A DNA stretch of 64,000 nucleotides from Empedobacter sedimenti (GTDB lineage: Bacteria > Bacteroidota > Bacteroidia > Flavobacteriales > Weeksellaceae). The position numbers and the translations under genes are program-made. The notes beneath the pieces were generated by a model, which was not told where the DNA came from, did not search any database, and saw nothing but the letters and a program-made list of their open reading frames with translations. The stretch lies in contig NZ_JASCQG010000001.1 in assembly GCF_030005555.1 (NCBI RefSeq), positions 124,001 to 188,000 of the forward strand. Reading direction: 5' to 3'. This document shows, one piece after another, positions 1-64,000 of this stretch (position 1 is the first letter of the stretch; each line of letters opens with the position of its first letter).

Positions 1-2
1 AA

Positions 3-245
3 TATGAAAAGGATTGGGTAGGACATGTTGGAATGGAACGTGTGTTAAAACATTGGGAAACACAAGCCGAAAATCAAGACATTCGTTGGATGGATGATGA
101 TGTAAAGAAGGTGTTGTTAGAAATGTTTGAGTTACAAAGAGCTTATCTGAATGAGTTGAATAAAGACTCCGAAATTAACGAAGAAATCATTCGCCAACAA
201 ATCCATCAAATTGATTTAGAAGAAGAAAGAATACGATATATTTAA
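3..245 (+). CDS. C-terminal fragment of a probable CPA1-type Na+/H+ antiporter
   Basis: The reading frame is open through the left edge of the window, so this is the 3' end of a longer gene; the internal ATG at 33 need not be a start. The visible 80 residues are hydrophilic, charged and helical. The last stretch (KVLLEMFELQRAYLNEL, then an NEEIIRQQ segment and the ending DLEEERIRYI) resembles the cytoplasmic tail of CPA1 Na+/H+ antiporters, which end in a similar EVLRR...LDLEE helix. No membrane segment is inside the window, so the family call is an inference from the tail only. The gene converges on the leftward gene at 314 across a shared terminator. Confidence 0.5.
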   Translation, partial: YEKDWVGHVGMERVLKHWETQAENQDIRWMDDDVKKVLLEMFELQRAYLNELNKDSEINEEIIRQQIHQIDLEEERIRYI

Positions 246-276
246 TTAAAGTAAAGCTTTATATAAGCTATATAAT

Positions 277-311
277 AAAAAGAGAATAAGTAATTTACAT
301 ATTCTCTTTTT
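277..311. terminator. Bidirectional intrinsic terminator
   Basis: Inverted repeat with 12-base arms (277-288 and 300-311), an 11-base loop and A/T runs on both outer sides. It sits between convergent genes ending at 245 and 314, so it can serve both. Confidence 0.75.
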
Positions 312-313
312 GT

Positions 314-1141
314 TTAATTATTAATAATGTCTTTTGTTATTACTTTGGTGTTGTTGGGTTTGTTTCCATATAAAAAATCGAGATAAATTTTACTATATGA
401 GTTAAAAATTTGTAATAATTTAAAATAATTTACATCATTCAATTGTATATTATTTTCTGTGTTATTTAAAGCACTATCGATAAAATCTCTAATCTTAAAC
501 TTCGGAATTTTGAGATCATTTGTAAAATAATCATCTCCAAAATAGTTTTTGATTTTAGTAATTTTATCATATCTCGTTTCGTAATCAATCAGAGTTTTTC
601 GCTGTTTTGCTTTACCAGAAAGAACATCAAATATTCTTCCGACATCTAAACGTGTTAACGAAATATCGCCTCCTAATAAACCAGCCTTTAAAGCTGATGT
701 ATCTTTGATTGGTTTCAAATCAGGATTAACTCCTAAACTTGCATATAATTTGGTAATTGCGTCTTGCTTTTTACCATTTTTTACATCTTTTTCAAGAATT
801 CCAGTTAATTTTTGTCCAATTACTGCAGTTCCTAACTGAATAACTTGTGGCGCAAGATGAACTACAATTGTTGGTTTTTGAAATAGATTTTGTCGTAAAA
901 TGATATTTCTATTTTCATACCAATCTGACTGAAATTTTAGTGTGTCGTTTGCTTGTGCTTGAATAAAAAATGTACCAGCAAAGTTAGAGATTGTAGTATG
1001 TTTTGTTCTTAAATTGGTTACATAAATTCCTTCCGCATTATCTTCAGAATTATCAATAATAATATTTCCTTGAATCCATTTTTCTTGTGCAAAAATAAAT
1101 TGTGAGAGTAATATAAGCGCGAATGTAAAGAATGATTTCAA
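314..1141 (-). CDS. Secreted protein with carboxypeptidase-like regulatory domain (paralogue 1)
   Basis: A 275-residue protein that starts with a clear signal peptide (MKSFFTFALILLSQFIFAQ, cleavage after FAQ). Residues about 20-115 (GNIIIDNSEDNAEGIYVTNL, then TTISNFAGTFFIQAQANDTL and the LGTAVIG strand) follow the CarboxypepD_reg-like beta-sandwich pattern common in Bacteroidota envelope proteins. The remaining part is a family-specific alpha-rich C-terminus. It has no catalytic motif, so it is probably a structural or interaction protein of periplasm or outer membrane. It is a paralogue of the next gene, 98 bases away on the same strand; both share the LGTAV.G motif and the order of domains. 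Function unknown. Confidence 0.75.
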   Translation of the reverse strand: MKSFFTFALILLSQFIFAQEKWIQGNIIIDNSEDNAEGIYVTNLRTKHTTISNFAGTFFIQAQANDTLKFQSDWYENRNIILRQNLFQKPTIVVHLAPQVIQLGTAVIGQKLTGILEKDVKNGKKQDAITKLYASLGVNPDLKPIKDTSALKAGLLGGDISLTRLDVGRIFDVLSGKAKQRKTLIDYETRYDKITKIKNYFGDDYFTNDLKIPKFKIRDFIDSALNNTENNIQLNDVNYFKLLQIFNSYSKIYLDFLYGNKPNNTKVITKDIINN

Positions 1142-1239
1142 TTGTTTTTTTATTTATTTCTGATACGAAGATAAGTCTTAAAAAAATAATGTTGAATATG
1201 TTAACGTTTGTTGGCTAAAGTTTAAAATTCTCTTAAGAT

Positions 1240-2004
1240 TTATTGTTTTAGATTTTGATTTAGTTCTGTCAAATATTGTTTTGCAAACGGTTCTAAATCA
1301 ATCATAATCGTTTCAAATTGACGACCAATCACTTTTTCTCTTAATGGATAGCGATCGCTTGTGTAATAAAGAAATTCTTCAATTTTATATTCAGGTATAT
1401 GCAATTCTTCTGTATAAAATGTAAGCGGATAGTAATGTTTAACTTCTTGAATTAAAGAAGCTTTTGTCTCATAATTTCGAACGCGACGCTGATCACGATA
1501 AAAACCATTCATGTGTCCAATTAATCGAACAGGATTTAATAAATCCATTGGTTTGAACTTCGCTATATCTCTTTTTGGCTCTAAATCTCGCAAACGTTGA
1601 TCTAAACCAATTCGATCATACAAATCCGTTTTACTATCTCGTTGTCCATTTTTCCCAAATTTATCTCCAACAACAGCTGTTCCTAATTCTATGGTTTCTA
1701 TGTTAAGATGAGCTTGTAAAAATCCTTTGGTGTAAATAGCTTGATTGATGACAATTTTGCGCGGAACTAAGAAATCAGCTTCAAATAAAATTGTATCTCC
1801 AATATTAGCTTGAATAGAGTAAAATCCAGAATAATTGGTGTATGTACGCGAATCTGAGCGTAAATTTTCGACTCTAATTCCTGCACTTGTTGATGTCATA
1901 TCTGCTCCTTCATCAATCAAAACAGATCCTGTTATCAGTTTACTTTGAGCAAAACCAATAACCGAAGCGAAAAGAAAAAGATAGATCAACAACTGTTTTT
2001 TCAT
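1240..2004 (-). CDS. Secreted protein with carboxypeptidase-like regulatory domain (paralogue 2)
   Basis: A 254-residue protein with signal peptide MKKQLLIYLFLFASVIGFAQ. Residues about 22-115 give the carboxypeptidase-regulatory-like sandwich (ITGSVLIDEG, SAGIRVENLRSDSR, TNYSGFYSIQANIGDTI, LGTAVVGDKFG). It aligns along its length with the 275-residue protein just downstream, including the IPEYKI.EF / IPKFKI.DF segment near the C-terminus, so the two are tandem duplicates. Its ATG lies immediately after the stop of the glycosyltransferase gene upstream (2005), suggesting co-transcription. Role unknown; an envelope location is inferred from the signal peptide. Confidence 0.75.
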   Translation of the reverse strand: MKKQLLIYLFLFASVIGFAQSKLITGSVLIDEGADMTSTSAGIRVENLRSDSRTYTNYSGFYSIQANIGDTILFEADFLVPRKIVINQAIYTKGFLQAHLNIETIELGTAVVGDKFGKNGQRDSKTDLYDRIGLDQRLRDLEPKRDIAKFKPMDLLNPVRLIGHMNGFYRDQRRVRNYETKASLIQEVKHYYPLTFYTEELHIPEYKIEEFLYYTSDRYPLREKVIGRQFETIMIDLEPFAKQYLTELNQNLKQ

Positions 2005-2892
2005 TTATCCTGTAATTTTTTGTTTCATTTTTGACCAACGATAATTTCGTATAAATTTCTCTTGTTCTTTGTTGACCATTTTTGGTGTATGATTAGATGA
2101 AGCTTCAAAAAAACCTTTCAAATAATACAAAACATAAGATGGTTTCTTTTTACGTAAAGCTAATTTTGTTCCTGCAATAAGTGTAATCCAAAAACCATAA
2201 CCCAATGCATAATAAGCTGAACCTTGCTTGTATAACGCAGATTTATTGTAACTAGCACCTGTAGGTTTTAGATGTTTTAGATGCAGAGATTCGTCCGTTA
2301 CAACTTTCCAGCCATAATATTTACACAATAATTCGTCTACCGTATCCCAGCCCATATGCGGACGCAAACCACCGATTTTATCGTAACAAGATTTTCTGTA
2401 AGCTTTGAAAGCTCCACGAATATGATCTTTATCCGTTAAACTTTCAATAATCCATTCGCCATTCTTCTCAATATAAGCAAAACCTCCAGCCATTGCAATT
2501 GATTCATCTTGATTAAAATGCTTCAAAATAGTTTCAAAATAGTTTGAAGGAATATCCAAATCTGCATCCAATTTTACGATAACATCATAATTAGGATCAA
2601 TTATTTCATAACCTTTTAGGAAAGCTTGTATTACTTTACTTCCTGGTTGATGTTCGCTTTTAGACAAAATATTACGAAGCTTAATGAACGAATATTTAGC
2701 ACAAAATTCTTCTACAATTTCTTGTGTTTTATCAGTTGAATGGTCGTTAACGACTACAACTTCATAAGGTAAAATAGTCTGATTTACAATTGCATTTAGT
2801 GTTACCGCTATAAAATCTTCTTCGTTATGAGCGGGTATAACAATGGTATATTTAGTAAGTAAAGTCTTTTTTTCGTTCTGCGTAAACGGCAT
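2005..2892 (-). CDS. Family 2 glycosyltransferase
   Basis: A 295-residue GT-A fold enzyme that would transfer a sugar from a nucleotide-sugar to a lipid or glycan at the cytoplasmic face. The N-terminus reads YTIVIPAHNEEDFI (nucleotide-binding strand), followed by EVVVVNDHSTDKT and the metal-binding DxD in VIVKLDADLDIP (about residue 110). A GWDTVDELL segment is the usual acceptor-side acidic motif. There is no transmembrane N-terminus; a hydrophobic stretch near residue 235-245 (GYGFWITLIAG) may associate with the membrane. Its start overlaps the end of the upstream methyltransferase by 41 bases, so the two are probably translated together in one glycan-modifying unit. Acceptor unknown. Confidence 0.85.
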   Translation of the reverse strand: MPFTQNEKKTLLTKYTIVIPAHNEEDFIAVTLNAIVNQTILPYEVVVVNDHSTDKTQEIVEEFCAKYSFIKLRNILSKSEHQPGSKVIQAFLKGYEIIDPNYDVIVKLDADLDIPSNYFETILKHFNQDESIAMAGGFAYIEKNGEWIIESLTDKDHIRGAFKAYRKSCYDKIGGLRPHMGWDTVDELLCKYYGWKVVTDESLHLKHLKPTGASYNKSALYKQGSAYYALGYGFWITLIAGTKLALRKKKPSYVLYYLKGFFEASSNHTPKMVNKEQEKFIRNYRWSKMKQKITG

Positions 2893-3385
2893 AATATCTT
2901 GGTGTAATACTTCTTAATAAAGGTCTAATTCCTAATTTTTTGGCAGGATGTGTCCATTTGTGACGATGAATAACTTCCCATCCAGCTTTTTCCATCAACA
3001 TATCAAATTGCCAATCTTCAAATTCGTGATAATGTACATCGCGAGGATCATTCTGATTTCTGTAAGCTGGCGAAAACCACAAACGCATCGGAATAGAAGC
3101 TAATAATTTATTACCTGGTAAATTTCTCAAAACTTCCATCGGATTAACCAAATGTTCTAAGATTTCTAAAGCTGTTACAAAGTTAGCATCATAATTTTGT
3201 AAATCCTTGTAATAATAGTCTAAATCGTCACCATTTGTATTTTTTACATCAAATCCGTTCTCTATCATCACTTCAGTAAAAGGATTTTTTACACCTAAAT
3301 CTAAAATCTTGTCTGTTGGTGTAGCAAATTTTTTTAATAAAGCCAACGTTTCGTTATATCTTTTTTGCGGGTATACTTTATACAT
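2852..3385 (-). CDS. Class I SAM-dependent methyltransferase (Methyltransf_23-like)
   Basis: A short 177-residue methyltransferase. Motif I is DKILDLGVKNPFTEVM (residues about 26-41), the acidic residue of motif II is in the GDDLDYYY region, and ANFVTALEILEHLVNP is the typical post-II helix of Methyltransf_23/11 enzymes acting on small molecules or glycan lipids. The ending (SITPRYYAVYAERKKDFTY) is basic and overlaps the downstream glycosyltransferase start by 41 bases. Tight pairing with a GT2 enzyme suggests methylation of a sugar or lipid in the same pathway; the substrate cannot be read from the sequence. Confidence 0.8.
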   Translation of the reverse strand: MYKVYPQKRYNETLALLKKFATPTDKILDLGVKNPFTEVMIENGFDVKNTNGDDLDYYYKDLQNYDANFVTALEILEHLVNPMEVLRNLPGNKLLASIPMRLWFSPAYRNQNDPRDVHYHEFEDWQFDMLMEKAGWEVIHRHKWTHPAKKLGIRPLLRSITPRYYAVYAERKKDFTY

Positions 3386-3475
3386 TTTTGTCGTCGTTTT
3401 CGAATGCTAAATTTAAACATCTATTTTTAATATTGTCTGTTTCTATTTTAAAATATTTTATTGCACATTTGCCAA

Positions 3476-3868
3476 ATGAATTTGTCGAAACATTATCGTT
3501 TACGAAACAACAATAAAGTTGAAGGATATGCAAAAGAAGTGAGTGGTGTAACTTATTTTAAGGGGTACAACGAATTTAAATGGCATCAAAATCCATTACT
3601 TTTTGACACAATAGATATTGGTGTAGATATTTTAGATAGAAGAAATAGACGATTATACACAAATGATATTGTAATGTATCGTGTTTCTAATAGACCATTC
3701 ATTCGTACAGGTTTTGTAGTTTATGAGCAAAATTCGAAGGAATTTGGTATTATAGATCAAGAAACCTATCATTTTACACCATTCTATTTGGACGATTTAT
3801 CTCTTTTTGATCATGATCGTTTAGAAATTATTTCACATTTGTTTTCAGTCAAAGAAAAGTCTAAATAG
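3476..3868 (+). CDS. YopX-like small protein of unknown function
   Basis: A 130-residue protein starting at ATG 3476 (MNLSKHYRLRN). A TTG at 3461 would add five residues, but a CACATTTG sequence resembling the -7 promoter box occupies 3464-3471, so the ATG is preferred and the message may be nearly leaderless. The centre (DTIDIGVDILDRRNRRLYTNDIV) resembles the stretch in phage YopX proteins that reads roughly TGLKDKNGKEIYEGDIV, i.e. a small beta-barrel. No phage genes are nearby, so this is probably a domesticated or chromosomal relative. Function unknown and family call tentative. Confidence 0.6.
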   Translation: MNLSKHYRLRNNNKVEGYAKEVSGVTYFKGYNEFKWHQNPLLFDTIDIGVDILDRRNRRLYTNDIVMYRVSNRPFIRTGFVVYEQNSKEFGIIDQETYHFTPFYLDDLSLFDHDRLEIISHLFSVKEKSK

Positions 3869-3938
3869 TTTTAGTTCGAATCTCTATTTAGGCATTATTA
3901 TTGATTTAAGCGTATCATAACCAATAAAATACACGATT

Positions 3939-4097
3939 ATGAGAAACTTAATTTCAATTGCTGCAGTCGTTCTGATTATTCTTTGGGCTGTAGGTTACTT
4001 TGGATTTGGAGAAGCAGTAGGAAGTTTTATCCACATATTACTCGTTTTAGCAATTATTGCGATACTCTATTGGATCATAACAGGAAGAAGACCATAA
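3939..4097 (+). CDS. Small two-helix membrane protein (lmo0937/DUF5670-like)
   Basis: A 52-residue protein, MRNLISIAAVVLIILWAVGY at the N-terminus, a GFGEAVGSF turn, then a second hydrophobic helix (HILLVLAIIAILYWI) and a basic end TGRRP. Two membrane helices joined by a Gly-rich turn match the small lmo0937/DUF5670 family, often stress-associated in Bacteroidota. It is followed three bases later by a strong terminator. No ribosome-binding site of the GGAGG type is visible, as usual in this phylum. Function unknown. Confidence 0.7.
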   Translation: MRNLISIAAVVLIILWAVGYFGFGEAVGSFIHILLVLAIIAILYWIITGRRP

Positions 4098-4101
4098 TCA
4101 T

Positions 4102-4130
4102 AAAAAATCTCCTCAAAAGGGAGATTTTTT
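4102..4130. terminator. Bidirectional intrinsic terminator
   Basis: Eleven-base arms 4102-4112 and 4120-4130 (AAAAAATCTCC pairing with GGAGATTTTTT), seven-base loop, T run on both strands. It ends the small membrane protein gene and the leftward gene ending at 4133. Confidence 0.85.
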
Positions 4131-4132
4131 AT

Positions 4133-4396
4133 TTATAAATTTTCCAACATCAAGATAATTTCACTTTCGATGCGTTGCATCATTTCAGGCGAAATTTCAA
4201 TTTGATGTTGTACATTTTCGATGGTATTATACGTCAATTCTCCCGTTTTCAAATTCAAATTATATTCAATTTGTCCTTCCCAAGAATTACTCGATTCATA
4301 AAATGAAACCATTTCAAAAGGCAATCTTGGCAAAAGTTCGCCAAAATGTTCTTCTAATTTGATTCGATTTTCTTGACTAATAGTTAGTTTTTCCAT
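4133..4396 (-). CDS. Hypothetical 87-residue protein
   Basis: Acidic 87-residue protein (MEKLTISQENRIKLEEHFGE) with amphipathic helices at both ends and a short beta region (SSNSWEGQIEYNLNLKTGEL) in between; no signal peptide and no membrane segment, hence cytoplasmic. Its ATG overlaps the last 13 bases of the upstream 364-residue gene, so the two are probably co-translated and functionally linked. I do not recognise a family. Confidence 0.65.
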   Translation of the reverse strand: MEKLTISQENRIKLEEHFGELLPRLPFEMVSFYESSNSWEGQIEYNLNLKTGELTYNTIENVQHQIEISPEMMQRIESEIILMLENL

Positions 4397-5478
4397 GATT
4401 TAATAATCATTGCATTAGCAGAAGTTTCGTAGAAAATTATCGCTAATAATTGTAAAAATTCAGCATGATTTAGTTTTCCTGCAACTACTTTTTCAATATC
4501 CGCTTCATAATATTCTTCAATCGTTTTAGTTATCAGGGCTTTAAAATTATCCAACGGAATATTTTGATCTTTCAATTCATTTAATAAATAATTATCCGAA
4601 GCTAAAAAGTCTGCACGAGTTCCGAAAATAGGAGATTTACGAATGTTCAAGGCATTGTGGAAAGTTTGCGAAATCAAAACACCACGTTCCAACTCTTCGA
4701 ATTCCCAACCTTTACGAACTCTTCTCGGATTATTTTCATAAAAAATATGGTTGTGAAAAGCGTGTACATGTTTCGCAATATCTGTGTTGGTATGTAAATA
4801 AAGGAACTGCAAAATTGAACTAAACAAATGGTTTGCGTTCAGATTTGCTGGATAATATGTGTACAATAATGGATAATGAAACAATGTTGTGTACAACGGT
4901 GAAAAACTATCAATAATATTTAAATTCAACACATTTATTGCTTCAAAATCTACTTTCTGATTTGTTTGATAATAATTAATTCCAGCCAAATAAATATCCT
5001 CATAACTCAATTCAAATTGATTAAGATACGCTCCAATTTGTTTGAAAAATGATGTATTTAAATTATGATTTGTAACTAATTTATATTGTTTATTTTCAAA
5101 TTTTTTAATAAAATCTAACTTAAACTCAGACTTTAAATTATCATTGATAACTTTATCAAAATCAAATGATTTCTTTCTAATTACATTGACATAAATTTCG
5201 TTGTATGTATAAATAATTTGCTTGATTGGTGCTGTGTCTAAAGCTTCAAAAGGATTGATGTCAGCATTTGGCGTAGCATACAACGTAAACAAACGACGAA
5301 ATTCTTGCTGAATCTTTCCTTCTTCCGCAAACATATTCATCAATTGATTGGTGTTCGCAGCAATAATACTTTCACCTAAAAAAAATAAAATACCAGCTTT
5401 CAAATCTTCATCAAAACCACATCTTTCAAGGGTTTGATCAAAATAAGTTTTGAATGGATTTTCAGGATTTTGGCTCAT
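4384..5478 (-). CDS. Hypothetical 364-residue protein
   Basis: Start chosen at ATG 5478 (MSQNPENPFKTYFDQTL); a 26-residue longer frame to 5556 would run into the aldo/keto reductase terminator at 5542-5569. The protein is soluble and mostly helical, with many aromatic residues and a HVHAFHNHIFYE histidine-rich stretch followed by NNPRRVRKGWEFEE, where conserved catalytic or binding residues might sit. No signal peptide or membrane helix. Overlaps the downstream 87-residue gene by 13 bases. I do not recognise the family and offer no function. Confidence 0.7.
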   Translation of the reverse strand: MSQNPENPFKTYFDQTLERCGFDEDLKAGILFFLGESIIAANTNQLMNMFAEEGKIQQEFRRLFTLYATPNADINPFEALDTAPIKQIIYTYNEIYVNVIRKKSFDFDKVINDNLKSEFKLDFIKKFENKQYKLVTNHNLNTSFFKQIGAYLNQFELSYEDIYLAGINYYQTNQKVDFEAINVLNLNIIDSFSPLYTTLFHYPLLYTYYPANLNANHLFSSILQFLYLHTNTDIAKHVHAFHNHIFYENNPRRVRKGWEFEELERGVLISQTFHNALNIRKSPIFGTRADFLASDNYLLNELKDQNIPLDNFKALITKTIEEYYEADIEKVVAGKLNHAEFLQLLAIIFYETSANAMIIKSWKN

Positions 5479-5541
5479 ATCGAATAATTTTATTTTATCA
5501 TTTAAAAAGTAAAAGTATTGATTTTTTAAAGATTTGAAACG

Positions 5542-5569
5542 AAAAAACCTCTGCAAAACAGAGGTTTTT
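5542..5569 (-). terminator. Intrinsic terminator of the aldo/keto reductase gene
   Basis: Stem AAAAACCTCTG / CAGAGGTTTTT closes a short loop (about 5543-5553 and 5559-5569), followed on the minus strand by Ts. It lies 31 bases past the reductase stop. Confidence 0.8.
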
Positions 5570-5600
5570 AAAATTTATTTTAGTGAATTCGTTTAACTTG

Positions 5601-6440
5601 TTAAAATTCAACCATTGAAGGATTCAATCCAGAAAAACCGTCAGCAGGCATTTCGTCAATCGCTTTTACATCTTCTGCACTCAATTTAAAATTATTTGAA
5701 GTCAAATTAGCTTCAATATTTTTTTCTGAAGAGGAGCGAGGAAGTGGTAAAATTTCTTTCGCCAAGCAATAATTAATACAAATTTGACCAACCGAAACAT
5801 TGTATTTATCTGCCAAAGAAACAATTAATTCGTTCTCCAAAATTCGTCCAGAACCCAATGGACTCCAGGCTTGTACTAGTAAATTGTGTTGTTTACAAAA
5901 ATCCACTAATTCTGGTTGCGAATGACCTGGATGAATCTCAATTTGATTAACCATAGGTTTGATTTCAGCCGTTTCAAATAAAGCTTCCAAATGATTGATA
6001 TTGAAATTACTTACACCAATAGCTTTTGCTTTTCCAGATTTGTAAATTTCCTCAAAAGCACGCCAAGTTCCGGCATTCAATTCTGCCCAATTATCAGGAA
6101 ATTGTGATTCATTTGCAGGCCAATGAATTAAATATAAATCCAAGTAATCTGTCTGTAAATCAGCTAAAGTTTGCTCAAATGCAGCCATTGCTTTTTCGTA
6201 TCCACGCTCAGTATTCCAACATTTAGACGTAATAAATAATTTGCTACGATCTACATTTTCAGCTTTTAGTACAGCACCAATTTCTTTTTCATTTTTGTAA
6301 ATTGTTGCCGTGTCAATATGTGTATATCCTTTTGCTAGTGCTATTTTTAGAGGTTCTGTAACTTTTTCACCTTCTAATAACCATGTTCCAAATCCGATTG
6401 CAGGAATTTCGATTCCGTTTGATAGTTTAAAGTTTTCCAT
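5601..6440 (-). CDS. Aldo/keto reductase
   Basis: A 279-residue NADPH-dependent oxidoreductase of the AKR superfamily, expected to reduce aldehydes or ketones in the cytosol. Start is the ATG at 6440 (MENFKLSNG); the frame extends three codons to a TTG. The catalytic tetrad is complete: D43 (HIDTATIY), Y48, K73 (FITSKCWN) and H106 (YLIHWP). The VSNFN and LPRSSSEKN motifs for cofactor pyrophosphate and 2'-phosphate are present. Length and sequence fit the AKR5/2,5-diketo-gluconate reductase type. It is monocistronic, with its own promoter and terminator. Natural substrate unknown. Confidence 0.92.
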   Translation of the reverse strand: MENFKLSNGIEIPAIGFGTWLLEGEKVTEPLKIALAKGYTHIDTATIYKNEKEIGAVLKAENVDRSKLFITSKCWNTERGYEKAMAAFEQTLADLQTDYLDLYLIHWPANESQFPDNWAELNAGTWRAFEEIYKSGKAKAIGVSNFNINHLEALFETAEIKPMVNQIEIHPGHSQPELVDFCKQHNLLVQAWSPLGSGRILENELIVSLADKYNVSVGQICINYCLAKEILPLPRSSSEKNIEANLTSNNFKLSAEDVKAIDEMPADGFSGLNPSMVEF

Positions 6441-6461
6441 TTTATTCAATATTTATAGATT

Positions 6462-6490
6462 CAAATTTATCTCAAAACAACCAATTTCAA
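6462..6490 (-). promoter_or_regulatory. Predicted promoter of the aldo/keto reductase
   Basis: On the minus strand: TTG at 6490-6488, 18-base spacer, TAAATTTG at 6469-6462, matching the Bacteroidota -33/-7 consensus. The box ends 21 bases before the chosen ATG. Confidence 0.6.
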
Positions 6491-6610
6491 TAATTAGTAG
6501 ACGTTAATTCTTATGTTAAAACTCATTTATAGAAATCTTAAATTTAATTGTTTGTTAATAAAATAGTTCTATATTTATTCTCGAAAAATGTTAGGTAAAA
6601 AGTTAGAAAA

Positions 6611-6913
6611 ATGACACAATTTACAGGTACGATTGAGGATTTTATGAATACACACGAAGAGTTTATCAATGCTTTGATTCTGAAAAAAATCAATCAACAA
6701 GTTGTATTAGATAAGAAAAATGCAGAAGATATTCAGCAAAATGAATTTATTCAACAAAAATTAGAAGATTTGAAAGAACATATGACTGATTTGTTCGAAA
6801 ATGAATTTGGTGATTGGGAAATTACAATGGATTTAGAATCTTTTGAGCAAGAATTTGATAAACATTTTCAAATTTCGAAGCAAGAATTAGAAGATAATGT
6901 GCTGTTGAAGTAA
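6611..6913 (+). CDS. Hypothetical 100-residue acidic protein
   Basis: A 100-residue, strongly acidic, all-helical protein (IEDFMNTHEEFINALILKK, KLEDLKEHMTDLFENEF, ESFEQEFDKHF). No signal peptide, no cysteines, no recognisable motif. It precedes the WYL regulator by 29 bases on the same strand and may share its transcript or be an independent small gene. TATATTTA at about 6570, one base off the -7 box, could be its promoter. Function unknown. Confidence 0.65.
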   Translation: MTQFTGTIEDFMNTHEEFINALILKKINQQVVLDKKNAEDIQQNEFIQQKLEDLKEHMTDLFENEFGDWEITMDLESFEQEFDKHFQISKQELEDNVLLK

Positions 6914-6942
6914 TTTATTTTAATATCTTCATTGGTTAGATT

Positions 6943-7845
6943 GTGAGAAAAACAATACCTATAATTCGTATAATTCGATTGGTACAATACATTAATGAAT
7001 GTAATATTAAGGAAATATTTCCTCTTAAAAAGGATATTATATCTCATATACAAAATCAGTTTCCTGATGAAATTTATAATATACAGCTGTTTAATCGAGA
7101 TAAAATAAAAATTAGAGAAGAATTAGGAATTGATTTAAAATGTAATAAAAAATATCAATATTATGTTGATGATTCGGATCAAGTTGGTTTGCTCGAGTCT
7201 TCTTTAGATTATTATGAGATGTTTTCTATTTTGACGCAAGCGAATGCATTGCCTGATATTTTTTTAATTTCAGACAGAAAACCATTAGGTTTAAATCAAA
7301 TTAACGATGTTGTTTCTCATATCAATAACAAACATGTTATTCAATTTAGTTATTCAAAATATGACACAAATGAGACAGAAGTACGTGTTATTGAGCCTTT
7401 GGTAATAAAAGAAAGTAAAGAACGCTGGTATATTATTGGAAATGATCATCAGTCGAATAAAGGTTTGCGAGCTTTTGGTTTTGACCGAATTTCTGCTGTT
7501 ACTTATTTTGGAATCAATTTCTCACCAAAATATACTATTGATGAAATTAAGGCTAAATATGATTCTTTATTTGCGATGTTTGACGCTGAAGATAAAGAAG
7601 TAGAGGAAATTGTATTGGAGTTTGATCAACGAGATGGAAATTATATCAATAGTTTTCCTATTCATCATTCTCAAGTTATTGAAAATATAGAAAATGGTGT
7701 TCGTGTAACTTTAAAATTAAAAACCACGCCCGATTTTGTAATGGAAATTATATCACGAGCATGGAGTTTAAAAGTAATTAGGCCAGTTAGTTTACGTTTA
7801 GAAGTTGCTGAAATTTTGAAAGATGCTCTTTTGAGAAATCAATAG
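6943..7845 (+). CDS. WYL-domain transcriptional regulator
   Basis: A 300-residue protein starting at GTG 6943; an in-frame TAG at 6937 leaves no earlier start. Residues about 1-60 are a degenerate winged-helix-like region (IIRLVQYINE, PLKKDIISHIQNQFP). Residues about 120-200 form the WYL domain: HVIQFSYSKYD, then RVIEPLVIKESKERWYIIG (the WYI is the WYL motif) and LRAFGFDRISAV. The last about 80 residues match the WCX extension. WYL proteins sense ligands, often nucleotides, and are frequent regulators of defence loci. It ends two bases from the convergent 105-residue gene. Confidence 0.85.
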   Translation: MRKTIPIIRIIRLVQYINECNIKEIFPLKKDIISHIQNQFPDEIYNIQLFNRDKIKIREELGIDLKCNKKYQYYVDDSDQVGLLESSLDYYEMFSILTQANALPDIFLISDRKPLGLNQINDVVSHINNKHVIQFSYSKYDTNETEVRVIEPLVIKESKERWYIIGNDHQSNKGLRAFGFDRISAVTYFGINFSPKYTIDEIKAKYDSLFAMFDAEDKEVEEIVLEFDQRDGNYINSFPIHHSQVIENIENGVRVTLKLKTTPDFVMEIISRAWSLKVIRPVSLRLEVAEILKDALLRNQ

Positions 7846-7847
7846 AA

Positions 7848-8165
7848 TTATTTAATCTTTTCATATTCAAACAAAATGAATTCTGAAACAGGTTTCCATA
7901 AAACAACTTTTCCATTGATGATATGGAATACTTTCGCGTGATTTTTTTCACCGAAATTTACCATTTGATTAAAATTGCTATCAAAATTTACAAGTTTTTC
8001 ACATTCATATTTCAGTCGATTTCTCGAAATTGGTTTTCCTTCCTTGTGTAATTCTAAATATTTTAAAAGGATTAGACTATTGATTTGAGTTTCTCCTTCT
8101 CGAAACCATTTTGGAACTCTTCTCTTTATTTTTTTTATTTCTTGTTCAGTCTTATCTAATAACAT
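7848..8165 (-). CDS. Hypothetical 105-residue basic protein, possible winged helix
   Basis: A 105-residue protein beginning MLLDKTEQEIKKIKRRVPKW. After a basic N-terminus, residues about 27-65 look like a helix-turn-helix arrangement (INSLILLKYLELHKEG, then RNRLKYECEKL), followed by a two-stranded wing-like end (AKVFHIINGKVVLWKPVSEF). That suggests nucleic-acid binding, by pattern only. It follows the 349-residue gene by 14 bases and is probably in its operon. It meets the WYL regulator tail to tail with two bases between the stops. Family not recognised. Confidence 0.6.
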   Translation of the reverse strand: MLLDKTEQEIKKIKRRVPKWFREGETQINSLILLKYLELHKEGKPISRNRLKYECEKLVNFDSNFNQMVNFGEKNHAKVFHIINGKVVLWKPVSEFILFEYEKIK

Positions 8166-8179
8166 CGTTTTATTTTTTT

Positions 8180-9229
8180 TTAGAAGTTTTGATTTAAATA
8201 AATTAATATTTCGTTTACGTCAGTTATACATTCTCTGTAACCGTTTTCGCGATAATATAATTTGGTCGGAATTTTGGACATAAAATGATCTTTTGATTTA
8301 TAACGATCTACCAACAAACACAAGAACAATTCACCTTTTTTATTTTTACAATTAATCAATTTATACTCAATGTTTTTTAAAGATTTATGAAAATACATAT
8401 TTGTAAAAAACGTATTAAATTCAGTTAGAAGTTGTGTTGTTTCTTTCTCATCATTTAACGAATCAATTTTTAAAGCAAGCAAGCCACCCGAAGTATAGAA
8501 CAGTGAAGAAGCATCTTTAAAAACCTCCTTAAAATCAAAATTCTCTAACTTGATAAAATCATCTTCATAATATCCAGAATAATGTTCTTTAATTAGTTTG
8601 AAAGGATATATTTTTTTAGAATTAAAAACAGAAAATAATTTACCCCAATAAGAAGAATCAAGATGTATAGGAGTTTTTAGAATAGAAATAATTCGAGATT
8701 CTAATGATTCTTTGTTGATGAAATACCAAAAGGCAGAAATATCAATTTCTTTAGTATTTCGATGAATACAAGTATCAACTATCGAATGAATATAAACTTC
8801 TTTTGCCAAACCGTTCAACATATCATCTAAAGATTGTTTCGAATAATTACCCAATTGATAAATTAACAATCGTTCATCATTTTTGATATTTTCATGATTA
8901 GATTTATCAATAACAAGATAAACTTTAAGTCCATTGTTTAATCTCGGATCTTTAAAAATCAAATGGCTAACAAAATAAGCTTGTAGATTATGCTCAAAGT
9001 TTGGTGTTCGAGAATCATATCGAAATTGAGCATGATTTCTTACGCTTGATTCTTTTGTATTAACAATAACTTGTCCTTCTTGTTTTAGAATATTGATATA
9101 ATTTCTTAAAAAAGAAAATGCATCTTTTCGAGCAACTAAAGGATCTTCGTTCTCAAACGAATTGATCGTTACTTCTTCTTTGCTTTGATCGAAAATTGTT
9201 TCGACTTCATAATGAAATTTTAACTTCAT
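8180..9229 (-). CDS. Hypothetical 349-residue protein in WYL/HNH block
   Basis: A 349-residue soluble, lysine- and asparagine-rich protein with no signal peptide or membrane helix. Visible segments are an N-terminal beta region (KFHYEVETIFDQSKEEVTIN), a central helical part and several cysteines (DTCIHRN, LINCKNKKG, LFLCLLVDR). I see no Walker, HNH, PD-(D/E)XK or methyltransferase motif. It heads an apparent two-gene operon with the 105-residue gene, next to the WYL regulator and the HNH-like gene. Composition and neighbours suggest an accessory gene; function unknown. Confidence 0.6.
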   Translation of the reverse strand: MKLKFHYEVETIFDQSKEEVTINSFENEDPLVARKDAFSFLRNYINILKQEGQVIVNTKESSVRNHAQFRYDSRTPNFEHNLQAYFVSHLIFKDPRLNNGLKVYLVIDKSNHENIKNDERLLIYQLGNYSKQSLDDMLNGLAKEVYIHSIVDTCIHRNTKEIDISAFWYFINKESLESRIISILKTPIHLDSSYWGKLFSVFNSKKIYPFKLIKEHYSGYYEDDFIKLENFDFKEVFKDASSLFYTSGGLLALKIDSLNDEKETTQLLTEFNTFFTNMYFHKSLKNIEYKLINCKNKKGELFLCLLVDRYKSKDHFMSKIPTKLYYRENGYRECITDVNEILIYLNQNF

Positions 9230-9319
9230 AATATGTTTATTTATTATTATGAAGCAAACTTATAACCTTGGTACTATCAAATAATGATAGTGGTTAAAAA
9301 ATTGTTTATGATAAATAGA

Positions 9320-9342
9320 AAACCCCAGCTTAGCTGGGGTTT
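9320..9342 (-). terminator. Intrinsic terminator of the HNH-like gene
   Basis: Perfect ten-base arms AAACCCCAGC / GCTGGGGTTT with a TTA loop, A/T-rich on both sides; four bases past the HNH-like stop. It is one of the more GC-rich stems in the window. Confidence 0.85.
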
Positions 9343-9346
9343 ATTT

Positions 9347-10126
9347 TTATTGTTTCAAGCTATAAATATTAATTATTTCTAATATTTCTTTCGATTTTTT
9401 TTCTGTAAACTCTGAATCAGTATAAGGAATATTTAAACTAACTATACTTTTATCTTTTTTCTTAGGAGCTATGTTAATTTGATTTCCTTTTATTTTAACG
9501 ATGGTAACATTAAAATCATATTGATTATAACATAGTAAAAAATAATCTGTTTTTAAATTTTTCATTTTAGGATTAAAATTCCAATTATCTTTTGAAATTC
9601 GAGCTATTGAACAATTCTCGTCATTCAGATAAGGATTTGAAGCAATTATGTAAGGCTTGATTGACTTTGATTTTGTTTCATATGTATTTATAATATGGTT
9701 TAGAGAGATTTCATCATCAGTTAATAATACAACATTATCTAAATCGTTCACTTTATTATTTAAATCATATTGTTTATGATGTTTTGGGCACATAAATTTT
9801 ATTACTTCAAAAAAGTTTTCATGTTTTTCTTTGAATTTTTTTTCAAAAATATCTAAATCAATTTTATAAGTTGTCTTTGAAGTTTTTTCTGCAAAATCAT
9901 TTAATATTTCCTGAATTAATATTTTACGTTCTCTTCCTTTAAGATGTGCAGCATGTAAACCTATGTATTTTTTACATTTCCCTCCATCTTCATTTAATTC
10001 ACCACATGAAACTCTATTTCCATATTTATTTTTGCGGTAAGGAAAAGCCAATTGAGTTACAATATCTGAAGTTCTTGGTCCTAGATAAGTATAAATTTCA
10101 TCTAATGTTCCTTCTAAAAATGCCAT
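9347..10126 (-). CDS. HNH-endonuclease-like zinc protein
   Basis: A 259-residue protein. Potential zinc ligands are C41 (SCGEL), C51 (GKCKK), C113 and H116/H117 (MCPKHHKQYD); H58 and H61 in GLHAAHLKGRER could supply the first catalytic histidine. The ending CPKHHKQYD is the usual close of an HNH/treble-clef nuclease. The central Asn normally a few residues before that cysteine is replaced (FEVIKFMC), so activity is uncertain. Residues after 140 form a separate basic region of unknown type. It has its own promoter-like box and terminator and sits next to the WYL block, consistent with a restriction-like or defence role (inference). Confidence 0.6.
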   Translation of the reverse strand: MAFLEGTLDEIYTYLGPRTSDIVTQLAFPYRKNKYGNRVSCGELNEDGGKCKKYIGLHAAHLKGRERKILIQEILNDFAEKTSKTTYKIDLDIFEKKFKEKHENFFEVIKFMCPKHHKQYDLNNKVNDLDNVVLLTDDEISLNHIINTYETKSKSIKPYIIASNPYLNDENCSIARISKDNWNFNPKMKNLKTDYFLLCYNQYDFNVTIVKIKGNQINIAPKKKDKSIVSLNIPYTDSEFTEKKSKEILEIINIYSLKQ

Positions 10127-10185
10127 AATTCTATAAAAATTAAATTAATATTTAATAACGATTAAATATAGTTGTATTAATTATA

Positions 10186-10193
10186 CAAACATA
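10186..10193 (-). promoter_or_regulatory. Possible -7 box for the HNH-like gene
   Basis: TATGTTTG on the minus strand (plus-strand CAAACATA) matches TAnnTTTG and lies 59 bases from the ATG. No TTG is seen at normal -33 spacing. Confidence 0.35.
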
Positions 10194-10249
10194 GAATTGT
10201 ACACGATATTTTTTGAGAATGAAATAGAATTTATTTTAATATTAATAAC

Positions 10250-11401
10250 CTAAACTCTCATAAAATCTTCTTCTAACAAGTCTTCTAAAGGACTTTGCAT
10301 CAAAGATTGAGGTAAATTTCGGAAAGCAAAATTTCGGATATTCATTAAAAATTTATTGTCAACTTGAGCAACTTTTCCAGCCAAACGAGAAGTGTCAATA
10401 ATATAATGTGTTCGTTTCAAACGGCGTAGATTGTAATGTTCAAAAGCTAATAAAACATCAGTATCTTTTTTGATTAATTCATCATACAAAACACAAACAT
10501 CTTCCACCGCCATGCATGCGCCTTGTCCCATGTTTGGTGTGGTTGCATGTGCTGCATCTCCAATTAACAATACACGATTAAATGCATAATTATTAATCGG
10601 TTTAATATCCATAATTGGCGTTGCTATGATACTTTCTGGATTTGTTTTTTGTAAAGTATTTCTGATTTGTCCCGAATAATCTTTGAATTGATTTTTAATA
10701 TCACTCAACGTATAGTTGTAAACTTCAGAATTTAGTTTTGTATTGACACAAGCATACCAATAAATTTGATGATTAATTAATGGCGTCAAACCAAAACGAC
10801 CATTCGGTCCCCATGTTTCGATGCTCTTTTTTGAATTGTAAGATTTATCTTCTACAATAGCACGCCAACAAATATAACCCGCATAACGAGGCGTTGACTG
10901 TTTCAATAATTGTTGACGAATTGTAGAATTTATTCCATCAGCACCAATTAAATAATCGCCTTCGGTAGTAGTTCCATCTTCAAAATGAAGGACAACTTTT
11001 TCAAAAGATTGTTCAAAAAACTTCACTTTTTTTGAAGTTTTAATTTTATTCGAATCAATTTTTGAAACCAAATAATGATGTAAATCTGCACGATGAATAG
11101 CAAAATTTTCGTTGTTGTAGTTTTTTCTTAATCGTTCGGTATCCGCTTTCAGAATTGTTTTCTCTTTCCAATCTTGAATTTCAAAATCTTCTAACATATG
11201 TCCCAAAGGCGCAACTTCTTCTGCTAAACCAAGAATTTCAAAGGCTTTCATCGCATTAGAAGCCAAGCCAAAACCAGCACCAATTCCACGAACTTTTGGC
11301 GAAGCCTCGAAAATTTCGAAGTCATAATTTAAATCTTGCAAAGCTTTTGCTAAAGTTAAACCTGCAATTCCTGCACCGGCGATTAAGAATTTTTTACTCA
11401 T
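10250..11401 (-). CDS. FAD-dependent monooxygenase (PHBH/UbiH type)
   Basis: A 383-residue class A flavin monooxygenase that would hydroxylate an aromatic or similar substrate with NAD(P)H and O2. FAD motifs are all visible: GxGxxG at G9-G14 (IAGAGIAGLTLA), the DG motif in YLIGADGINSTIR (about 155), and the GD motif LLIGDAAHATTPNMGQGA (about 280). Glu34 closes the ADP ribose site (FEIFEAS). Length is normal and there is no membrane anchor. It has a predicted promoter and stands alone. Close relatives include kynurenine-3-monooxygenase-like and TetX-like enzymes, so the substrate is open. Confidence 0.88.
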   Translation of the reverse strand: MSKKFLIAGAGIAGLTLAKALQDLNYDFEIFEASPKVRGIGAGFGLASNAMKAFEILGLAEEVAPLGHMLEDFEIQDWKEKTILKADTERLRKNYNNENFAIHRADLHHYLVSKIDSNKIKTSKKVKFFEQSFEKVVLHFEDGTTTEGDYLIGADGINSTIRQQLLKQSTPRYAGYICWRAIVEDKSYNSKKSIETWGPNGRFGLTPLINHQIYWYACVNTKLNSEVYNYTLSDIKNQFKDYSGQIRNTLQKTNPESIIATPIMDIKPINNYAFNRVLLIGDAAHATTPNMGQGACMAVEDVCVLYDELIKKDTDVLLAFEHYNLRRLKRTHYIIDTSRLAGKVAQVDNKFLMNIRNFAFRNLPQSLMQSPLEDLLEEDFMRV

Positions 11402-11417
11402 TGATAAAAATAAAGTT

Positions 11418-11445
11418 CAAAATTAATCATTCTACTATAAACCAA
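11418..11445 (-). promoter_or_regulatory. Predicted promoter of the FAD monooxygenase
   Basis: Minus strand TTG at 11445-11443, 17-base spacer and TAATTTTG at 11425-11418; the box ends 16 bases before the ATG at 11401. Confidence 0.55.
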
Positions 11446-11448
11446 AAA

Positions 11449-11477
11449 GAAAAGCGAATCAAATTGATTCGCTTTTC
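11449..11477 (-). terminator. Intrinsic terminator of the dipeptidase gene
   Basis: Near-perfect palindrome with arms 11449-11462 and 11464-11477 around AAAAGCGAATC / GATTCGCTTTT, 20 bases past the dipeptidase stop, with As (minus-strand Ts) beyond it. Confidence 0.8.
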
Positions 11478-11497
11478 AGAAGTTATTTTGTCGAAAA

Positions 11498-12880
11498 TTA
11501 TTGTTCGTTAAAATATTTGTAGAAATATGGAATAGTTTCGATTCCTTTGTAGAAATTGAATAAACCATAATGTTCGTTAGGAGAGTGGATAACGTCAGAG
11601 TTTAATCCGAATCCCATTAAAACAGATTTTGTTCCTAATTCTTCTTCGAATAAAGCTACGATTGGAATAGATCCTCCAGCTCTTTCAGCTAAAGCTTCTT
11701 TCTCAAAAGTTTCAGCTAATGCTTTTTTAGCAGCGATAAAACCTGGGTGATTAGTTGGTAAAATATAAGGTTTACCTCCGTGATGTGGCTTTACTTTAAC
11801 TTCTACTGAAGATGGCGCTAAAGTTGGGAAATAATCTGCAAATTGTTTTGTTACAACCTCAGGATCTTGTCCTGGAACCAAACGCATTGAAATTTTAGCA
11901 TACGCATGAGAAGGAATAACTGTTTTAGCACCTTCACCAATGTATCCTCCCCAAATTCCGTTTACATCTAGAGTAGGACGAATAGACGCTCTCTCGATTG
12001 TAGAAAAACCTTCTTCTCCTTGAATATCAGCAATACCGATAGATTTTTTGTATTCTTCAACATCAAATGGAATTTTCGCTAAATCAGCTCTTTCATCTTC
12101 TGTTAATTCAAGAATTGGCTCGTAAAAACCTGGAATTGTAATGTGACCTTTTTCGTTGATTAATTTTCCAATCATTGTAGCTAAAACATTAATCGGATTT
12201 GGAACAGCTCCACCATAAACACCAGAGTGCATATCGCGATTAGCTCCTTTTACCTCAACTTCTACATAAGATAAACCACGTAAACCAACTGAAATAGAAG
12301 GTTGTTCGTTTGAAATCATAGAAGTATCAGAAATCAAAATCACATCATTTTTTAATTTCTCTTTATTGTTTTTAACGAAATTTACTAATGAAGGAGAACC
12401 AACTTCTTCTTCACCTTCGATCATAAATTTAACGTTACAAGGTAATTCGTTTGATTTGTTTAAAGCCTCAAAAGCTTTAACGTGCATAAACATTTGACCT
12501 TTATCATCAGCAGAACCACGAGCAAAAATTGCTCCTTCTGGATGAATTTCTGTCTTTTTGATTACTGGCTCGTATGGACCAGATTCCCATAATTCTAAAG
12601 GATCAGCTGGTTGTACATCGTAATGTCCGTAAACTAAAACAGTAGGTTTTGAAGCATCAACTATTTTTTCTCCGTAAACAACAGGAAAACCTTCTGTTTC
12701 GCATACTTCAACATTATCAGCACCTGCTTCTTTTAAATATTTTGCAACCATTTCGGCAGCATCATTTACGTCTTGTGTGTAGGCTGGATCAGCACTAACT
12801 GAAGGAATTTTAAGTAATTCGATTAATTCATCAAGAAAACGTTGTTTATTCTCTTGTATAAATTGTTGCGTATTGTTCAT
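11498..12880 (-). CDS. M20 family dipeptidase
   Basis: A 460-residue di-zinc metallopeptidase of the M20 family, probably cleaving dipeptides in the cytosol. Zinc and catalytic residues are present: H86 and D88 (YGHYDVQP), D125 in GSADDKGQ, the EGEEEVGS glutamates at 155-159, and the C-terminal IHSPNEH histidine. The middle (residues about 205-320) is the bacterial exopeptidase dimerisation domain, with the MHSGVYGG histidine. Length matches the cytosolic nonspecific dipeptidase/CNDP-like group. No signal peptide. Monocistronic, ending in a terminator. Confidence 0.92.
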   Translation of the reverse strand: MNNTQQFIQENKQRFLDELIELLKIPSVSADPAYTQDVNDAAEMVAKYLKEAGADNVEVCETEGFPVVYGEKIVDASKPTVLVYGHYDVQPADPLELWESGPYEPVIKKTEIHPEGAIFARGSADDKGQMFMHVKAFEALNKSNELPCNVKFMIEGEEEVGSPSLVNFVKNNKEKLKNDVILISDTSMISNEQPSISVGLRGLSYVEVEVKGANRDMHSGVYGGAVPNPINVLATMIGKLINEKGHITIPGFYEPILELTEDERADLAKIPFDVEEYKKSIGIADIQGEEGFSTIERASIRPTLDVNGIWGGYIGEGAKTVIPSHAYAKISMRLVPGQDPEVVTKQFADYFPTLAPSSVEVKVKPHHGGKPYILPTNHPGFIAAKKALAETFEKEALAERAGGSIPIVALFEEELGTKSVLMGFGLNSDVIHSPNEHYGLFNFYKGIETIPYFYKYFNEQ

Positions 12881-12969
12881 CTTTGTTTGTTATGAATAAT
12901 AGGTAAATTTAGACATAAAATCTTGATTAGACTTTCTTTTTCTTGAAAAATATAATGCGAAAACCTTTG

Positions 12970-12977
12970 TATCTTTG
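12970..12977 (+). promoter_or_regulatory. -7 promoter box of the DUF4286 gene
   Basis: TATCTTTG, a perfect TAnnTTTG box, with a possible TTG at 12943-12945 (24-base spacing, a little long). It ends 14 bases before the ATG, implying a leader of under ten bases. Confidence 0.6.
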
Positions 12978-12991
12978 CAAAAAATTAGAGA

Positions 12992-13306
12992 ATGATATTA
13001 TATAATACAACTTTTATTGTTGAACAAGAGGTGCATGACGATTGGTTTGAATGGTTGAAAGCAGAACATATTAATGATTATCTGAAGTCAAATTGTTTTA
13101 TTGGCGCTCGTTTAGGAAAAATTACTTCTCATTTAGAGCCTGGAGCGGTTTCTTATTCTTTGCAATTATTTGTGAATGATGAGCTGACTTTAAATCAATT
13201 CAAGAATAATTTTTTATCAGAAATTAAACAAAAAAGTTTGCAAAAATATGCGACAAAAGTGCTAAGCTTCGAAAGTGAGATGCAACACATAGGAGATTAT
13301 AATTAA
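12992..13306 (+). CDS. DUF4286 family protein
   Basis: A 104-residue protein with the DUF4286 pattern: MILYNTTFIVEQEVHDDWF at the start, a helix around WFEWLKAEHI, the central strand SYSLQLFVND and the ending FESEMQHIGDY. It looks like a compact ferredoxin-like alpha/beta fold of the dimeric alpha-beta barrel kind. No catalytic residue can be named. It is widespread and single-copy in Flavobacteriia. Monocistronic with its own promoter and terminator; function unknown. Confidence 0.85.
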   Translation: MILYNTTFIVEQEVHDDWFEWLKAEHINDYLKSNCFIGARLGKITSHLEPGAVSYSLQLFVNDELTLNQFKNNFLSEIKQKSLQKYATKVLSFESEMQHIGDYN

Positions 13307-13308
13307 AT

Positions 13309-13336
13309 AAAAGCTCGAGAAAATTCTCGAGCTTTT
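13309..13336. terminator. Bidirectional terminator with CTCGAG core
   Basis: Arms of 13 bases (AAAAGCTCGAGAA / TTCTCGAGCTTTT) with an AA loop between convergent genes ending at 13306 and 13342. The arms are identical to those of the terminator at 39481-39508. Confidence 0.9.
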
Positions 13337-13341
13337 TTTAT

Positions 13342-13896
13342 TTAGTTTTTTTGAAAAATAACTTCAATATTTAATTCAATCCATTGTTTGGTGCTAAAAT
13401 CATAATAAGATTTTGTAATATTAGTAGATAGACGGTTATTATCTAGAATTTTTAAATTTTCAATAAAAACATTTTTTTTATTTTCCTTATTACCAGTATA
13501 GTTGTTTTCTGTATAACTATTATCTTTTATAACGATTGCTTTATTTGAAATTGCAGTTGAAGTTCCAAAACCATATTTTACAAAATCTGCATAACCTTCA
13601 GGTGAACTTGGATAATCTAGGTTTATTATAGTTAATGGAAAATTAAAGTATATAGTATTTACTTTCGGTCTAACTTCTAAAAAATTATCTTGTTTACCAA
13701 GAATGTCAATTTCATCCATCAAATTAGTTGATGTTTTTTTATCGTTGTTTAAATCAACTGATGTATTAGCTTTATAAGATACAATATTATAAGTATCAAC
13801 TATATTTTCTTTCGCAAAATCATCATCATCTTTACATCCAAAACTAATAAGAATTACACCAGCTGCAAGGAGTAGTTTAAAGTTAGTTATAATCAT
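13342..13896 (-). CDS. Putative lipoprotein of unknown function
   Basis: A 184-residue protein; start set at ATG 13896 because it gives a lipoprotein signal (MIITNFKLLLAAGVILISFG then C21, followed by KDDDD), whereas the longer frame to 13950 adds a non-signal leader. The Asp run after the lipid cysteine is typical of Bacteroidota lipoproteins. The rest is beta-rich with Asn and Thr, without cysteines or catalytic motifs. It lies 90 bases downstream of the PAS-LuxR gene on the same strand. Function unknown. Confidence 0.7.
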   Translation of the reverse strand: MIITNFKLLLAAGVILISFGCKDDDDFAKENIVDTYNIVSYKANTSVDLNNDKKTSTNLMDEIDILGKQDNFLEVRPKVNTIYFNFPLTIINLDYPSSPEGYADFVKYGFGTSTAISNKAIVIKDNSYTENNYTGNKENKKNVFIENLKILDNNRLSTNITKSYYDFSTKQWIELNIEVIFQKN

Positions 13897-13986
13897 ATTA
13901 TTATGAATTTTAGTAAATATAATAATTTCATTGATTTGTATAGTTATCAATTATAGATTTGATAAAAAAGCTTAAAAGAATAATTT

Positions 13987-14754
13987 TTATAAATATCCGC
14001 TCTCAATACTTTTTTTAATTAATTCTGACCCATTTTTTGAATTCATTTTATTCATAATATTTTTATGATGTGTACGTACTGTATGAAACGAAATATTCAT
14101 ATTATCTGCTATCATTTTATCAGAATATCCTCTAGATAAAAGTATAAGTATTTCAAGCTCTCTTTTTGTTAGTCGTTCAATTGGTTCGTCTATATTATGT
14201 GGTTTATAATGAAATTGATGAAAATCAGTTCTATTTCCAATACCCATAAGAGTTACAACATAATTATTCTTTTGAGTTAGATGTTGAATATTGGTATGAA
14301 TATTTATTGCTTGTATCAAATAGCCATTTTCGTCTTTTAAAGAGTGAATGGCTTGATGTTGAAATAATTCATAATATCCATTTTCGGTTTTCATGCGAAA
14401 ACAATAACCTGATTTTAAATTCAATTGATGTTCAAAACCAATTTCTTTCATTTTCTCTAAAGTCCAATTTTCTGCTTCTCTTACAAATGGAATATCTTCA
14501 GGATGTATTAAATCTATGATTTCTTTTAAGTGTTTTGGATATATTTTTAATCCATGAATTTTTAAGATATCCTCATTATAATTTACTATAGTACTATTTG
14601 TTATGTTTAACATATAATAATAAAATGGTCCTAATGCAAATATTTCTGCTACAATATGTTCTACGTTAGACTTTATTGACTTTGTATATTGATTTAGAAT
14701 TGCTTCAGGATATTGTTCCCAAATATCGTGTAAAGAATGTCGTTTTACTTTCAT
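13987..14754 (-). CDS. LuxR-type transcriptional regulator with PAS-like sensor domain
   Basis: A 255-residue regulator. The ATG at 14754 (MKVKRHSLHD) is used instead of the TTG two codons upstream. Residues about 45-165 look like a PAS domain (YYYMLNITNSTIVNY, DLIHPEDIPFV as the PAS core, and YCFRMKTENGYYELF). The C-terminal 65 residues are a GerE/LuxR helix-turn-helix: LTKRELEILILLSRGYSDK, then MNISFHTVRTHHKNIMNKM. No receiver domain, so the signal is likely a ligand or partner rather than phosphorylation. It is divergent from the 14877 gene across about 120 bases and may control it (inference). Confidence 0.85.
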   Translation of the reverse strand: MKVKRHSLHDIWEQYPEAILNQYTKSIKSNVEHIVAEIFALGPFYYYMLNITNSTIVNYNEDILKIHGLKIYPKHLKEIIDLIHPEDIPFVREAENWTLEKMKEIGFEHQLNLKSGYCFRMKTENGYYELFQHQAIHSLKDENGYLIQAINIHTNIQHLTQKNNYVVTLMGIGNRTDFHQFHYKPHNIDEPIERLTKRELEILILLSRGYSDKMIADNMNISFHTVRTHHKNIMNKMNSKNGSELIKKSIESGYL

Positions 14755-14876
14755 AGTCAAAATGTTAGGTTATATAAATTTAAGGACTTTTTGTTGAAAA
14801 ATACTACGAAGGAGGTATTTTATTCTTCGAATTTAATAGTGAAATTTATTGATAAATAGAATATTAACTTAAAATC

Positions 14877-15935
14877 ATGATTATGGAAAAAAAATTATAT
14901 TATTTATCTTTATTTTGTCTATTGCTATCATTTTCAGAATTATCAGCACAAGGAATTAATAAAAATGATACTATTTCTTTAAAAATTTTACAAGATCAAC
15001 AGATTAATCTTAAAAATCAGAACATCGAATTATCGAAAGATAATAAAAGGTTATTGGAACTAATTGAAAATCAAAAACAAGAAAACTTAAATACTCAATT
15101 GTCATTATTACAAAATAATTATGAATTGATAAAAACAAGTTTTAATGAATCTGATAATGTTTATAATCAGATAACTAACTATAAAACTAGAATAAAAGAT
15201 TTTGGAATTCTATTAGACGTTTCTAAAATAAGCACGCCAACTTCAACATCATTCGGAAATAGTTTTACATCTATTATTTTAAAAAACAGTGATCGATATT
15301 TAACGAACAATTTATCAAATAGTTCAAAAAGTAGTTTTTTAACTACTGTAGACAGAATTGTAAAATTACCTATTGTAGAATCTGTAGTTAATAGTAACCC
15401 CGTTTCTTCTATAATTAAAGATATTCTAACTTATTCTGTCAGTTTTAATAACAATAAAATACCTTCTGAGTCAATTTCCAATTTTAAAAATAGTTTAATT
15501 CCTTATATAAATTTTTATTCAGGCTTAGACAGTAATAATGCTTTTCTAGATAAATTATTGATGGATTGTAATGTGGATATTCAAATGAATGAAAATAGTA
15601 TAAATCGTTATAATTCAAGAATTAATGAAATACTTAAATCTACAAATACTGATAAATATATAGCACTAGATAATCTTTTTAAAAAGAATACCAATAATAA
15701 ATTATCTCTTGAAGAAATAAAGAAAATAAATAATTCTAGAGACATTTATAATTTAGTTTCCTTAGTTAATAGAACAGATATACCAGTGGTTAACCAGGAT
15801 AAATTAACTACTGGCAGATCAGTTTATATTGATAAAGTGATAGATTTACTTACAGAATTAAAAAATTCCCCTAATAATGATTTTAACAGAGAAGATATTG
15901 AGAAACAAATTAATAATTTTAAAAATAAAAAATGA
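14877..15935 (+). CDS. Secreted coiled-coil protein of unknown function
   Basis: A 352-residue exported protein. ATG 14877 and ATG 14883 are both possible; either gives a signal peptide (KKLYYLSLFCLLLSFSELSAQ). Residues about 38-95 form a coiled coil rich in Gln, Asn and Leu (ILQDQQINLKNQNIELSKDN, LLELIENQKQENL). The remainder is Asn/Ser/Ile rich with helices. No enzyme motif. The next gene overlaps its stop by four bases (ATGA), so the two are translationally coupled, and a GH29 fucosidase follows. Function unknown; periplasmic or surface location is inferred. Confidence 0.65.
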   Translation: MIMEKKLYYLSLFCLLLSFSELSAQGINKNDTISLKILQDQQINLKNQNIELSKDNKRLLELIENQKQENLNTQLSLLQNNYELIKTSFNESDNVYNQITNYKTRIKDFGILLDVSKISTPTSTSFGNSFTSIILKNSDRYLTNNLSNSSKSSFLTTVDRIVKLPIVESVVNSNPVSSIIKDILTYSVSFNNNKIPSESISNFKNSLIPYINFYSGLDSNNAFLDKLLMDCNVDIQMNENSINRYNSRINEILKSTNTDKYIALDNLFKKNTNNKLSLEEIKKINNSRDIYNLVSLVNRTDIPVVNQDKLTTGRSVYIDKVIDLLTELKNSPNNDFNREDIEKQINNFKNKK

Positions 15936-16342
15936 GAAAATTATACTTAATATTTATATTAATCATTGGATTTAACTTTACATATGCTCAAACTGAAGAA
16001 CAAACTCTGGAATGGCTTTTAACTAAGAAAGCAGAAGTTTATGATGTTAGTTCTATAACTGTTCAGGAAGGAACAAGGAGAATAGAAATTACTGATGATA
16101 TACTTCATGCATATTCTGATAATGGTGCTTTTACAAAAATAAATTGGAAAGGAATAAAGGATGTTTCTAAAACAGATGTTAAAAGCCAAATTGTTATTAT
16201 TTCAAATACAATGTACAACGGATTGAATACGTGTATTTTTTTTAAAATAGATAATCCCGAATTATTAGAAAAATACATTAAAGCTCTTCGTCATATGGCA
16301 ATTTTAAAAGGAGCTATAATGATTGATGATAATCTATTTTAA
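15932..16342 (+). CDS. Small secreted protein of unknown function
   Basis: A 136-residue protein with signal peptide MRKLYLIFILIIGFNFTYAQ. The mature part (TEEQTLEWLLTKKAEVYDVS) starts with a helix followed by strands (QEGTRRIEITDDIL, SQIVIISNTMYNG) and a final helix (ELLEKYIKALRHMAILKG). This helix-sheet-helix layout recalls small PH-like or NTF2-like periplasmic proteins, but I cannot assign one. It overlaps the preceding gene by four bases and lies 42 bases before the fucosidase, so it belongs to a three-gene unit. Confidence 0.65.
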   Translation: MRKLYLIFILIIGFNFTYAQTEEQTLEWLLTKKAEVYDVSSITVQEGTRRIEITDDILHAYSDNGAFTKINWKGIKDVSKTDVKSQIVIISNTMYNGLNTCIFFKIDNPELLEKYIKALRHMAILKGAIMIDDNLF

Positions 16343-16384
16343 AAGCAATATTTTTTTAAATTTATACTTATATAATTATTTAGT

Positions 16385-17878
16385 ATGATTTTTAAATTAA
16401 ATCTCTTACCCTTTATCATTTTAGCTTCCGTTTCATCTAATGCGCAATGGAATGGACCTAAAAAGAAGCCTACCGAAACAAAAGAAATAAAATATGGTCC
16501 AATAACGCCTAATCATCGTACAGATGTCACAATGGAAAATTTTCGAAATTATGGCTTAGGGCAGTTTATTCATTGGGGGATTTATGCAATTCCGGGTAAT
16601 GAGTGGAATGGCGTTAGTGCAAAGGGTGGTGCAGCGGCTTCGGAATGGATTAGGGCTTGGAGTGGTAAAACTGCACCAAAAGATTGGATTAATACTTATG
16701 ATAATTTATATAAACAATTCAATCCTAAATCTCTTAATGCAAAAGCTTGGGCAAAACAGGCAAAAGAAATGGGCGCAAAATATGTTATTTTCACGACTAA
16801 ACATCACGATGGATTTGCACTTTGGCCAACAAAATACTCTGATTACAATATTACGAAGACGCCATATAAAAAAGATATCGTCAAAGAAGTTGTAGATGCT
16901 TATACCAAGGAAGGCATTGATGTGTATTTGTATTTTTCTGTGTTAGAATGGAACAATCCTAATTATATGTACAAAGCGCCACAAACCGAAGAAGAAAAGA
17001 AAAAGTATGATAAATTTTTGCAGTATACTCGAAATCAATTGTTAGAATTGTTAGATAATTATCCTCAAATAAAAGGTTTATGGTTTGATGGTACGTGGGA
17101 TCAAGCGTGGATAAAATCGTATGATTTCACCTATAATCTTGAGAAAGAATTAAGAGAAAAACATCCTGGATTAATCATTGGTTCGCGTTTTAGAAATGAT
17201 GAATTTGGTTCGAGACATTTTGATTCGAATGGTAATTTGTTAGGCGATTACGAACAAGGTTGGGAAAGAAAATTACCTGCGAAATACGAATGGCTTGATG
17301 GAAATGATTGGGACGCTGTGATGACGATTCCACCAAATGGTTGGGGATATATGAAGGATTGGAGCGGGATTTATACCAAAACAAGTGATGATATTATTGA
17401 ATTATTGATGAAATCTGTTTCGATGAATGGTAATTTTGTGTTGAATTTTGGTCCTGATGGTTTAGGAAAAATGCATCCTGGAGAAGATAAAATTGCAAAA
17501 GAAATAGGCGAGTGGATGAAGGTAAATTCAGAAGCGGTTTATGACGTTCGTCATGTAAATTTAGATGAATCAAAATATGGCTATTTTACGCAAAAAGAAG
17601 ATAATTTATATTTAACCGTTTTCAATCGTCCTGTAAATAATATTATTCGAATTGCAATTGATAAAAAAGCGACTGAAATTCCTGTTTCGGCTTCTATTTT
17701 AGGTTATCAAAAAGCGTTAGAAGTGAAACATTCTGATATTGGTTTCGATTTAGATAAAAATACCTATTACGATATTTTACTTCCGAAAGAGTATAATTCG
17801 AACAAAGCGTTTGTCCTAAAAATGAAAATGGGTAAATCTGCTGATAAAACAGAAAAGTTGATGGATGCAAAAATGTAG
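16385..17878 (+). CDS. Alpha-L-fucosidase, glycoside hydrolase family 29
   Basis: A 497-residue exported GH29 enzyme that hydrolyses alpha-linked L-fucose from glycans by a retaining mechanism. The signal peptide is MIFKLNLLPFIILASVSSNA. The fucose-binding KHHDGFALW motif is at residues 139-147 and the catalytic nucleophile is D235 in GLWFDGTW. IHWGIYAIP (62-70) and SVSMNGNFVLNFGPDG are further family motifs; the last about 90 residues form the usual C-terminal beta-sandwich. No T9SS sorting domain is visible, so it is probably periplasmic. Location after two secreted unknowns suggests a small glycan-scavenging unit. Confidence 0.93.
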   Translation: MIFKLNLLPFIILASVSSNAQWNGPKKKPTETKEIKYGPITPNHRTDVTMENFRNYGLGQFIHWGIYAIPGNEWNGVSAKGGAAASEWIRAWSGKTAPKDWINTYDNLYKQFNPKSLNAKAWAKQAKEMGAKYVIFTTKHHDGFALWPTKYSDYNITKTPYKKDIVKEVVDAYTKEGIDVYLYFSVLEWNNPNYMYKAPQTEEEKKKYDKFLQYTRNQLLELLDNYPQIKGLWFDGTWDQAWIKSYDFTYNLEKELREKHPGLIIGSRFRNDEFGSRHFDSNGNLLGDYEQGWERKLPAKYEWLDGNDWDAVMTIPPNGWGYMKDWSGIYTKTSDDIIELLMKSVSMNGNFVLNFGPDGLGKMHPGEDKIAKEIGEWMKVNSEAVYDVRHVNLDESKYGYFTQKEDNLYLTVFNRPVNNIIRIAIDKKATEIPVSASILGYQKALEVKHSDIGFDLDKNTYYDILLPKEYNSNKAFVLKMKMGKSADKTEKLMDAKM

Positions 17879-17893
17879 TCCCAAAATAGAATA

Positions 17894-17926
17894 AAAAAAT
17901 GCAGTAGAAAAACTACTGCATTTTTT
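17894..17926. terminator. Bidirectional intrinsic terminator
   Basis: Fourteen-base arms AAAAAATGCAGTAG / CTACTGCATTTTTT with an AAAAA loop, between the fucosidase (ends 17878) and hemL (ends 17935). Confidence 0.9.
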
Positions 17927-17934
17927 GTTTATGA

Positions 17935-19218
17935 TTAACCTTCGAAGCTTCTTACTGCATCTAATGTTTTATTGATTTCTGCATCTTTAATCGCATCAGA
18001 AATAAACCAAGTTTCGTATCCAGAAGGAGCGATGTAAACTTCGTTTGTTAACAAATGATGGAAAAATTTATTGAATCTTTCGTGGTTACATTTTGTTACA
18101 TCTGTAAAGTTTTTGATTTCTGTTTGTTCCGTAAAGAACACAGACATCATCGATCCTAAACGATTAATATGATTTGGAATTCCTTTCTCTGCAAAGATTT
18201 TAGAAATTTCATTGTCCAAAGTTTCTGTTGCGTTATCAATACGATTGAATAATTCTCTATCATTATTGATAATATTCAACGTTGTGATACCAGCACGCAT
18301 CGCAATTGGATTTCCAGATAAAGTTCCAGCTTGATAAACAGGACCAAGAGGAGCAAGGTGATTCATAATTTCGCGACGAGCAGCAAAAGCTCCAACAGGG
18401 AAACCACCACCAATTACTTTACCAAATGTTACGATATCTGCATTGATGTTTAAACGCTCTTGCGAACCTCCCATCGCTTGACGGAAACCTGTCATTACCT
18501 CATCAAAAATTAATAAAGCTCCATTCGCATCACAAATTTGTCTCAAACCTTCTAAGAAACCTTTTTCTGGAACAATACATCCCATGTTTCCTGCGATTGG
18601 CTCAACAATAATAGCTGCAATTTCGTCTTTATTTTGTTCGAATAAAGCTTTTACATCTTCCAAATTATTGTATTCTGCCAACAATGTATCTTTCGCTGTT
18701 CCTTGCGTTACACCTGGAGAATTTGGATTTCCAAAAGTTGCAGCACCAGAACCAGCTTTAATCAAAAAAGAATCTGAATGTCCGTGGTAACAACCTTCAA
18801 ATTTTACAATTTTATCACGATTTGTATAACCTCTTGCCAAACGAATTGCAGACATACACGCTTCTGTACCAGAGTTCACCATACGAACCATGTCGATATT
18901 TGGAACAACGGAAGTAATTAATTTCGCAATTTCAGTTTCCAATTCAGTTGGTGTACCAAAAGAAAAACCATTTTTCATTTGTTCAACAGTCGCATTTAAA
19001 ACACGTGGATCTGTGTGTCCAATAATCATTGGTCCCCAAGAATTGATGTAATCCACATAAGCACGTCCATCTTCATCATAAATATAAGCACCTTCGGCTT
19101 TTTTGATAAAAATTGGCGTTCCTCCAACAGATTTGAATGCACGAACAGGAGAATTTACACCTCCCGGAATATATTCTTGCGCGTCTTTGAATAATGCGCT
19201 ACTTCTTTGATACAACAT
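17935..19218 (-). CDS. hemL: Glutamate-1-semialdehyde 2,1-aminomutase
   Basis: A 427-residue PLP enzyme that converts glutamate-1-semialdehyde to 5-aminolevulinate, the first committed precursor of heme, in the cytosol. The PLP-binding lysine is K267 in [16 protein letters not shown]; the phosphate-binding [16 protein letters not shown] (115-130) and [11 protein letters not shown] (237-246) are intact. The N-terminus [20 protein letters not shown] is the HemL signature, separating it from other class III aminotransferases. No other heme genes are adjacent. A -7 box lies 21 bases upstream of the ATG. Confidence 0.96.
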
Positions 19219-19239
19219 AATTTTCTACAAATAGTTGCA

Positions 19240-19247
19240 CAAATTTA
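19240..19247 (-). promoter_or_regulatory. Predicted -7 box for hemL
   Basis: TAAATTTG on the minus strand (plus-strand CAAATTTA), 21 bases before the hemL ATG; no good TTG at -33. Confidence 0.45.
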
Positions 19248-19280
19248 CTGAATCTTAAACGAATTAAGAAGTGATTTTAA

Positions 19281-22200
19281 TTAGATTGTAATTTTTTGAG
19301 TTGATTTTTGATCCAAATAATCAATTAAGGTTTTAATTAATTGATTTTCTTTCAAAATGGCTTGATTTCCCATCAAAAATAATTGTTCTTTTGCGCGCGT
19401 TAAGGCAACATTCAGCTTTCTATCTACATTTCCTTGATCGTTCATATTTACCAAGGCATTCAATTGCGAATGATAGGTCACAGCAAAACTATACAGAATA
19501 ATATCGCGCTGACTTCCTTGATAACGCTCTACAGTATCAACTGTAATTTGTTCGTGATTTGGAATATTTGCTAATTCTAATTTCTGTTTAATTAACGCAA
19601 TTTGATTTCGAAAAGGCGCAATAATTCCAATTGTTTTCTTTGGATCAAATGGTTTTTGATTGATTTCGTATAAATGAATAATTTCTTGCACAAATTTTAC
19701 AATCAAATCAGCTTCTTGTACATTCGTTGAAGGCAAATAAGGATTTTCGTCAACATTGATAAATGCAAAACGATGATTTGTGATAAAGTTTTGTAAATCA
19801 TTTTCTTGATTATAATTTTCGAAATATAAATCAGCACGTTGACGATTTAAACTTTGTTTTATTTCCTCATTCAAATTTGGAATATCAAAAGCCACATTTA
19901 GTTTTCCATCATAAAAATAATTATTTGGAAAATCGGCAATTTCGGCGTGCATTCTTCCTTGATAAGTCAATTGATCAAATGCATTTTCGTAATTATTTCG
20001 TTCACAAAATTCATATAAACGCTCAAAAATGGAATTTTTACGATTAATTAAACCAATATTTTCTAATAATTCGTTATTCGTTTTTGCTAATTCAGGATTT
20101 TGTAAAACGATTGCAGGTAACTGTTTGTGGTCACCAATCATGATAAAACGTTCCGCTTTTGGTAGAATTCCAACAATTTGTGGCTCTAAAATTTGAGAAG
20201 CTTCATCAATAATAATTGTATCAAATTTCTTTAATTTCAGAATGTCATTTTTACTCGAAATAGAAGCTACAGTCGAAACAAAAATGCGTTGTTTACGAAT
20301 AATATCTTGAATTGTTTTTCGAGAAAATTTTTCTCCTTTTTGTTCTAAATCAGCATCTTTTTGCTCGATAATTTTATTTAATAAATTTGAATGAAATTCG
20401 GAAGAAGTAGATAATTCATTCCCAATTCTGATGAATTTTTGTTCAATTTGATCAGAAATAGCCGAATTGATTGATTCACATAATTCATCAACTGCACGAT
20501 TGGTATATGCCAAAAGCAAAATATTACAATCCTGTTTTTCATAGATTTCTTTCACCAATTCTTTGATGATGATTGATGTTTTTCCTGTTCCTGGAGGTCC
20601 ATTCAACAAAAAGTAATCTTTTGCAGAAAGTGATTTTTTCAAAATTCGATTTTGTTCTTCCGAAAGCATTGAATTATAGTACTCATAATCCATATTGTTT
20701 CTTGGAATAGATTGCGTTAAAATCAAATCTTTTTTCGCTTTAGAAGAATGAATTAATCCATACAAATTTCGGTACATCGAAACAAAAGAAGAATCCATAA
20801 AATCTCTCTCCAACGCCCATTTTCCTGTTGAATCAAACGAATCAAAAAAGCGTGTATTAGGTTGTTGATAACGAAAACGCAACACAATAAATTCTCTCGA
20901 AATACTTTTGATTGTACACTTAAAAACCTGATTTGTTAAAACAGAATCTTTTGATTCATTTCTTGGGTACAAAATACAAATATCACCTTCGCGAATCGAA
21001 ATAAAATCATTCGCAGGATTGGTTCTTTTTAATTTAATTTCACGTTTTGGATCAGAAATATGATTTTCTACAATTTCTAAATCATAAATAATCTCGAAAT
21101 TATTGTTTTTTTCTTCGAAAGTATTCAGCCACAAACTAGCCAAACCATTGTTGGAAGTCGATTGTCCCAAACCAAGTTTCGCCATATATTGCTCTTTCGC
21201 AATGAAATTCGTAAACGAATAAAAATAGGCTTTTTCTAATGGCGAACTATTTTTAATTGGATAGATAAATTTATCCAATTGTTCTTCTAGAATTTCTTTG
21301 AAACGAGGATTAATTTTTCGTTTAATAAAATTCGCAGGTTTAATCGAATAAATAGTTGATTCAATATCGGTTAATGTATGATTTGCTAAACGATTTTCAT
21401 TGATAATTATTCGATTTCGTAAATCAAAAATGCGTTGAACTCGCGCTAAAGTTGGCACATCATAACGTAAATTTCCTTGATATACTTTCGAATAAAAGAT
21501 ATAACCTTCGGTGTTTTTTGTGACATCTTTAAACTCTAAATCATACAAAACACCAATAATTTGGTAATATAAAAAGAGCTGCGTGGCATGATTTGGTTTG
21601 ACACTTTTTCCATCATCAGGAAAAGGTGCGCCACCAGATTTCAGCTCGATAATTTTATTTTTTCCTTCGGGATTAATATCTAATAAGTCCAAACGACCTT
21701 GAATTCCGTATTGTTCGCATAAAAACGAAGGCTCTATTAATGCGCGATCCAACGAAATATCATATTGCGGAAAATCCTCGGTCAATACTTTTTGAATACG
21801 ATCAAAATGACCTTTTGCTTCCAAATAATAATCTTTCAAATCTTGTGGATTCGTCAAATCATTGCAAGCTGTATACTCTAATGGAAAATTTTTGAAATCA
21901 CTCTTGAAAATCTCGTTAAAATCAGTGTTTTCATTGTTTTTCGTTGAAAAATGATCGACAACTGAATTGGCAAAATTTCCTAATCGAATATGTTTGCTGT
22001 TTGGTGCTTCTTCAAATTTTTTCTGAATATAATGCAATTCGGAAGTTCCATAATCCTGAAAACATTCAGCAATTGCTGAAATATCAACCAAATAATCTGG
22101 TTCGAGAATGATGAAACGCGGATGATAAATTCCTTCTTCATCAATCGTCGAATTGACTAAATTTAATTGCGCACCAATCCAAAAATCCTCAACAGAAGTA

Positions 22201-22727
22201 AAGTTTTCATTTACACCATCTTCATCAATTTGAACTGTAATATTTTCATCAGTTTCATTATCTTCATGATCGCAGATCAAACAATCTCGTTTGATTTCAA
22301 TCACTTGAACACGCAATTTTTTAACCCGATTTCGAGTAAGAATTTTGTTGGTATAAAATTCTTTTTCAGGAAAATAATAGATAATTTCTGCTGGAATCAT
22401 TACTTCATAAATCGAAGAAATAAAATCCGCAACATATTTATAATGTGTAAAATATTCGTGTTCTGTCGGTTCGTATTTCTCGCTCAGAATTCGTTGAGCC
22501 GTTTTACGAAACGAATGAATTTTAGTTGAAACTTGGTATTGATTACAGATAAAAGATAGTTTCGAGAAAAAGTTAGAAAACTGTAAAGCTTCGTTTTTTG
22601 TCAACTCAAAAGCAATATTTTCCACCAAACGTTTTAAATCTAAATATTTAGAATTGATTGGTTTATTGGCAAGTTGAATGTTTAAAACTTCATTTAGCAG
22701 TTGATTTCCTATTTCTTCTCGATTCAC
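19281..22727 (-). CDS. Dna2-like fusion of PD-(D/E)XK nuclease and superfamily 1 helicase
   Basis: An 1148-residue cytosolic protein. Residues about 280-420 hold a RecB/PD-(D/E)XK nuclease: E332 (IEPSF), D347 (GRLDLLD) and the E361-L-K363 pair in IIELKSGG, followed by a QLFLYYQIIG helix with the motif IV Gln. After a linker and a beta-barrel-like region (about 570-625), the C-terminal half is an SF1B helicase: Walker A GPPGTGKT at 710-717, motif II IIIDEASQ (about 840), GDHKQLPAI (motif III) and the final VERYQGSQRD and NVALTRAKEQ motifs. Architecture matches Dna2-type repair or defence helicases. No partner gene is adjacent. All key residues are intact. Confidence 0.85.
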   Translation of the reverse strand: MNREEIGNQLLNEVLNIQLANKPINSKYLDLKRLVENIAFELTKNEALQFSNFFSKLSFICNQYQVSTKIHSFRKTAQRILSEKYEPTEHEYFTHYKYVADFISSIYEVMIPAEIIYYFPEKEFYTNKILTRNRVKKLRVQVIEIKRDCLICDHEDNETDENITVQIDEDGVNENFTSVEDFWIGAQLNLVNSTIDEEGIYHPRFIILEPDYLVDISAIAECFQDYGTSELHYIQKKFEEAPNSKHIRLGNFANSVVDHFSTKNNENTDFNEIFKSDFKNFPLEYTACNDLTNPQDLKDYYLEAKGHFDRIQKVLTEDFPQYDISLDRALIEPSFLCEQYGIQGRLDLLDINPEGKNKIIELKSGGAPFPDDGKSVKPNHATQLFLYYQIIGVLYDLEFKDVTKNTEGYIFYSKVYQGNLRYDVPTLARVQRIFDLRNRIIINENRLANHTLTDIESTIYSIKPANFIKRKINPRFKEILEEQLDKFIYPIKNSSPLEKAYFYSFTNFIAKEQYMAKLGLGQSTSNNGLASLWLNTFEEKNNNFEIIYDLEIVENHISDPKREIKLKRTNPANDFISIREGDICILYPRNESKDSVLTNQVFKCTIKSISREFIVLRFRYQQPNTRFFDSFDSTGKWALERDFMDSSFVSMYRNLYGLIHSSKAKKDLILTQSIPRNNMDYEYYNSMLSEEQNRILKKSLSAKDYFLLNGPPGTGKTSIIIKELVKEIYEKQDCNILLLAYTNRAVDELCESINSAISDQIEQKFIRIGNELSTSSEFHSNLLNKIIEQKDADLEQKGEKFSRKTIQDIIRKQRIFVSTVASISSKNDILKLKKFDTIIIDEASQILEPQIVGILPKAERFIMIGDHKQLPAIVLQNPELAKTNNELLENIGLINRKNSIFERLYEFCERNNYENAFDQLTYQGRMHAEIADFPNNYFYDGKLNVAFDIPNLNEEIKQSLNRQRADLYFENYNQENDLQNFITNHRFAFINVDENPYLPSTNVQEADLIVKFVQEIIHLYEINQKPFDPKKTIGIIAPFRNQIALIKQKLELANIPNHEQITVDTVERYQGSQRDIILYSFAVTYHSQLNALVNMNDQGNVDRKLNVALTRAKEQLFLMGNQAILKENQLIKTLIDYLDQKSTQKITI

Positions 22728-22778
22728 GGCGATTAATTTGGTGTAAAATTAAGACTAAATATTGTATTAAAAAGACGT

Positions 22779-23594
22779 TTAATCCCACGTTTTCCAATCA
22801 TCACTTGTAAACAACCATTCTGGAGTTTTAATTTTACCTTGTTGTACTTTATACCAAGGATTTAATTTTTTATCCGTCGGATTATTAAGAATTTGAATTT
22901 CTTGTGCTGGCATATAACTTTGAGCAAGTAGAACAATTTTTTCACCTTGTTTATTCTTTGCTAAATCGACTACCATAACCGCGTGTCCATAAGGATTTCC
23001 TTGTTGCAAAAGAATATCTCCAATTTTTACCTGTTCAAAATTCTCAGATTTCAATTGATTTTTCAAAGATGCTGTATTCGCATAACTGAACACATATTCC
23101 AAATACTTCCAATAATTTTCTGGAGAATAATTCTCATCTGCAAAATCAGTAAATTTGCGTGGTTTTCCGTCCGATAAAAAGTTGAAAGAAATTTCATCAT
23201 AACGCTTTTGTTGGTAGAGATAATCAGCTCTCAAACGCATAGTTGCATCAGCACACTGATGTAAATCTTTGTTTCCAATCGGTAAATCAATCACCGCATT
23301 GTACACATTATTTACAGGTTTCTCTTTTCCATTATAATATTTCACAAGTGTTCCAAAATTTTTCAATTGCAAATGTTGTAGAAAATAGCCGAATTCATTT
23401 TGATTATAATTTTCTCTTTGAAAACCTTTCGGAACGGAATATCGATCAATTATGTTATTCTCTTTTTCGTTGATAAAACTTTCTTTCTCTACAATTTTTG
23501 GAATTGAATCTTGTTGATTTTTAGAATTCGTAGAATTTTCATCTTTACAATTGAAAATGAAAAATGGCAATATGAAGCAGATATATTTTTTCAA
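22779..23594 (-). CDS. DUF4846 family lipoprotein
   Basis: A 271-residue lipoprotein if translation begins at TTG 23594, which yields a textbook lipoprotein signal (MKKYICFILPFFIFN then C). The ATG at 23636 would add 14 residues that spoil the signal and overlap the VOC gene by 41 bases. DUF4846 hallmarks follow: FGYFLQHLQLKNFGTLVKYY, DLHQCADATMRLRADYLY, the GHAVMVVDLA strand and LLAQSYMPAQEIQIL, ending WYKVQQGKIKTPEWLF. It is found through Bacteroidota as an envelope protein of unknown function. It lies directly behind the VOC gene. Confidence 0.82.
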   Translation of the reverse strand: MKKYICFILPFFIFNCKDENSTNSKNQQDSIPKIVEKESFINEKENNIIDRYSVPKGFQRENYNQNEFGYFLQHLQLKNFGTLVKYYNGKEKPVNNVYNAVIDLPIGNKDLHQCADATMRLRADYLYQQKRYDEISFNFLSDGKPRKFTDFADENYSPENYWKYLEYVFSYANTASLKNQLKSENFEQVKIGDILLQQGNPYGHAVMVVDLAKNKQGEKIVLLAQSYMPAQEIQILNNPTDKKLNPWYKVQQGKIKTPEWLFTSDDWKTWD

Positions 23595-23595
23595 T

Positions 23596-23973
23596 TTATT
23601 TAATTCTAAAAGATGAAACAATGACAACAAATCCATCAGGATCTAAGAAAGAAACTCCGTTATCATTCCAATACGGATTTTTAGATTTTATTTGTTTGAT
23701 ATGATGAATTTCTAAACGCTCAATGATTTCGTCATATTCTTGCTGCATTGTTGGATAAAATACCAAACAATCGTCTTCATCGATGTGATGATCGACATTT
23801 TCGTGGGTTGTTGTAAATTCTAAATGCCAATCTAAATCTGGTTTTCCAATAAAAACACGATCATATCCATTATGACTCTGAAACTCTCCGAGGATTTCTA
23901 AATTTAAAATAGTGGTATAGAAAGTCTTAATTTCCACTATTTTATTAGTATGACGAGCTATTCTTAGTATCAT
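23596..23973 (-). CDS. VOC family (glyoxalase-fold) protein
   Basis: A 125-residue protein with two beta-alpha-beta-beta-beta units of the vicinal oxygen chelate fold. It opens with ILRIARHTNKIVEIKTFYTT, has the central DWHLEFTTTHEN strand and ends with NGVSFLDPDGFVVIVSS, the standard VOC close. Candidate metal ligands are H8, E52 and D113-D115. It could be a lyase, dioxygenase or resistance-like binding protein; substrate unknown. The DUF4846 lipoprotein follows on the same strand with no gap. Confidence 0.85.
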   Translation of the reverse strand: MILRIARHTNKIVEIKTFYTTILNLEILGEFQSHNGYDRVFIGKPDLDWHLEFTTTHENVDHHIDEDDCLVFYPTMQQEYDEIIERLEIHHIKQIKSKNPYWNDNGVSFLDPDGFVVIVSSFRIK

Positions 23974-24068
23974 ATTATGTTTTTTGAAAAACGAATTTCA
24001 CTAAAATTATGGATTAATAATTGTTATTATTTTCAATAAATTTAATGATCTAACTAATACTTAAAATT

Positions 24069-24644
24069 ATGAAAAAAACTGTTCTAATTATATTATTTGG
24101 TTGTACCATTTCATTTTCTCAAAAACAAAAAATAATGCTGAAAGAATCGCAGCCGTCAGAAACTTTGATTGAAAACGATCAAAATGCTGATATTAAATTA
24201 ATTCAAGCCAATTTTAAACGTATTAATACTATCGGAAAATGGTCTAAAATAACACAGTATGAAACTGATGATTCTACTGATGGTGGTTACATTAATTATT
24301 ATTATAATCATGATAAATTAGAGAAAATTGTGGTTAGAAAGTTTGGTGAATCTGGACAATATTTAGCTGAGTATTATTTGTTGAATCATAAATTGTCTTT
24401 TGTTTTTGAAAAAGATTTGAAATACAATATGCCTTATTATTTAAAAGAATTTAATTACGACGACTCGGAAATAATTGAGGATCGTTACTATTATTCAAAT
24501 AATAAATTAATTAACTATAAAAGTAATCAAGATGATGGAGCACCTTTTTCAGATATTTTTATCAAGAATGAAGAAAAGCGTGTATTAAAAGAGTTTAACC
24601 AATTATTAAAAAATAGTAGTTTGGCAAAAAAAACTACAAAATAG
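24069..24644 (+). CDS. Secreted hypothetical protein
   Basis: A 191-residue protein with signal peptide MKKTVLIILFGCTISFSQ. The mature part is Tyr/Asn/Lys rich with alternating beta hairpins (INYYYNHDKLEKIVVRKFGE, YLAEYYLLNHKLSFVFE, RYYYSNNKLINYKSN), a repeat-like pattern seen in MORN/YwqK-type beta repeats, though the match is loose. No catalytic motif. It precedes the broken dehydrogenase by 26 bases on the same strand. Function unknown. Confidence 0.65.
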   Translation: MKKTVLIILFGCTISFSQKQKIMLKESQPSETLIENDQNADIKLIQANFKRINTIGKWSKITQYETDDSTDGGYINYYYNHDKLEKIVVRKFGESGQYLAEYYLLNHKLSFVFEKDLKYNMPYYLKEFNYDDSEIIEDRYYYSNNKLINYKSNQDDGAPFSDIFIKNEEKRVLKEFNQLLKNSSLAKKTTK

Positions 24645-24670
24645 TTTTACATTTATTAAAAATATAAACA

Positions 24671-25635
24671 ATGAGAATTGCCATATTAGATGATTATCAA
24701 AATGCAGTTTCACAGCTAAAATGTTTTGATTTAATAAAAGATTATGATGTTAAGATTTTAAATAAATCATTTACAACTGCAAAGGATTTAGCAACAGAAA
24801 TAGAAGATGTACAAGTATTAGTTTTAATACGAGAACGTACAAAAATTGATGAAGAGTTATTATCTCTTTTACCTAATTTGAAATTAATTAGTCAAACAGG
24901 TAAAATTTCTAATCATTTAGATTTAGCTGCTTGTACAAAATATGGAGTTGCTGTATCAGAAGGAATTGGTTCTCCTATTGCTCCAGCCGAGTTAACTTGG
25001 ACGTTGATAATGAATGCAGCTCGAAAATACCTCAAGCTATCGATGCGATGAAAAAAGGTGAGTGGCAAACCAATATTGGTTCTACAATCCATGGAAAAAC
25101 GATCGGAATTTGGGGATATGGAAAAATAGGACAGATGATTGCGCAATATGCAAAAGTTTTTGGAGCGAAAGTGCAAGTTTGGGGAAGTGAAAATTCTCGT
25201 CAAAAAGCATTAGAAGATGGTTTTCAGGCAAGTAATTCTAAAGAAGAATTTTTCTCAACAAGTGATTTAATTACTCTTCATATTCGATTAAATGAACAAA
25301 CAAAAGGAATTGTAAAATTTGATGATTTAAAATTAATGAAACAAGAAGCAATTATTGTAAATACTTCTCGTGCTGAATTAATTGAGGAAGATGCTTTAAG
25401 TAAAGCTTTAAGTCAGAACACCCCAACTTATGCTGCTTTAGATGTTTATAATTCTGAACCGATTTATGATACAAACAATGAATTTATAACGAATCCGAAT
25501 ATAATTTGTACGCCGCATTTGGGTTACGTTGAAGAAAATAGTTACGAATTATATTTCTCAAAAGCTTTTGAAAATGTAGTGAACTTTGTAGAAGGAAATC
25601 CAATCAATATTGCAAACCTTGAAGTTTTAGACTAA
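24671..25635 (+). pseudogene. D-2-hydroxyacid dehydrogenase with a one-base frameshift
   Basis: An NAD-dependent D-isomer-specific 2-hydroxyacid dehydrogenase split between two frames. Frame one (24671-25051) carries the first catalytic-domain half (MRIAILDDYQNAV to LIMNAARK); the rest continues in another frame from about 25028 as IPQAIDAMKKGEW to the stop at 25635. Adding one A to the AAAA run at 25024-25027 restores an intact 321-residue enzyme. The Rossmann motif GYGKIGQMIAQ, the Arg of NTSRAELI, the Glu of DVYNSEP and the His of CTPHLGY are all preserved. This is either a recent pseudogene, a phase-variable site or a sequencing error. Confidence 0.88.
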
Positions 25636-25639
25636 TTAA

Positions 25640-25663
25640 AAAATCCGTCAATTGACGGATTTT
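25640..25663. terminator. Bidirectional intrinsic terminator
   Basis: Perfect 24-base palindrome (AAAATCCGTCAA / TTGACGGATTTT) between the dehydrogenase and the convergent gene ending at 25669. Confidence 0.85.
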
Positions 25664-25668
25664 ATCTT

Positions 25669-26225
25669 TTAATAAACTTCTTCTTTTTTGAAAAAAACCG
25701 TGTCGTTTCCTTTTCTAAATTTCAGTTCCGAATATCGAATCGTGTAATCATCAGACATTCCGTAAGTTTCTAAAATAAAATTATCTTTGAAACGATAATT
25801 TCTATTGGTTTTATGTTTTGCATTTGCGCCTAATTCTTCTTTCAAGTTCAATACTTTCGGAGAAATTTCAAAGCGATTATCAGTTTCTATTCGGTTAATT
25901 ATTGTATTGACATCGGCAGAATCCATTATCAAAACTGTTTCTTGTTTCATGTTTTTTATTCCGGAAATATCAGTCGAAACAATTCTTAAATTTCCTTTAA
26001 ACCCAATTCCAGCTTGGTGTAAATCGGTTTTCAAATCATTATTAGAATACATTTGACTTCTGTAACCATATTTTACCATCGGAATCATCACAATAAAAAA
26101 AATCGCAAGTGAAACAATCATTGCAGCTTTGTTGTAACCAGCCATTCGCAATCCATAATAGATAAATGGAATCAAAATCAATAATACAATTCCGAATATA
26201 ATGACAGCAATTAATCCTGATTCCA

Positions 26226-26226
<1 letters not shown>
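25669..26226 (-). CDS. Membrane-anchored hypothetical protein
   Basis: A 185-residue protein with two N-terminal membrane helices (LIAVIIFGIVLLILIPFIYY and AAMIVSLAIFFIVMIPM) followed by about 130 soluble residues, beta-rich, with no cysteine or catalytic signature. Its ATG overlaps the last base of the ligA stop (TAATG), so it is translationally coupled to ligA. The orientation suggests a soluble domain on one side of the inner membrane. Function unknown and any link to DNA ligation is only positional. Confidence 0.7.
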
Positions 26227-28269
<2,043 letters not shown>

Positions 28270-28338
28270 TTTTTAAAATAATTTGAATTGAACTATATTT
28301 AGGAATATTTATTGCAGAAATTTATAAAAACACTTACC

Positions 28339-28593
28339 ATGAATAATTTGTTAGAAGTTTTGGATACAAAATCAAAAGGTTTTGAAAATACAGTTTCAAT
28401 CGTCACAACTGGAGCAGCAGCAGGAATTGCGATTTCTAAAGCAATTAATAAGAACCAAAAATTAGGTGCTATTGCTGGTGTTGGAGTAGGGTTGTTGGTT
28501 TATGCAATGTTTAGTCCTCAAAATAAATTGAAGAAAGAAAATAGAAAATTAGAGAAGCAAATTGAGAAAATTGAAGCTAAATTGGAAAAATAA
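28339..28593 (+). CDS. Small glycine-rich membrane protein with coiled-coil tail
   Basis: An 84-residue protein from ATG 28339 (MNNLLEVLDTKSKGFENTVS); the upstream TTG at 28312 is less likely. Residues about 20-55 form a Gly/Ala-rich membrane hairpin (VTTGAAAGIAISKAI, AIAGVGVGLLVYAMF). The last 25 residues are a charged coiled coil (LKKENRKLEKQIEKIEAKLE). The layout resembles small inner-membrane stress or phage-shock-like proteins, but no family is assigned. The following gene overlaps its end if it starts at 28562. Confidence 0.65.
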   Translation: MNNLLEVLDTKSKGFENTVSIVTTGAAAGIAISKAINKNQKLGAIAGVGVGLLVYAMFSPQNKLKKENRKLEKQIEKIEAKLEK

Positions 28594-28984
28594 TTATTTA
28601 TTAATTGCAAGTATTATATCATATTTAATTAGTTTAGGTATACCTATTCATTTTGAGTTTGATAAATATATTTCTGTAATAGGACTTGTTTATCTTGGCT
28701 TAGGATGGGTTACATTTCCTCATCTTGACTTTTTTTGTTGGTTAGGGAATTTTGCTTTAATATTTAGTTGGATTTTTTATCAATTTAGAATAGGATTAGT
28801 TTTAAGTTTTATCACACCAATTTTAATGATTATTTATGCAATTAATTTTTTATTTGAATTGGATATTTTAGATGCTCAACAATATCATTATCCTTTATTT
28901 GGCTATTGGATTTGGTTACTTTCGTCCATCTTTATGTTAATATATCATTACAAACAGTATAAATTAAAAAGTCAGACTTTGTGA
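28562..28984 (+). CDS. Small polytopic membrane protein
   Basis: About 140 residues with four hydrophobic helices (YLLIASIISYLISLGIPI; YISVIGLVYLGLGWVTF; LGNFALIFSWIFYQF and VLSFITPILMIIYAINFLF; WIWLLSSIFMLIYHY). There is no ATG near the beginning; candidate starts are TTG at 28562 or 28571, both inside the end of the preceding gene, implying coupled translation. The stop lies inside the terminator stem. Function unknown; start uncertain. Confidence 0.6.
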   Translation: MRKLKLNWKNNYLLIASIISYLISLGIPIHFEFDKYISVIGLVYLGLGWVTFPHLDFFCWLGNFALIFSWIFYQFRIGLVLSFITPILMIIYAINFLFELDILDAQQYHYPLFGYWIWLLSSIFMLIYHYKQYKLKSQTL

Positions 28985-28996
28985 AGTTTGACTTTT
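28967..28996 (+). terminator. Intrinsic terminator overlapping the gene end
   Basis: Arms 28967-28979 and 28984-28996 (AAAAGTCAGACTT / AAGTTTGACTTTT, one G-U pair) with a four-base loop. The stop codon of the membrane protein falls within it. Confidence 0.65.
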
Positions 28997-29276
28997 CGAT
29001 TTTATGATATTCATAATTCGTTCACGAAGCCGATTAGACAAAATTTATTTTAAGAACTCATAAAATGTTTTTATCGTAATAATGGTATTGATTTTTGATT
29101 TAATGATAATTCTATTCAATATAAATGTTCTATTTATCGTTGATTTGGGCTAATTTTATGCGTTTTATGAATTTCGTAATTTGGTTAGTGTATGTATTAG
29201 ATAATAAATAATATTTACGCTAATTATTTATTGAATTTACAAGAAAAATTTCTCTTAAAATAACTCAAGATTAGTT
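28997..29276. other. AT-rich intergenic region without a recognisable gene
   Basis: About 280 bases between the membrane-protein terminator and the cysH promoter. The longest open stretch is a 23-codon frame near 29081 with no family resemblance. No tRNA, repeat or riboswitch core seen. Confidence 0.5.
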
Positions 29277-29307
29277 TTGTTTTAGAAAATTGAAATTAAT
29301 ACATTTG
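29277..29307 (+). promoter_or_regulatory. Predicted cysH promoter
   Basis: TTG at 29277-29279, 20-base spacer and TACATTTG at 29300-29307 match the -33/-7 consensus closely. The predicted transcript starts near 29312 and has a leader of about 40 bases. Confidence 0.7.
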
Positions 29308-29319
29308 CTAAAACAATTA

Positions 29320-29338
29320 CTCTATAAAAACCATAGAG
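29320..29338 (+). promoter_or_regulatory. Leader hairpin or operator upstream of cysH
   Basis: Dyad CTCTAT (29320-29325), seven-base spacer, ATAGAG (29333-29338), located just after the predicted transcription start and 13 bases before the ATG. It could be a repressor site or RNA hairpin; there is no T run, so it is not a terminator. Confidence 0.4.
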
Positions 29339-29351
29339 ATTATATGTTAAT

Positions 29352-30056
29352 ATGGATCAACTGAAAGAAATATTAAAAAAAGTTACAGAACAAACTAGTT
29401 TAGAAGAAAAACTAGTGTTTTTAAATAATCATATAGAAGAAAAAATAGTTTTTTCGACAAGTTTCGGCTTCGAAGATCAAGTTATTTCTCATGCTATTTT
29501 GAATCAAAAACTAGACAATATTGAGATTTTTACTTTAGATACAGGACGTGTTTTTCAGGAAACGTACAATACGTGGAACAAAACTGAACTGAAGTATCAA
29601 GAGAAGATTAAACCATTCTATCCACCAACAGAGGAGTTAGAAAAATTTGTTGAAGAAAATGGAATTAATCCTTTTTATGATTCGGTTGAGTTGAGAAAAC
29701 AATGTTGTTTTATTAGAAAAGTAATTCCTCTAAATCGTGCATTAAAAGGCGCGTCTGTTTGGATTACGGGATTAAGAGCCGAGCAATCAAATAATCGTCA
29801 TGATATGCAAGAAATTGAATATGATGAAGAAAGACAATTATTTAAATTCAATCCATTGATAGATTTCACAACTGAGGATTGTTTTGAGTATTTAAAAGCG
29901 AATAGAGTTCCTTATAATCCTTTGCACGACAAAGGTTTTATAAGTATTGGTTGTGCACCTTGTACGCGAGCTATTGGCGAAGGTGAAGATTTTAGAGCTG
30001 GTCGCTGGTGGTGGGAAGACCAGAGTAAGAAAGAATGTGGACTACACACTAAATAG
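29352..30056 (+). CDS. cysH: Assimilatory APS/PAPS reductase (4Fe-4S type)
   Basis: A 234-residue enzyme that reduces adenylyl sulfate (or PAPS) to sulfite in cysteine synthesis. The N-terminal nucleotide-binding motif is VFSTSFGFEDQV. Two cysteine pairs, C118-C119 (KQCCFIRKV) and C201/C204 (GCAPCTRAI), form the 4Fe-4S site that marks APS-reducing enzymes, and C229 in KKECGLH is the catalytic C-terminal cysteine. It stands alone, without cysDN or sulfite reductase genes within the window, under a strong promoter with a dyad in the leader. Full length. Confidence 0.92.
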   Translation: MDQLKEILKKVTEQTSLEEKLVFLNNHIEEKIVFSTSFGFEDQVISHAILNQKLDNIEIFTLDTGRVFQETYNTWNKTELKYQEKIKPFYPPTEELEKFVEENGINPFYDSVELRKQCCFIRKVIPLNRALKGASVWITGLRAEQSNNRHDMQEIEYDEERQLFKFNPLIDFTTEDCFEYLKANRVPYNPLHDKGFISIGCAPCTRAIGEGEDFRAGRWWWEDQSKKECGLHTK

Positions 30057-30075
30057 GTTTCATGTGTTAATTTTG

Positions 30076-30105
30076 AAAACTCAACTTATTTTTAGGTTGA
30101 GTTTT
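30076..30105 (+). terminator. Intrinsic terminator of cysH
   Basis: Ten-base arms AAAACTCAAC / GTTGAGTTTT around a ten-base loop, followed by an ATTTTG T-rich run. Confidence 0.8.
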
Positions 30106-30137
30106 ATTTTGTTTAATTTTATGCTTCAAGTTTATAT

Positions 30138-30698
30138 ATGAAAATAGAGCAAATATTAAATCAAATTTCATCCCTTTCTGCAACCTCTTTGCAGGCAATT
30201 GTCGATAGAACTGAGATTGTTACATTAGCTAAAAGTTCAATTATCATAGACACAAACATAGTTGAAAAAAAAGTTTACTTTGTTAAAAAAGGAATTCTTA
30301 GAGCGTATACCATTGATGATGGAAAAGAAATTACTTTTTGGTTTGGCAAAGAAGGAGATATAATTTTATCAATGCGTAGTTATATAGAGAATAAAGTTGG
30401 TTATGAAACGATAGAATCTATGGAAGATTGTGAATTGTATGAGATAAAAATGGCTGATTTACAAGAGTTTTATGCAACTAATCTTGAGATTGCTAATTGG
30501 GGACGTAAATTAGCTGAAATAGAATTAATCAAAACAGAAGAACGATTTATTTCGAGACAATTAGGAACTGCGATAGATCGTTACAAGAAACTATTAATTG
30601 AAAATCCGAGCTTGATTAACAGAGTGCAATTAGGATATATTGCTTCATATTTAGGAATATCACAAGTAACGTTAAGTAGAATACGCGCTGAAATTTAA
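30138..30698 (+). CDS. Crp/Fnr family transcriptional regulator
   Basis: A 186-residue regulator. Residues about 20-115 are a cyclic-nucleotide-binding-like barrel (VYFVKKGILRAYTIDDGKE, ITFWFGKEGDI); the classical cAMP Arg motif is replaced, so the ligand is unlikely to be cAMP. The C-terminal helix-turn-helix is short but clear (RVQLGYIASYLGISQVTLSR). No Fnr iron-sulfur cysteines. This matches the large Bacteroidota Crp-like group. It lies 74 bases upstream of the SMR transporter on the same strand, which it may regulate (inference). Confidence 0.85.
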   Translation: MKIEQILNQISSLSATSLQAIVDRTEIVTLAKSSIIIDTNIVEKKVYFVKKGILRAYTIDDGKEITFWFGKEGDIILSMRSYIENKVGYETIESMEDCELYEIKMADLQEFYATNLEIANWGRKLAEIELIKTEERFISRQLGTAIDRYKKLLIENPSLINRVQLGYIASYLGISQVTLSRIRAEI

Positions 30699-30772
30699 GT
30701 GAATAATTTTTTAACATTTGTAAAAAAATAGTTTTTTTTTCTGATTCATCTTTGCATTAAAATATTAACGAA

Positions 30773-31099
30773 ATGAATTGGATTTTATTGATTTTAGGTG
30801 GGTTATTCGAGATAGGATTTACCTCATCATTGGGAAAAGCAAAGGAAACAACAGGATCAGAAATGTACATGTGGTATGGTGCATTTGCAGTAAGTTTAGT
30901 TGCAAGTATGGCATTGTTAATCAAAGCAACTCAAACTTTACCTTTGGGAACAGCATATGCTGTTTGGACTGGAATTGGCGCTGTAGGTACAGTATTAATC
31001 GGAATTTTTGTATTTAAGGAACCTGCTAATTTTTGGAGAATCTTTTTTATTTTTACACTAATTAGCTCTATTGTAGGATTAAAATTTGTGTCGCATTAA
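30773..31099 (+). CDS. Small multidrug resistance (SMR) family transporter, SugE/Gdx-like
   Basis: A 108-residue inner-membrane protein with four helices. E13 in LGGLFEIGFTSSLG is the conserved membrane glutamate of SMR proteins; LPLGTAYAVWTGIGAVGTVL is the helix-3 signature. The spacing fits the SugE/Gdx branch, which exports guanidinium and quaternary ammonium ions as an antiparallel dimer, rather than EmrE, though branch assignment from sequence alone is tentative. A CATCTTTG box, one base off consensus, lies at 30747-30754. The Crp-like gene is directly upstream. Confidence 0.9.
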   Translation: MNWILLILGGLFEIGFTSSLGKAKETTGSEMYMWYGAFAVSLVASMALLIKATQTLPLGTAYAVWTGIGAVGTVLIGIFVFKEPANFWRIFFIFTLISSIVGLKFVSH

Positions 31100-31205
31100 G
31101 TTGCCATTTTTATACTTAATTTATGACAAAATGTCCTCTATTCTATAGTATATTGATGTATTTTGGAGTGGTATTGTTTTTGTAATCTATACTTAAATTA
31201 ATATT

Positions 31206-31532
31206 ATGAACAACAACAGAGATTATACATTCGAAGAAATTCCAGATAGCTCTCATAATGAGCAGGATTTTTATGCAAAATTTAAAGAAAGATTAGATGA
31301 TGTACAAAAGTTTCCAGCAGATTATATTTTTAAGTTTATTTACCCAACAAGTGAAGAAACGATGAATAAAATCAAAGAGATTTTTGCAGGTACAAATGCA
31401 GAGTATGAATACAAAGCTTCTGCAAACAGAAAATACACATCAATTTCTATTAAATTATATATAATTGATGCTGATACAGTAATTAACTATTACAAAGAAG
31501 TTTCGAAAATAGAAGGCGTTATTATGCTATAA
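31206..31532 (+). CDS. DUF493 family protein (YbeD-like)
   Basis: A 108-residue alpha/beta protein, ferredoxin-like. Core strands are ADYIFKFIYPTSEETMNKI and SANRKYTSISIKLYI, closing with NYYKEVSKIEGVIML, the usual end of DUF493/YbeD. This ACT-like fold is thought to be regulatory; no substrate is known. Cytosolic, no signal. Monocistronic, with a good terminator directly after the stop. Confidence 0.85.
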   Translation: MNNNRDYTFEEIPDSSHNEQDFYAKFKERLDDVQKFPADYIFKFIYPTSEETMNKIKEIFAGTNAEYEYKASANRKYTSISIKLYIIDADTVINYYKEVSKIEGVIML

Positions 31533-31565
31533 AAAAGGGTTGCAATATTGTATTGCAACCTTTTT
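31532..31565. terminator. Bidirectional intrinsic terminator
   Basis: Long stem AAAAAGG(G)TTGCAATA / TATTGCAACCTTTTT with one bulged G and a TTG loop, between the DUF493 gene and the convergent gene ending at 31585. Confidence 0.85.
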
Positions 31566-31584
31566 GTTTTGTAAGGGTAGGGGA

Positions 31585-32352
31585 TTAAAGTAAAGTTGAT
31601 AGATCTTTTGACTCATTTAAATCCTTAAAAAAATCATTTGTAAAATCAGTAACTTTAGCAAAAACTTTATTTCCACTAGAAATACGATGAACTCCAAGTT
31701 GACTAATTAATCGATATGAATTAAGATTTGGAGTAACGAAAATATTCAGTGGTAATCCTATTTCATTTATTACAGTTTCAATTTCGTTTTTATCTTCAAT
31801 CAACGGAACAAAAATTCCATCAGCGCCAGCTTCTTTGTAAAGTTTAGCTCGCTTCAACGTTTCATCTAAAGGATGATTTACTTTTGTTGTATAAGTATCA
31901 ATTCTTGCATTGATAAAGATATCTTTCCCTTTTGATTTCAAATAATCTTTTACAGATTTAATTTTGTTTGATAAGATTGATGAATCTGCTAATTTTCTTT
32001 TCTCCTCATCCGTATTTCCGTCTTCCAAATTAATTCCTACAATACCTACATCAACTAATTTTTCTATATATTGATTTAGAGTTGCTAAGTCTTCTGTAAA
32101 ACCGCTCTCTATATCAGCGGAAACTTCAATATTTACAGATTTCTTAATTCTTTCTATAACAAATAACATCTCATCAAATGGTATGTTTTGTCCATCTTCG
32201 TAACCTAACATGTTCGCAATTGCATGACTAGAAGTTCCGATTGCTAAAAAACCTGCCTTTTCAGCAGCTTTTGCACTTATTACATCCCATACATTAGCTA
32301 GTAACAATGGCTTGTTTACAAAATGTAGTTTTTTAAAATTTTCTACTGACAT
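31585..32352 (-). CDS. Isocitrate lyase/PEP mutase family protein
   Basis: A 255-residue TIM barrel of the isocitrate lyase/phosphoenolpyruvate mutase superfamily. Motifs are LLANVWDVISAKAAEKAGF (start), IEVSADIESGF with the Mg-binding acidic pair, GINLEDGNTDE, and INARIDTY. The usual Lys-Lys-Cys loop of isocitrate lyases is absent, so a C-C lyase or hydrolase acting on an oxaloacetate- or phosphonopyruvate-like substrate is more likely. Cytosolic. A 36-base inverted repeat lies 65 bases upstream of its ATG and may be its operator. Confidence 0.85.
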   Translation of the reverse strand: MSVENFKKLHFVNKPLLLANVWDVISAKAAEKAGFLAIGTSSHAIANMLGYEDGQNIPFDEMLFVIERIKKSVNIEVSADIESGFTEDLATLNQYIEKLVDVGIVGINLEDGNTDEEKRKLADSSILSNKIKSVKDYLKSKGKDIFINARIDTYTTKVNHPLDETLKRAKLYKEAGADGIFVPLIEDKNEIETVINEIGLPLNIFVTPNLNSYRLISQLGVHRISSGNKVFAKVTDFTNDFFKDLNESKDLSTLL

Positions 32353-32661
32353 TTAATATTTTTTTGTGATTGATTAAACATCATCAATAATCATTCAACT
32401 TTTGAATATTAATTAATTTTAAACATTTGTAAATAATTACAAATGTTTAAAATCGTTTATATTACTAAATAACATATATTTATATTTAATAAATTATTAT
32501 TCTAATTAGGTAATTGATATTCAAAAAATGATAACTTAAGAATGAACTATATAAAGAATTAGTATTAATATATGTAATTGATCTTTTACTTTAAGTAAAT
32601 AAAGTATCCATTCAATTCAAGAATACCTGAATTGATTTATATTCTTACATACAATTTTTGA
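32353..32661. other. Intergenic region holding an inverted repeat
   Basis: About 310 AT-rich bases between the exonuclease stop and the PEP-mutase-like start. The only structure I see is the 16-base-arm inverted repeat at 32417-32452. No gene over 60 codons that looks real. Confidence 0.5.
32417..32452. repeat. Perfect 16-base inverted repeat, 4-base loop
   Basis: Arms TTTTAAACATTTGTAA (32417-32432) and TTACAAATGTTTAAAA (32437-32452) with an ATAA spacer. It is AT-rich, has no flanking T run and lies upstream of a minus-strand gene, so an operator or dyad binding site is more plausible than a terminator. Confidence 0.8.
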
Positions 32662-33153
32662 TTATTTTCGCATATATAATTGTGCACAAACGCGTGCATC
32701 AGATAAAGCTTCGTGATGATTAAGTTGAAGATCAAATCGACGTGCACAATCTGATAGTTTTGTAGGCACCACTCCTTTTTGTTTGAAGATTCTGTAGGTA
32801 CATTCCCACTTTTCAGCAAGGTTTAGTATATTATAATTTAAATCATAAAGCTCCATAGTATTGCGCAATACAGAACGATCGAAGGATTCGTTATGAGCAA
32901 CTACAATTTGATTTTGTAGACGTTGTTTGATTTCAAAATAAACATCATCAAAAGTAGGAGAATACAAAGTATCTTCTGGACGAATGCCATGGACTTGGAT
33001 ATTATGATAATTGTATTGATTATTCGGCGGTTGAATCAATGTGTAATACTCATCTGTAATAATGTTATCTGTAACCGTTACAATACCTACAGCACACGCT
33101 GAATTACGGTAATTATTTGCCGTTTCAAAATCTATTGCAACAAAATTAGCCAT
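32662..33153 (-). CDS. DEDDh 3'-5' exonuclease (PolIII epsilon-like)
   Basis: A 163-residue exonuclease domain protein. Exo I is FVAIDFETANN (D8, E10), Exo II VVAHNESFDRSVL with its Asp, and Exo III NHHEALSDARVCAQL with the catalytic His and Asp. That is a full DEDDh set. The protein is a bare nuclease domain like DnaQ-related exonuclease X, acting on single-stranded DNA or RNA ends. Its start overlaps the end of miaA by eight bases, so the two share an operon. Confidence 0.9.
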   Translation of the reverse strand: MANFVAIDFETANNYRNSACAVGIVTVTDNIITDEYYTLIQPPNNQYNYHNIQVHGIRPEDTLYSPTFDDVYFEIKQRLQNQIVVAHNESFDRSVLRNTMELYDLNYNILNLAEKWECTYRIFKQKGVVPTKLSDCARRFDLQLNHHEALSDARVCAQLYMRK

Positions 33154-34069
33154 TATAAAGTAATTTAGTATTGATGTAGTTGATAATTTCTTCTTGATTA
33201 AATGGTGAAAACCAATTTACTTCTTGATCTTTTTTGAACCACGTCATTTGTCTTTTAGCAAAACGACGTGTATTTTTTTTAATTTCTTCTGTAGCAAAAT
33301 CTAAAGTAATTTTATCATCAAAAAAATCAAATAATTCTCTGTATCCAACGGTTTGTAATGCATTCAATTCTTTTAAAGGAAAAAGTGATCTTGCTTCGTC
33401 TAATAATCCTTCGTTCAGCATAATATCAACACGACGATTAATTCGATCATACATTTCGTCACGAGGTAGTTCTAAACCAATTTTAATTATGTTAAATGGA
33501 CGTTTATTCAAATCTTGATTCCTGAAATTAGAGAATGGTTGTCCCGATCCACGAAATATCTCTAGAGCTCTTGTTACACGTTGCTTATTGTAAATATCAA
33601 CTTCTTCAAAATACTTAGGATCAACTTTCTTTAATTCATCTTGTAACCTCTCTATTCCAAATTCTTCTAACTCTTGGTTTAGTTGTTCTCTAATTTCTGG
33701 CTTAATTTCAGGAAATTCATCAAATCCTGTTGTGATTGCTTTTTCGTATAAACCCGATCCACCAACCATCACACATAAATCATTTGATTTGAAATAATTT
33801 TCTAAAAACTTTAGTCCATCACGTTCAAAATCTCCAACCGAATATTTTTCGTGAATAGAAATATTTTGAATAAAATGATGTTTCACTTGAGCTAATTCGT
33901 CATCAGAAGGAACAGCAGTTCCAATTTTCATTTCTTTGTAAAATTGACGACTATCGCACGATATAATTTCAGTATTATAATGCTGAGCAATTTGAATTGC
34001 CAAATTCGTTTTTCCTATTGCTGTAGGACCAACAATACTGATTAAAGTTTTATGATTTTCGATTTGCAT
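33146..34069 (-). CDS. miaA: tRNA dimethylallyltransferase
   Basis: A 307-residue enzyme that transfers the dimethylallyl group from DMAPP to A37 of tRNAs reading U-starting codons. The P-loop is SIVGPTAIGKTNLAI (about 10-24), then ISCDSRQFYKEM, VMVGGSGLYEKAITTG and RVTRALEIFRGSGQP. The C-terminal FAKRQMTWFKKD is the tRNA-recognition end typical of MiaA. Intact and of normal length. It heads a two-gene operon with the exonuclease downstream. Confidence 0.96.
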   Translation of the reverse strand: MQIENHKTLISIVGPTAIGKTNLAIQIAQHYNTEIISCDSRQFYKEMKIGTAVPSDDELAQVKHHFIQNISIHEKYSVGDFERDGLKFLENYFKSNDLCVMVGGSGLYEKAITTGFDEFPEIKPEIREQLNQELEEFGIERLQDELKKVDPKYFEEVDIYNKQRVTRALEIFRGSGQPFSNFRNQDLNKRPFNIIKIGLELPRDEMYDRINRRVDIMLNEGLLDEARSLFPLKELNALQTVGYRELFDFFDDKITLDFATEEIKKNTRRFAKRQMTWFKKDQEVNWFSPFNQEEIINYINTKLLYNG

Positions 34070-34119
34070 ACTTTCCTAAAAAAAGGTTTTGCAAGTTACT
34101 CCGATATTTTGGAAAAGAA

Positions 34120-34146
34120 AAAGCTTCTGTAGAAAACAGAAGCTTT
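34120..34146 (-). terminator. Intrinsic terminator of the MaoC gene
   Basis: Eleven-base arms AAAGCTTCTGT / ACAGAAGCTTT with an AGAAA loop, 21 bases past the MaoC stop. Confidence 0.8.
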
Positions 34147-34167
34147 GTATTATATATTGTAGTTGTT

Positions 34168-34629
34168 TTAATCGTTGAAATGATATAGAAAAACTACATC
34201 ACCTACATAACCAGGTTTTTTAGAGTCTTTAATTTCTAAAGTTGCCTCAATTACAACTTTTACAATTCCTCTTAAATTAGAAATCTTTTTTAATTTGGCT
34301 CTTAGCTTTATTTCGTCATCAACTAAAACAGCTTGTCCAAATTTAAAATTCTCAATTCCATAATTAATTAACATTTTGATATTGCGAACTTCTGCAATCT
34401 GATCCCATAAATAAGGAATTAATGAAAGTGTTAAATAACCATGAGCAATAGTTTTTTTGAATGGTCCTTGTGCTGCAGCTTTTTCGGGATCTGTATGTAT
34501 CCATTGATGGTCAATTGTTGCGTCTGCAAAGCGGTTAATTTGTTCTTGATCAATTTTATGCCATTCAGAAGCTCCAATTTCTTTTCCTTCAAATGCCTGA
34601 TATTCTTCAAAGTTGTTAATGATAACCAT
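34168..34629 (-). CDS. MaoC family dehydratase (enoyl-CoA hydratase-like)
   Basis: A 153-residue single hot-dog domain. The R-hydratase motif is INRFADATIDHQWIHTDPEK, with catalytic Asp39 and His44 positions, followed by GPFKKTIAHGYLTLSLIP, a classic MaoC helix. It would hydrate or dehydrate an acyl-CoA or acyl-ACP beta-hydroxy intermediate as a homodimer in the cytosol. Single-domain length fits NodN/MaoC-like proteins. Monocistronic, with a -7-like box upstream and a terminator behind. Confidence 0.88.
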   Translation of the reverse strand: MVIINNFEEYQAFEGKEIGASEWHKIDQEQINRFADATIDHQWIHTDPEKAAAQGPFKKTIAHGYLTLSLIPYLWDQIAEVRNIKMLINYGIENFKFGQAVLVDDEIKLRAKLKKISNLRGIVKVVIEATLEIKDSKKPGYVGDVVFLYHFND

Positions 34630-34658
34630 TCTGGTATTTTTAGTTTTTAATAGTTTAC

Positions 34659-34666
34659 CAAATCTA
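34659..34666 (-). promoter_or_regulatory. Possible -7 box for the MaoC gene
   Basis: TAGATTTG on the minus strand (plus CAAATCTA), 29 bases before the ATG; -33 element not evident. Confidence 0.4.
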
Positions 34667-34749
34667 ATAAATATTAAACAGAATATGGTAAGTATTTCAA
34701 TTTTCTCTAAAATAATAGGTTAAGTGTTTTATATTTAATCAAATAAAAA

Positions 34750-34776
34750 AATCCGGTTTCGAGCTGAAACCGGATT
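34750..34776 (-). terminator. Intrinsic terminator of the YkvA-like gene
   Basis: Arms AATCCGGTTTC / GAAACCGGATT with a GAGCT loop and a long A run (minus-strand T run) beyond; 22 bases past the stop. Confidence 0.88.
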
Positions 34777-34798
34777 ATGTATTTAAATTAAATTGTTT

Positions 34799-35152
34799 TT
34801 AGTCAATTATTTTAGCATCTTCTACATTTTGATAAACATTTTGAGAAGTTTCCCAAGCCAAATATTTGGCAATCTCTTTATTGAAATATTTCATTCCAAA
34901 AAGCAAAATTCCGAAATCATCCATCAATCCGAATGGTCCAAAAAGAGCTTCTGGAATAATATCGATTGGTGAAATAATGTATAAAGTTGCAGCTAAACCA
35001 ATAAATAAATTTTTATTATCAGGTTTATAAAGTCCTTTTTTATAATCATCTAACATTCTGAAAAATGCTTTGACTTTATCAAAAAAAGATTTGTCTTTTT
35101 GAGCTTCCATTGCAGCTGCTCCTGCTACTTTAAATAACTTAGATTTTTTCAT
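34799..35152 (-). CDS. YkvA family (DUF1232) membrane-associated protein
   Basis: A 117-residue protein from ATG 35152 (MKKSKLFKVAGAAAM); the longer frame to 35197 lacks a good start. The DUF1232 signature is the membrane hairpin LFIGLAATLYIISPIDIIPE followed by FGLMDDFGILLFGMKYF, i.e. the SPxDxIPD-like motif. The family is associated with bacterial inner membranes; function unknown. The N-terminal 40 residues are charged and helical. Followed by a strong terminator. Confidence 0.88.
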   Translation of the reverse strand: MKKSKLFKVAGAAAMEAQKDKSFFDKVKAFFRMLDDYKKGLYKPDNKNLFIGLAATLYIISPIDIIPEALFGPFGLMDDFGILLFGMKYFNKEIAKYLAWETSQNVYQNVEDAKIID

Positions 35153-35251
35153 TTCAAAAAATATGTTTTTTAACGTATTATGTATTACAAAGTACATGCC
35201 AAAACCATTAAATTACTTTTATGTCATGTTAAATATTTTAGCGTGACCTTT

Positions 35252-35896
35252 TTATGGCTTCGTTTTTTTTTGTTTTATAATTTTCGCTTTCAATATTAGA
35301 TCTAGTTTTGGATATCTTTCACGCATTAATTTTGTACTATTAAAAATTTCGTCATCTTTCATTGTCTCGCCCGAATAGCCATCGTATAAACTCTCTACAA
35401 CGTTCATCCCATTTACGACTTTTCCAAAACTTGGGAAACCAACGACACCATTAGAGTTGATTGTGTCTAGTCTGCGATTATCTTTCAGATTGATAAATAA
35501 ATCTAAATCTCTTGTGTTTTTTCCGGCGCGAGCAAAACTCAAAGCACCTTTACTATTCCCGGCAATAACTGGTTCATCTTCGATAACAAACTTTTTCCAT
35601 TGATTAGAAACTATTGTATCTGTATTTCCAAATTGCGCAACAAAATTGGGAACAACGCGATAAAAAGTACCATCCTCGAAAAAATTATATTTCACTAATT
35701 GATAAAAACGATCTACTGCTTTTGGCGATAATTTACGTTCAATTTCGATGTCGATATTTCCCTTTGTAGTCTCAAATCGGGCAACAAAATTTTCAGGAGC
35801 TTGTTTCGTTATCCATTTTTTATTAAAACCTGTTTTATTCGTTGTACAAGCTGAAAGCGTAAAAACTGTTAATAATGTTAGAGTTATTTGTTTCAT
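35252..35896 (-). CDS. Cyclophilin-type peptidyl-prolyl isomerase, lipoprotein
   Basis: A 214-residue exported isomerase. Start at ATG 35896 gives the lipoprotein signal MKQITLTLLTVFTLSA then C17; the longer frame to 36028 runs through the terminator of the upstream gene and adds a non-signal leader. Cyclophilin core: FETTKGNIDIEIERKLSPKA, FYRVVPNFVAQFGN, GALSFARAGKNTRDLDLFIN and FGKVVNGMNVVESLY. It would catalyse proline cis-trans isomerisation during folding of periplasmic or outer-membrane proteins. The catalytic Arg of FYRVV is present. Confidence 0.92.
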   Translation of the reverse strand: MKQITLTLLTVFTLSACTTNKTGFNKKWITKQAPENFVARFETTKGNIDIEIERKLSPKAVDRFYQLVKYNFFEDGTFYRVVPNFVAQFGNTDTIVSNQWKKFVIEDEPVIAGNSKGALSFARAGKNTRDLDLFINLKDNRRLDTINSNGVVGFPSFGKVVNGMNVVESLYDGYSGETMKDDEIFNSTKLMRERYPKLDLILKAKIIKQKKTKP

Positions 35897-35930
35897 GTAT
35901 TTGTTTTGTGAAATAAACTTAAACAAAAAA

Positions 35931-35953
35931 ACGACACTTAAACTAAGTGTCGT
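35931..35953 (-). terminator. Intrinsic terminator
   Basis: Ten-base arms ACGACACTTA / TAAGTGTCGT with a three-base loop and a long minus-strand T run; it ends the 71-residue gene just five bases past its stop and lies upstream of the cyclophilin start. Confidence 0.88.
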
Positions 35954-35957
35954 TCCA

Positions 35958-36173
35958 TTATTTTTGTAATTCTTCTTCAATTTTAAAAAACCATTCCGTT
36001 TTCTGATTATAAACCTCTGCTTCGGCAAGCATATAATGCGCTTCTTTTGTTTGTTCGTACTTTACACGATCCATTGTATCAGGATTGAAAGGTGGCAAAG
36101 GTTGCACCTCTGCGCTAAAAGTTTTGGTGTGTCCTTTATATGTAAATGTTTTGGTAATAATTTCTTTTTCCAT
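35958..36173 (-). CDS. Hypothetical 71-residue protein
   Basis: A 71-residue acidic cytosolic protein (MEKEIITKTFTYKGHTKTFS). It opens with a short beta hairpin (FTYKGHTKTFSAEVQPLP) and ends in a long helix (YEQTKEAHYMLAEAEVYNQK). No cysteine, no known motif. Its own terminator follows directly, so it is an independent gene rather than a leader of the cyclophilin. Function unknown. Confidence 0.65.
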   Translation of the reverse strand: MEKEIITKTFTYKGHTKTFSAEVQPLPPFNPDTMDRVKYEQTKEAHYMLAEAEVYNQKTEWFFKIEEELQK

Positions 36174-36270
36174 TGTCTTCTATTCTTTGGTAAAAATACA
36201 AATTTTGTAAAGGAGAAGTTGCATTCGGAATAATTTAATTTATTTGATGAAAATAATTTTCGAAAAAGAT

Positions 36271-36278
36271 TAATTTTG
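36271..36278 (+). promoter_or_regulatory. -7 box of the DUF1826-like gene
   Basis: TAATTTTG, matching TAnnTTTG, seven bases before ATG 36286; a TTG at 36244-36246 is 24 bases upstream. The transcript would be almost leaderless. Confidence 0.5.
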
Positions 36279-36285
36279 CGGTTAT

Positions 36286-36987
36286 ATGATTGCTAAAAAT
36301 AATTCTAATCAACAACAAGTTCTAGTTGTTTTTTCGTTTGAAGAACTTGTAAATACAGCTTTTTCTGGGAAAAACAATGCGATAAATTGGCAACGAAATT
36401 TGGTAGGAGATTTTGAAGAAATTGTGAATCAATTGATTTTAAAAGAAGATATTACAGTTGTTTCTGAAGACGATTTGAATAATTTAGTTTTATCTAATGA
36501 AGGAATTAAAGCAAGAAATATTTTGATCAATGATTTGCAACAGTTAACAGATTTTGGCGCTTCACCAGTACTAAATTTATTAAAATGTTATGAACGAGAC
36601 ACTGAATTAGATTTTATCTCGACAGATGTTTATTCATTTCATGTAGATCGATCTCCAATTCCAACAGCTACTTTTTTGTGCACTTATTTTGGCGCCGCAA
36701 GCGATATTGTAGCGAATGAAGATGCGGAGCAAAAAATCTTGATTCCTGAAATTAGAGAGAAATTATTTCAATTATATGATGGAGATATTGATGGTTTTGA
36801 TGATTTTCTGAAAGGATATTTCTTTGATTTGCATTATCAAGTTAATTCAGAAGTAGAACCAATCAATTTAGGTCTTGGTAATCTTTGGCGATTGGCAGTT
36901 GATCATCCAAAACAAAAAGTTTTGCCATGCGTACATCGCGCTCCCAAAGAAAATAATGGTGAATATCGATTATTGTTAATCTGTTAG
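36286..36987 (+). CDS. DUF1826-like protein
   Basis: A 233-residue cytosolic protein. The NNAINWQRNLVGDFEEIVNQ start, the central YSFHVDRSPIPTATFLCTYFG and the late VLPCVHRAPKENNGEYRLLL follow the DUF1826 pattern (an aromatic-FHxDR block and a closing HRxP...RLLL block). The FHVD and VHR residues could be metal ligands in a cupin-like or dioxygenase-like fold, which is inference. No partner gene. Often linked to zinc-responsive loci in other bacteria, but nothing here shows that. Confidence 0.65.
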   Translation: MIAKNNSNQQQVLVVFSFEELVNTAFSGKNNAINWQRNLVGDFEEIVNQLILKEDITVVSEDDLNNLVLSNEGIKARNILINDLQQLTDFGASPVLNLLKCYERDTELDFISTDVYSFHVDRSPIPTATFLCTYFGAASDIVANEDAEQKILIPEIREKLFQLYDGDIDGFDDFLKGYFFDLHYQVNSEVEPINLGLGNLWRLAVDHPKQKVLPCVHRAPKENNGEYRLLLIC

Positions 36988-37100
36988 GAATAAATTATCA
37001 AATAATTATTTTATCGTTTTTTAATAAAAATTATATGATTTAGATTCAAAAGATTAGGTTTTTGAATGAAGTCAAGCTTTTATTATTACAATGGTTTCAC

Positions 37101-37108
37101 TAAATTTG
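37101..37108 (+). promoter_or_regulatory. Possible -7 box for the zeta-type toxin-antitoxin pair
   Basis: TAAATTTG, perfect for TAnnTTTG, 42 bases before the antitoxin ATG at 37151. No TTG at usual spacing. Confidence 0.4.
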
Positions 37109-37150
37109 CGTATATTTATTGGTAAATAATTATTGTTAATTTCTATCATT

Positions 37151-37390
37151 ATGAACAAAGAATCAGATATACTAAAATTAGAAGAAGCAGGAGCGTTAAA
37201 TCGTTTAGCTAAATCTGCATCGCAAGCTGCAATTAGAGTTTCAGAAGCATTAGATTTATCAGTTCAATATGTTCAAGGAAATCGAATCATTGAGAGAAAA
37301 CCTAATGGAGAAATTAAGGTGATTAAAACAATAGACCGAATAAAAGTTCCAGCTGAATTGAAAAAAGGAGCTAAATTATGTCTAAAATAA
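37151..37390 (+). CDS. Putative antitoxin of a zeta-like toxin-antitoxin pair
   Basis: A 79-residue protein from ATG 37151 (MNKESDILKLEEAGALNRLA). It is helical, with AGALNRLAKSASQAAIRVSE and a charged, beta-prone end (NRIIERKPNGEIKVIKTIDR). The following zeta-like kinase starts 13 bases before its stop, an overlap typical of antitoxin-toxin operons. Its position and size support an antitoxin role; I see no classical DNA-binding fold, so autoregulation is not evident. The antitoxin call is inference from context. Confidence 0.7.
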   Translation: MNKESDILKLEEAGALNRLAKSASQAAIRVSEALDLSVQYVQGNRIIERKPNGEIKVIKTIDRIKVPAELKKGAKLCLK

Positions 37391-38106
37391 AACGTTTACG
37401 CGTTTTTGCTGGTCCAAATGGATCTGGAAAGTCTACTTTATTTGATTCAATCTCATCAAAATTTAATGCAGGATATTTCATTAATTCAGATTTGATTGAG
37501 AAAGAAATTTCTTCAAAAGGTTTTATTGATTTGGATCGATATGAACTAAAACTTACTGATAAAGATTTTGAAGCTTTCAAAGCTGAACCTGCTTCAATTT
37601 CATTATTCGAGAAAGCAAATAATGAAGGAAAGGCAATTGATGTACAGTTTCGTAATAATGTTTTAGTTGATAAATCTAAATCAACACATAGTTATGAAGC
37701 GTCTTTCATAACTTCATTTATTCGAAAGCATTTATTAATTAAAGGTAAATCTTATTCATTTGAAACAGTGATGAGTCATCCTTCCAAAATCGATGAAATT
37801 GTGGATGCTAAAAAGCGTGGATTCAAAACATATATGTATTTTGTTTGTATTGAAGACCCTTTGATTAATATTTCTCGAATTGAGAATAGAGTAGAAAAAG
37901 GTGGACACGCTGTACCTGATGAAAAGGTGATTAAAAGATACCATTCTACTTTAATGAATTTATTTCCAGCTTTAAAAATTGTCGATAAAGCCTATATTTT
38001 TGATAACTCTACACAAGAAATGAGATTATTTGCTCAAGTTAAGAAAAATGAACTTGAAATAGTTTCGGATAAAGTTCCAAATTGGTTTATAAAACAACTG
38101 CAATAA
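37378..38106 (+). CDS. Zeta-toxin-like P-loop kinase
   Basis: A 242-residue P-loop protein. Walker A is GPNGSGKST (residues 12-20, K18), followed by NAGYFINSDLIEKE with D38 in the position of the zeta-toxin substrate-side acidic residue. The RIENRVEKGGHAVPDEKVIKRYH segment is the Arg-rich lid of zeta-like kinases. Zeta toxins phosphorylate UDP-GlcNAc and so block peptidoglycan synthesis; other family members use different substrates, so the target here is open. It overlaps the antitoxin gene by 13 bases. Confidence 0.85.
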   Translation: MSKIKRLRVFAGPNGSGKSTLFDSISSKFNAGYFINSDLIEKEISSKGFIDLDRYELKLTDKDFEAFKAEPASISLFEKANNEGKAIDVQFRNNVLVDKSKSTHSYEASFITSFIRKHLLIKGKSYSFETVMSHPSKIDEIVDAKKRGFKTYMYFVCIEDPLINISRIENRVEKGGHAVPDEKVIKRYHSTLMNLFPALKIVDKAYIFDNSTQEMRLFAQVKKNELEIVSDKVPNWFIKQLQ

Positions 38107-38112
38107 AAATTT

Positions 38113-38120
38113 TATCTTTG
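38113..38120 (+). promoter_or_regulatory. -7 box of the SUI1-like gene
   Basis: TATCTTTG, perfect TAnnTTTG, seven bases after the zeta-like gene ends; leader to ATG 38193 would be about 65 bases. No TTG at normal spacing. Confidence 0.5.
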
Positions 38121-38192
38121 TAAGTATAATGGCACAAATGGACAAATTCTAATTTTTCAACGCCATTTATTATAAGAATTACAACAAATACT

Positions 38193-38522
38193 ATGGATTT
38201 ACAAGATCAATTAAAAAATCTTTTTCCTGATCATATACCTGAGCCAGAAGAAGTATCAAACGAAAAACAACATGAATTATGGATTCAGAAAGAACCATTA
38301 ATTTGTAAGTTTGAGAAACGTAAAGGAAAAGTAAATACAATTATAGAAGGTTACGAAGGAGAAACGGAAGATTTTAAACTTTTAGCGAAAGAGATTAAGC
38401 AATTTTTGGGTGTTGGAGGTAGTTTTAAGGACGAACAAATCATCATTCAAGGAGATTATCGCGATAAGATTATGGTTTTCTTGAAAGATAAAGGATTTAA
38501 AATGAAAAGAGTAGGTGGTTAA
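38193..38522 (+). CDS. Translation initiation factor SUI1/eIF1-like (YciH)
   Basis: A 109-residue protein. The N-terminal third is charged and flexible (PDHIPEPEEVSNEKQHEL); the SUI1 fold follows: LICKFEKRKGKVNTIIEGYE, DFKLLAKEIKQFLGVGGSFK and EQIIIQGDYRDKIMVFLKDKG. The GVGGS loop and the IQGDYRDK strand are diagnostic of bacterial YciH/eIF1. The eukaryotic and archaeal relatives tune start-codon choice; bacterial YciH affects initiation fidelity under stress. Own promoter box. Intact. Confidence 0.92.
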   Translation: MDLQDQLKNLFPDHIPEPEEVSNEKQHELWIQKEPLICKFEKRKGKVNTIIEGYEGETEDFKLLAKEIKQFLGVGGSFKDEQIIIQGDYRDKIMVFLKDKGFKMKRVGG

Positions 38523-38587
38523 TAAAAACTTTACACACTTTTTGTATAATCGTTGTATATTGTGTGTTTATTTTAAATTATAAAATC

Positions 38588-39460
38588 ATGAGTAAAGCAG
38601 CATCAGAATTAGTTTTAAATGCAGACGGAAGTGTTTACCATTGTAATATAAGACCAGAACATTTAGCAGATACAATTATCACTGTTGGTGATCCAAATCG
38701 TGTTGAAAAGGTTTCAAGACATTTTGACACAATCGAACATAAAGCTTCAAAAAGAGAAATTGTTACACATACAGGTACATTGAATGGTCAGCGCTTGACA
38801 GTTATTTCTACAGGTATGGGAACAGATAATATTGATATTGTTTTTTCTGAATTAGATGCTTTAGCAAATATTGATTTGACAACAGGTGAGATTAAGAAAG
38901 ATTTCAGAAAATTGTCTTTTATACGTTTAGGAACTTCAGGAGCTTTACAAGCCGATATTCCAGTTGATAGTGTTGTTTTAAGTTCACATGGTCTTGGATT
39001 AGATGGTTTGTTACATTATTATGTTGGTAGTGAGAGTGTAATGATGCCAGAAACTGAAGAAGCTTTTATTAAACATGTCGATTGGTCTCCAAATAAATCT
39101 CGTCCTTATTTAGTTAAAGGTTCTGAATCTTTAATCAATAAATTAGCTTCTGACGAAACATATCAAGGAATAACAGCAACAGCTTGTGGGTTTTACGGAC
39201 CTCAAGGACGTTACTTGAGATTAGAGCCAAATCCAGCTGATATTAATGAACGATTAACTTCATTTAATCACAATGGATTGAGAATTTCTAATTTTGAGAT
39301 GGAAACGTCTGCAATTTATGGTTTGTCAGCTATGATGGGACACGAAGCGCTTTCGGTTAATGCAATTGTTGCAAATCGTATTTTAGGTGAGTTTAGTGCA
39401 GATTCTTACAAAACTGTTGATGCAATGATTGAATATTCGTTAGAAAGATTAACGAAATAA
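38588..39460 (+). CDS. Nucleoside phosphorylase (uridine phosphorylase-like)
   Basis: A 290-residue PNP/UDP-family enzyme; ATG 38588 (MSKAASELVLNADG) is preferred over a TTG-led longer frame. The phosphate-binding VGDPNRVEKVS, the ribose-side STGMGTDNIDIV and FIRLGTSGALQ, and the base-site ISNFEMETSAIYGLSAM (with the conserved Glu-Met-Glu) identify a nucleoside phosphorylase close to uridine phosphorylases. It splits a nucleoside with phosphate for salvage in the cytosol. Base preference needs testing. Convergent with recN across a terminator. Confidence 0.9.
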   Translation: MSKAASELVLNADGSVYHCNIRPEHLADTIITVGDPNRVEKVSRHFDTIEHKASKREIVTHTGTLNGQRLTVISTGMGTDNIDIVFSELDALANIDLTTGEIKKDFRKLSFIRLGTSGALQADIPVDSVVLSSHGLGLDGLLHYYVGSESVMMPETEEAFIKHVDWSPNKSRPYLVKGSESLINKLASDETYQGITATACGFYGPQGRYLRLEPNPADINERLTSFNHNGLRISNFEMETSAIYGLSAMMGHEALSVNAIVANRILGEFSADSYKTVDAMIEYSLERLTK

Positions 39461-39480
39461 TTTCAGAAAGTTATAATCAA

Positions 39481-39508
39481 AAAAGCTCGAGAAGATTCTC
39501 GAGCTTTT
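39481..39508. terminator. Bidirectional terminator with CTCGAG core
   Basis: Arms AAAAGCTCGAGAA / TTCTCGAGCTTTT (13 bases) with a GA loop, T run after. Arms identical to those of 13309-13336. It separates the phosphorylase and recN, which converge. Confidence 0.9.
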
Positions 39509-39529
39509 TTTTATATTATTTGATCAAAT

Positions 39530-41188
39530 TTAGTTTAAATTCAATAACTCTTTTGCTTGATTAAGAGCTGCATCAGAAATATCTGAGCCAGAAATCATCT
39601 GAGCGATTTCGTTTAATCGTTCTTCTTTTGATAATTCTTTCACATTAGTTTGGGTTGTTTCATCCACAACTTCCTTATACACTTTAAGTTGATGATTACC
39701 TTTTGAAGCAACTTGAGGTAAGTGTGTAATCACTAAAAGTTGCATATTATCAGCCATAGATTGCATGACTTTTCCAGTTTCATTTGCTACTTTTCCAGAA
39801 ATTCCAGTATCAATTTCATCTAAAATCAGCGTTGGTAAATGTTGGTGCGTTGCTAATAATTTTTTGATGGCTAACATTAATCGAGAACGTTCTCCACCAG
39901 AAACAGATTTCTCAAAAATACGAGGTTCCATTCCTTTATTAGCAGAAAACAAGAATAAAACTTCGTCTTTACCTGTTGCTGTAAAATCAGAGGTTTCATT
40001 TAACTGTATCACTAACTGAGAATTTTCCATACCTAACTGAGATAAAGTATTTAGAATATTAGCACGAATAATCTCAATAGAAGCAATTCTATTTTTTCTA
40101 ATTTTAAGTGCTTGTTTTTCAAGTTTTTCAGAAACTGTATTTAATTCTTTATTTAAATGAATAATTAAATCGCTTAAGTTATCAAAACCAGAAGTTTGAC
40201 TCTCCAATTCATCTCTTTTTGTAATTAATTCTTCTACAGAAATTACATTATGTTTTCGTAATAATTTATGTATCAAATCATAACGCTCAGTTGTTTCAAG
40301 TAAGCGTTCAGGATTCACTTCTGTAGAATCTATCAAGCTACTCATTTCTCCAGAAATATCTTGTAACTCAATTTTAGACGAATTTAAACGATCGTAAATC
40401 GAATTATATTGCGAACTAAAATCTGTAATTTTATTTAACTTATTACTTGCTTCATTTAATTGAGAAATGATTCCCATTTCCGAATGCTCCAAAAATTGAT
40501 AAGTTTCATTCAAAGTAGAAATAATTTCTTCAACGTTTGACAAAGATTTTATTTCGACTTCCAACTCTTCTAATTCATCATTTTTTAATGATGCGTTATT
40601 CAATTCTTCCCACAAATGTAATTTATACTCTAAATCTTGTGATTGATTTTCTAAAGAATTTTGAGCATCCTTGATTTGTTTTTTTATTGAAGTATATTGA
40701 GCAAAATCGTTTTTATAGACTTTAATTAATTCTTTATTGTCTCCATAAACATCTAACATTGAGAGCTGAAAATCGGCTTCAAATATTTTTGGAGTATTAA
40801 ATTGAGAGTGAATATCAATCAATAATTCAGATAATTCTTGTAAAATAGAGACTTTAACAGGTGTATCATTGATAAAAGCTCTTGACTTACCTGAAGGTAA
40901 AAGTTCTCTTCTTAAAATAGAATCGTCTTCGTAATCCAAATCATATTCTTCGAAGAAAGAGATTAATTCTAAATCTTTGATATTAAAAACAGCCTCAATA
41001 ATACATTTTTCATCTACATTTTTTAATGATTTAAGATCAGCGCGTTCACCTAAAACTAGCTTTAATGCACCCAAAAGGATTGATTTTCCAGCACCAGTTT
41101 CCCCAGTAATAGTTGTCATTCCTTGCTGAAAATCAATTTCTAATTGATCTATAATTGCAAAATTATTAACACGAAGAGTTTTTAGCAT
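39530..41188 (-). CDS. recN: DNA repair protein RecN
   Basis: A 552-residue SMC-like ATPase that holds broken chromosomes together during double-strand break repair. Walker A is ITGETGAGKSILLGALK (about 27-43), the long coiled coils span about 150-370, and the ABC signature SGGERSRLMLAIKKLLA plus Walker B LPTLILDEIDTGISGK are near 430-470. Ends with GSDISDAALNQAKELL. Full length. Last gene of the bamD-omega-coaBC-DUF4835-recN operon, starting one base after the DUF4835 stop. Confidence 0.96.
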   Translation of the reverse strand: MLKTLRVNNFAIIDQLEIDFQQGMTTITGETGAGKSILLGALKLVLGERADLKSLKNVDEKCIIEAVFNIKDLELISFFEEYDLDYEDDSILRRELLPSGKSRAFINDTPVKVSILQELSELLIDIHSQFNTPKIFEADFQLSMLDVYGDNKELIKVYKNDFAQYTSIKKQIKDAQNSLENQSQDLEYKLHLWEELNNASLKNDELEELEVEIKSLSNVEEIISTLNETYQFLEHSEMGIISQLNEASNKLNKITDFSSQYNSIYDRLNSSKIELQDISGEMSSLIDSTEVNPERLLETTERYDLIHKLLRKHNVISVEELITKRDELESQTSGFDNLSDLIIHLNKELNTVSEKLEKQALKIRKNRIASIEIIRANILNTLSQLGMENSQLVIQLNETSDFTATGKDEVLFLFSANKGMEPRIFEKSVSGGERSRLMLAIKKLLATHQHLPTLILDEIDTGISGKVANETGKVMQSMADNMQLLVITHLPQVASKGNHQLKVYKEVVDETTQTNVKELSKEERLNEIAQMISGSDISDAALNQAKELLNLN

Positions 41189-41189
41189 T

Positions 41190-42098
41190 TTACTTTTTCA
41201 ATTTATTCCAATAACTATCGCTGTATTTAGGAGCAATAGAATTTAAAATTTCTTTTAGTTTTTCAATATTTGCTGTTGAAGCCAGTCCACCAGAAAATAT
41301 TTGACTAATTTCAGCATTTTTTGCTGTTAAGAAAAGTTCTAGAGGATAAAATTGTGAAAAACTTCCACCTTGATAAAATTCTAATTGCAATAATGTGTTT
41401 CCAATTGCGTTTTTAGCACGTGTTTGATCATCAAACATAGTATCCAAACCATTTCTATGGTATTGATAATTGATATTACGCAATGTTGAATTATCTGCTT
41501 TTAAAATATTATTAATTAAAGAAGTACGAGATTTTAAACCATCTAATTCACTCCAACCAGAGAAATTATTATTGGTTTGACCGAAATCTGCAATTTTCTT
41601 AGCTGTTTTGAAATAATCTGTTCCGCCTTCTCTAGCAAAGGTGTCAGCATCATATCCTAAAACTAAATAAACGTAGAATGTAATAACATCCGTTAGATTT
41701 TTACCACTAAACTTACGATCATTAAAGACTAATTCTTCAAATTCTTGGTATTGAAAAGTAAAATTTTCATCTGCCATATTAAGAACAGGCGTGTAGTAAG
41801 TAGAGTTGAAAACAGGACGGCGAGATTGTACTAAAATCGATGCTTTGAACTTGTTTCCATCTTTCTCTTTAATATTGATGACAAAACTAGCTTCAATTCT
41901 TTCATAAGTTTTTAGTCGATCATTTGTCCATTTAGTCGAATTAACAAACGTTGTCAAAGACTTTTGTAGTGTTTGAAAAATTTGAGTGTTAGAACCCTGG
42001 ACTTGAGAATAATCTACTTTTACATCAGCAATTAAGTTCTGTGAAAAAACTGAAGCTGCTAAACAAACTGAAAATAAAACTGAAGCTAATTTCTTCAT
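41190..42098 (-). CDS. DUF4835 family envelope protein (PorD-type, T9SS-associated)
   Basis: A 302-residue exported protein; ATG 42098 gives the signal peptide MKKLASVLFSVCLAASVFSQ, while the two extra codons upstream begin with TTG. Family motifs include NLIADVKVDYSQVQGS, NIKEKDGNKFKASILVQSRR, FYVYLVLGYDADTFAREGG and the ending IAPKYSDSYWNKLKK. DUF4835 proteins are a single-copy Bacteroidota family sometimes named PorD and tied to type IX secretion; I rely on general knowledge for that link. It sits between coaBC and recN in a conserved order. No catalytic site. Confidence 0.88.
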   Translation of the reverse strand: MKKLASVLFSVCLAASVFSQNLIADVKVDYSQVQGSNTQIFQTLQKSLTTFVNSTKWTNDRLKTYERIEASFVINIKEKDGNKFKASILVQSRRPVFNSTYYTPVLNMADENFTFQYQEFEELVFNDRKFSGKNLTDVITFYVYLVLGYDADTFAREGGTDYFKTAKKIADFGQTNNNFSGWSELDGLKSRTSLINNILKADNSTLRNINYQYHRNGLDTMFDDQTRAKNAIGNTLLQLEFYQGGSFSQFYPLELFLTAKNAEISQIFSGGLASTANIEKLKEILNSIAPKYSDSYWNKLKK

Positions 42099-42106
42099 AA
42101 TCAATA

Positions 42107-43306
42107 TTAAATCTTATTTAAAATGACATTCAAAATATCTTTCGCAACATCAGCTTTTGATTTTGCATCAAATTGTTGCATCGATAAATCTTTGTCAATT
42201 ATCGTAATTTTATTTGTATTCTTTTGGAAACCTGCTTCTTTATCTTGCATCGAATTAAGTACAATAAAATCTAAATTCTTTTTGGCTAATTTTTTCTTAG
42301 CATATTCTTCTTCGTTGTTTGTTTCTAATGCAAAACCTACCAATAATTGATGAGTTTTGATTTCTCCTAACGATTTCAGAATGTCTGGATTTTTAACCAA
42401 TTCTATGATTAGATTATCATCGTTTTCTTTTTTAATTTTTTGCGTAGCCATATCTTTTGGTCGATAATCCGCAACTGCAGCAGACATTACAACTATATCG
42501 GCTTTATCAAAATTTGCATGCATAGCATCGTACATATCACGAGCTGAAACAACATTTATTCGTTCAATTGGATAACCAGAAACTGATTCGTGACTTGGAC
42601 CACTAACCAAGGTAACTTTTGCACCCAAATTAACAGCAGCTTTCGCAATCTCAAATCCCATCTTTCCAGAAGAATAATTACCTATAAAACGAACAGGATC
42701 TAAGTTTTCGTATGTTGGACCAGCAGAAACTACAACATTTTTTCCGTGGAGTGGAAGAGTGGCTTGAATAGATTTCTCTATAAAAGCGATAATGTTTTCA
42801 GGCTCAGCCATTCTACCTTCACCAACTAAGCCACTTGCTAACTCTCCTGATTCAGCAGGAATACAAATATTTCCGAAAGATTCAAGTTTAGTAATATTCT
42901 CAATAGTTGAAGGATGTTTATACATGTCCAAATCCATTGCAGGAGCAAAATAAACAGGATATTTTGCAGAAAGATAAGTTGCTAAAACCAAGTTATCACA
43001 CGTTCCGTCCGCCATATGCGAAAGAGTATTTGCAGTACATGGTGCAATAATCATATAGTCTGCCCAAAGCGCATATTCTACATGATTGTTCCAATCTCCT
43101 TTGTCTCCAAAAAATTCCCATTCAACAGGATTTTTGGAAAGAGTAGAAAGTGTAAGAGGAGTAACAAAATTAAGCGCTTCTGGAGTCATAATAACTTTAA
43201 CTTCTGCACCTGTTTTGATAAGTCCTCTAACAAGAAAAGCGGCTTTATAGGCCGCTATTCCGGCAGAAACTGCCAAAAGAATTTTTTTACTATGTAAAAC
43301 AGACAT
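42107..43306 (-). CDS. coaBC: Bifunctional phosphopantothenoylcysteine decarboxylase/phosphopantothenate-cysteine ligase
   Basis: A 399-residue two-domain enzyme for coenzyme A synthesis. The N-terminal CoaC flavodoxin-like decarboxylase has ILLAVSAGIAAYKAAFLVRG, the NHVEYALWADYMIIAPCTANT segment with catalytic His and Cys, and PAMDLDMYKHP. The C-terminal CoaB ligase starts near residue 185 with VVVSAGPTYENLDPVRFIGN, YSSGKMGFEIA and VMSAAVADYRP, and includes LVGFALET and the SMQDKEAGF end. It couples to the omega gene through a one-base overlap. Confidence 0.96.
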   Translation of the reverse strand: MSVLHSKKILLAVSAGIAAYKAAFLVRGLIKTGAEVKVIMTPEALNFVTPLTLSTLSKNPVEWEFFGDKGDWNNHVEYALWADYMIIAPCTANTLSHMADGTCDNLVLATYLSAKYPVYFAPAMDLDMYKHPSTIENITKLESFGNICIPAESGELASGLVGEGRMAEPENIIAFIEKSIQATLPLHGKNVVVSAGPTYENLDPVRFIGNYSSGKMGFEIAKAAVNLGAKVTLVSGPSHESVSGYPIERINVVSARDMYDAMHANFDKADIVVMSAAVADYRPKDMATQKIKKENDDNLIIELVKNPDILKSLGEIKTHQLLVGFALETNNEEEYAKKKLAKKNLDFIVLNSMQDKEAGFQKNTNKITIIDKDLSMQQFDAKSKADVAKDILNVILNKI

Positions 43307-43629
43307 TATTTATCCTCATTTGGATTTCTGTAATAAACGTCGTTGTCTAACCATTCTTTAACCGCAATAGAAGTCGGTTTTGGTAATCTTTCGTAAAATT
43401 TAGAAACTTCGATTTGCTCTCTGTTTTCAAAAACTTCTTCTAAAGAATCTGTATGTGCAGCAAACTCGTCCAATTTCTGAATTAATTCAGTTTTCATTTC
43501 TTGGTTGATTTGTTCTGCTCTTTTTCCCATAATAACAATCGATTCGTACAAGTTTCCTGTTTTTTCATCGATTTTATTACGATCATAAGTCTGTGTTGTT
43601 GGTGCTGCACCGATATCCTTGAAATTCAT
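43306..43629 (-). CDS. RNA polymerase omega/Rpb6-like subunit
   Basis: A 107-residue protein from ATG 43629 (MNFKDIGAAPTTQTYDRNKI); the longer frame to 43686 overlaps the end of bamD. It has the Rpb6-type omega pattern of Bacteroidota: YDRNKIDEKTGNLYESIVIMG (clamp-binding helix with the conserved E..) and GKRAEQINQEMKTELIQKL, ending KPTSIAVKEWLDND. Omega stabilises RNA polymerase by binding the beta-prime subunit. Its position between bamD and coaBC is the usual one in Flavobacteriia. Confidence 0.85.
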   Translation of the reverse strand: MNFKDIGAAPTTQTYDRNKIDEKTGNLYESIVIMGKRAEQINQEMKTELIQKLDEFAAHTDSLEEVFENREQIEVSKFYERLPKPTSIAVKEWLDNDVYYRNPNEDK

Positions 43630-43642
43630 AATGAAAGAATTA

Positions 43643-44533
43643 TTATTTATTATTATTTTTATTTTGCTCTTTTTCAGCAGTCGCATTCTCAGCTTCTACT
43701 TTTTTACGTTCTTCTTCAAAGTCAGCCATAGCTTTCTTTGTCTCAGTTATATTCTTATCGATTTTCTCCAAAATTTTATCAGCTTCTGATTTAAATTTAG
43801 TTTCTGGATAATATCTTGTTAACAATAAGTACTGAGTTTTAGCTTCTTGTAAACGTAATTCTTTAAATTCTAAACGAGAAAAGTTGATAGCTAACTCGGC
43901 TTTAGAGCGTAACGAATACATTAATGCTTCTTCACGAAATTTAGAATCTGGATACTCATCAATCATATTATCAAATGAAACGCCTGCGGCTTTGTATTTC
44001 ATTGTTTTGTAATAAACTTTTGAGATTTCGAATGATTTCAATTCTAATTTCTGTCTAAGTTCTGTAATATAATTGTTTGCATCATTTACATTAGCAGATT
44101 CTGGATAAGCATTGATAAATCCTTGCAATTCACTTATCGCTGTATAAGTACTTGTTTGATCTAAATCATACTTTGGTGAATCTTTGTAATAAGAAAAAGC
44201 AGATTTAAACAATGCATCTTCAGCACGAGTGTCCATTGGATACGATCCTGCAAAACTTTTGAATAAGTGTCCTGCTAATCTAAAATTCTTTTCATTGAAG
44301 TTAGCTTGCGCCATATTGTAAGCAATATCAGCAGCTTTTTCTGTTCCAACGAAAGAAGTTGATATTTTTTCGTATAACTCGTTTGCTAAATCATATTTAC
44401 CACTTTCGTACAACTGTGTTGCTAAGGTAAAAATCTCGTCTTTATCTGTACTTTTCATCGCTTTGTTATACGTCTTGTTACAAGACATAACCGAAGCGCC
44501 AATTAAAACTACTAAACTTAGTTTTTTAAACAT
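43643..44533 (-). CDS. bamD: Outer membrane assembly lipoprotein BamD
   Basis: A 296-residue lipoprotein, the essential partner of BamA in inserting outer-membrane beta-barrels. The signal MFKKLSLVVLIGASVMS is followed by lipid Cys18 (VMSC). TPR-like helix pairs cover residues about 30-250 (LATQLYESGKYDLANELYEK, AYNMAQANFNEKNFRLAGHL, YLLLTRYYPETKFKSEADKI). The end is a charged coiled coil (FEEERKKVEAENATAEKEQ) as in Bacteroidota BamD. First gene of the operon; a -7 box lies four bases upstream of the ATG. Confidence 0.93.
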   Translation of the reverse strand: MFKKLSLVVLIGASVMSCNKTYNKAMKSTDKDEIFTLATQLYESGKYDLANELYEKISTSFVGTEKAADIAYNMAQANFNEKNFRLAGHLFKSFAGSYPMDTRAEDALFKSAFSYYKDSPKYDLDQTSTYTAISELQGFINAYPESANVNDANNYITELRQKLELKSFEISKVYYKTMKYKAAGVSFDNMIDEYPDSKFREEALMYSLRSKAELAINFSRLEFKELRLQEAKTQYLLLTRYYPETKFKSEADKILEKIDKNITETKKAMADFEEERKKVEAENATAEKEQNKNNNK

Positions 44534-44537
44534 TCTG

Positions 44538-44545
44538 CAAATTTA
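44538..44545 (-). promoter_or_regulatory. -7 box of the bamD operon
   Basis: TAAATTTG on the minus strand (plus CAAATTTA) ending only four bases before the bamD ATG, which implies a leaderless transcript. Confidence 0.55.
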
Positions 44546-44614
44546 ATAAAAATTGAGGACTAAAGTATAAAAAATATTCTTCTAATCCTCTTAATAAAAT
44601 CTCAAATTTTGTTT

Positions 44615-45121
44615 TTATTCGCCCGTTGCGCTAACATTTAACGTAACTATATCACGATCAAACAGATATAATCCTCCTTTATCAGATCCGATCATCTCTA
44701 ATTTATCTAAAATATTGCGAGCAAGTTTTTCTTCTTCAATTTGTTCAGACACATACCATTGTAAAAAGTTGTGTGTTGAGTAATCTCTTTCCTCTAAAGT
44801 TAATCCTACAATATCATTGATTGATTCTGAAACAAACATTTCATGATTTAATATCGCTGTAAAAATATCTTTTAATGTAGAAAAATCTTGTTTTGGTTCT
44901 TCGATTTGAGGAACAAATGCTTTACCACCTCTTTCGTTAATAAACTTAATCAGTTTTAACATGTGCATTCTTTCTTCGTCTGCATGAGCATATAAAAATT
45001 CGGCTGTACCTTCTAATCCTTTTACTTCAGCCCAAGATGCCATTGCTAAATATAATTGAGAAGAATCTCCTTCTAATTTTACTTGCTTGTTAAGTGCGTT
45101 TAAAACGTTATCTTTTATCAT
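44615..45121 (-). CDS. ftnA: Ferritin
   Basis: A 168-residue iron-storage subunit, four-helix bundle, forming a 24-mer cage in the cytosol. The ferroxidase ligands are present: E17 (KQVKLEGDSSQ), E50 and H53 (HADEERMHMLKLIKF), then E94 and the Q127-region (WYVSEQIEEEKLARNILDKL). N-terminus MIKDNVLNALNKQVKLEGD is typical of bacterial non-heme ferritin. It follows dapA by 11 bases on the same strand, so the two probably share a transcript. Confidence 0.92.
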   Translation of the reverse strand: MIKDNVLNALNKQVKLEGDSSQLYLAMASWAEVKGLEGTAEFLYAHADEERMHMLKLIKFINERGGKAFVPQIEEPKQDFSTLKDIFTAILNHEMFVSESINDIVGLTLEERDYSTHNFLQWYVSEQIEEEKLARNILDKLEMIGSDKGGLYLFDRDIVTLNVSATGE

Positions 45122-45132
45122 GGTTGATTATT

Positions 45133-46011
45133 TTATATTTTGGTTAATAATTGATTAATTTTAGATGTTAAATTCTCAGAAGCAGGAACTAAAGGTAATC
45201 TTGTAAATGGTTCGCAAACACCTTTATTATTTAAAACAGCTTTTATTCCACAAGGATTTCCTTCCTCAAAAATTGCACGAGTAATTTCTACAACTTTATA
45301 ATGTGCTTCGTATGCTGCATCAACATCTTTGTTAATTGCTTTACGAATCATATTTGTAAAAATAGTAGGAACACCTTGTCCTATAACAGAAATAACACCA
45401 GAACCACCAGCTAAAGTCATCGGTAATGCAAATTCATCATCGCCCGAAATAATATTGAAATCTTCGCGCGTATTCATTCTGATAATATCTGTAGATTGTA
45501 AGAAATTTGGAGAAGCTTCTTTAATCGCAACAATATTTTTGAATTCGTTTGCTAAACGAATTGTCGTTTCCGGAGCAATATTAGAACCTGTTCTACCAGG
45601 AACATTGTACAAAATAATATTTGCATCTGTATTTTCAGCAATCGCTTTATAATGTTGGTAAATTCCTTCTTGATTTGGTTTGTTATAATATGGAGAAACA
45701 GTAAGAATTGCCATATAATCACTCAAATCAGTTTCATTATATTCATTAATAACTTCTGCAGTATTGTTACCACCAATACCCAAAACCATCGGAACACGGT
45801 TAGCATTCGCCTTCTTTATTGTTTCAATTACCTGTTTCTTTTCATCTTTTGTAAGTGTAGCTGCTTCTGCAGTAGTTCCTAAAATAACTAAATACTCAAC
45901 ACCACCATCGATACTGTAGTTCACTAATTTTTCTAAAGCAACATAATCTACTGCACCATCTTGTTGAAAAGGCGTAACCAAAGCAACTCCTGTCCCAATT
46001 AATTGTTTCAT
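45133..46011 (-). CDS. dapA: 4-hydroxy-tetrahydrodipicolinate synthase
   Basis: A 292-residue TIM-barrel aldolase that condenses pyruvate with aspartate semialdehyde, the first step of the lysine/diaminopimelate branch. The Schiff-base lysine is K164 (VAIKEASPN), Y135 is in ILYNVPGRTGSN, and the GTTAEAATLTKDEKK loop supplies the Thr. The C-terminal GNPCGIKAVLNNKGV is standard. Starts at MKQLIGTGVALVTPF. No signal. Directly upstream of ferritin on the same strand. Confidence 0.96.
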   Translation of the reverse strand: MKQLIGTGVALVTPFQQDGAVDYVALEKLVNYSIDGGVEYLVILGTTAEAATLTKDEKKQVIETIKKANANRVPMVLGIGGNNTAEVINEYNETDLSDYMAILTVSPYYNKPNQEGIYQHYKAIAENTDANIILYNVPGRTGSNIAPETTIRLANEFKNIVAIKEASPNFLQSTDIIRMNTREDFNIISGDDEFALPMTLAGGSGVISVIGQGVPTIFTNMIRKAINKDVDAAYEAHYKVVEITRAIFEEGNPCGIKAVLNNKGVCEPFTRLPLVPASENLTSKINQLLTKI

Positions 46012-46198
46012 CTTCTATAAATGTTATTAAATCTAATAATAAGTTAAAATTCGGAATTATATCTTGAATAATCAAATTACAAGATTAATCTGTAATTGGT
46101 CTTAAATAAATTCAAAATACATTCTACTTCAAAAATAACGAATAATTTAGAGGAATAAAATTTAATTGCAACGATATTATATGATTTTACTTATAAAA

Positions 46199-46222
46199 AA
46201 AGCCACTCAATTGAGTGGCTTT
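46199..46222 (-). terminator. Intrinsic terminator
   Basis: Perfect palindrome AAAGCCACTCAA / TTGAGTGGCTTT preceded by an A run (minus-strand T run), 16 bases past the stop of the barrel-like gene. Confidence 0.88.
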
Positions 46223-46238
46223 CTTATAATAAATTGAA

Positions 46239-46712
46239 TTAGTTAAATGTAAATTTAAATCCTAATGAGAATCTTCCTGCCTCAAAATTTGAGTCATTTG
46301 TTAAATTCCACCAAGGTTTCCAATCAAAATGAGCTGCCAAAGGAGCCCCTGGAATTTTATATTCTAAACCAGCTTGTGGACGAATAGCTACCATTGTTTT
46401 ATCTCCATCACTATTATATGGTTTATCTAAGAAAGTCAATTGAGGTCCAACACCAACATACCAACCTAATCCATTTGTACCACCAATTGGTTGGTTGTAA
46501 GTATAATCAGCACCTAAAACTGTAGCATTATCACCGAACATAACTTGTACATTACCAGCGTTTTTTCCGTCAAAAGAATGTTTAAACTGAGGTCCTACCA
46601 AAGTTTCACCATCTCCCAAATCAACTACAACACCTAAAGCGTTTTTATAATTTTGAGCATTAACCTGAGAAATTCCTAAAGCCATAACAGCTACTAATAA
46701 TACTTTTTTCAT
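46239..46712 (-). CDS. Secreted beta-barrel-like protein
   Basis: A 157-residue exported protein; ATG 46712 gives the signal peptide MKKVLLVAVMALGISQVNAQ. The mature part is a series of amphipathic strands (ALGVVVDLGDGETLVGPQFK, GNVQVMFGDNATVLGADYTY, GWYVGVGPQLTFL, AIRPQAGLEYKIPG) ending FSLGFKFTFN; the final Phe is typical of an outer-membrane barrel. The length suits a small eight-stranded barrel. Function unknown. It has its own terminator. Confidence 0.75.
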   Translation of the reverse strand: MKKVLLVAVMALGISQVNAQNYKNALGVVVDLGDGETLVGPQFKHSFDGKNAGNVQVMFGDNATVLGADYTYNQPIGGTNGLGWYVGVGPQLTFLDKPYNSDGDKTMVAIRPQAGLEYKIPGAPLAAHFDWKPWWNLTNDSNFEAGRFSLGFKFTFN

Positions 46713-46904
46713 TATCAATCTTTTTTCGTTTATATTATATTTTCGTTAAGAAATACAAAAAGCATGCAAAACGTTAGATGATTGTTAATTTTTAACATTT
46801 TAAAGTATTTAATAATTTTATTAATCACTGATAAACAGGTGTTTTTAAAAGTTATTTATATTAATTCTAAAGATTGTTTGAGTTAGATATTTTTTTAAAA
46901 AGAG

Positions 46905-46912
46905 TACATTTG
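46905..46912 (+). promoter_or_regulatory. -7 box of the HAD phosphatase gene
   Basis: TACATTTG, perfect TAnnTTTG, ending 17 bases before the ATG; TTG at 46878-46880 is 24 bases upstream, slightly long. Confidence 0.55.
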
Positions 46913-46929
46913 CGCAAACAAATAAAACA

Positions 46930-47586
46930 ATGATTAAGACCGTTATCTTTGACATGGACGGCGTAATTGTGGATACAGAACCAGTACACAAATACGCTTA
47001 TTTTGAACATTATAAAGAACTTAATATTCCAGTTACGGAAGAATTATTTGCCACATTTACAGGACAATCTACTAAAAATGTATACCAAATTTTGAAAGAT
47101 AAGTTTGATTTGAAAGCTGATGTAAATGATTTGGTTCTGAGAAAACGTACCATTTTTAATGAAGCTTTTGATACAAAACCAGATTTGTATTTGATAGATG
47201 GAGTAGAGAAATTAATCAAAAATTTGCACGAAAATGGAATGGAATTGATTTTAGCATCATCAGCTTCGAAATCAACAATTGATCGTGTTTTTAATCGTTT
47301 TGATTTGAATCAATATTTTACACATAAAGTTTCAGGAGAAAACTTCCCGAAATCTAAACCAGATCCAGCAATTTTTATACATGCGGCTGATTTAGCAAAA
47401 TCTAACCATGAAGAATGCATCGTGATTGAGGACTCTACAAACGGAGTAGAAGCGGCTGTTCGTGCTAATTTGTATTGTTTGGGATATAAAAGTGTAAATT
47501 CGAAACAACAAGATATTTCAAAAGCAAATTGTATTGTTGATGATTTTAATGCGATTGATACAGCGTTTATTAAGGAATTGAAATAA
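46930..47586 (+). CDS. HAD family phosphatase/phosphomutase (beta-phosphoglucomutase-like)
   Basis: A 218-residue HAD hydrolase with an all-helical cap. Motif I is VIFDMDGVIVDTEPVH with nucleophile D8 and acid D10; motif II ILASSASKSTIDRV; motif III Lys in SGENFPKSKPDPAIF; motif IV VIEDSTNGVEAA. The cap class and DMDGVIVDTEP fit sugar-phosphate phosphatases or beta-phosphoglucomutase. Cytosolic. Its promoter box and terminator define a single-gene unit. Substrate not determinable here. Confidence 0.9.
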   Translation: MIKTVIFDMDGVIVDTEPVHKYAYFEHYKELNIPVTEELFATFTGQSTKNVYQILKDKFDLKADVNDLVLRKRTIFNEAFDTKPDLYLIDGVEKLIKNLHENGMELILASSASKSTIDRVFNRFDLNQYFTHKVSGENFPKSKPDPAIFIHAADLAKSNHEECIVIEDSTNGVEAAVRANLYCLGYKSVNSKQQDISKANCIVDDFNAIDTAFIKELK

Positions 47587-47587
47587 T

Positions 47588-47615
47588 AAAAGCGTTACTT
47601 TTTGTAACGCTTTTT
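47588..47615. terminator. Bidirectional intrinsic terminator
   Basis: AAAAGCGTTAC / GTAACGCTTTTT stem with a five-T loop between the HAD gene and the convergent FAH gene ending at 47618. Confidence 0.85.
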
Positions 47616-47617
47616 GT

Positions 47618-48226
47618 TTATAATACTTTTATTTCGAATACTTTTTCATCATTGAAATAACCTTCTAAAGTGTCTTTTGAATTGATTTTTGAAACTCCTG
47701 CTGGCGTTCCTGTAAAAATTAAATCGCCTTTTTTCAAGGTGAAATATTTAGAACATTCAGCAATTAACGTGTTGATATGAAAAATCATATCTTTAGAATT
47801 TCCTGTTTGTACGTTTTCTCCATTTCGATCTAATTTGAACGCTAAATTCTCTAAATCAAAATTTTCTTTTGGAAAAAAATCTGAGGCAAAAGCAGAACCA
47901 TCAAAAGCTTTTGCAATTTCCCAAGGAAAACGTTTTTCTTTCAATTCTTGTTGTACATCACGTGCAGTAAAATCAATTCCTAAACCGATTTCTGAGAAAT
48001 AACGATCTGCAAATTGTGGTTGAATCATTTTTCCAACTCGATCAATTTTAATCACAATTTCAGTTTCAAAATGAACTTCTTTTGTAAAACTTGGAATCAC
48101 AAAGGGAAAACCTTTTCTCAAAATAGCAGAATCAGGTTTCATGAAAAACATCGGAGATTCTGGAATTGGATTGTTTAATTCTATGGCATGTTCGACGTAA
48201 TTACGTCCGACACAAATAATTTTCAT
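47618..48226 (-). CDS. Fumarylacetoacetate hydrolase family protein
   Basis: A 202-residue FAH-fold enzyme. Key motifs are MKIICVGRNYVEHAIEL, MFFMKPDSAIL, the metal ligands in HFETEIVIKIDR (the two glutamates) with the later Asp in DFTARDVQQELK, and the closing GDLIFTGTPAGV. The family includes acylpyruvate hydrolases and oxaloacetate decarboxylases; the short length suits acylpyruvase-type members. It ends the pssA-exonuclease-FAH operon, three bases behind the exonuclease. Substrate unknown. Confidence 0.9.
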   Translation of the reverse strand: MKIICVGRNYVEHAIELNNPIPESPMFFMKPDSAILRKGFPFVIPSFTKEVHFETEIVIKIDRVGKMIQPQFADRYFSEIGLGIDFTARDVQQELKEKRFPWEIAKAFDGSAFASDFFPKENFDLENLAFKLDRNGENVQTGNSKDMIFHINTLIAECSKYFTLKKGDLIFTGTPAGVSKINSKDTLEGYFNDEKVFEIKVL

Positions 48227-48229
48227 GGC

Positions 48230-48988
48230 TTAGAATCCGTTAGATAATTTAATTTTTGTAAAGACTTTCTTTGTATATAAAGGGAAATCTGCATTTTGTA
48301 ACCAAGTATAATAACCTGGATCTTTTGCAAAAACATCCGAAACGACTTCTCCCTTGTATTTACCAAAAGAAATGACAGCATTTCCTTTTTCATCTTGTTG
48401 AATAAAACCTGCTAAATCAATTGTTTTACGTTGAGAAGAAAATTCACTCAAAAATTTGTTGTCATTTTCTAATTCATCATATTTCTCAATTTGCGCCATC
48501 AAAACTTCATAAGTAGCCAAAGTATCAGCTTCAGCAGAATGCGCGTCAATCAAATCTTTTCCACAATAATATTTATACGCAGCACTTAAATTACGAGGTT
48601 CCATTTTATGATAAATGACTTGCGCATCTATTGGGCGATGTTTTGATAAATCAAAATCAAAACCATTTCGCAATAATTCTTCTGCTAAAAGTGGAATATC
48701 AAAACGATTTGAGTTAAAGCCAGCTAAATCTGAATCTTTAATCATCTCCATAATTGTTGGTGCTAATTCTTTAAAAGAAGGTGCGTCAGCAACATCTTCA
48801 TCAGAAATTCCGTGAATTAAAGTTGTTTCTGGTGGAATTGGAATACCTGGATTAACTTTCCACGATTTTACTTCTTTTGTACCATCTGTAAAAGCTTTAA
48901 CAATTGCGATTTCGACAATACGGTCTTTTGAAACATTAGTTCCTGTTGTTTCTAAATCAAAGAAACAGATATTTTTAGTTAATTTCAT
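48230..48988 (-). CDS. DEDD 3'-5' exonuclease
   Basis: A 252-residue nuclease; ATG 48988 (MKLTKNICFFDLETTGTN) is chosen, overlapping the pssA stop by four bases (ATGA). Exo I is FFDLETTGT (Asp, Glu), Exo II DLAGFNSNRFDIPLL, Exo III in LIDAHSAEADTLATYEVL with His and Asp. The C-terminal about 60 residues (AVISFGKYKGEVVSDVFAKD, YYTWLQNADF) resemble the added domain of flavobacterial PolIII-epsilon-like exonucleases. It probably serves DNA repair or proofreading. Operon with pssA and FAH. Confidence 0.9.
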   Translation of the reverse strand: MKLTKNICFFDLETTGTNVSKDRIVEIAIVKAFTDGTKEVKSWKVNPGIPIPPETTLIHGISDEDVADAPSFKELAPTIMEMIKDSDLAGFNSNRFDIPLLAEELLRNGFDFDLSKHRPIDAQVIYHKMEPRNLSAAYKYYCGKDLIDAHSAEADTLATYEVLMAQIEKYDELENDNKFLSEFSSQRKTIDLAGFIQQDEKGNAVISFGKYKGEVVSDVFAKDPGYYTWLQNADFPLYTKKVFTKIKLSNGF

Positions 48989-49740
48989 TTTGTAATTTCT
49001 TTTCTGAAAATGATTGAGATGATGATGTACAATAAGATGATTAGCGGAATTGCTGCAACTTGCAACCAAGCCACTAAACCTAATGTGATGATTAAGAAAA
49101 TGTATTTATAATAATTTTCTGCCCAGCTCAATCCTTTAAATTTTAAGGCAAATAATGGTAAATCGGCAATTAATAAAATACTAAATACAATAGAAACGGC
49201 AATTAATAAATACGGATCAACAGAAGGATTTATAATTTGTCCATTATTGTAGTAGATAGAAAATAATGAGAAAATAAATAAGGTATTTGACGGTGTTGCC
49301 AAACCTTTGAAATACGTTGCTTGATCTTCATCTAAATTAAATTTTGCCAAACGTAACGCCGAAAAAGCGGGAACTAAAAAGGCAAATAAAGAAATTGCAG
49401 CAATTTTTAAATTCTCATTTTCATAAATAAAATCAGTTGAAAAATGATTAAACATCGAAAATAACATCAATCCTGGTACAACACCAAACGAAATACAATC
49501 TGCCAAAGAATCCAATTCTTTTCCAATCGGGCTACCAATATTCATTAGTCGTGCAACCATTCCGTCCAAAAAATCGGCAACCAACGAAATCAACATCAAA
49601 ACCATCACAATTGTAACTGTGGTAGTTGTGATTTGAGCATTGCTCGAAATCATGAAAATGGCTGATAATACACCACACGAAAGATTAAGTAGTGTTAGAA
49701 AATTTGGAATTGTAAATAATTTCATAAATGAATTTTTCAT
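48985..49740 (-). CDS. pssA: CDP-diacylglycerol-serine O-phosphatidyltransferase
   Basis: A 251-residue membrane enzyme making phosphatidylserine, precursor of phosphatidylethanolamine. The CDP-alcohol phosphotransferase motif is intact: DFLDGMVARL, then IGKELDSLAD, with the conserved aspartates. About seven hydrophobic helices follow. ATG 49740 is used; GTG 49743 is upstream, and ATG 49725 (MKLFTIPNFLTLLN) would be better placed relative to a TATTTTTG box at 49750-49743. It heads the pssA-exonuclease-FAH operon. Confidence 0.93.
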   Translation of the reverse strand: MKNSFMKLFTIPNFLTLLNLSCGVLSAIFMISSNAQITTTTVTIVMVLMLISLVADFLDGMVARLMNIGSPIGKELDSLADCISFGVVPGLMLFSMFNHFSTDFIYENENLKIAAISLFAFLVPAFSALRLAKFNLDEDQATYFKGLATPSNTLFIFSLFSIYYNNGQIINPSVDPYLLIAVSIVFSILLIADLPLFALKFKGLSWAENYYKYIFLIITLGLVAWLQVAAIPLIILLYIIISIIFRKEITK

Positions 49741-49809
49741 CACAAAAATACAAACAAAAATTAATCTGAATCCTTTTTAAACACAATAAAACCACTATTT
49801 TTGAGTTTT

Positions 49810-49817
49810 TATATTTG
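49810..49817 (+). promoter_or_regulatory. -7 box of the PorV/PorQ-family gene
   Basis: TATATTTG, perfect TAnnTTTG, ending 13 bases before the TTG start at 49831. It excludes the more upstream TTG at 49801, which would precede transcription. Confidence 0.55.
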
Positions 49818-49830
49818 TAATTCATCAATT

Positions 49831-50931
49831 TTGAAAAAGACATTCCTTATATTATCTGTTCTGGCAAGTCAATTTGCTTTTTCTCAAACCACACGCAAAT
49901 ATTCGAACGAGTTTTTAAATATCGGTGCAGATGCGCGCTCGTTTGCAATGGGTAATGCGGTCGTGGCGAATATTGGTAATGCAAATGCGGCTTATTGGAA
50001 TCCTGCAGGATTAACTGAAATTGCATACGATTGGGAAGCTTCTGCAATGCATGCTGAATATTTTCAGTCAATTGCAAAATTTGATTATGCGGCGGTTGCA
50101 ATTCCACTGAGAGAAAGTAATTCTACGATTGCATTTTCGTTTACGCGTTTTGGTGTTGATGATATTTTGAATACGACAGAATTAATTGATAATCAAGGAA
50201 ATATTAATTACGATAAAATCTCTAAATTTTCTACAGCAGATTATGCTTTGACGATGTCTTATGCAGGGAATGTATTCAACAATAAAGATATTCAGTTTGG
50301 AGCAAATGCAAAATTGGTTTATCGCCATATAGGGAAATTTGCGCAAGGATTTGGTTTCGGAATTGATCTTGGTTTGCAATATCGCACCGATAATAAAATG
50401 TATTTTGGAGTGATGGCTCGCGATATTACAACAACTTTCAATGCATGGAGTATCAATAAGCAAAAAGTGAAGGAGATTTCTGTTGATGATCCTAATAATA
50501 CAGAAGAGCCAACCTTATTGAATGAGTTACCAAAAGAAAATATCGAATTAACAATGCCAAAATTGCAATTTGGTGTTGGAAAACGATTTGATTTTAATGA
50601 AAGAGTTTCGTTATTAGGAGAGGTTGATATGAATATCGAATTTCAACAAACGAATGCCGCAATTTCTGGAAAAGGATTTTCGATTTCGCCACAAGTTGGT
50701 CTTGAATTAGGTTATGATGACATGGTTTTTGTACGTGGAGGATTGAATAATTTACAGAAAATTTCGCAATTTGATGGAAAAGATAAAACGCAAATTCAGC
50801 CAAATGTTGGTGTAGGTTTCAAATACAAAGGAATTTCTATCGATTATGCCTTAACTAACTTTGGTAACAGCGGTTTGGGATTATATTCTAATATTTTCTC
50901 TGTTCGTTTCGAGATGGATAAGTGGAGATAA
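49831..50931 (+). CDS. PorV/PorQ family outer membrane protein (T9SS)
   Basis: A 366-residue outer-membrane beta-barrel of FadL-like fold. Translation from TTG 49831 gives a signal peptide (MKKTFLILSVLASQFAFSQ); there is no ATG near the beginning. The family motif is FLNIGADARSFAMGNAVVAN and AAYWNPAGLTEIA at the start of the mature protein. Barrel strands end with FEMDKW and R. PorV carries T9SS cargo to the attachment complex and PorQ is its paralogue; this copy is closest to the PorV2-like group of Flavobacteriia. A weak hairpin (50932-50949) follows. Divergent from pssA. Confidence 0.85.
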   Translation: MKKTFLILSVLASQFAFSQTTRKYSNEFLNIGADARSFAMGNAVVANIGNANAAYWNPAGLTEIAYDWEASAMHAEYFQSIAKFDYAAVAIPLRESNSTIAFSFTRFGVDDILNTTELIDNQGNINYDKISKFSTADYALTMSYAGNVFNNKDIQFGANAKLVYRHIGKFAQGFGFGIDLGLQYRTDNKMYFGVMARDITTTFNAWSINKQKVKEISVDDPNNTEEPTLLNELPKENIELTMPKLQFGVGKRFDFNERVSLLGEVDMNIEFQQTNAAISGKGFSISPQVGLELGYDDMVFVRGGLNNLQKISQFDGKDKTQIQPNVGVGFKYKGISIDYALTNFGNSGLGLYSNIFSVRFEMDKWR

Positions 50932-51001
50932 TTCACTAAAATTAGTGAAATAGATTTGGTTATTTTTTATTATTTTTAATGCATAACCTAAATCTACTAT
51001 T

Positions 51002-52762
51002 TTGAATCAAACAGAACTTATAGAACAACATAGTTTTACAAAAAGTCTTATTTTTAAATTAAAATCTTCAGTTTTAATTGGTCTTCGTGGACTTAAAAAT
51101 CTTCAACATAATCCAACAAAATTTCAGTTTGACTCAAAATTAATTGATCAACCAATTATTGCATTTTCTGAAAGTGAACTTTGGAATCCAAATGATACAA
51201 AGGAAAATTGGATTTTAACGGCTGGTAAAATTCAGAATTTACGAATTGCTTGTCAAAAAATTAATGGTTTAGAAATTAAAGCGAACGAAACGTTTAGTTT
51301 TTGGAAACATATTGGTAATCCTAATTATGGACAAGGGTATGTGGTTGGTCGAGAAATAAAGGAAGGTTGTATTGTACCTACTATTGCTGGAGGTTTGTGT
51401 CAATTATCTAATGCGTTGTATGATGCGGCTTTGAATGCAAATTTTGAAATTATTGAGCGTCATAAACATACCAAAATCATACAAGGTTCATTGGCAGAAA
51501 AAGATCGTGATGCGACTGTAAAATGGAATTATATTGATTTACGTTTTCGTTCGGCTTATGATTTTAGAATAGAAACTGAATTAACTTCTACGCATTTAAT
51601 TGTTCGTTATAAAAGTCAAAATAAAGATTTAAAATTATCAGAAAATATTGATAGTAAATTGGCTTTCAATTTTTTAAACGATTGTTATTCGTGTGGAAAC
51701 GATAGTTGTCATCAACATGAAGATCAATCACATAAAAATCAGCAAATCAAAACGACGACTTATATTTTGGATGAAAAATGGTCAGAATATGATACATATA
51801 TTTCGAAAAATATAAAGGCGAATGATCGTTTTTTATTTTCGATGGAAAAGAATTTTTTCGTTAAAACCGACAGATATAATTGGAGTTTTTCTTCTCATAG
51901 AAATAGTCGGACAACTTTATTATCTGGAATTTATCGTGCTTTGAAATTACGATTTTCTAAAAACAAAAATCCATTCGAACTATCATTACAACTAGATGAA
52001 AAAATAGCAAATTCTGCATCAAAATTAATTCCAATAGAAAGTACTCATTTGGTTATTTGTCAAAATTTATTACCATTTCTATCTAAAAACGGAATGTTAG
52101 GCGGAAGAACTTTTGATGTTTTAATGACAAGATTACCTATTGAAACTTTGCACGAAAGATTAGATTATTCTCATTTTATTTATCCTGAAAGTAAGACTTT
52201 GAAAGATTTTAGAGCAAGTGTTGAATTAATAAATTTAGAAAATTTAGCACTTAATAAAGCTGATAAAATTATTAGTCCACATACAGATATTCAGAAAATG
52301 TTTCAACATAAAATTGTGAAACTTGATTGGGATATTGAACAAAATTTGAATCAAAAAACGGGAAATAAAATTCTTTTTCCTGCTTCTGCAGTTGGTAGAA
52401 AAGGAGCGTATGAAATGCGAAAATTAGCAAAAGAACTTAATTTAAAATTGGTAATTCTCGGACGAAATCTCGAAATGGATAATTTTTGGAATGATGTCAA
52501 AATTGAAAAATTTAATGGAAATTATGATGAAATTGGCTTAATTATTTATCCAACAATTATCGAAAATCAGCCACGACAACTTATAAAAGCTGTTTCATAT
52601 GGAATTCCAATTATCACAACAACCGCTTGTGGTTTACAAGAAAGTGAAAATGTAAAAGTTGTAAAATTAAATGATTATAATTCGTTAAAAAAAGAGGTCG
52701 AAAATTATCTTTCAATAGGTAAATTTTCGTCAGCACCCCATTCAGACCAAGAACCATCGTAA
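51002..52762 (+). CDS. VanW-domain protein fused to a GT-B-like glycosyltransferase
   Basis: A 586-residue protein starting at TTG 51002, with no closer ATG. Residues about 75-205 are a VanW domain: LRIACQKINGLEIKANETFS, GQGYVVGREI, the GGLCQLSNALYDAAL motif with C133, and DATVKWNYIDLRFRS. Then a cysteine/histidine linker (C228, C231, C236, H237, H239). Residues about 275-575 look like a family 4 GT-B glycosyltransferase C-half: ISPHTDIQKMF, ILFPASAVGRKGAYE, LVILGRN, and GLIIYPTIIENQPRQLIKAV. No signal peptide. The 3' end overlaps sseA by 58 bases. Function not known. Confidence 0.75.
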   Translation: MNQTELIEQHSFTKSLIFKLKSSVLIGLRGLKNLQHNPTKFQFDSKLIDQPIIAFSESELWNPNDTKENWILTAGKIQNLRIACQKINGLEIKANETFSFWKHIGNPNYGQGYVVGREIKEGCIVPTIAGGLCQLSNALYDAALNANFEIIERHKHTKIIQGSLAEKDRDATVKWNYIDLRFRSAYDFRIETELTSTHLIVRYKSQNKDLKLSENIDSKLAFNFLNDCYSCGNDSCHQHEDQSHKNQQIKTTTYILDEKWSEYDTYISKNIKANDRFLFSMEKNFFVKTDRYNWSFSSHRNSRTTLLSGIYRALKLRFSKNKNPFELSLQLDEKIANSASKLIPIESTHLVICQNLLPFLSKNGMLGGRTFDVLMTRLPIETLHERLDYSHFIYPESKTLKDFRASVELINLENLALNKADKIISPHTDIQKMFQHKIVKLDWDIEQNLNQKTGNKILFPASAVGRKGAYEMRKLAKELNLKLVILGRNLEMDNFWNDVKIEKFNGNYDEIGLIIYPTIIENQPRQLIKAVSYGIPIITTTACGLQESENVKVVKLNDYNSLKKEVENYLSIGKFSSAPHSDQEPS

Positions 52763-53538
52763 ACTTTTACCTTATCAAAACCTGCAATTGTCGAAGCTAA
52801 GGCTAGGATAGAAGCTGTAATTCCTGATCCACACGAAAAAATATTTTCTTTAGATGAATCTGCCAATTTTTCGAAAATAGATTTTAGTTCTTCTTTACTT
52901 TTATATTTTGTATCAGCCAAAACATTTTCAAAGAATAAATTCTTAGAAGTTGGAATATGACCGCTTCGTAAACCCTGTCTTGGCTCCGGAGAAGTACCCT
53001 TGAAACGCCCTTCTGATCGTGCATCTATAATCGTTTTCGAATCATCATTTATTGCATTTAACATAATTGGTATATCAGCAAACCAATTCGATTGAAAATC
53101 AGCAATAAAGTTGCCTTTTACAGTAGGTTGAAAATAAGTAGAAGTGGTATCAAAATTATTTTCTTGCCAAAGAGGTAATCCGCCATCTAAAACATATACT
53201 TCTTTGTGTCCCATTGCTTTGAACATCCACCAAACTCTCGGACTCGAATAAACGCCCCAACGATCATAACAAACAATGATAGAATCTTGATTAATACCTA
53301 AATTTTGAGCTTCTTTTGTAAAAGTTTCTTCATCAACAAGTGTATGAGGAAATTGCGAAAAATGATCAGAAAATTTTCCTTCCAAATCAAAGAAAAGAGA
53401 ATTCGGAATTAATTTTAATTCTTGATCTTTTATTGATTGTCCAACTTTATCAATCGTGCAATCTAAAATAATTAAATTATTAAGATGTAAATTATTATGT
53501 AATTCTTGTACTGATATAATTGGTGAATTGAAAGTCAT
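52705..53538 (-). CDS. sseA: 3-mercaptopyruvate sulfurtransferase (rhodanese)
   Basis: A 277-residue tandem rhodanese enzyme that moves sulfur from mercaptopyruvate or thiosulfate to acceptors. The inactive N-terminal domain spans about 1-135 (LIILDCTID, GVYSSPRVWWMFKAMGHKEV); the catalytic domain ends with active-site C236 in SCGSGITASILALA, and the CGSG(V/I)T loop marks mercaptopyruvate sulfurtransferases rather than rhodaneses with CRKGVT. The linking IDARSEGRFKG and HIPTSKN are standard. Its last 58 bases overlap the 3' end of the VanW fusion gene. Cytosolic. Confidence 0.93.
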   Translation of the reverse strand: MTFNSPIISVQELHNNLHLNNLIILDCTIDKVGQSIKDQELKLIPNSLFFDLEGKFSDHFSQFPHTLVDEETFTKEAQNLGINQDSIIVCYDRWGVYSSPRVWWMFKAMGHKEVYVLDGGLPLWQENNFDTTSTYFQPTVKGNFIADFQSNWFADIPIMLNAINDDSKTIIDARSEGRFKGTSPEPRQGLRSGHIPTSKNLFFENVLADTKYKSKEELKSIFEKLADSSKENIFSCGSGITASILALASTIAGFDKVKVYDGSWSEWGADENLPIER

Positions 53539-53567
53539 TTCTGTTTTATTTATCTATAAAAATAAAA

Positions 53568-53593
53568 AAACGCTACCAATAAATGATAGCGTT
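53568..53593 (-). terminator. Intrinsic terminator
   Basis: AAACGCTACCA / TGATAGCGTTT stem with one mismatch, minus-strand T run beyond; ends the outer-membrane gene at 53622. The left arm matches the terminator at 55611-55635. Confidence 0.75.
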
Positions 53594-53621
53594 TCATGAT
53601 ATATTTTTTGATCTGAATTTA

Positions 53622-54395
53622 TTAAAAATTAAATCCAACTTTTATCATTGGTCCAAACATATCCATATCATAAACAAAGTTAGAATTATAACTTCCTTTT
53701 TCATAATCCATACTTATGATTTGATAGCCGCCCATCGCATAAAATAAATCTGAGAATTTGTAGCCAGCTAATCCTTCTAATTGCCAAGCCAATTTTGATC
53801 CAATTCCAAATCCGCCAATTTCACCAGAAACATTATACAAAAACTTTTTGTTTGGTAAATTTCTTGTTCGGGCAACCAGCATAGGATCTACCCAAGTTTT
53901 AGAGACGCTACGATCTAAATGCATTGGTTTTAAAGAAATAGGATTGATTAGATTTACATCAAATCCAGATTTGATGCTTACAAGATTCATACTAATACCA
54001 GCTTCTAGCCAAGGTGTTATTTTTCTTAGTAAACCGGCTTCAAAAGAAAATTGTTTTGCTGTTAATCTACCATCCAAAACTAAAGGATCTTTTTTAACAT
54101 TTGCAGCTAAAGATGCATAAATAATATCAGATGTAATCACCCAATCTTTGTTCTCAGCTTCGAAAGTTAACATTCCAGCAAATTTTAAATGGCTAAAAAA
54201 ATCAGATGGAGATTGACTGACATGAACGTTTGGTAGTCGAGATACACTCGCTTTCCCTTTCATGTGTGGTAACATCATATTGGGCTCGACTTTGAAATTC
54301 CAAGAATTATCTGACTGAATTGTATCTTGAGCAAATGTATGAGTACTTGCTGCTAATAAAATTAAAAATGTGCTTTTCTGTAAAAAGTTAAACAT
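53622..54395 (-). CDS. Outer membrane beta-barrel-like protein
   Basis: A 257-residue exported protein with signal peptide MFNFLQKSTFLILLAASTHTFAQ. The mature part alternates hydrophobic strands and short turns (WNFKVEPNMMLPHMKGKASV, FAGMLTFEAENKDWVITSDI, FSFEAGLLRKITPWLEAGI, LFYAMGGYQIISMDYEKGS) and ends in Phe (MIKVGFNF), as expected of a 10- to 12-stranded barrel. No known family is recognised. Monocistronic with its own terminator. Confidence 0.75.
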   Translation of the reverse strand: MFNFLQKSTFLILLAASTHTFAQDTIQSDNSWNFKVEPNMMLPHMKGKASVSRLPNVHVSQSPSDFFSHLKFAGMLTFEAENKDWVITSDIIYASLAANVKKDPLVLDGRLTAKQFSFEAGLLRKITPWLEAGISMNLVSIKSGFDVNLINPISLKPMHLDRSVSKTWVDPMLVARTRNLPNKKFLYNVSGEIGGFGIGSKLAWQLEGLAGYKFSDLFYAMGGYQIISMDYEKGSYNSNFVYDMDMFGPMIKVGFNF

Positions 54396-54446
54396 AGAGT
54401 TTTGTTATATTGATTCTTAAATTGTAGTAGATTTTTTTTTTATTCT

Positions 54447-55508
54447 TTATATTCCAACAAATGTAAATGGTTTTGTATCACTAAAAAGCTGTGAAGTTTC
54501 GCCAGCGTATGCTTCATTTTTACTAACACTCAATCGCTTTGTTTTAGCATTTTTACTAAAATCAATTTTCTTTAAATCAACCCAAAATGTATTTGGTGTT
54601 TTTGTAGTTTCAAAGTAATAAACAAGATTTTTATGATCTGAAACTGATCGCCATCTTGTAGACGAAATGTTAGGTTCTGTTTCTGATGAAATACCTAATG
54701 GTACTGATACATTTCTGATTACACTAAAAACACTTGCAATAGAAGTTCGAGTATCAGTGGTTTGTGGAATTGCGTTGATATAATATGAAGCTCTTACATA
54801 ACGATCAGCAGCTCTGTTAGTTCCTGGTAACATAATTGTTCCTGGAATACCTTTCCAATATTGGTTAATTGCTAATTGTTGATCAAATAAAGGTGAGTTT
54901 GTCATCACAGTGTAAGAAGGATCATGATGAATAATTAATTTACCATTTACATACTCAAAAATTGCATTGTCACCAACTGCATCGGAAATGGAAAGATGTA
55001 GAGTAGTAAATTTTTGAGTTCCTGGAATATAATCTGAAACAATTACAAATTTTTCTTTTCTCAAATCTTCAACAGCTTCTTTTACTGTAGCATAATTATC
55101 TAAAACATATTGTGCCCAAGCAGCTATTGTAATACCTGGCTTTGTTCCTTTTGGGTTAAATTGCGGGTACTGACTTTCAACTAACCACAAAACATTCGCA
55201 ACAAGTCCTTTTTCGTTCATACCATCTGTTGTTGCTATATCCCAAGCACTTGTAATTACACTTCCATATTTAGAAGTCCATTTTTCAGAAGCATTTCCGA
55301 CATTTCCTGAACGTTCAAGACCTCTTGGAAATGCCCAGATATTAGCATCAATTTCATCTTTCCAATCCATGGAGCGAGCTGTAATAACAGTGTTTTCAGG
55401 CCCTTTGTAGACAACTCTTGTACATGCATCAAGTTTTGGGGAAAGAATAAAAAGTAGGTTGGTAGAGAATAATGTCAAAGTAAGTTTACTTAAAAAATTC
55501 TTTTTCAT
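54447..55508 (-). CDS. Linear amide C-N hydrolase (choloylglycine hydrolase family)
   Basis: A 353-residue Ntn-hydrolase. After the signal MKKNFLSKLTLTLFSTNLLF and cleavage before Cys29 (LDA then CTRVVYKG), the mature N-terminal Cys29 is the nucleophile. Other family residues are RSMDWKDE (the R-x-D pair at 45-48), TTDGMNEKGLVANVLWL and NRAADRYVR (Asn and Arg). This family includes bile-salt hydrolases and penicillin V acylases and, in marine and environmental bacteria, acylhomoserine-lactone acylases. Export suggests it works in the periplasm. Substrate unknown. Confidence 0.9.
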   Translation of the reverse strand: MKKNFLSKLTLTLFSTNLLFILSPKLDACTRVVYKGPENTVITARSMDWKDEIDANIWAFPRGLERSGNVGNASEKWTSKYGSVITSAWDIATTDGMNEKGLVANVLWLVESQYPQFNPKGTKPGITIAAWAQYVLDNYATVKEAVEDLRKEKFVIVSDYIPGTQKFTTLHLSISDAVGDNAIFEYVNGKLIIHHDPSYTVMTNSPLFDQQLAINQYWKGIPGTIMLPGTNRAADRYVRASYYINAIPQTTDTRTSIASVFSVIRNVSVPLGISSETEPNISSTRWRSVSDHKNLVYYFETTKTPNTFWVDLKKIDFSKNAKTKRLSVSKNEAYAGETSQLFSDTKPFTFVGI

Positions 55509-55610
55509 TATTATAATATTTGTAATTCAGTATAAAATTAAGGATTAAAATTTTTTAGTGCAATTTTATATTTACTATTATTGTTTAATTTGATATTTAT
55601 TTAAAACAAA

Positions 55611-55635
55611 AAACGCTACCAATTTGGCAGCGTTT
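55611..55635 (-). terminator. Intrinsic terminator of pafA
   Basis: AAACGCTACC / GGCAGCGTTT stem (one mismatch) with an A-rich upstream flank, that is, Ts on the minus strand, 17 bases past the pafA stop. Confidence 0.78.
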
Positions 55636-55652
55636 AGATTATAATTGAAGAG

Positions 55653-57299
55653 TTATTTTTGATTAATTACTTCTGTTACTGGTTTTCCTATATTTCCATT
55701 AGGTTCTTCAATATGTAACATAGCAGCTAAAGTAGGTGCAATATCAGTCATATAAACTGGATTATTATTTTTTCCATGTTTTATTCCCCAGCCCATTAAT
55801 ACAAAAGGAATATGAGCATCATAAGAACCCCAAGTACCGTGAGTTGTACCGCCTGAATTTTGCTTACCACCATACCATTGTGGATCTAAAATATATGTAA
55901 TAGCACCACTGCGTTTACGATTGAAACCATTGATCATACGTTCTTTAATAATAGCTGGTACAGATGCATTACCAATTTTATCCATGTCTGCTGCAAAAGA
56001 AACTCCGTCTACTTTTTGCATAAATTTGACAATTTCTTCTTTGATATCTTCTTCGTCTAGTTTATTTTGCTCGATGGTTTGATAATTTAGATGTACTTGA
56101 TAATTTGACAATGAACGAACAATATCAGTAGCTTTAAATTCCTCTTGTAATTTAGCGTTCAATGCTTTTTTTACATCACCTGTTGGGAAATATCCTGCAT
56201 TTCCCTTCTTATCTTGGAAATATTTTGGATTATGCGCTCCACCATGATCTGCAGTTAAGAAAACTAGATATTCGCCTTTACCAACTTTTTGATCTAAGTG
56301 ATTAAATAATTGTTCCAAATCTTTATCTAAGCGTAAATAAGTGTCTTCAGCTTCAATTGTATTTGGAGAAAATTGATGTCCAACATAATCTGTAGAAGAA
56401 AAACTAACCGCTAAGAAATCCGTAATTCCTTTTTCGTTTTGACCTAACTTTTCGTTGTCAATAATTTCGATTGCAATATCTTTTGTTAGCGAATTTCCGA
56501 AAGGAGTAGAGCGAATTAATCCTAAACCATTTGCTTTTTTTAACGCTTTCAAATCATAAGGAAATTGCATTTTGTCTAAGCCTTTATAATTTTCGCGGTA
56601 TGGATTCCCATCTTTTTCACTTTGTACATAAGTTTCAATAGGATAAAGTGTATTCCATTTATCTAAATATTTTTCTGTTAACTTTTTATCATTGAATTTT
56701 TGTAACCATTTTGGTAACTCATTCATATAAAATGTACTCGATATCCAATTTCCAGATTCTCCGTCAAACCAAAAAGCAGCATCAGCAAAATGTCCTGCAG
56801 GTAAGATTCCTCCACGGTCTTTTAATGAAACTCCAAATACTTTTGAACGAAAATTAGTTGCTAATTTTAATTGATCTGTAACTGTAGAAGTCAACAAGTT
56901 TTTCGGCGACATTTTTCCAGCTTTCGTTGTAGTTCCAACACCATTTACTGCATCATCTTGCGTACAATACATTTCTTGTCCTGTTGCTTGAATGATAAAA
57001 TCGTTCCCCGCAATGCCATGAATAGCAGGTACAGAACCCGTATAAATAGTACTATGACCAATCGCTGTATAAGTAGGAATGTATGGAATATAGGTATTTT
57101 CGTTACTAAATCCTTCGTTTAACATACGATTGAAACCTCCTGTAGAATAACGATCTTGATAACGATATAGATAATCCCAACGCATTTGATCGACAACAAT
57201 ACCAACCACCAATTTTGGACGGCTAACCTCTTGTTGTGCATAGATTGACAAACTAGCAAATAAGCCTAAAACACTTAAAAAAGTCTTATTAAATCTCAT
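55653..57299 (-). CDS. pafA: Alkaline phosphatase PafA
   Basis: A 548-residue exported phosphomonoesterase of the alkaline phosphatase superfamily; start at ATG 57299 gives the signal MRFNKTFLSVLGLFASLSIYAQ, while the longer frame adds 15 residues without a signal. D37 (GIVVDQMRWDY) and the Thr nucleophile T78 in IPTYTAIGHST are the active-site residues; N99 (GND) and the SLKDRG lysine-arginine pair position phosphate; LTADHGGAHNP and GTWGSYDAHIPF supply further zinc ligands. These match PafA of Elizabethkingia meningoseptica. Promoter box upstream, terminator after. Confidence 0.96.
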   Translation of the reverse strand: MRFNKTFLSVLGLFASLSIYAQQEVSRPKLVVGIVVDQMRWDYLYRYQDRYSTGGFNRMLNEGFSNENTYIPYIPTYTAIGHSTIYTGSVPAIHGIAGNDFIIQATGQEMYCTQDDAVNGVGTTTKAGKMSPKNLLTSTVTDQLKLATNFRSKVFGVSLKDRGGILPAGHFADAAFWFDGESGNWISSTFYMNELPKWLQKFNDKKLTEKYLDKWNTLYPIETYVQSEKDGNPYRENYKGLDKMQFPYDLKALKKANGLGLIRSTPFGNSLTKDIAIEIIDNEKLGQNEKGITDFLAVSFSSTDYVGHQFSPNTIEAEDTYLRLDKDLEQLFNHLDQKVGKGEYLVFLTADHGGAHNPKYFQDKKGNAGYFPTGDVKKALNAKLQEEFKATDIVRSLSNYQVHLNYQTIEQNKLDEEDIKEEIVKFMQKVDGVSFAADMDKIGNASVPAIIKERMINGFNRKRSGAITYILDPQWYGGKQNSGGTTHGTWGSYDAHIPFVLMGWGIKHGKNNNPVYMTDIAPTLAAMLHIEEPNGNIGKPVTEVINQK

Positions 57300-57318
57300 G
57301 TTTAAAATTTTACAACAA

Positions 57319-57346
57319 CAAATGTAACGATAAATTATTGGCACAA
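57319..57346 (-). promoter_or_regulatory. Predicted pafA promoter
   Basis: Minus strand TTG 57346-57344, 17-base spacer, TACATTTG 57326-57319. The box ends 19 bases before the ATG at 57299, supporting that start. Confidence 0.65.
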
Positions 57347-57403
57347 TTTTAAATAATAATTAAAATAATTAGTAAATTAATCAAAATCATAAAAAACAAT
57401 AAA

Positions 57404-57856
57404 ATGAGTGCAACACCAGTAGAAATAATTGAAATCTTTGATGTTTCAATCGATAAAGTTTGGAATGCTTTGACAACCAAGAAAGCGTTTGATAAATGGT
57501 ATTTTGATATAGAAAATTTTGAACCAAAGGTTGATTTTGAGTTTAAATTTTATGGAGGATCATATTTGCATCAATGTAAAATAGTAGAAGTAGAGCCTAA
57601 TCACAAATTAGTTTATACATGGAAATATCCCCTTTATGAAGGTGATTCTGTGGTTACGTTTATTTTGGAAGAATTAACAGATGAAATTGTTCCGCAAACA
57701 AAATTAACGTTGACACATGATGGAATTGAAACATTTCCGCCAGAGGATCATAATTTCTCAAGAGACAGTTTTGAAGCTGGTTGGACAGAAATTATCCGAA
57801 TTAGTTTGAAAAATTATCTGGAAGGAAATTCTGAAGAAGATTCTAAAGTTGAATAA
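57404..57856 (+). CDS. SRPBCC/AHSA1-like protein
   Basis: A 150-residue START-fold protein. The AHSA1 pattern is VEIIEIFDVSIDKVWNALTT with FDKWYFD, then LHQCKIVEVEPNHKLVYTWK and TKLTLTHDGIETF, ending in GWTEIIRISLKNYLEG (C-terminal long helix). These proteins bind hydrophobic ligands or act as Hsp90 cochaperone-like units. Cytosolic, no signal. No partner nearby. A bidirectional terminator follows. Confidence 0.9.
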   Translation: MSATPVEIIEIFDVSIDKVWNALTTKKAFDKWYFDIENFEPKVDFEFKFYGGSYLHQCKIVEVEPNHKLVYTWKYPLYEGDSVVTFILEELTDEIVPQTKLTLTHDGIETFPPEDHNFSRDSFEAGWTEIIRISLKNYLEGNSEEDSKVE

Positions 57857-57860
57857 ATAA

Positions 57861-57886
57861 AAAAGAGACTTCGTCAAGTCTCTTTT
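57861..57886. terminator. Bidirectional intrinsic terminator
   Basis: Arms AAAAGAGACTT / AAGTCTCTTTT with a CGTC loop between convergent genes ending at 57856 and 57907. Confidence 0.85.
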
Positions 57887-57906
57887 ATTTTTTCGGTAAC
57901 AGTTTA

Positions 57907-58113
57907 TTATTTTTTGAATAATACTGTGATTCCTTCTTGATTTGGTAAAATCGGACGAGGATCTTCTGCTGTTACTATTCCAGCTTTTTCTTTTCTTAAA
58001 TTCGCAACCCAAAATGGAATCCAAGAGATAGCCATCGTTGAAAAAAAGATGATACCCCAGAATCCGCATAAAGCGATTGTTAAGAATAATAAGAAACCTA
58101 AAAATTGAATCAT
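57907..58113 (-). CDS. Small two-helix membrane protein
   Basis: A 68-residue protein: FLGFLLFLTIALCGFWGIIF and STMAISWIPFWVANL make one or two membrane helices, then a charged cytoplasmic tail (RKEKAGIVTAEDPRPILPNQ). A TAAGTTTG box at 58141-58134 on the minus strand may be its promoter (21 bases before the ATG). Family unknown. Confidence 0.7.
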   Translation of the reverse strand: MIQFLGFLLFLTIALCGFWGIIFFSTMAISWIPFWVANLRKEKAGIVTAEDPRPILPNQEGITVLFKK

Positions 58114-58200
58114 GATTTTATTTTTATGTGATACAAACTTAGTAAATAAAATTTATAGAAATACTAACATTAATCACTTTTCTTTCATGAAACGATTTCT

Positions 58201-58208
58201 TAAATTTG
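58201..58208 (+). promoter_or_regulatory. -7 box of fumC
   Basis: TAAATTTG, perfect TAnnTTTG, with a 39-base gap to the ATG; no TTG at usual spacing. Confidence 0.5.
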
Positions 58209-58247
58209 TAGGAATTACTTATAATAAATAATAAAAATATACCAAAA

Positions 58248-59645
58248 ATGGAATACAGAATTGAGAAAGACACCATGGGGGAAGTAAAAGTTCCTGCTGA
58301 TAAATATTGGGGTGCTCAAACAGAACGTTCTCGTAACAACTTTAAAATTGGCCCTGCGGCTTCTATGCCTCATGAAATTGTAGAAGGTTTTGCTTATCTT
58401 AAGAAAGCTGCTGCTTATGCAAATGCTGAATTAGGTGTTTTACCAGTAGAAAAACGTGACGCAATTGCTGCCGTTTGTGATGAAATCTTAGCAGGTAAGT
58501 TAGACGATCAGTTTCCATTAGTAATTTGGCAAACAGGTTCGGGAACACAATCTAACATGAATGTTAATGAGGTTGTTGCAAATCGTGCTCAAGTTTTAGC
58601 TGGAGGAAAAATCGGAGAAGGAGAGCCAGTTCTTAAAGCAAACGATGATGTAAACAAATCTCAATCTTCAAATGATACTTTTCCAACAGGTATGCACATT
58701 GCTGCGTATAAAGCTGTTGTAGAAGTAACTATTCCAGGTGTAGAGCAATTACGTGATACTTTAGCTAAAAAAGCAGAAGAGTTTAAATCTGTTGTTAAAA
58801 TTGGTCGTACACACTTAATGGATGCAACGCCATTAACATTAGGTCAAGAGATTTCTGGATATGTAGCTCAATTAAACCACGGTTTAAAAGCATTAAGAAA
58901 TACATTAGAGCATCTATCTGAAGTTGCTTTAGGTGGAACAGCCGTAGGTACAGGTCTTAACACGCCAGAAGGATACGATGTAGTTGTTGCTAAATATATT
59001 GCTGAGTTTACAGGTCATCCATTTGTAACAGCAGAAAATAAATTCGAAGCTTTAGCTGCTCACGATGCAATCGTAGAAACTCATGGAGCTTTGAAACAAT
59101 TAGCTGTTTCTTTAAACAAAATTGCGAATGACGTTCGTATGTTAGCTTCTGGACCTCGTTCTGGTATTGGAGAAATTATCATTCCAGAAAATGAACCAGG
59201 ATCTTCTATCATGCCAGGTAAAGTGAATCCTACTCAATGTGAGGCATTAACAATGGTTGCTGCTCAAGTTATGGGTAACGATGTTGCCATTACAATTGGA
59301 GGAACTCAAGGTCATTATGAATTGAATGTTTTCAAACCAGTTATGGCTGCTAACTTCTTACAGTCAGCACGTTTATTAGGAGATGCTTGTGTGTCTTTTG
59401 ATGAGCATTGTGCACAAGGTATTGAGCCAAATTACTCTCGTATCAAAGAATTAGTAGACAACTCATTGATGTTAGTTACAGCTCTTAACACGAAAATTGG
59501 TTACTACAAAGCTGCAGAAATTGCTCAAACAGCTCACAAAAATAACTCAACGTTAAAAGAAACTGCAATTGCATTAGGATATGTAACTGCTGAAGAATTT
59601 GACGAATGGGTGAAGCCAGAAGATATGGTAGGTTCTTTAAAATAA
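58248..59645 (+). CDS. fumC: Class II fumarate hydratase
   Basis: A 465-residue iron-independent fumarase that interconverts fumarate and malate in the TCA cycle, as a homotetramer. Signatures are [18 protein letters not shown], the [16 protein letters not shown] histidine region, and [18 protein letters not shown], the superfamily signature with the catalytic serine loop. The start [20 protein letters not shown] is standard. Full length with a terminator after. No other TCA gene is adjacent. Confidence 0.97.
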
Positions 59646-59665
59646 AAAGTTCAAATTATTATAGT

Positions 59666-59693
59666 AAAAGAGGTTGCAATTGTAACCTCTTTT
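59666..59693 (+). terminator. Intrinsic terminator of fumC
   Basis: Arms AAAAGAGGTT / AACCTCTTTT with an eight-base loop, followed by more Ts. Confidence 0.85.
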
Positions 59694-59781
59694 TTTGTAC
59701 TTATTGTTAAATTTATAAAATAATAAGAAAAAATTCCTTTTGTAAGTGGAAAAATTGTAACTTTAGTAAAAGTTTAAAATT

Positions 59782-60216
59782 ATGGCAACAGTAAAACTAA
59801 AAAGCTATAAACAAATTATAGATGAAATACCAGAAGTAAGAGATTTTACGAATGTGTATTTTTATGTTAATCGATATAATATTGATCAAAAATACATTCA
59901 ATATCTTGATGAATTATCAACATTAAAAGATGAAATAATCTCAAGTTGGCTTAATATCACTACACGTACCTATAGAAATTACAAAACCAAAGATGTCTCT
60001 TTAAAAGATAATACAAAAGAGCACATTGTTTTATTGATTTCTTTATACAAGCATGGTTTAGAGGTTTTTAATACGAAAGATGATTTCGAGAAATGGTTAA
60101 CTACGACAAATCTTTTATTGGACAATAAAGCTCCAGCAGATTTTTTGGACACTGTATCTGGTCTAAAATTTATTGACAATCGTTTAACAGCGATAGAGTA
60201 CGGAGAAAACGTATAG
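59782..60216 (+). CDS. Xre/MbcA/ParS-type antitoxin (RES-Xre system)
   Basis: A 144-residue protein. The N-terminal part has a helix-turn-helix-like segment (DEIISSWLNITTRTYRNYKT), and the C-terminal about 60 residues follow the DUF2384/MbcA toxin-binding domain: HIVLLISLYKHGLEVFNTKD, DFEKWLTTTNLLLDNKAP, ADFLDTVSG and IDNRLTAIEYG. The RES toxin starts two bases after its stop. It should bind DNA and neutralise the toxin. A TAACTTTA box, one base off consensus, lies at about 59756-59763. Confidence 0.88.
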   Translation: MATVKLKSYKQIIDEIPEVRDFTNVYFYVNRYNIDQKYIQYLDELSTLKDEIISSWLNITTRTYRNYKTKDVSLKDNTKEHIVLLISLYKHGLEVFNTKDDFEKWLTTTNLLLDNKAPADFLDTVSGLKFIDNRLTAIEYGENV

Positions 60217-60218
60217 AT

Positions 60219-60671
60219 ATGTTTGTTTATAATATTAGAAAGGCTAAATATACAGATTCTTTACGTGCTTCTGGTGTAGCGAATAGATGGAATAAGAATG
60301 ATGAATTTGTTATCTATACTGGAGGTTCAAGAGCCTTATCAACTTTAGAATTGGTGGTTCATAGAAGTTCTATCAGTATTGATAATTCATACAAATTATT
60401 GGTTATTGAATTAAATTGTAAAGAATCGGATATATTAGAAATTAATGAAAGTCTTTTGCCTAAAAATTGGCAATCTGTAGAAGCCTATACTAAATTACAG
60501 GAAATTGGCTCGGATTGGTATCAAAATTTTGAATATTTAGTGATGAAAGTACCTTCTGCAATTATTCCGAAAGAGTATAATTATCTGCTTAATACAAGAC
60601 ATCCGGATTTTAAGAAAAAAATAAAAATCAAGGAATTAGAAAACTACGAATGGGATAATCGATTATTGTAA
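60219..60671 (+). CDS. RES-domain NAD+ phosphorylase toxin
   Basis: A 150-residue RES toxin. The family residues are R23 (ANRWNKNDEFVIYTG), E44 in ALSTLELVVHR and S113 in KVPSAIIPKEY, with the conserved N125 region (YLLNTRHPDFKK). RES toxins such as MbcT and Res degrade cellular NAD+ and stop growth until the antitoxin recovers. The two-base gap from the antitoxin and matching domain classes make this a complete type II module. Its stop abuts the stop of the convergent SatD-like gene with no gap. Confidence 0.9.
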   Translation: MFVYNIRKAKYTDSLRASGVANRWNKNDEFVIYTGGSRALSTLELVVHRSSISIDNSYKLLVIELNCKESDILEINESLLPKNWQSVEAYTKLQEIGSDWYQNFEYLVMKVPSAIIPKEYNYLLNTRHPDFKKKIKIKELENYEWDNRLL

Positions 60672-61289
60672 TCAATTTTCTTCATTGTGTAGTTTTTCTA
60701 TTCTAATACGAATAAATACAATTGCTTGTAATATTTCTTCGTATGCAGCACGTTTCAGAATACTACTTATGGTGCTTTGACTTTTTAGATGCAGTAATTT
60801 AGCAAGTTCTTTTTGATTAAGTTGTTGATTACTAAAAGCAATTTTATAATATTCTGCCATTTTATCTGTCCAATGATTTGTGATAAACATAACTAAATCT
60901 ACAACCGTTTTTACTTGTTGATTTATCTTTTCGTTACTTGTTCTAATTGCAAAACTACTTTTCTTTAATTCGTTAAATTGCGATGTACAATTTTTCAGAG
61001 CTTCACCTGTATAATCCAGAATTTGATCATTTGTAACATCAAGCTCACCAATTCCTATCGCTATCTTTACATTTAACCCTTTTGTAGATAGAAGAGTTGA
61101 TTTAATTAAAAGACCAAATTCAAATGCTTGAATTGCATCAATAATTAAAAGAAACTGATTTTGATGACTAAATGTCCAATCTTTATTCTCTTTACCAATT
61201 GTTTTAAACAAATTGGTAAGATTTTTTAACCAGATTTCAGAATCAGTTTCTTCAGTGTTTAAAATAATTCCTTTAATTACAGCTTTCAT
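60672..61289 (-). CDS. SatD-like protein with C-terminal helix-turn-helix
   Basis: A 205-residue protein. Residues about 45-125 match SatD family features: WTFSHQNQFLLIIDAIQAFE, then VKIAIGIGELDVTNDQILDY and TGEALKNCTSQFNEL, reminiscent of a nucleotide-cyclase-like fold without the catalytic metal site. The last 50 residues contain an HTH (LNQKELAKLLHLKSQSTISS, ILKRAAYEEILQ). SatD proteins are known only from secretion- or stress-linked loci and their function is unclear. The stop is directly adjacent to the RES toxin stop. Confidence 0.65.
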   Translation of the reverse strand: MKAVIKGIILNTEETDSEIWLKNLTNLFKTIGKENKDWTFSHQNQFLLIIDAIQAFEFGLLIKSTLLSTKGLNVKIAIGIGELDVTNDQILDYTGEALKNCTSQFNELKKSSFAIRTSNEKINQQVKTVVDLVMFITNHWTDKMAEYYKIAFSNQQLNQKELAKLLHLKSQSTISSILKRAAYEEILQAIVFIRIRIEKLHNEEN

Positions 61290-61362
61290 AAATAGAAGTA
61301 TCTTAAACTAAATTACTCAAAATATCGATGATATCGTCGAATAATATTTAAAAGAATGTAAA

Positions 61363-63765
61363 TTATATTTTTTTATACTTTAATAACAAACTATTTGTCA
61401 CCACACTTACGCTGCTTAGCGCCATTGCAGCACCTGCAACCATAGGATCTAACAAAAATCCGTTGATTGGATAAAGCACTCCGGCTGCAATCGGAATACC
61501 AATAATGTTGTAAATAAATGCCCAGAATAAATTTTGATGAATCGTTTTTACCGTTTGTGTAGAAAGATTTATTGCATGATCAATTTTTGTTAAATCTCCT
61601 CCAATCAAAGTTATCTCTGCAACATCTATTGCGATATCAGAACCATCTCCCATCGCGATAGAAACATCAGCTTGTGCCAAAGCTGCACTATCATTTATAC
61701 CATCACCAACCATTGCAACGGTTTTACCTTTTTGTTGTAAATCTTTAATAATATTCATTTTATCATTTGGTAAAGCATTTGCTACAACTTGATCAATTCC
61801 GACTTGTTTTGCAATTGCGTTTGCAGAAAATTCGTTATCTCCAGTAACCATCCAAACCTCAATTCCTTTTTCGTGAAATGCTTTAATGGCTTCTACAGAA
61901 GTTGCTTTAATACCATCCGAAATTCCGATTAAACCTAAAACTTTTTCTTCATCTCCAAAGAATGAAATTGTATAATTTTTGTTAGAAAAATCTTGAATCG
62001 TTTGTTTTACATCATCATCCGTTTGAATATTTAATTCGTTGATCCAATTTGTTTTACCAACGTAATATGTTTTATCTAAAATAGTAGCTTTCAATCCTTT
62101 TCCTGAAACATCTTCCACTTTTAGATCAGATAAAATATCTTGTTTACCAATATGTTCAGTAATTGCTTTTGCTAAAGGATGTTGCGAATTATTCTCGATT
62201 GTATAAAGTACATTTTTAGCAGAATCATCAAACCAAATTAATTCTTGTACTTTTGGTTTTCCTTCTGTAATTGTACCTGTTTTATCTAAAATAATTGTAT
62301 CAATTTTTTTGGCTAATTCTAAACTTTCAGCATTCTTGATTAAGATTCCTTGTTCAGCTCCTTTACCCATTCCGACCATAATTGCGGTTGGTGTTGCTAA
62401 ACCTAAAGCACAAGGACAAGCAATAACCAAAACTGTGATTAAAGATAAAAGTGCCATTGTAAAAGCGTTTTCTTGCCCAAGAATTAACCAAGTGATAAAA
62501 GTAATAAGCGCGATAATGATAACTATTGGAACAAAAATACCAGCAATTTTATCTACTAATTTCTGAACTGGAGCTTTACTTCCTTGTGCATTTTTTACAG
62601 ATTGTATAATTTGAGCTAACAATGTTTCGTTTCCGACTTTGATCGCTTTATATTGGATTGGAGAATTCTGATTTAATGTACCAGAAAATACTTTAGCATC
62701 AATTCCTTTTTCTACAGGAATAGGTTCTCCTGTAAGTGTACTTTCGTCAATAAATGAATTACCATTCACGATAATTCCGTCTACGGCGATTTTATCTCCT
62801 GGTTTAGCCAAGATTAAATCATTTAACTGAACGTCTTCAATTTTTGTCTCAATTTGATTTCCATCTTTCAAAACGATGACTGAATTTGGTTGTAAACCAA
62901 TTAATTTTTTAATTGCTTCCGAAGTATTTCCTTTAGCGCGTTCTTCCATTAATTTACCAATTAAGATAAAAACAATGATCAAACCTGCGGCTTCAAAATA
63001 AGGGTGAGCGTGTAAACCTTTACTGTGCCAATATTCGGGAAATAATGTATTAAAAACACTGAAAATATAAGCAACTCCAGTACTTAGCGCTACTAAAGTA
63101 TCCATATTAGCCGATTTATTTTTCAATTGTTTCCAAGCGCCAACAAAAAATTGTTGACCAAAAATAAACAGAATAGGAGTAGACAACGCCCACATAATAT
63201 AGTTTGCATAAGGCATTTCCATGAAAAACATTCCGATGATAAATAATGGCACACCTAAAATCAAAGAGTAAATGACTTTATTTTTTAAAGATTTATATTT
63301 TTCTTCTTGTAAATGCTCTAATTCTTCGGCTTGATTTTTTGTTTCATCAATAACCAAATCATAACCAACATCAACCAACGCTTTTTTAAGATTTTCTGGA
63401 GAAGTTAATTGAGGAATATATTCAATTTTTCCCATTCCATTTCCGTAATTCACTTCAGCATTTACAACACCAATTTGTCGATTAAGATTGGCTTGAGAAC
63501 TACTTGCACACGAGGCACACGTCATATTAAGAACAGGATATGATTTTTCTACAGAATCAATTTTATAGTTATTTTGTTTTAATGCTTCAAAAATTTTAGG
63601 TGAAACCTTCCATAATTTTTTTGCAAAAACTGAAATAGTTTTAGTATTTAAATCAATCGTAAAATCATCAATATTTTCAATATTAGAAAATAAACTTTTG
63701 ATACTATCTACGTCTTTTTGTGAATTTAGATTTATTATAGGGATGTTAAGTGCTTGTGTATTCAT
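61363..63765 (-). CDS. copA: Copper-translocating P-type ATPase
   Basis: An 800-residue P1B ATPase exporting Cu+ across the inner membrane. ATG 63765 (MNTQALNIPIINLN) is used. The first heavy-metal-associated region (residues about 5-70) has lost its CxxC; the second holds it at C83/C86 (NMTCASCASSS). Further motifs: TGEPIPVEKG, membrane CPCALGLATP, phosphorylation DKTGTITEGKP, HP in NNSQHPLAKA, and GDGINDSAALAQAD. The C-terminal SSVSVVTNSLLLKYK fits copper ATPases. Eight membrane helices. Its genomic partner on the right is cut by the window end. Confidence 0.95.
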   Translation of the reverse strand: MNTQALNIPIINLNSQKDVDSIKSLFSNIENIDDFTIDLNTKTISVFAKKLWKVSPKIFEALKQNNYKIDSVEKSYPVLNMTCASCASSSQANLNRQIGVVNAEVNYGNGMGKIEYIPQLTSPENLKKALVDVGYDLVIDETKNQAEELEHLQEEKYKSLKNKVIYSLILGVPLFIIGMFFMEMPYANYIMWALSTPILFIFGQQFFVGAWKQLKNKSANMDTLVALSTGVAYIFSVFNTLFPEYWHSKGLHAHPYFEAAGLIIVFILIGKLMEERAKGNTSEAIKKLIGLQPNSVIVLKDGNQIETKIEDVQLNDLILAKPGDKIAVDGIIVNGNSFIDESTLTGEPIPVEKGIDAKVFSGTLNQNSPIQYKAIKVGNETLLAQIIQSVKNAQGSKAPVQKLVDKIAGIFVPIVIIIALITFITWLILGQENAFTMALLSLITVLVIACPCALGLATPTAIMVGMGKGAEQGILIKNAESLELAKKIDTIILDKTGTITEGKPKVQELIWFDDSAKNVLYTIENNSQHPLAKAITEHIGKQDILSDLKVEDVSGKGLKATILDKTYYVGKTNWINELNIQTDDDVKQTIQDFSNKNYTISFFGDEEKVLGLIGISDGIKATSVEAIKAFHEKGIEVWMVTGDNEFSANAIAKQVGIDQVVANALPNDKMNIIKDLQQKGKTVAMVGDGINDSAALAQADVSIAMGDGSDIAIDVAEITLIGGDLTKIDHAINLSTQTVKTIHQNLFWAFIYNIIGIPIAAGVLYPINGFLLDPMVAGAAMALSSVSVVTNSLLLKYKKI

Positions 63766-63896
63766 ATTTGTAATTTTATAAAGCAAAGTTGAGGAAATCT
63801 GAACTGTTTTGCCTTACATAATTTTGGATTTAAGTTATATGATTTTACTTTAATACAAAGTTACTTAAAACTAATTATCTTGTTGATAATAAACAA

Positions 63897-63924
63897 AAAA
63901 CGATTCAAAAATATGAATCGTTTT
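63897..63924 (-). terminator. Intrinsic terminator of the right-edge gene
   Basis: AAAACGATTCA / TGAATCGTTTT stem, six-base loop, and a long minus-strand T run; it lies 18 bases past the stop of the gene cut by the window end. Confidence 0.85.
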
Positions 63925-63942
63925 AGTATATAAATTTAATAT

Positions 63943-64000
63943 TTATTTTGGTAACTGCGGCGGACGCATTTTGTATTGATTTTGTTTTAAACTCATTAAA
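63943..64000 (-). CDS. C-terminal end of an unidentified gene
   Basis: On the minus strand a frame open from the window edge ends MSLKQNQYKMRPPQLPK and a TAA at 63945-63943, followed by a strong terminator, so it is probably a real gene end. Only about 19 codons are visible; the internal ATG may or may not be a start. It has no recognisable domain. Being divergently placed behind copA on the same strand, it may or may not be copper-related. Confidence 0.4.
   Translation of the reverse strand, partial: LMSLKQNQYKMRPPQLPK

Follow-up and report, generated by a model that had tools for sequence, protein, structure and literature searches.

Which genes between a short 100-aa gene and an FAD monooxygenase-like gene of Empedobacter sedimenti belong together, and do they form an accessory defense system? 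The initial annotation of the window (the whole stretch of 64,000 nt analyzed here) had proposed a single block of four genes, consisting of a WYL regulator, a pair of unassigned genes, and a gene for an HNH-like nuclease. All four open reading frames are present where they had been placed (Table 1), the stop codons of the WYL and 105-aa genes are separated by 2 bases as claimed, and, in keeping with its remark that neither feature marks an island, the window contains no tRNA gene and the block has no flanking direct repeat. The 349-aa and 105-aa genes are co-directional and 14 bases apart. The terminator ascribed to the HNH-like gene was recovered as a 10-pair hairpin at 9320-9342, which accounts for two terminator-like matches (both strands of this single hairpin) compared with 0.7 ± 1.0 in shuffled sequences.

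Table 1. Features of the variable site and its flanks, in window coordinates
Feature	Position	Strand	Remarks
100-aa gene, left hotspot flank	6611-6913	+	Adjoins the FAD gene at empty sites (5 genomes)
WYL+WCX transcriptional regulator, 300 aa	6943-7845	+	GTG start; convergent with the 349-aa/105-aa pair
105-aa protein, family unassigned	7848-8165	-	Last in pair; third, exchangeable cassette position
349-aa protein	8180-9229	-	N-domain as in Schlafen AlbA_2 proteins; C-half strongly diverged, putatively AlbA_2-like
Candidate -7 box TAAGTTTG, Bacteroidota-type	9255-9262	-	Upstream of the 349-aa gene; read from sequence
Palindrome ACTATCA-N5-TGATAGT	9273-9291	-	Weak operator candidate; sole exact copy in the genome
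259-aa HNH-like zinc protein	9347-10126	-	Same-site passenger, outside the cassette
FAD monooxygenase-like gene, right hotspot flank	10250-11401	-	14/14 genomes of the genus

The regulator has Pfam matches above the cut-off to both WYL (42.8 bits, E = 5.3e-11) and WCX (37.7 bits, E = 2.7e-9). In the window, PADLOC 2.0.0 returned only generic WYL models, plus AbiEii (2.5e-5) over the WYL region. No meaningful match to the 105-, 349-, or 259-aa proteins was found in Pfam, PADLOC, NCBIfam, or PHROGs, and AlphaFold2 models built from two-sequence input were too poor for a fold search (pLDDT 46.6 for the 105-aa protein and 36.7 for the 349-aa protein).

The proposal of an accessory island is borne out by the genus. 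Across 14 genomes, the site between the 100-aa gene and the FAD gene is empty in 5, carries other cargo in 3, and holds the WYL-105-349 cassette in 2; it is a real variable island. The 105-aa protein was detected in 2 of 197 family genomes, G000 (two copies) and the sister species G496, and a profile search of 395 phylum genomes returned the two G000 copies and one chance match. The G158 row of that search was dropped, as the match lies inside an LpxB-like ORF. The WYL, 105-aa, and 349-aa genes share 93-96% DNA identity with G496, and their frames are open at both sites, with 91-96% protein identity (92% for the WYL protein). Because the WYL gene of G496 sits on a different contig from the pair, we infer its adjacency there. 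DNA similarity between the two genomes runs to 9351 and is then broken until 10125; since it stops just past the hairpin, the hairpin marks the point at which neighboring genes were swapped. A second, decayed copy of the cassette lies elsewhere in the source genome, where the gene order is kept, the two minus-strand genes are again 14 bases apart, and the WYL protein is 61% identical to that of the window. These comparisons show that the WYL, 105-aa, and 349-aa genes form one conserved unit, and that the chromosomal position it occupies is variable.

Comparable units exist at other loci as well as in other genera, with one or two 349-like proteins opposite a WYL protein from the same clade. 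Convergent WYL genes face tandem relatives of the 349-aa protein on a Chryseobacterium oryzae plasmid, in a second Chryseobacterium (G1166), and in a genome of another family (G1068), whereas the protein is single in Empedobacter. These WYL genes form one clade with that of the window, whose product is 39% identical to the WYL protein at the G1068 locus and 30% identical to that on the C. oryzae plasmid. G1144 was not counted separately, since its coordinates are identical to those of the plasmid and it is taken to be the same C. oryzae genome. A rough estimate gives a probability of 0.09% per locus that a WYL stop lies convergently within 1.5 kb by chance. The gene adjoining WYL differs at every related locus, with 177-, 209-, and 352-aa proteins filling the position of the 105-aa protein, and is exchangeable. 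On three plasmids, WYL relatives share a plasmid stretch with DUF262 genes.

No relative of the 349-aa protein was found in phages or plasmids, none of the 105-aa protein in plasmids, none of the N-domain of the G212 relative (see below) in phages, and none of the 105-, 349-, and 259-aa proteins or the G212 N-domain in viral contigs. PADLOC detected nothing among the relatives past WYL and weak matches (PDC-S09, 0.012; pAgo, 0.005). Four further rows were discarded as too weak or due to chance: G379 lies within a glycosyltransferase-like ORF, G265 contains stop codons, G696 covers 44 residues (E = 0.007), and G558 covers 47 residues with stops.

The initial annotation had named membership of the unknown proteins in an ordinary metabolic family as one outcome that would count against it. 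The 349-aa protein is not metabolic; it groups with Schlafen AlbA_2 proteins instead. Its N-domain matches a 385-aa protein of G212 (BLASTP, 3e-9; hhalign, E = 3e-7), and residues 25-346 match a 350-aa protein of G1068 (locus L100) with E = 5e-10 in a single comparison. The latter protein itself matches SLFN_AlbA_2 at 1.5e-7, and a profile of the 349-aa clade weakly matches human-type Schlafen 12 chains in the PDB (E = 0.0012). Profile matches identify AlbA_2 as the C-terminal domain of four relatives at WYL-linked loci (L045, 286 aa; L100, 350 and 356 aa; L107, 284 aa). Pfam detected no AlbA_2 domain above its cut-off in the 349-aa protein of the window itself. When its C-half was compared alone with AlbA_2, the hhalign probability was 0.5%; 173 of 1,000 shuffles scored as high against one AlbA_2 profile, and 9, 22, 22, and 1,576 of 2,000 did so against four other profiles. 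These statistics are mixed, and the AlbA_2-like region of the protein appears strongly diverged.

The catalytic residues of AlbA_2 are known from mammalian Schlafens, and ordinary members have conserved acids at the start of the domain. The AlbA_2 match begins at profile position 1 in G212 and G894, but at position 19-20 in three of the four WYL-linked proteins and at position 4 in the fourth. The catalytic acids seem eroded. As the domain start is missing in three of the four matches, these domains may not cut alone but rather act by RNA binding or depend on a tandem partner. The N-terminal domain common to the 349-like family was previously unnamed. It is also found alone beside nuclease-like genes.

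The gene content points to a defense role, and so do the neighbors of related genes: HipA_C and AbiEii beside the second copy, the tyrosine integrase and the HsdM, KAP NTPase, and HsdS genes around an N-domain/AlbA_2 protein of G894, and the DUF262 genes on plasmids that carry WYL relatives. On balance, we lean toward a mobile, WYL-controlled Schlafen-like cassette that most likely serves in anti-phage defense, a function we infer. Bound upstream of the 349-aa gene, the WYL protein would repress (or activate) the operon, and it would respond to a nucleic-acid-type signal of infection. An AlbA_2-like dimer would then bind or cut RNA, be it tRNA or another kind; the variable third protein would select the target, serve as antitoxin, or be a second effector, and the cell or the phage would be stopped. 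More tentatively, the cassette may represent a new anti-phage system of Flavobacteriia, in which a WYL sensor switches on Schlafen-like N-domain proteins that work as homo- or heterodimers of altered AlbA_2 domains and an exchangeable third subunit sets the target. The N-domain, in view of its occurrence alone, would then be a general adaptor.

Upstream of the 349-aa gene, the candidate box TAAGTTTG (Bacteroidota -7 consensus, TAnnTTTG) is unchanged in G496. A WYL regulator is expected to bind an inverted repeat in the promoter that it governs. The nearby palindrome, of which the outer 6 bases per arm are preserved in G496, is a weak operator candidate; its length is within chance, as 62 of 300 shuffles give an equally long one. 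At L100, the same script returned a palindrome with 9-nt arms (3 of 300 shuffles). Because the palindrome sequences differ among loci, there is no common operator.

The close spacing and shared direction of the 349-aa and 105-aa genes, their patchy distribution, and the HipA_C and AbiEii toxin genes that adjoin the decayed second copy would also suit an addiction pair, with the 349-aa protein as an RNA-acting toxin, the 105-aa protein as antitoxin, and WYL as regulator, persisting by addiction rather than by defense. We consider this unlikely, as a small gene downstream of a large one is unusual for a cognate antitoxin, and so is the replacement of the 105-aa protein by proteins of other lengths in relatives. 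In the decayed copy, the 105-aa homolog outlasts the 349-aa gene; this fits any antitoxin and therefore does not discriminate.

AlbA_2 domains are widespread outside defense, the catalytic AlbA_2 start is absent in most WYL-linked members, and the G212 relative sits among genes read as molybdopterin synthesis. These observations would fit a WYL-controlled operon for stress or RNA handling, with an RNA-binding role for the AlbA_2-like protein and with mobility as a side issue. The variable site, the few carrier genomes, and the defense neighbors at several loci argue against such an operon, and we regard it as rather improbable.

A single four-gene system with the HNH-like nuclease, as originally proposed, is very improbable. 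The four genes are adjacent, three of them on one strand, and the 259-aa protein shares 31% identity over 137 aa with an unannotated ORF of the IncC plasmid pKAZ2, in which the motif CxxC...AAHxKGRER...CxxCH..YD was read by eye. The HNH-like label is supported to this extent, but neither protein reached the Pfam HNH model. (A G041 row, covering only 53 residues of the 259-aa protein, was dropped as chance or too weak.) However, the hairpin terminator separates this gene from the pair, and in G496, where the other three genes are retained, an unrelated 333-aa gene replaces it just past the terminator. It is also missing beside the decayed copy and at the C. oryzae plasmid, G1166, and G1068 loci. 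In no other genome searched do all four genes occur together, an outcome that the initial annotation had named as refuting its proposal, whereas the three-gene core recurs. Decaying cargo with no present function, which the broken second copy and a WYL remnant in G475 might suggest, is scarcely credible given the three open, conserved frames here and in G496.

The favored defense cassette can be compared with known systems. CapW is a WYL-type regulator of defense islands. WYL regulation of such islands is likewise described for BrxR (PMC9122601). Like these regulators, the WYL protein of the window has WYL and WCX domains behind an N-terminal region, adjoins a putative defense operon, and is patchy and mobile. 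In contrast, its gene is convergent and follows the last gene of the operon, its operator is only a candidate, and the fetched stretches contain no CBASS or BREX genes.

Schlafen RNases, including bacterial Schlafens, are described as defense effectors (PMC12839542, which cites a preprint by Taboada et al.). The 349-like family shares the AlbA_2 domain with these RNases but has an extra N-terminal domain of ~200 aa; most WYL-linked members lack the acid-bearing domain start, and the window protein is too diverged for Pfam. BREX-linked Schlafens are fused to a kinase or wHTH, whereas 349-like proteins have neither. The protein of G894 (L085:7823-9001) has the same N-domain, a similar length, and a C-terminal AlbA_2 domain. 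It differs in that this domain is complete, in its position, with a tyrosine integrase on one side and HsdM, KAP NTPase, and HsdS (type I R-M) on the other, and in having no relative of the WYL protein within the 16-kb stretch.

A literature search found no description of the WYL-105-349 cassette. Mammalian Schlafens are antiviral RNases, and bacterial Schlafens are only recently being linked to phage defense. The cassette would offer a compact object in which to test both the signal sensed by WYL regulators and the role that AlbA_2 domains play once their active site is eroded.

All four genes that the initial annotation had joined in a possible accessory or defence block were found as described, with the stops of the WYL gene and the 105-aa gene 2 bases apart and, as the terminator claimed for the HNH-like gene, a 10-pair hairpin between that gene and the 349-aa gene. 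WYL and WCX domains were clear in the regulator (Pfam), and Pfam and other family searches returned no usable family match for the 105-, 349- and 259-aa proteins. The cassette core is the WYL, 105-aa and 349-aa genes. Membership of the HNH-like gene was not borne out: DNA of a second genome of the genus (G496) matched the window at 6001-6912, 6938-7865 and 7857-9351 (identity 93-96%), broke off, and resumed at 10125. The interval lost is exactly the HNH-like gene, and an unrelated 333-aa gene takes its place in G496. Because the G496 WYL gene lies at the end of a separate contig, we infer its adjacency to the pair. There, the longest WYL reading frame is overlapped by a 161-aa gene present in other genus genomes, and the 100-aa flank gene has no listed open frame although its DNA is 94% identical. 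An unannotated HNH-like ORF related to the 259-aa protein occurs on the IncC plasmid pKAZ2.

Features of the window and of compared loci
Feature	Position	Product (aa)
Left-flank gene	6611-6913 (+)	100
WYL gene	6943-7845 (+)	
105-aa gene	7848-8165 (-)	105
349-aa gene	8180-9229 (-)	349
HNH-like gene	9347-10126 (-)	259
Right-flank FAD monooxygenase-like gene	10250-11401 (-)	
Chryseobacterium oryzae plasmid locus		326 + 286 + 209
G1166 locus		337 + 284 + 352
G1068 locus		350 + 356 + 177
G1068, gene directly upstream of tandem pair	L100:6138-7640	500
G1088, N-domain gene (length given) with overlapping gene	L101:6344-7343	174
G706, REase-ARP gene near lone N-domain gene	L084:4683-5477	
G000 contig C11, gene pair beside decayed cassette	L037:526-858 and 4666-4998	110 each
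G496, WYL frame with overlapping gene (length given)	L073:146-1544	161
pKAZ2, HNH-like ORF	L041:5001-5714	237

The cassette site is a variable island. The right-flank FAD gene was present in 14/14 genus genomes searched. In five (G509, G505, G501, G491, G453) the site is empty, the 100-aa gene coming straight after the FAD gene; other genes separate the flanks in three (G513, G484, G517), the cassette does so in two (the window's genome, G000, and G496), and four (G465, G414, G475, G436) have a different order and lack the two nearest left-flank genes. GC content is 25.7% across 6914-10249 versus 30.1% for the window; 7 of 304 stretches of equal length are as low. As initially reported, there is no tRNA site in the window and no flanking direct repeat.

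A decayed second copy lies on another G000 contig. Its WYL gene (61% identity) carries three in-frame stops and converges with a gene whose 112-aa product shares 54% identity with the 105-aa protein. Beyond a gap of 14 bases, as in the window, lies a stub corresponding to the C-terminal 28 residues of the 349-aa protein. HipA_C and AbiEii genes adjoin this copy. On either side of the HipA and AbiE gene pairs stands one of two closely similar 110-aa genes (YtxJ-like by eye), as would result from duplication of a host gene during insertion. G475 has a WYL remnant in corresponding surroundings (YtxJ-, HemH- and transthyretin-like genes by eye); a further WYL gene lies in the same 19-kb stretch, as do genes read as McrBC, the McrB-like one with Pfam AAA_5.

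Among 395 class genomes, the 349-aa protein had a strong match only in G000, and one distant match held up: a 385-aa protein of G212 sharing its N-terminal 200 residues (N-domain; BLASTP 3e-9; hhalign 3e-7 against three N-domains), followed by a Schlafen domain (SLFN_AlbA_2, here AlbA_2). Two further genomes, G706 (213 aa, only the N-domain) and G894 (392 aa, AlbA_2 at 1.2e-17), came from a profile search across 395 phylum genomes; the G894 gene lies between a tyrosine integrase and HsdM, KAP NTPase and HsdS. G1068 and G1088 came from 179 genomes of G706's genus, and G1166 from 110 genomes of C. oryzae's genus. Both tandem G1068 proteins contain AlbA_2 above cut-off, and the 350-aa one aligns with residues 25-346 of the window protein; the 500-aa protein encoded upstream has no family match. 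In G1088 the N-domain gene overlaps a gene with a sub-threshold GIY-YIG match (E 0.037), and in G212 the corresponding gene touches a DUF7255 gene. The N-domain may be a general nuclease partner.

Residues 204-349 alone gave no clear match to AlbA_2 (hhalign probability 0.5%). Shuffled sequences scored as well in 173/1000 cases with a 7-row profile, 9/2000 with six rows, 22/2000 with each of two different pairs, and 1576/2000 with four rows. What carries the assignment is thus the alignment, over nearly the full length, with the 350-aa protein of G1068, and we call this half AlbA_2-like, not AlbA_2.

WYL and Schlafen-like genes go together. Genes like that for the 349-aa protein, with a convergent WYL gene of the same clade, occur in the window, the decayed copy, the C. 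oryzae plasmid, G1166 and G1068; G496 is probably a sixth such locus. A rough density estimate from G000 puts the chance that a WYL gene ends convergently within 1.5 kb at ~0.09% per locus. The 326- and 286-aa C. oryzae proteins have no significant pairwise match to the 349-aa protein; they are tied in by position, an aligned N-terminal motif, a Pfam hit in the 286-aa protein, and the 284-aa protein of G1166, which is similar both to the 286-aa protein (2e-57) and to the 356-aa protein of G1068 (2e-10). The third gene, adjoining WYL, varies, encoding 105-, 209- or 352-aa proteins without a family or a 177-aa UPF0227 hydrolase. No relative of the WYL proteins was present in any of the four fetched N-domain stretches (G894, G706, G1088 and G212, the last one cut by a contig end). 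On plasmids, relatives of the WYL protein occur close to DUF262 genes and, in C. balustinum, immediately ahead of two GTPase genes (one annotated dynamin-like); these loci (L044, L046, L047) are candidate WYL-controlled defence operons.

PMC9122601 describes BrxR, a WYL regulator, as repressing a defence island via inverted repeats of 11 bp separated by a 5-bp spacer, and proposes its release by ligand. By analogy, the WYL protein would control the 349-105 operon, and infection would lift that control. A palindrome upstream of the 349-aa gene has the same 5-bp spacer, but the palindrome itself is within chance. PMC12839542 lists Schlafen-family RNases as BREX-linked backup effectors and counts Schlafen-linked systems as tRNA-cleaving anti-phage modules. 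The start of AlbA_2 is mostly missing in WYL-linked members (profile start 19, 20, 19 and 4 in four hits, versus 1 in G212 and G894); a dimer partner may restore the site, or else the domain may bind RNA without cutting.

In the literature searched, which took in few subscription papers and no preprints from bioRxiv, WYL domain and Schlafen were co-mentioned in one paper, on BREX, and AlbA_2 and WYL only in two unrelated trypanosome papers. A description of the cassette was not found there, including in passages of PMC12839542 and PMC12851939.
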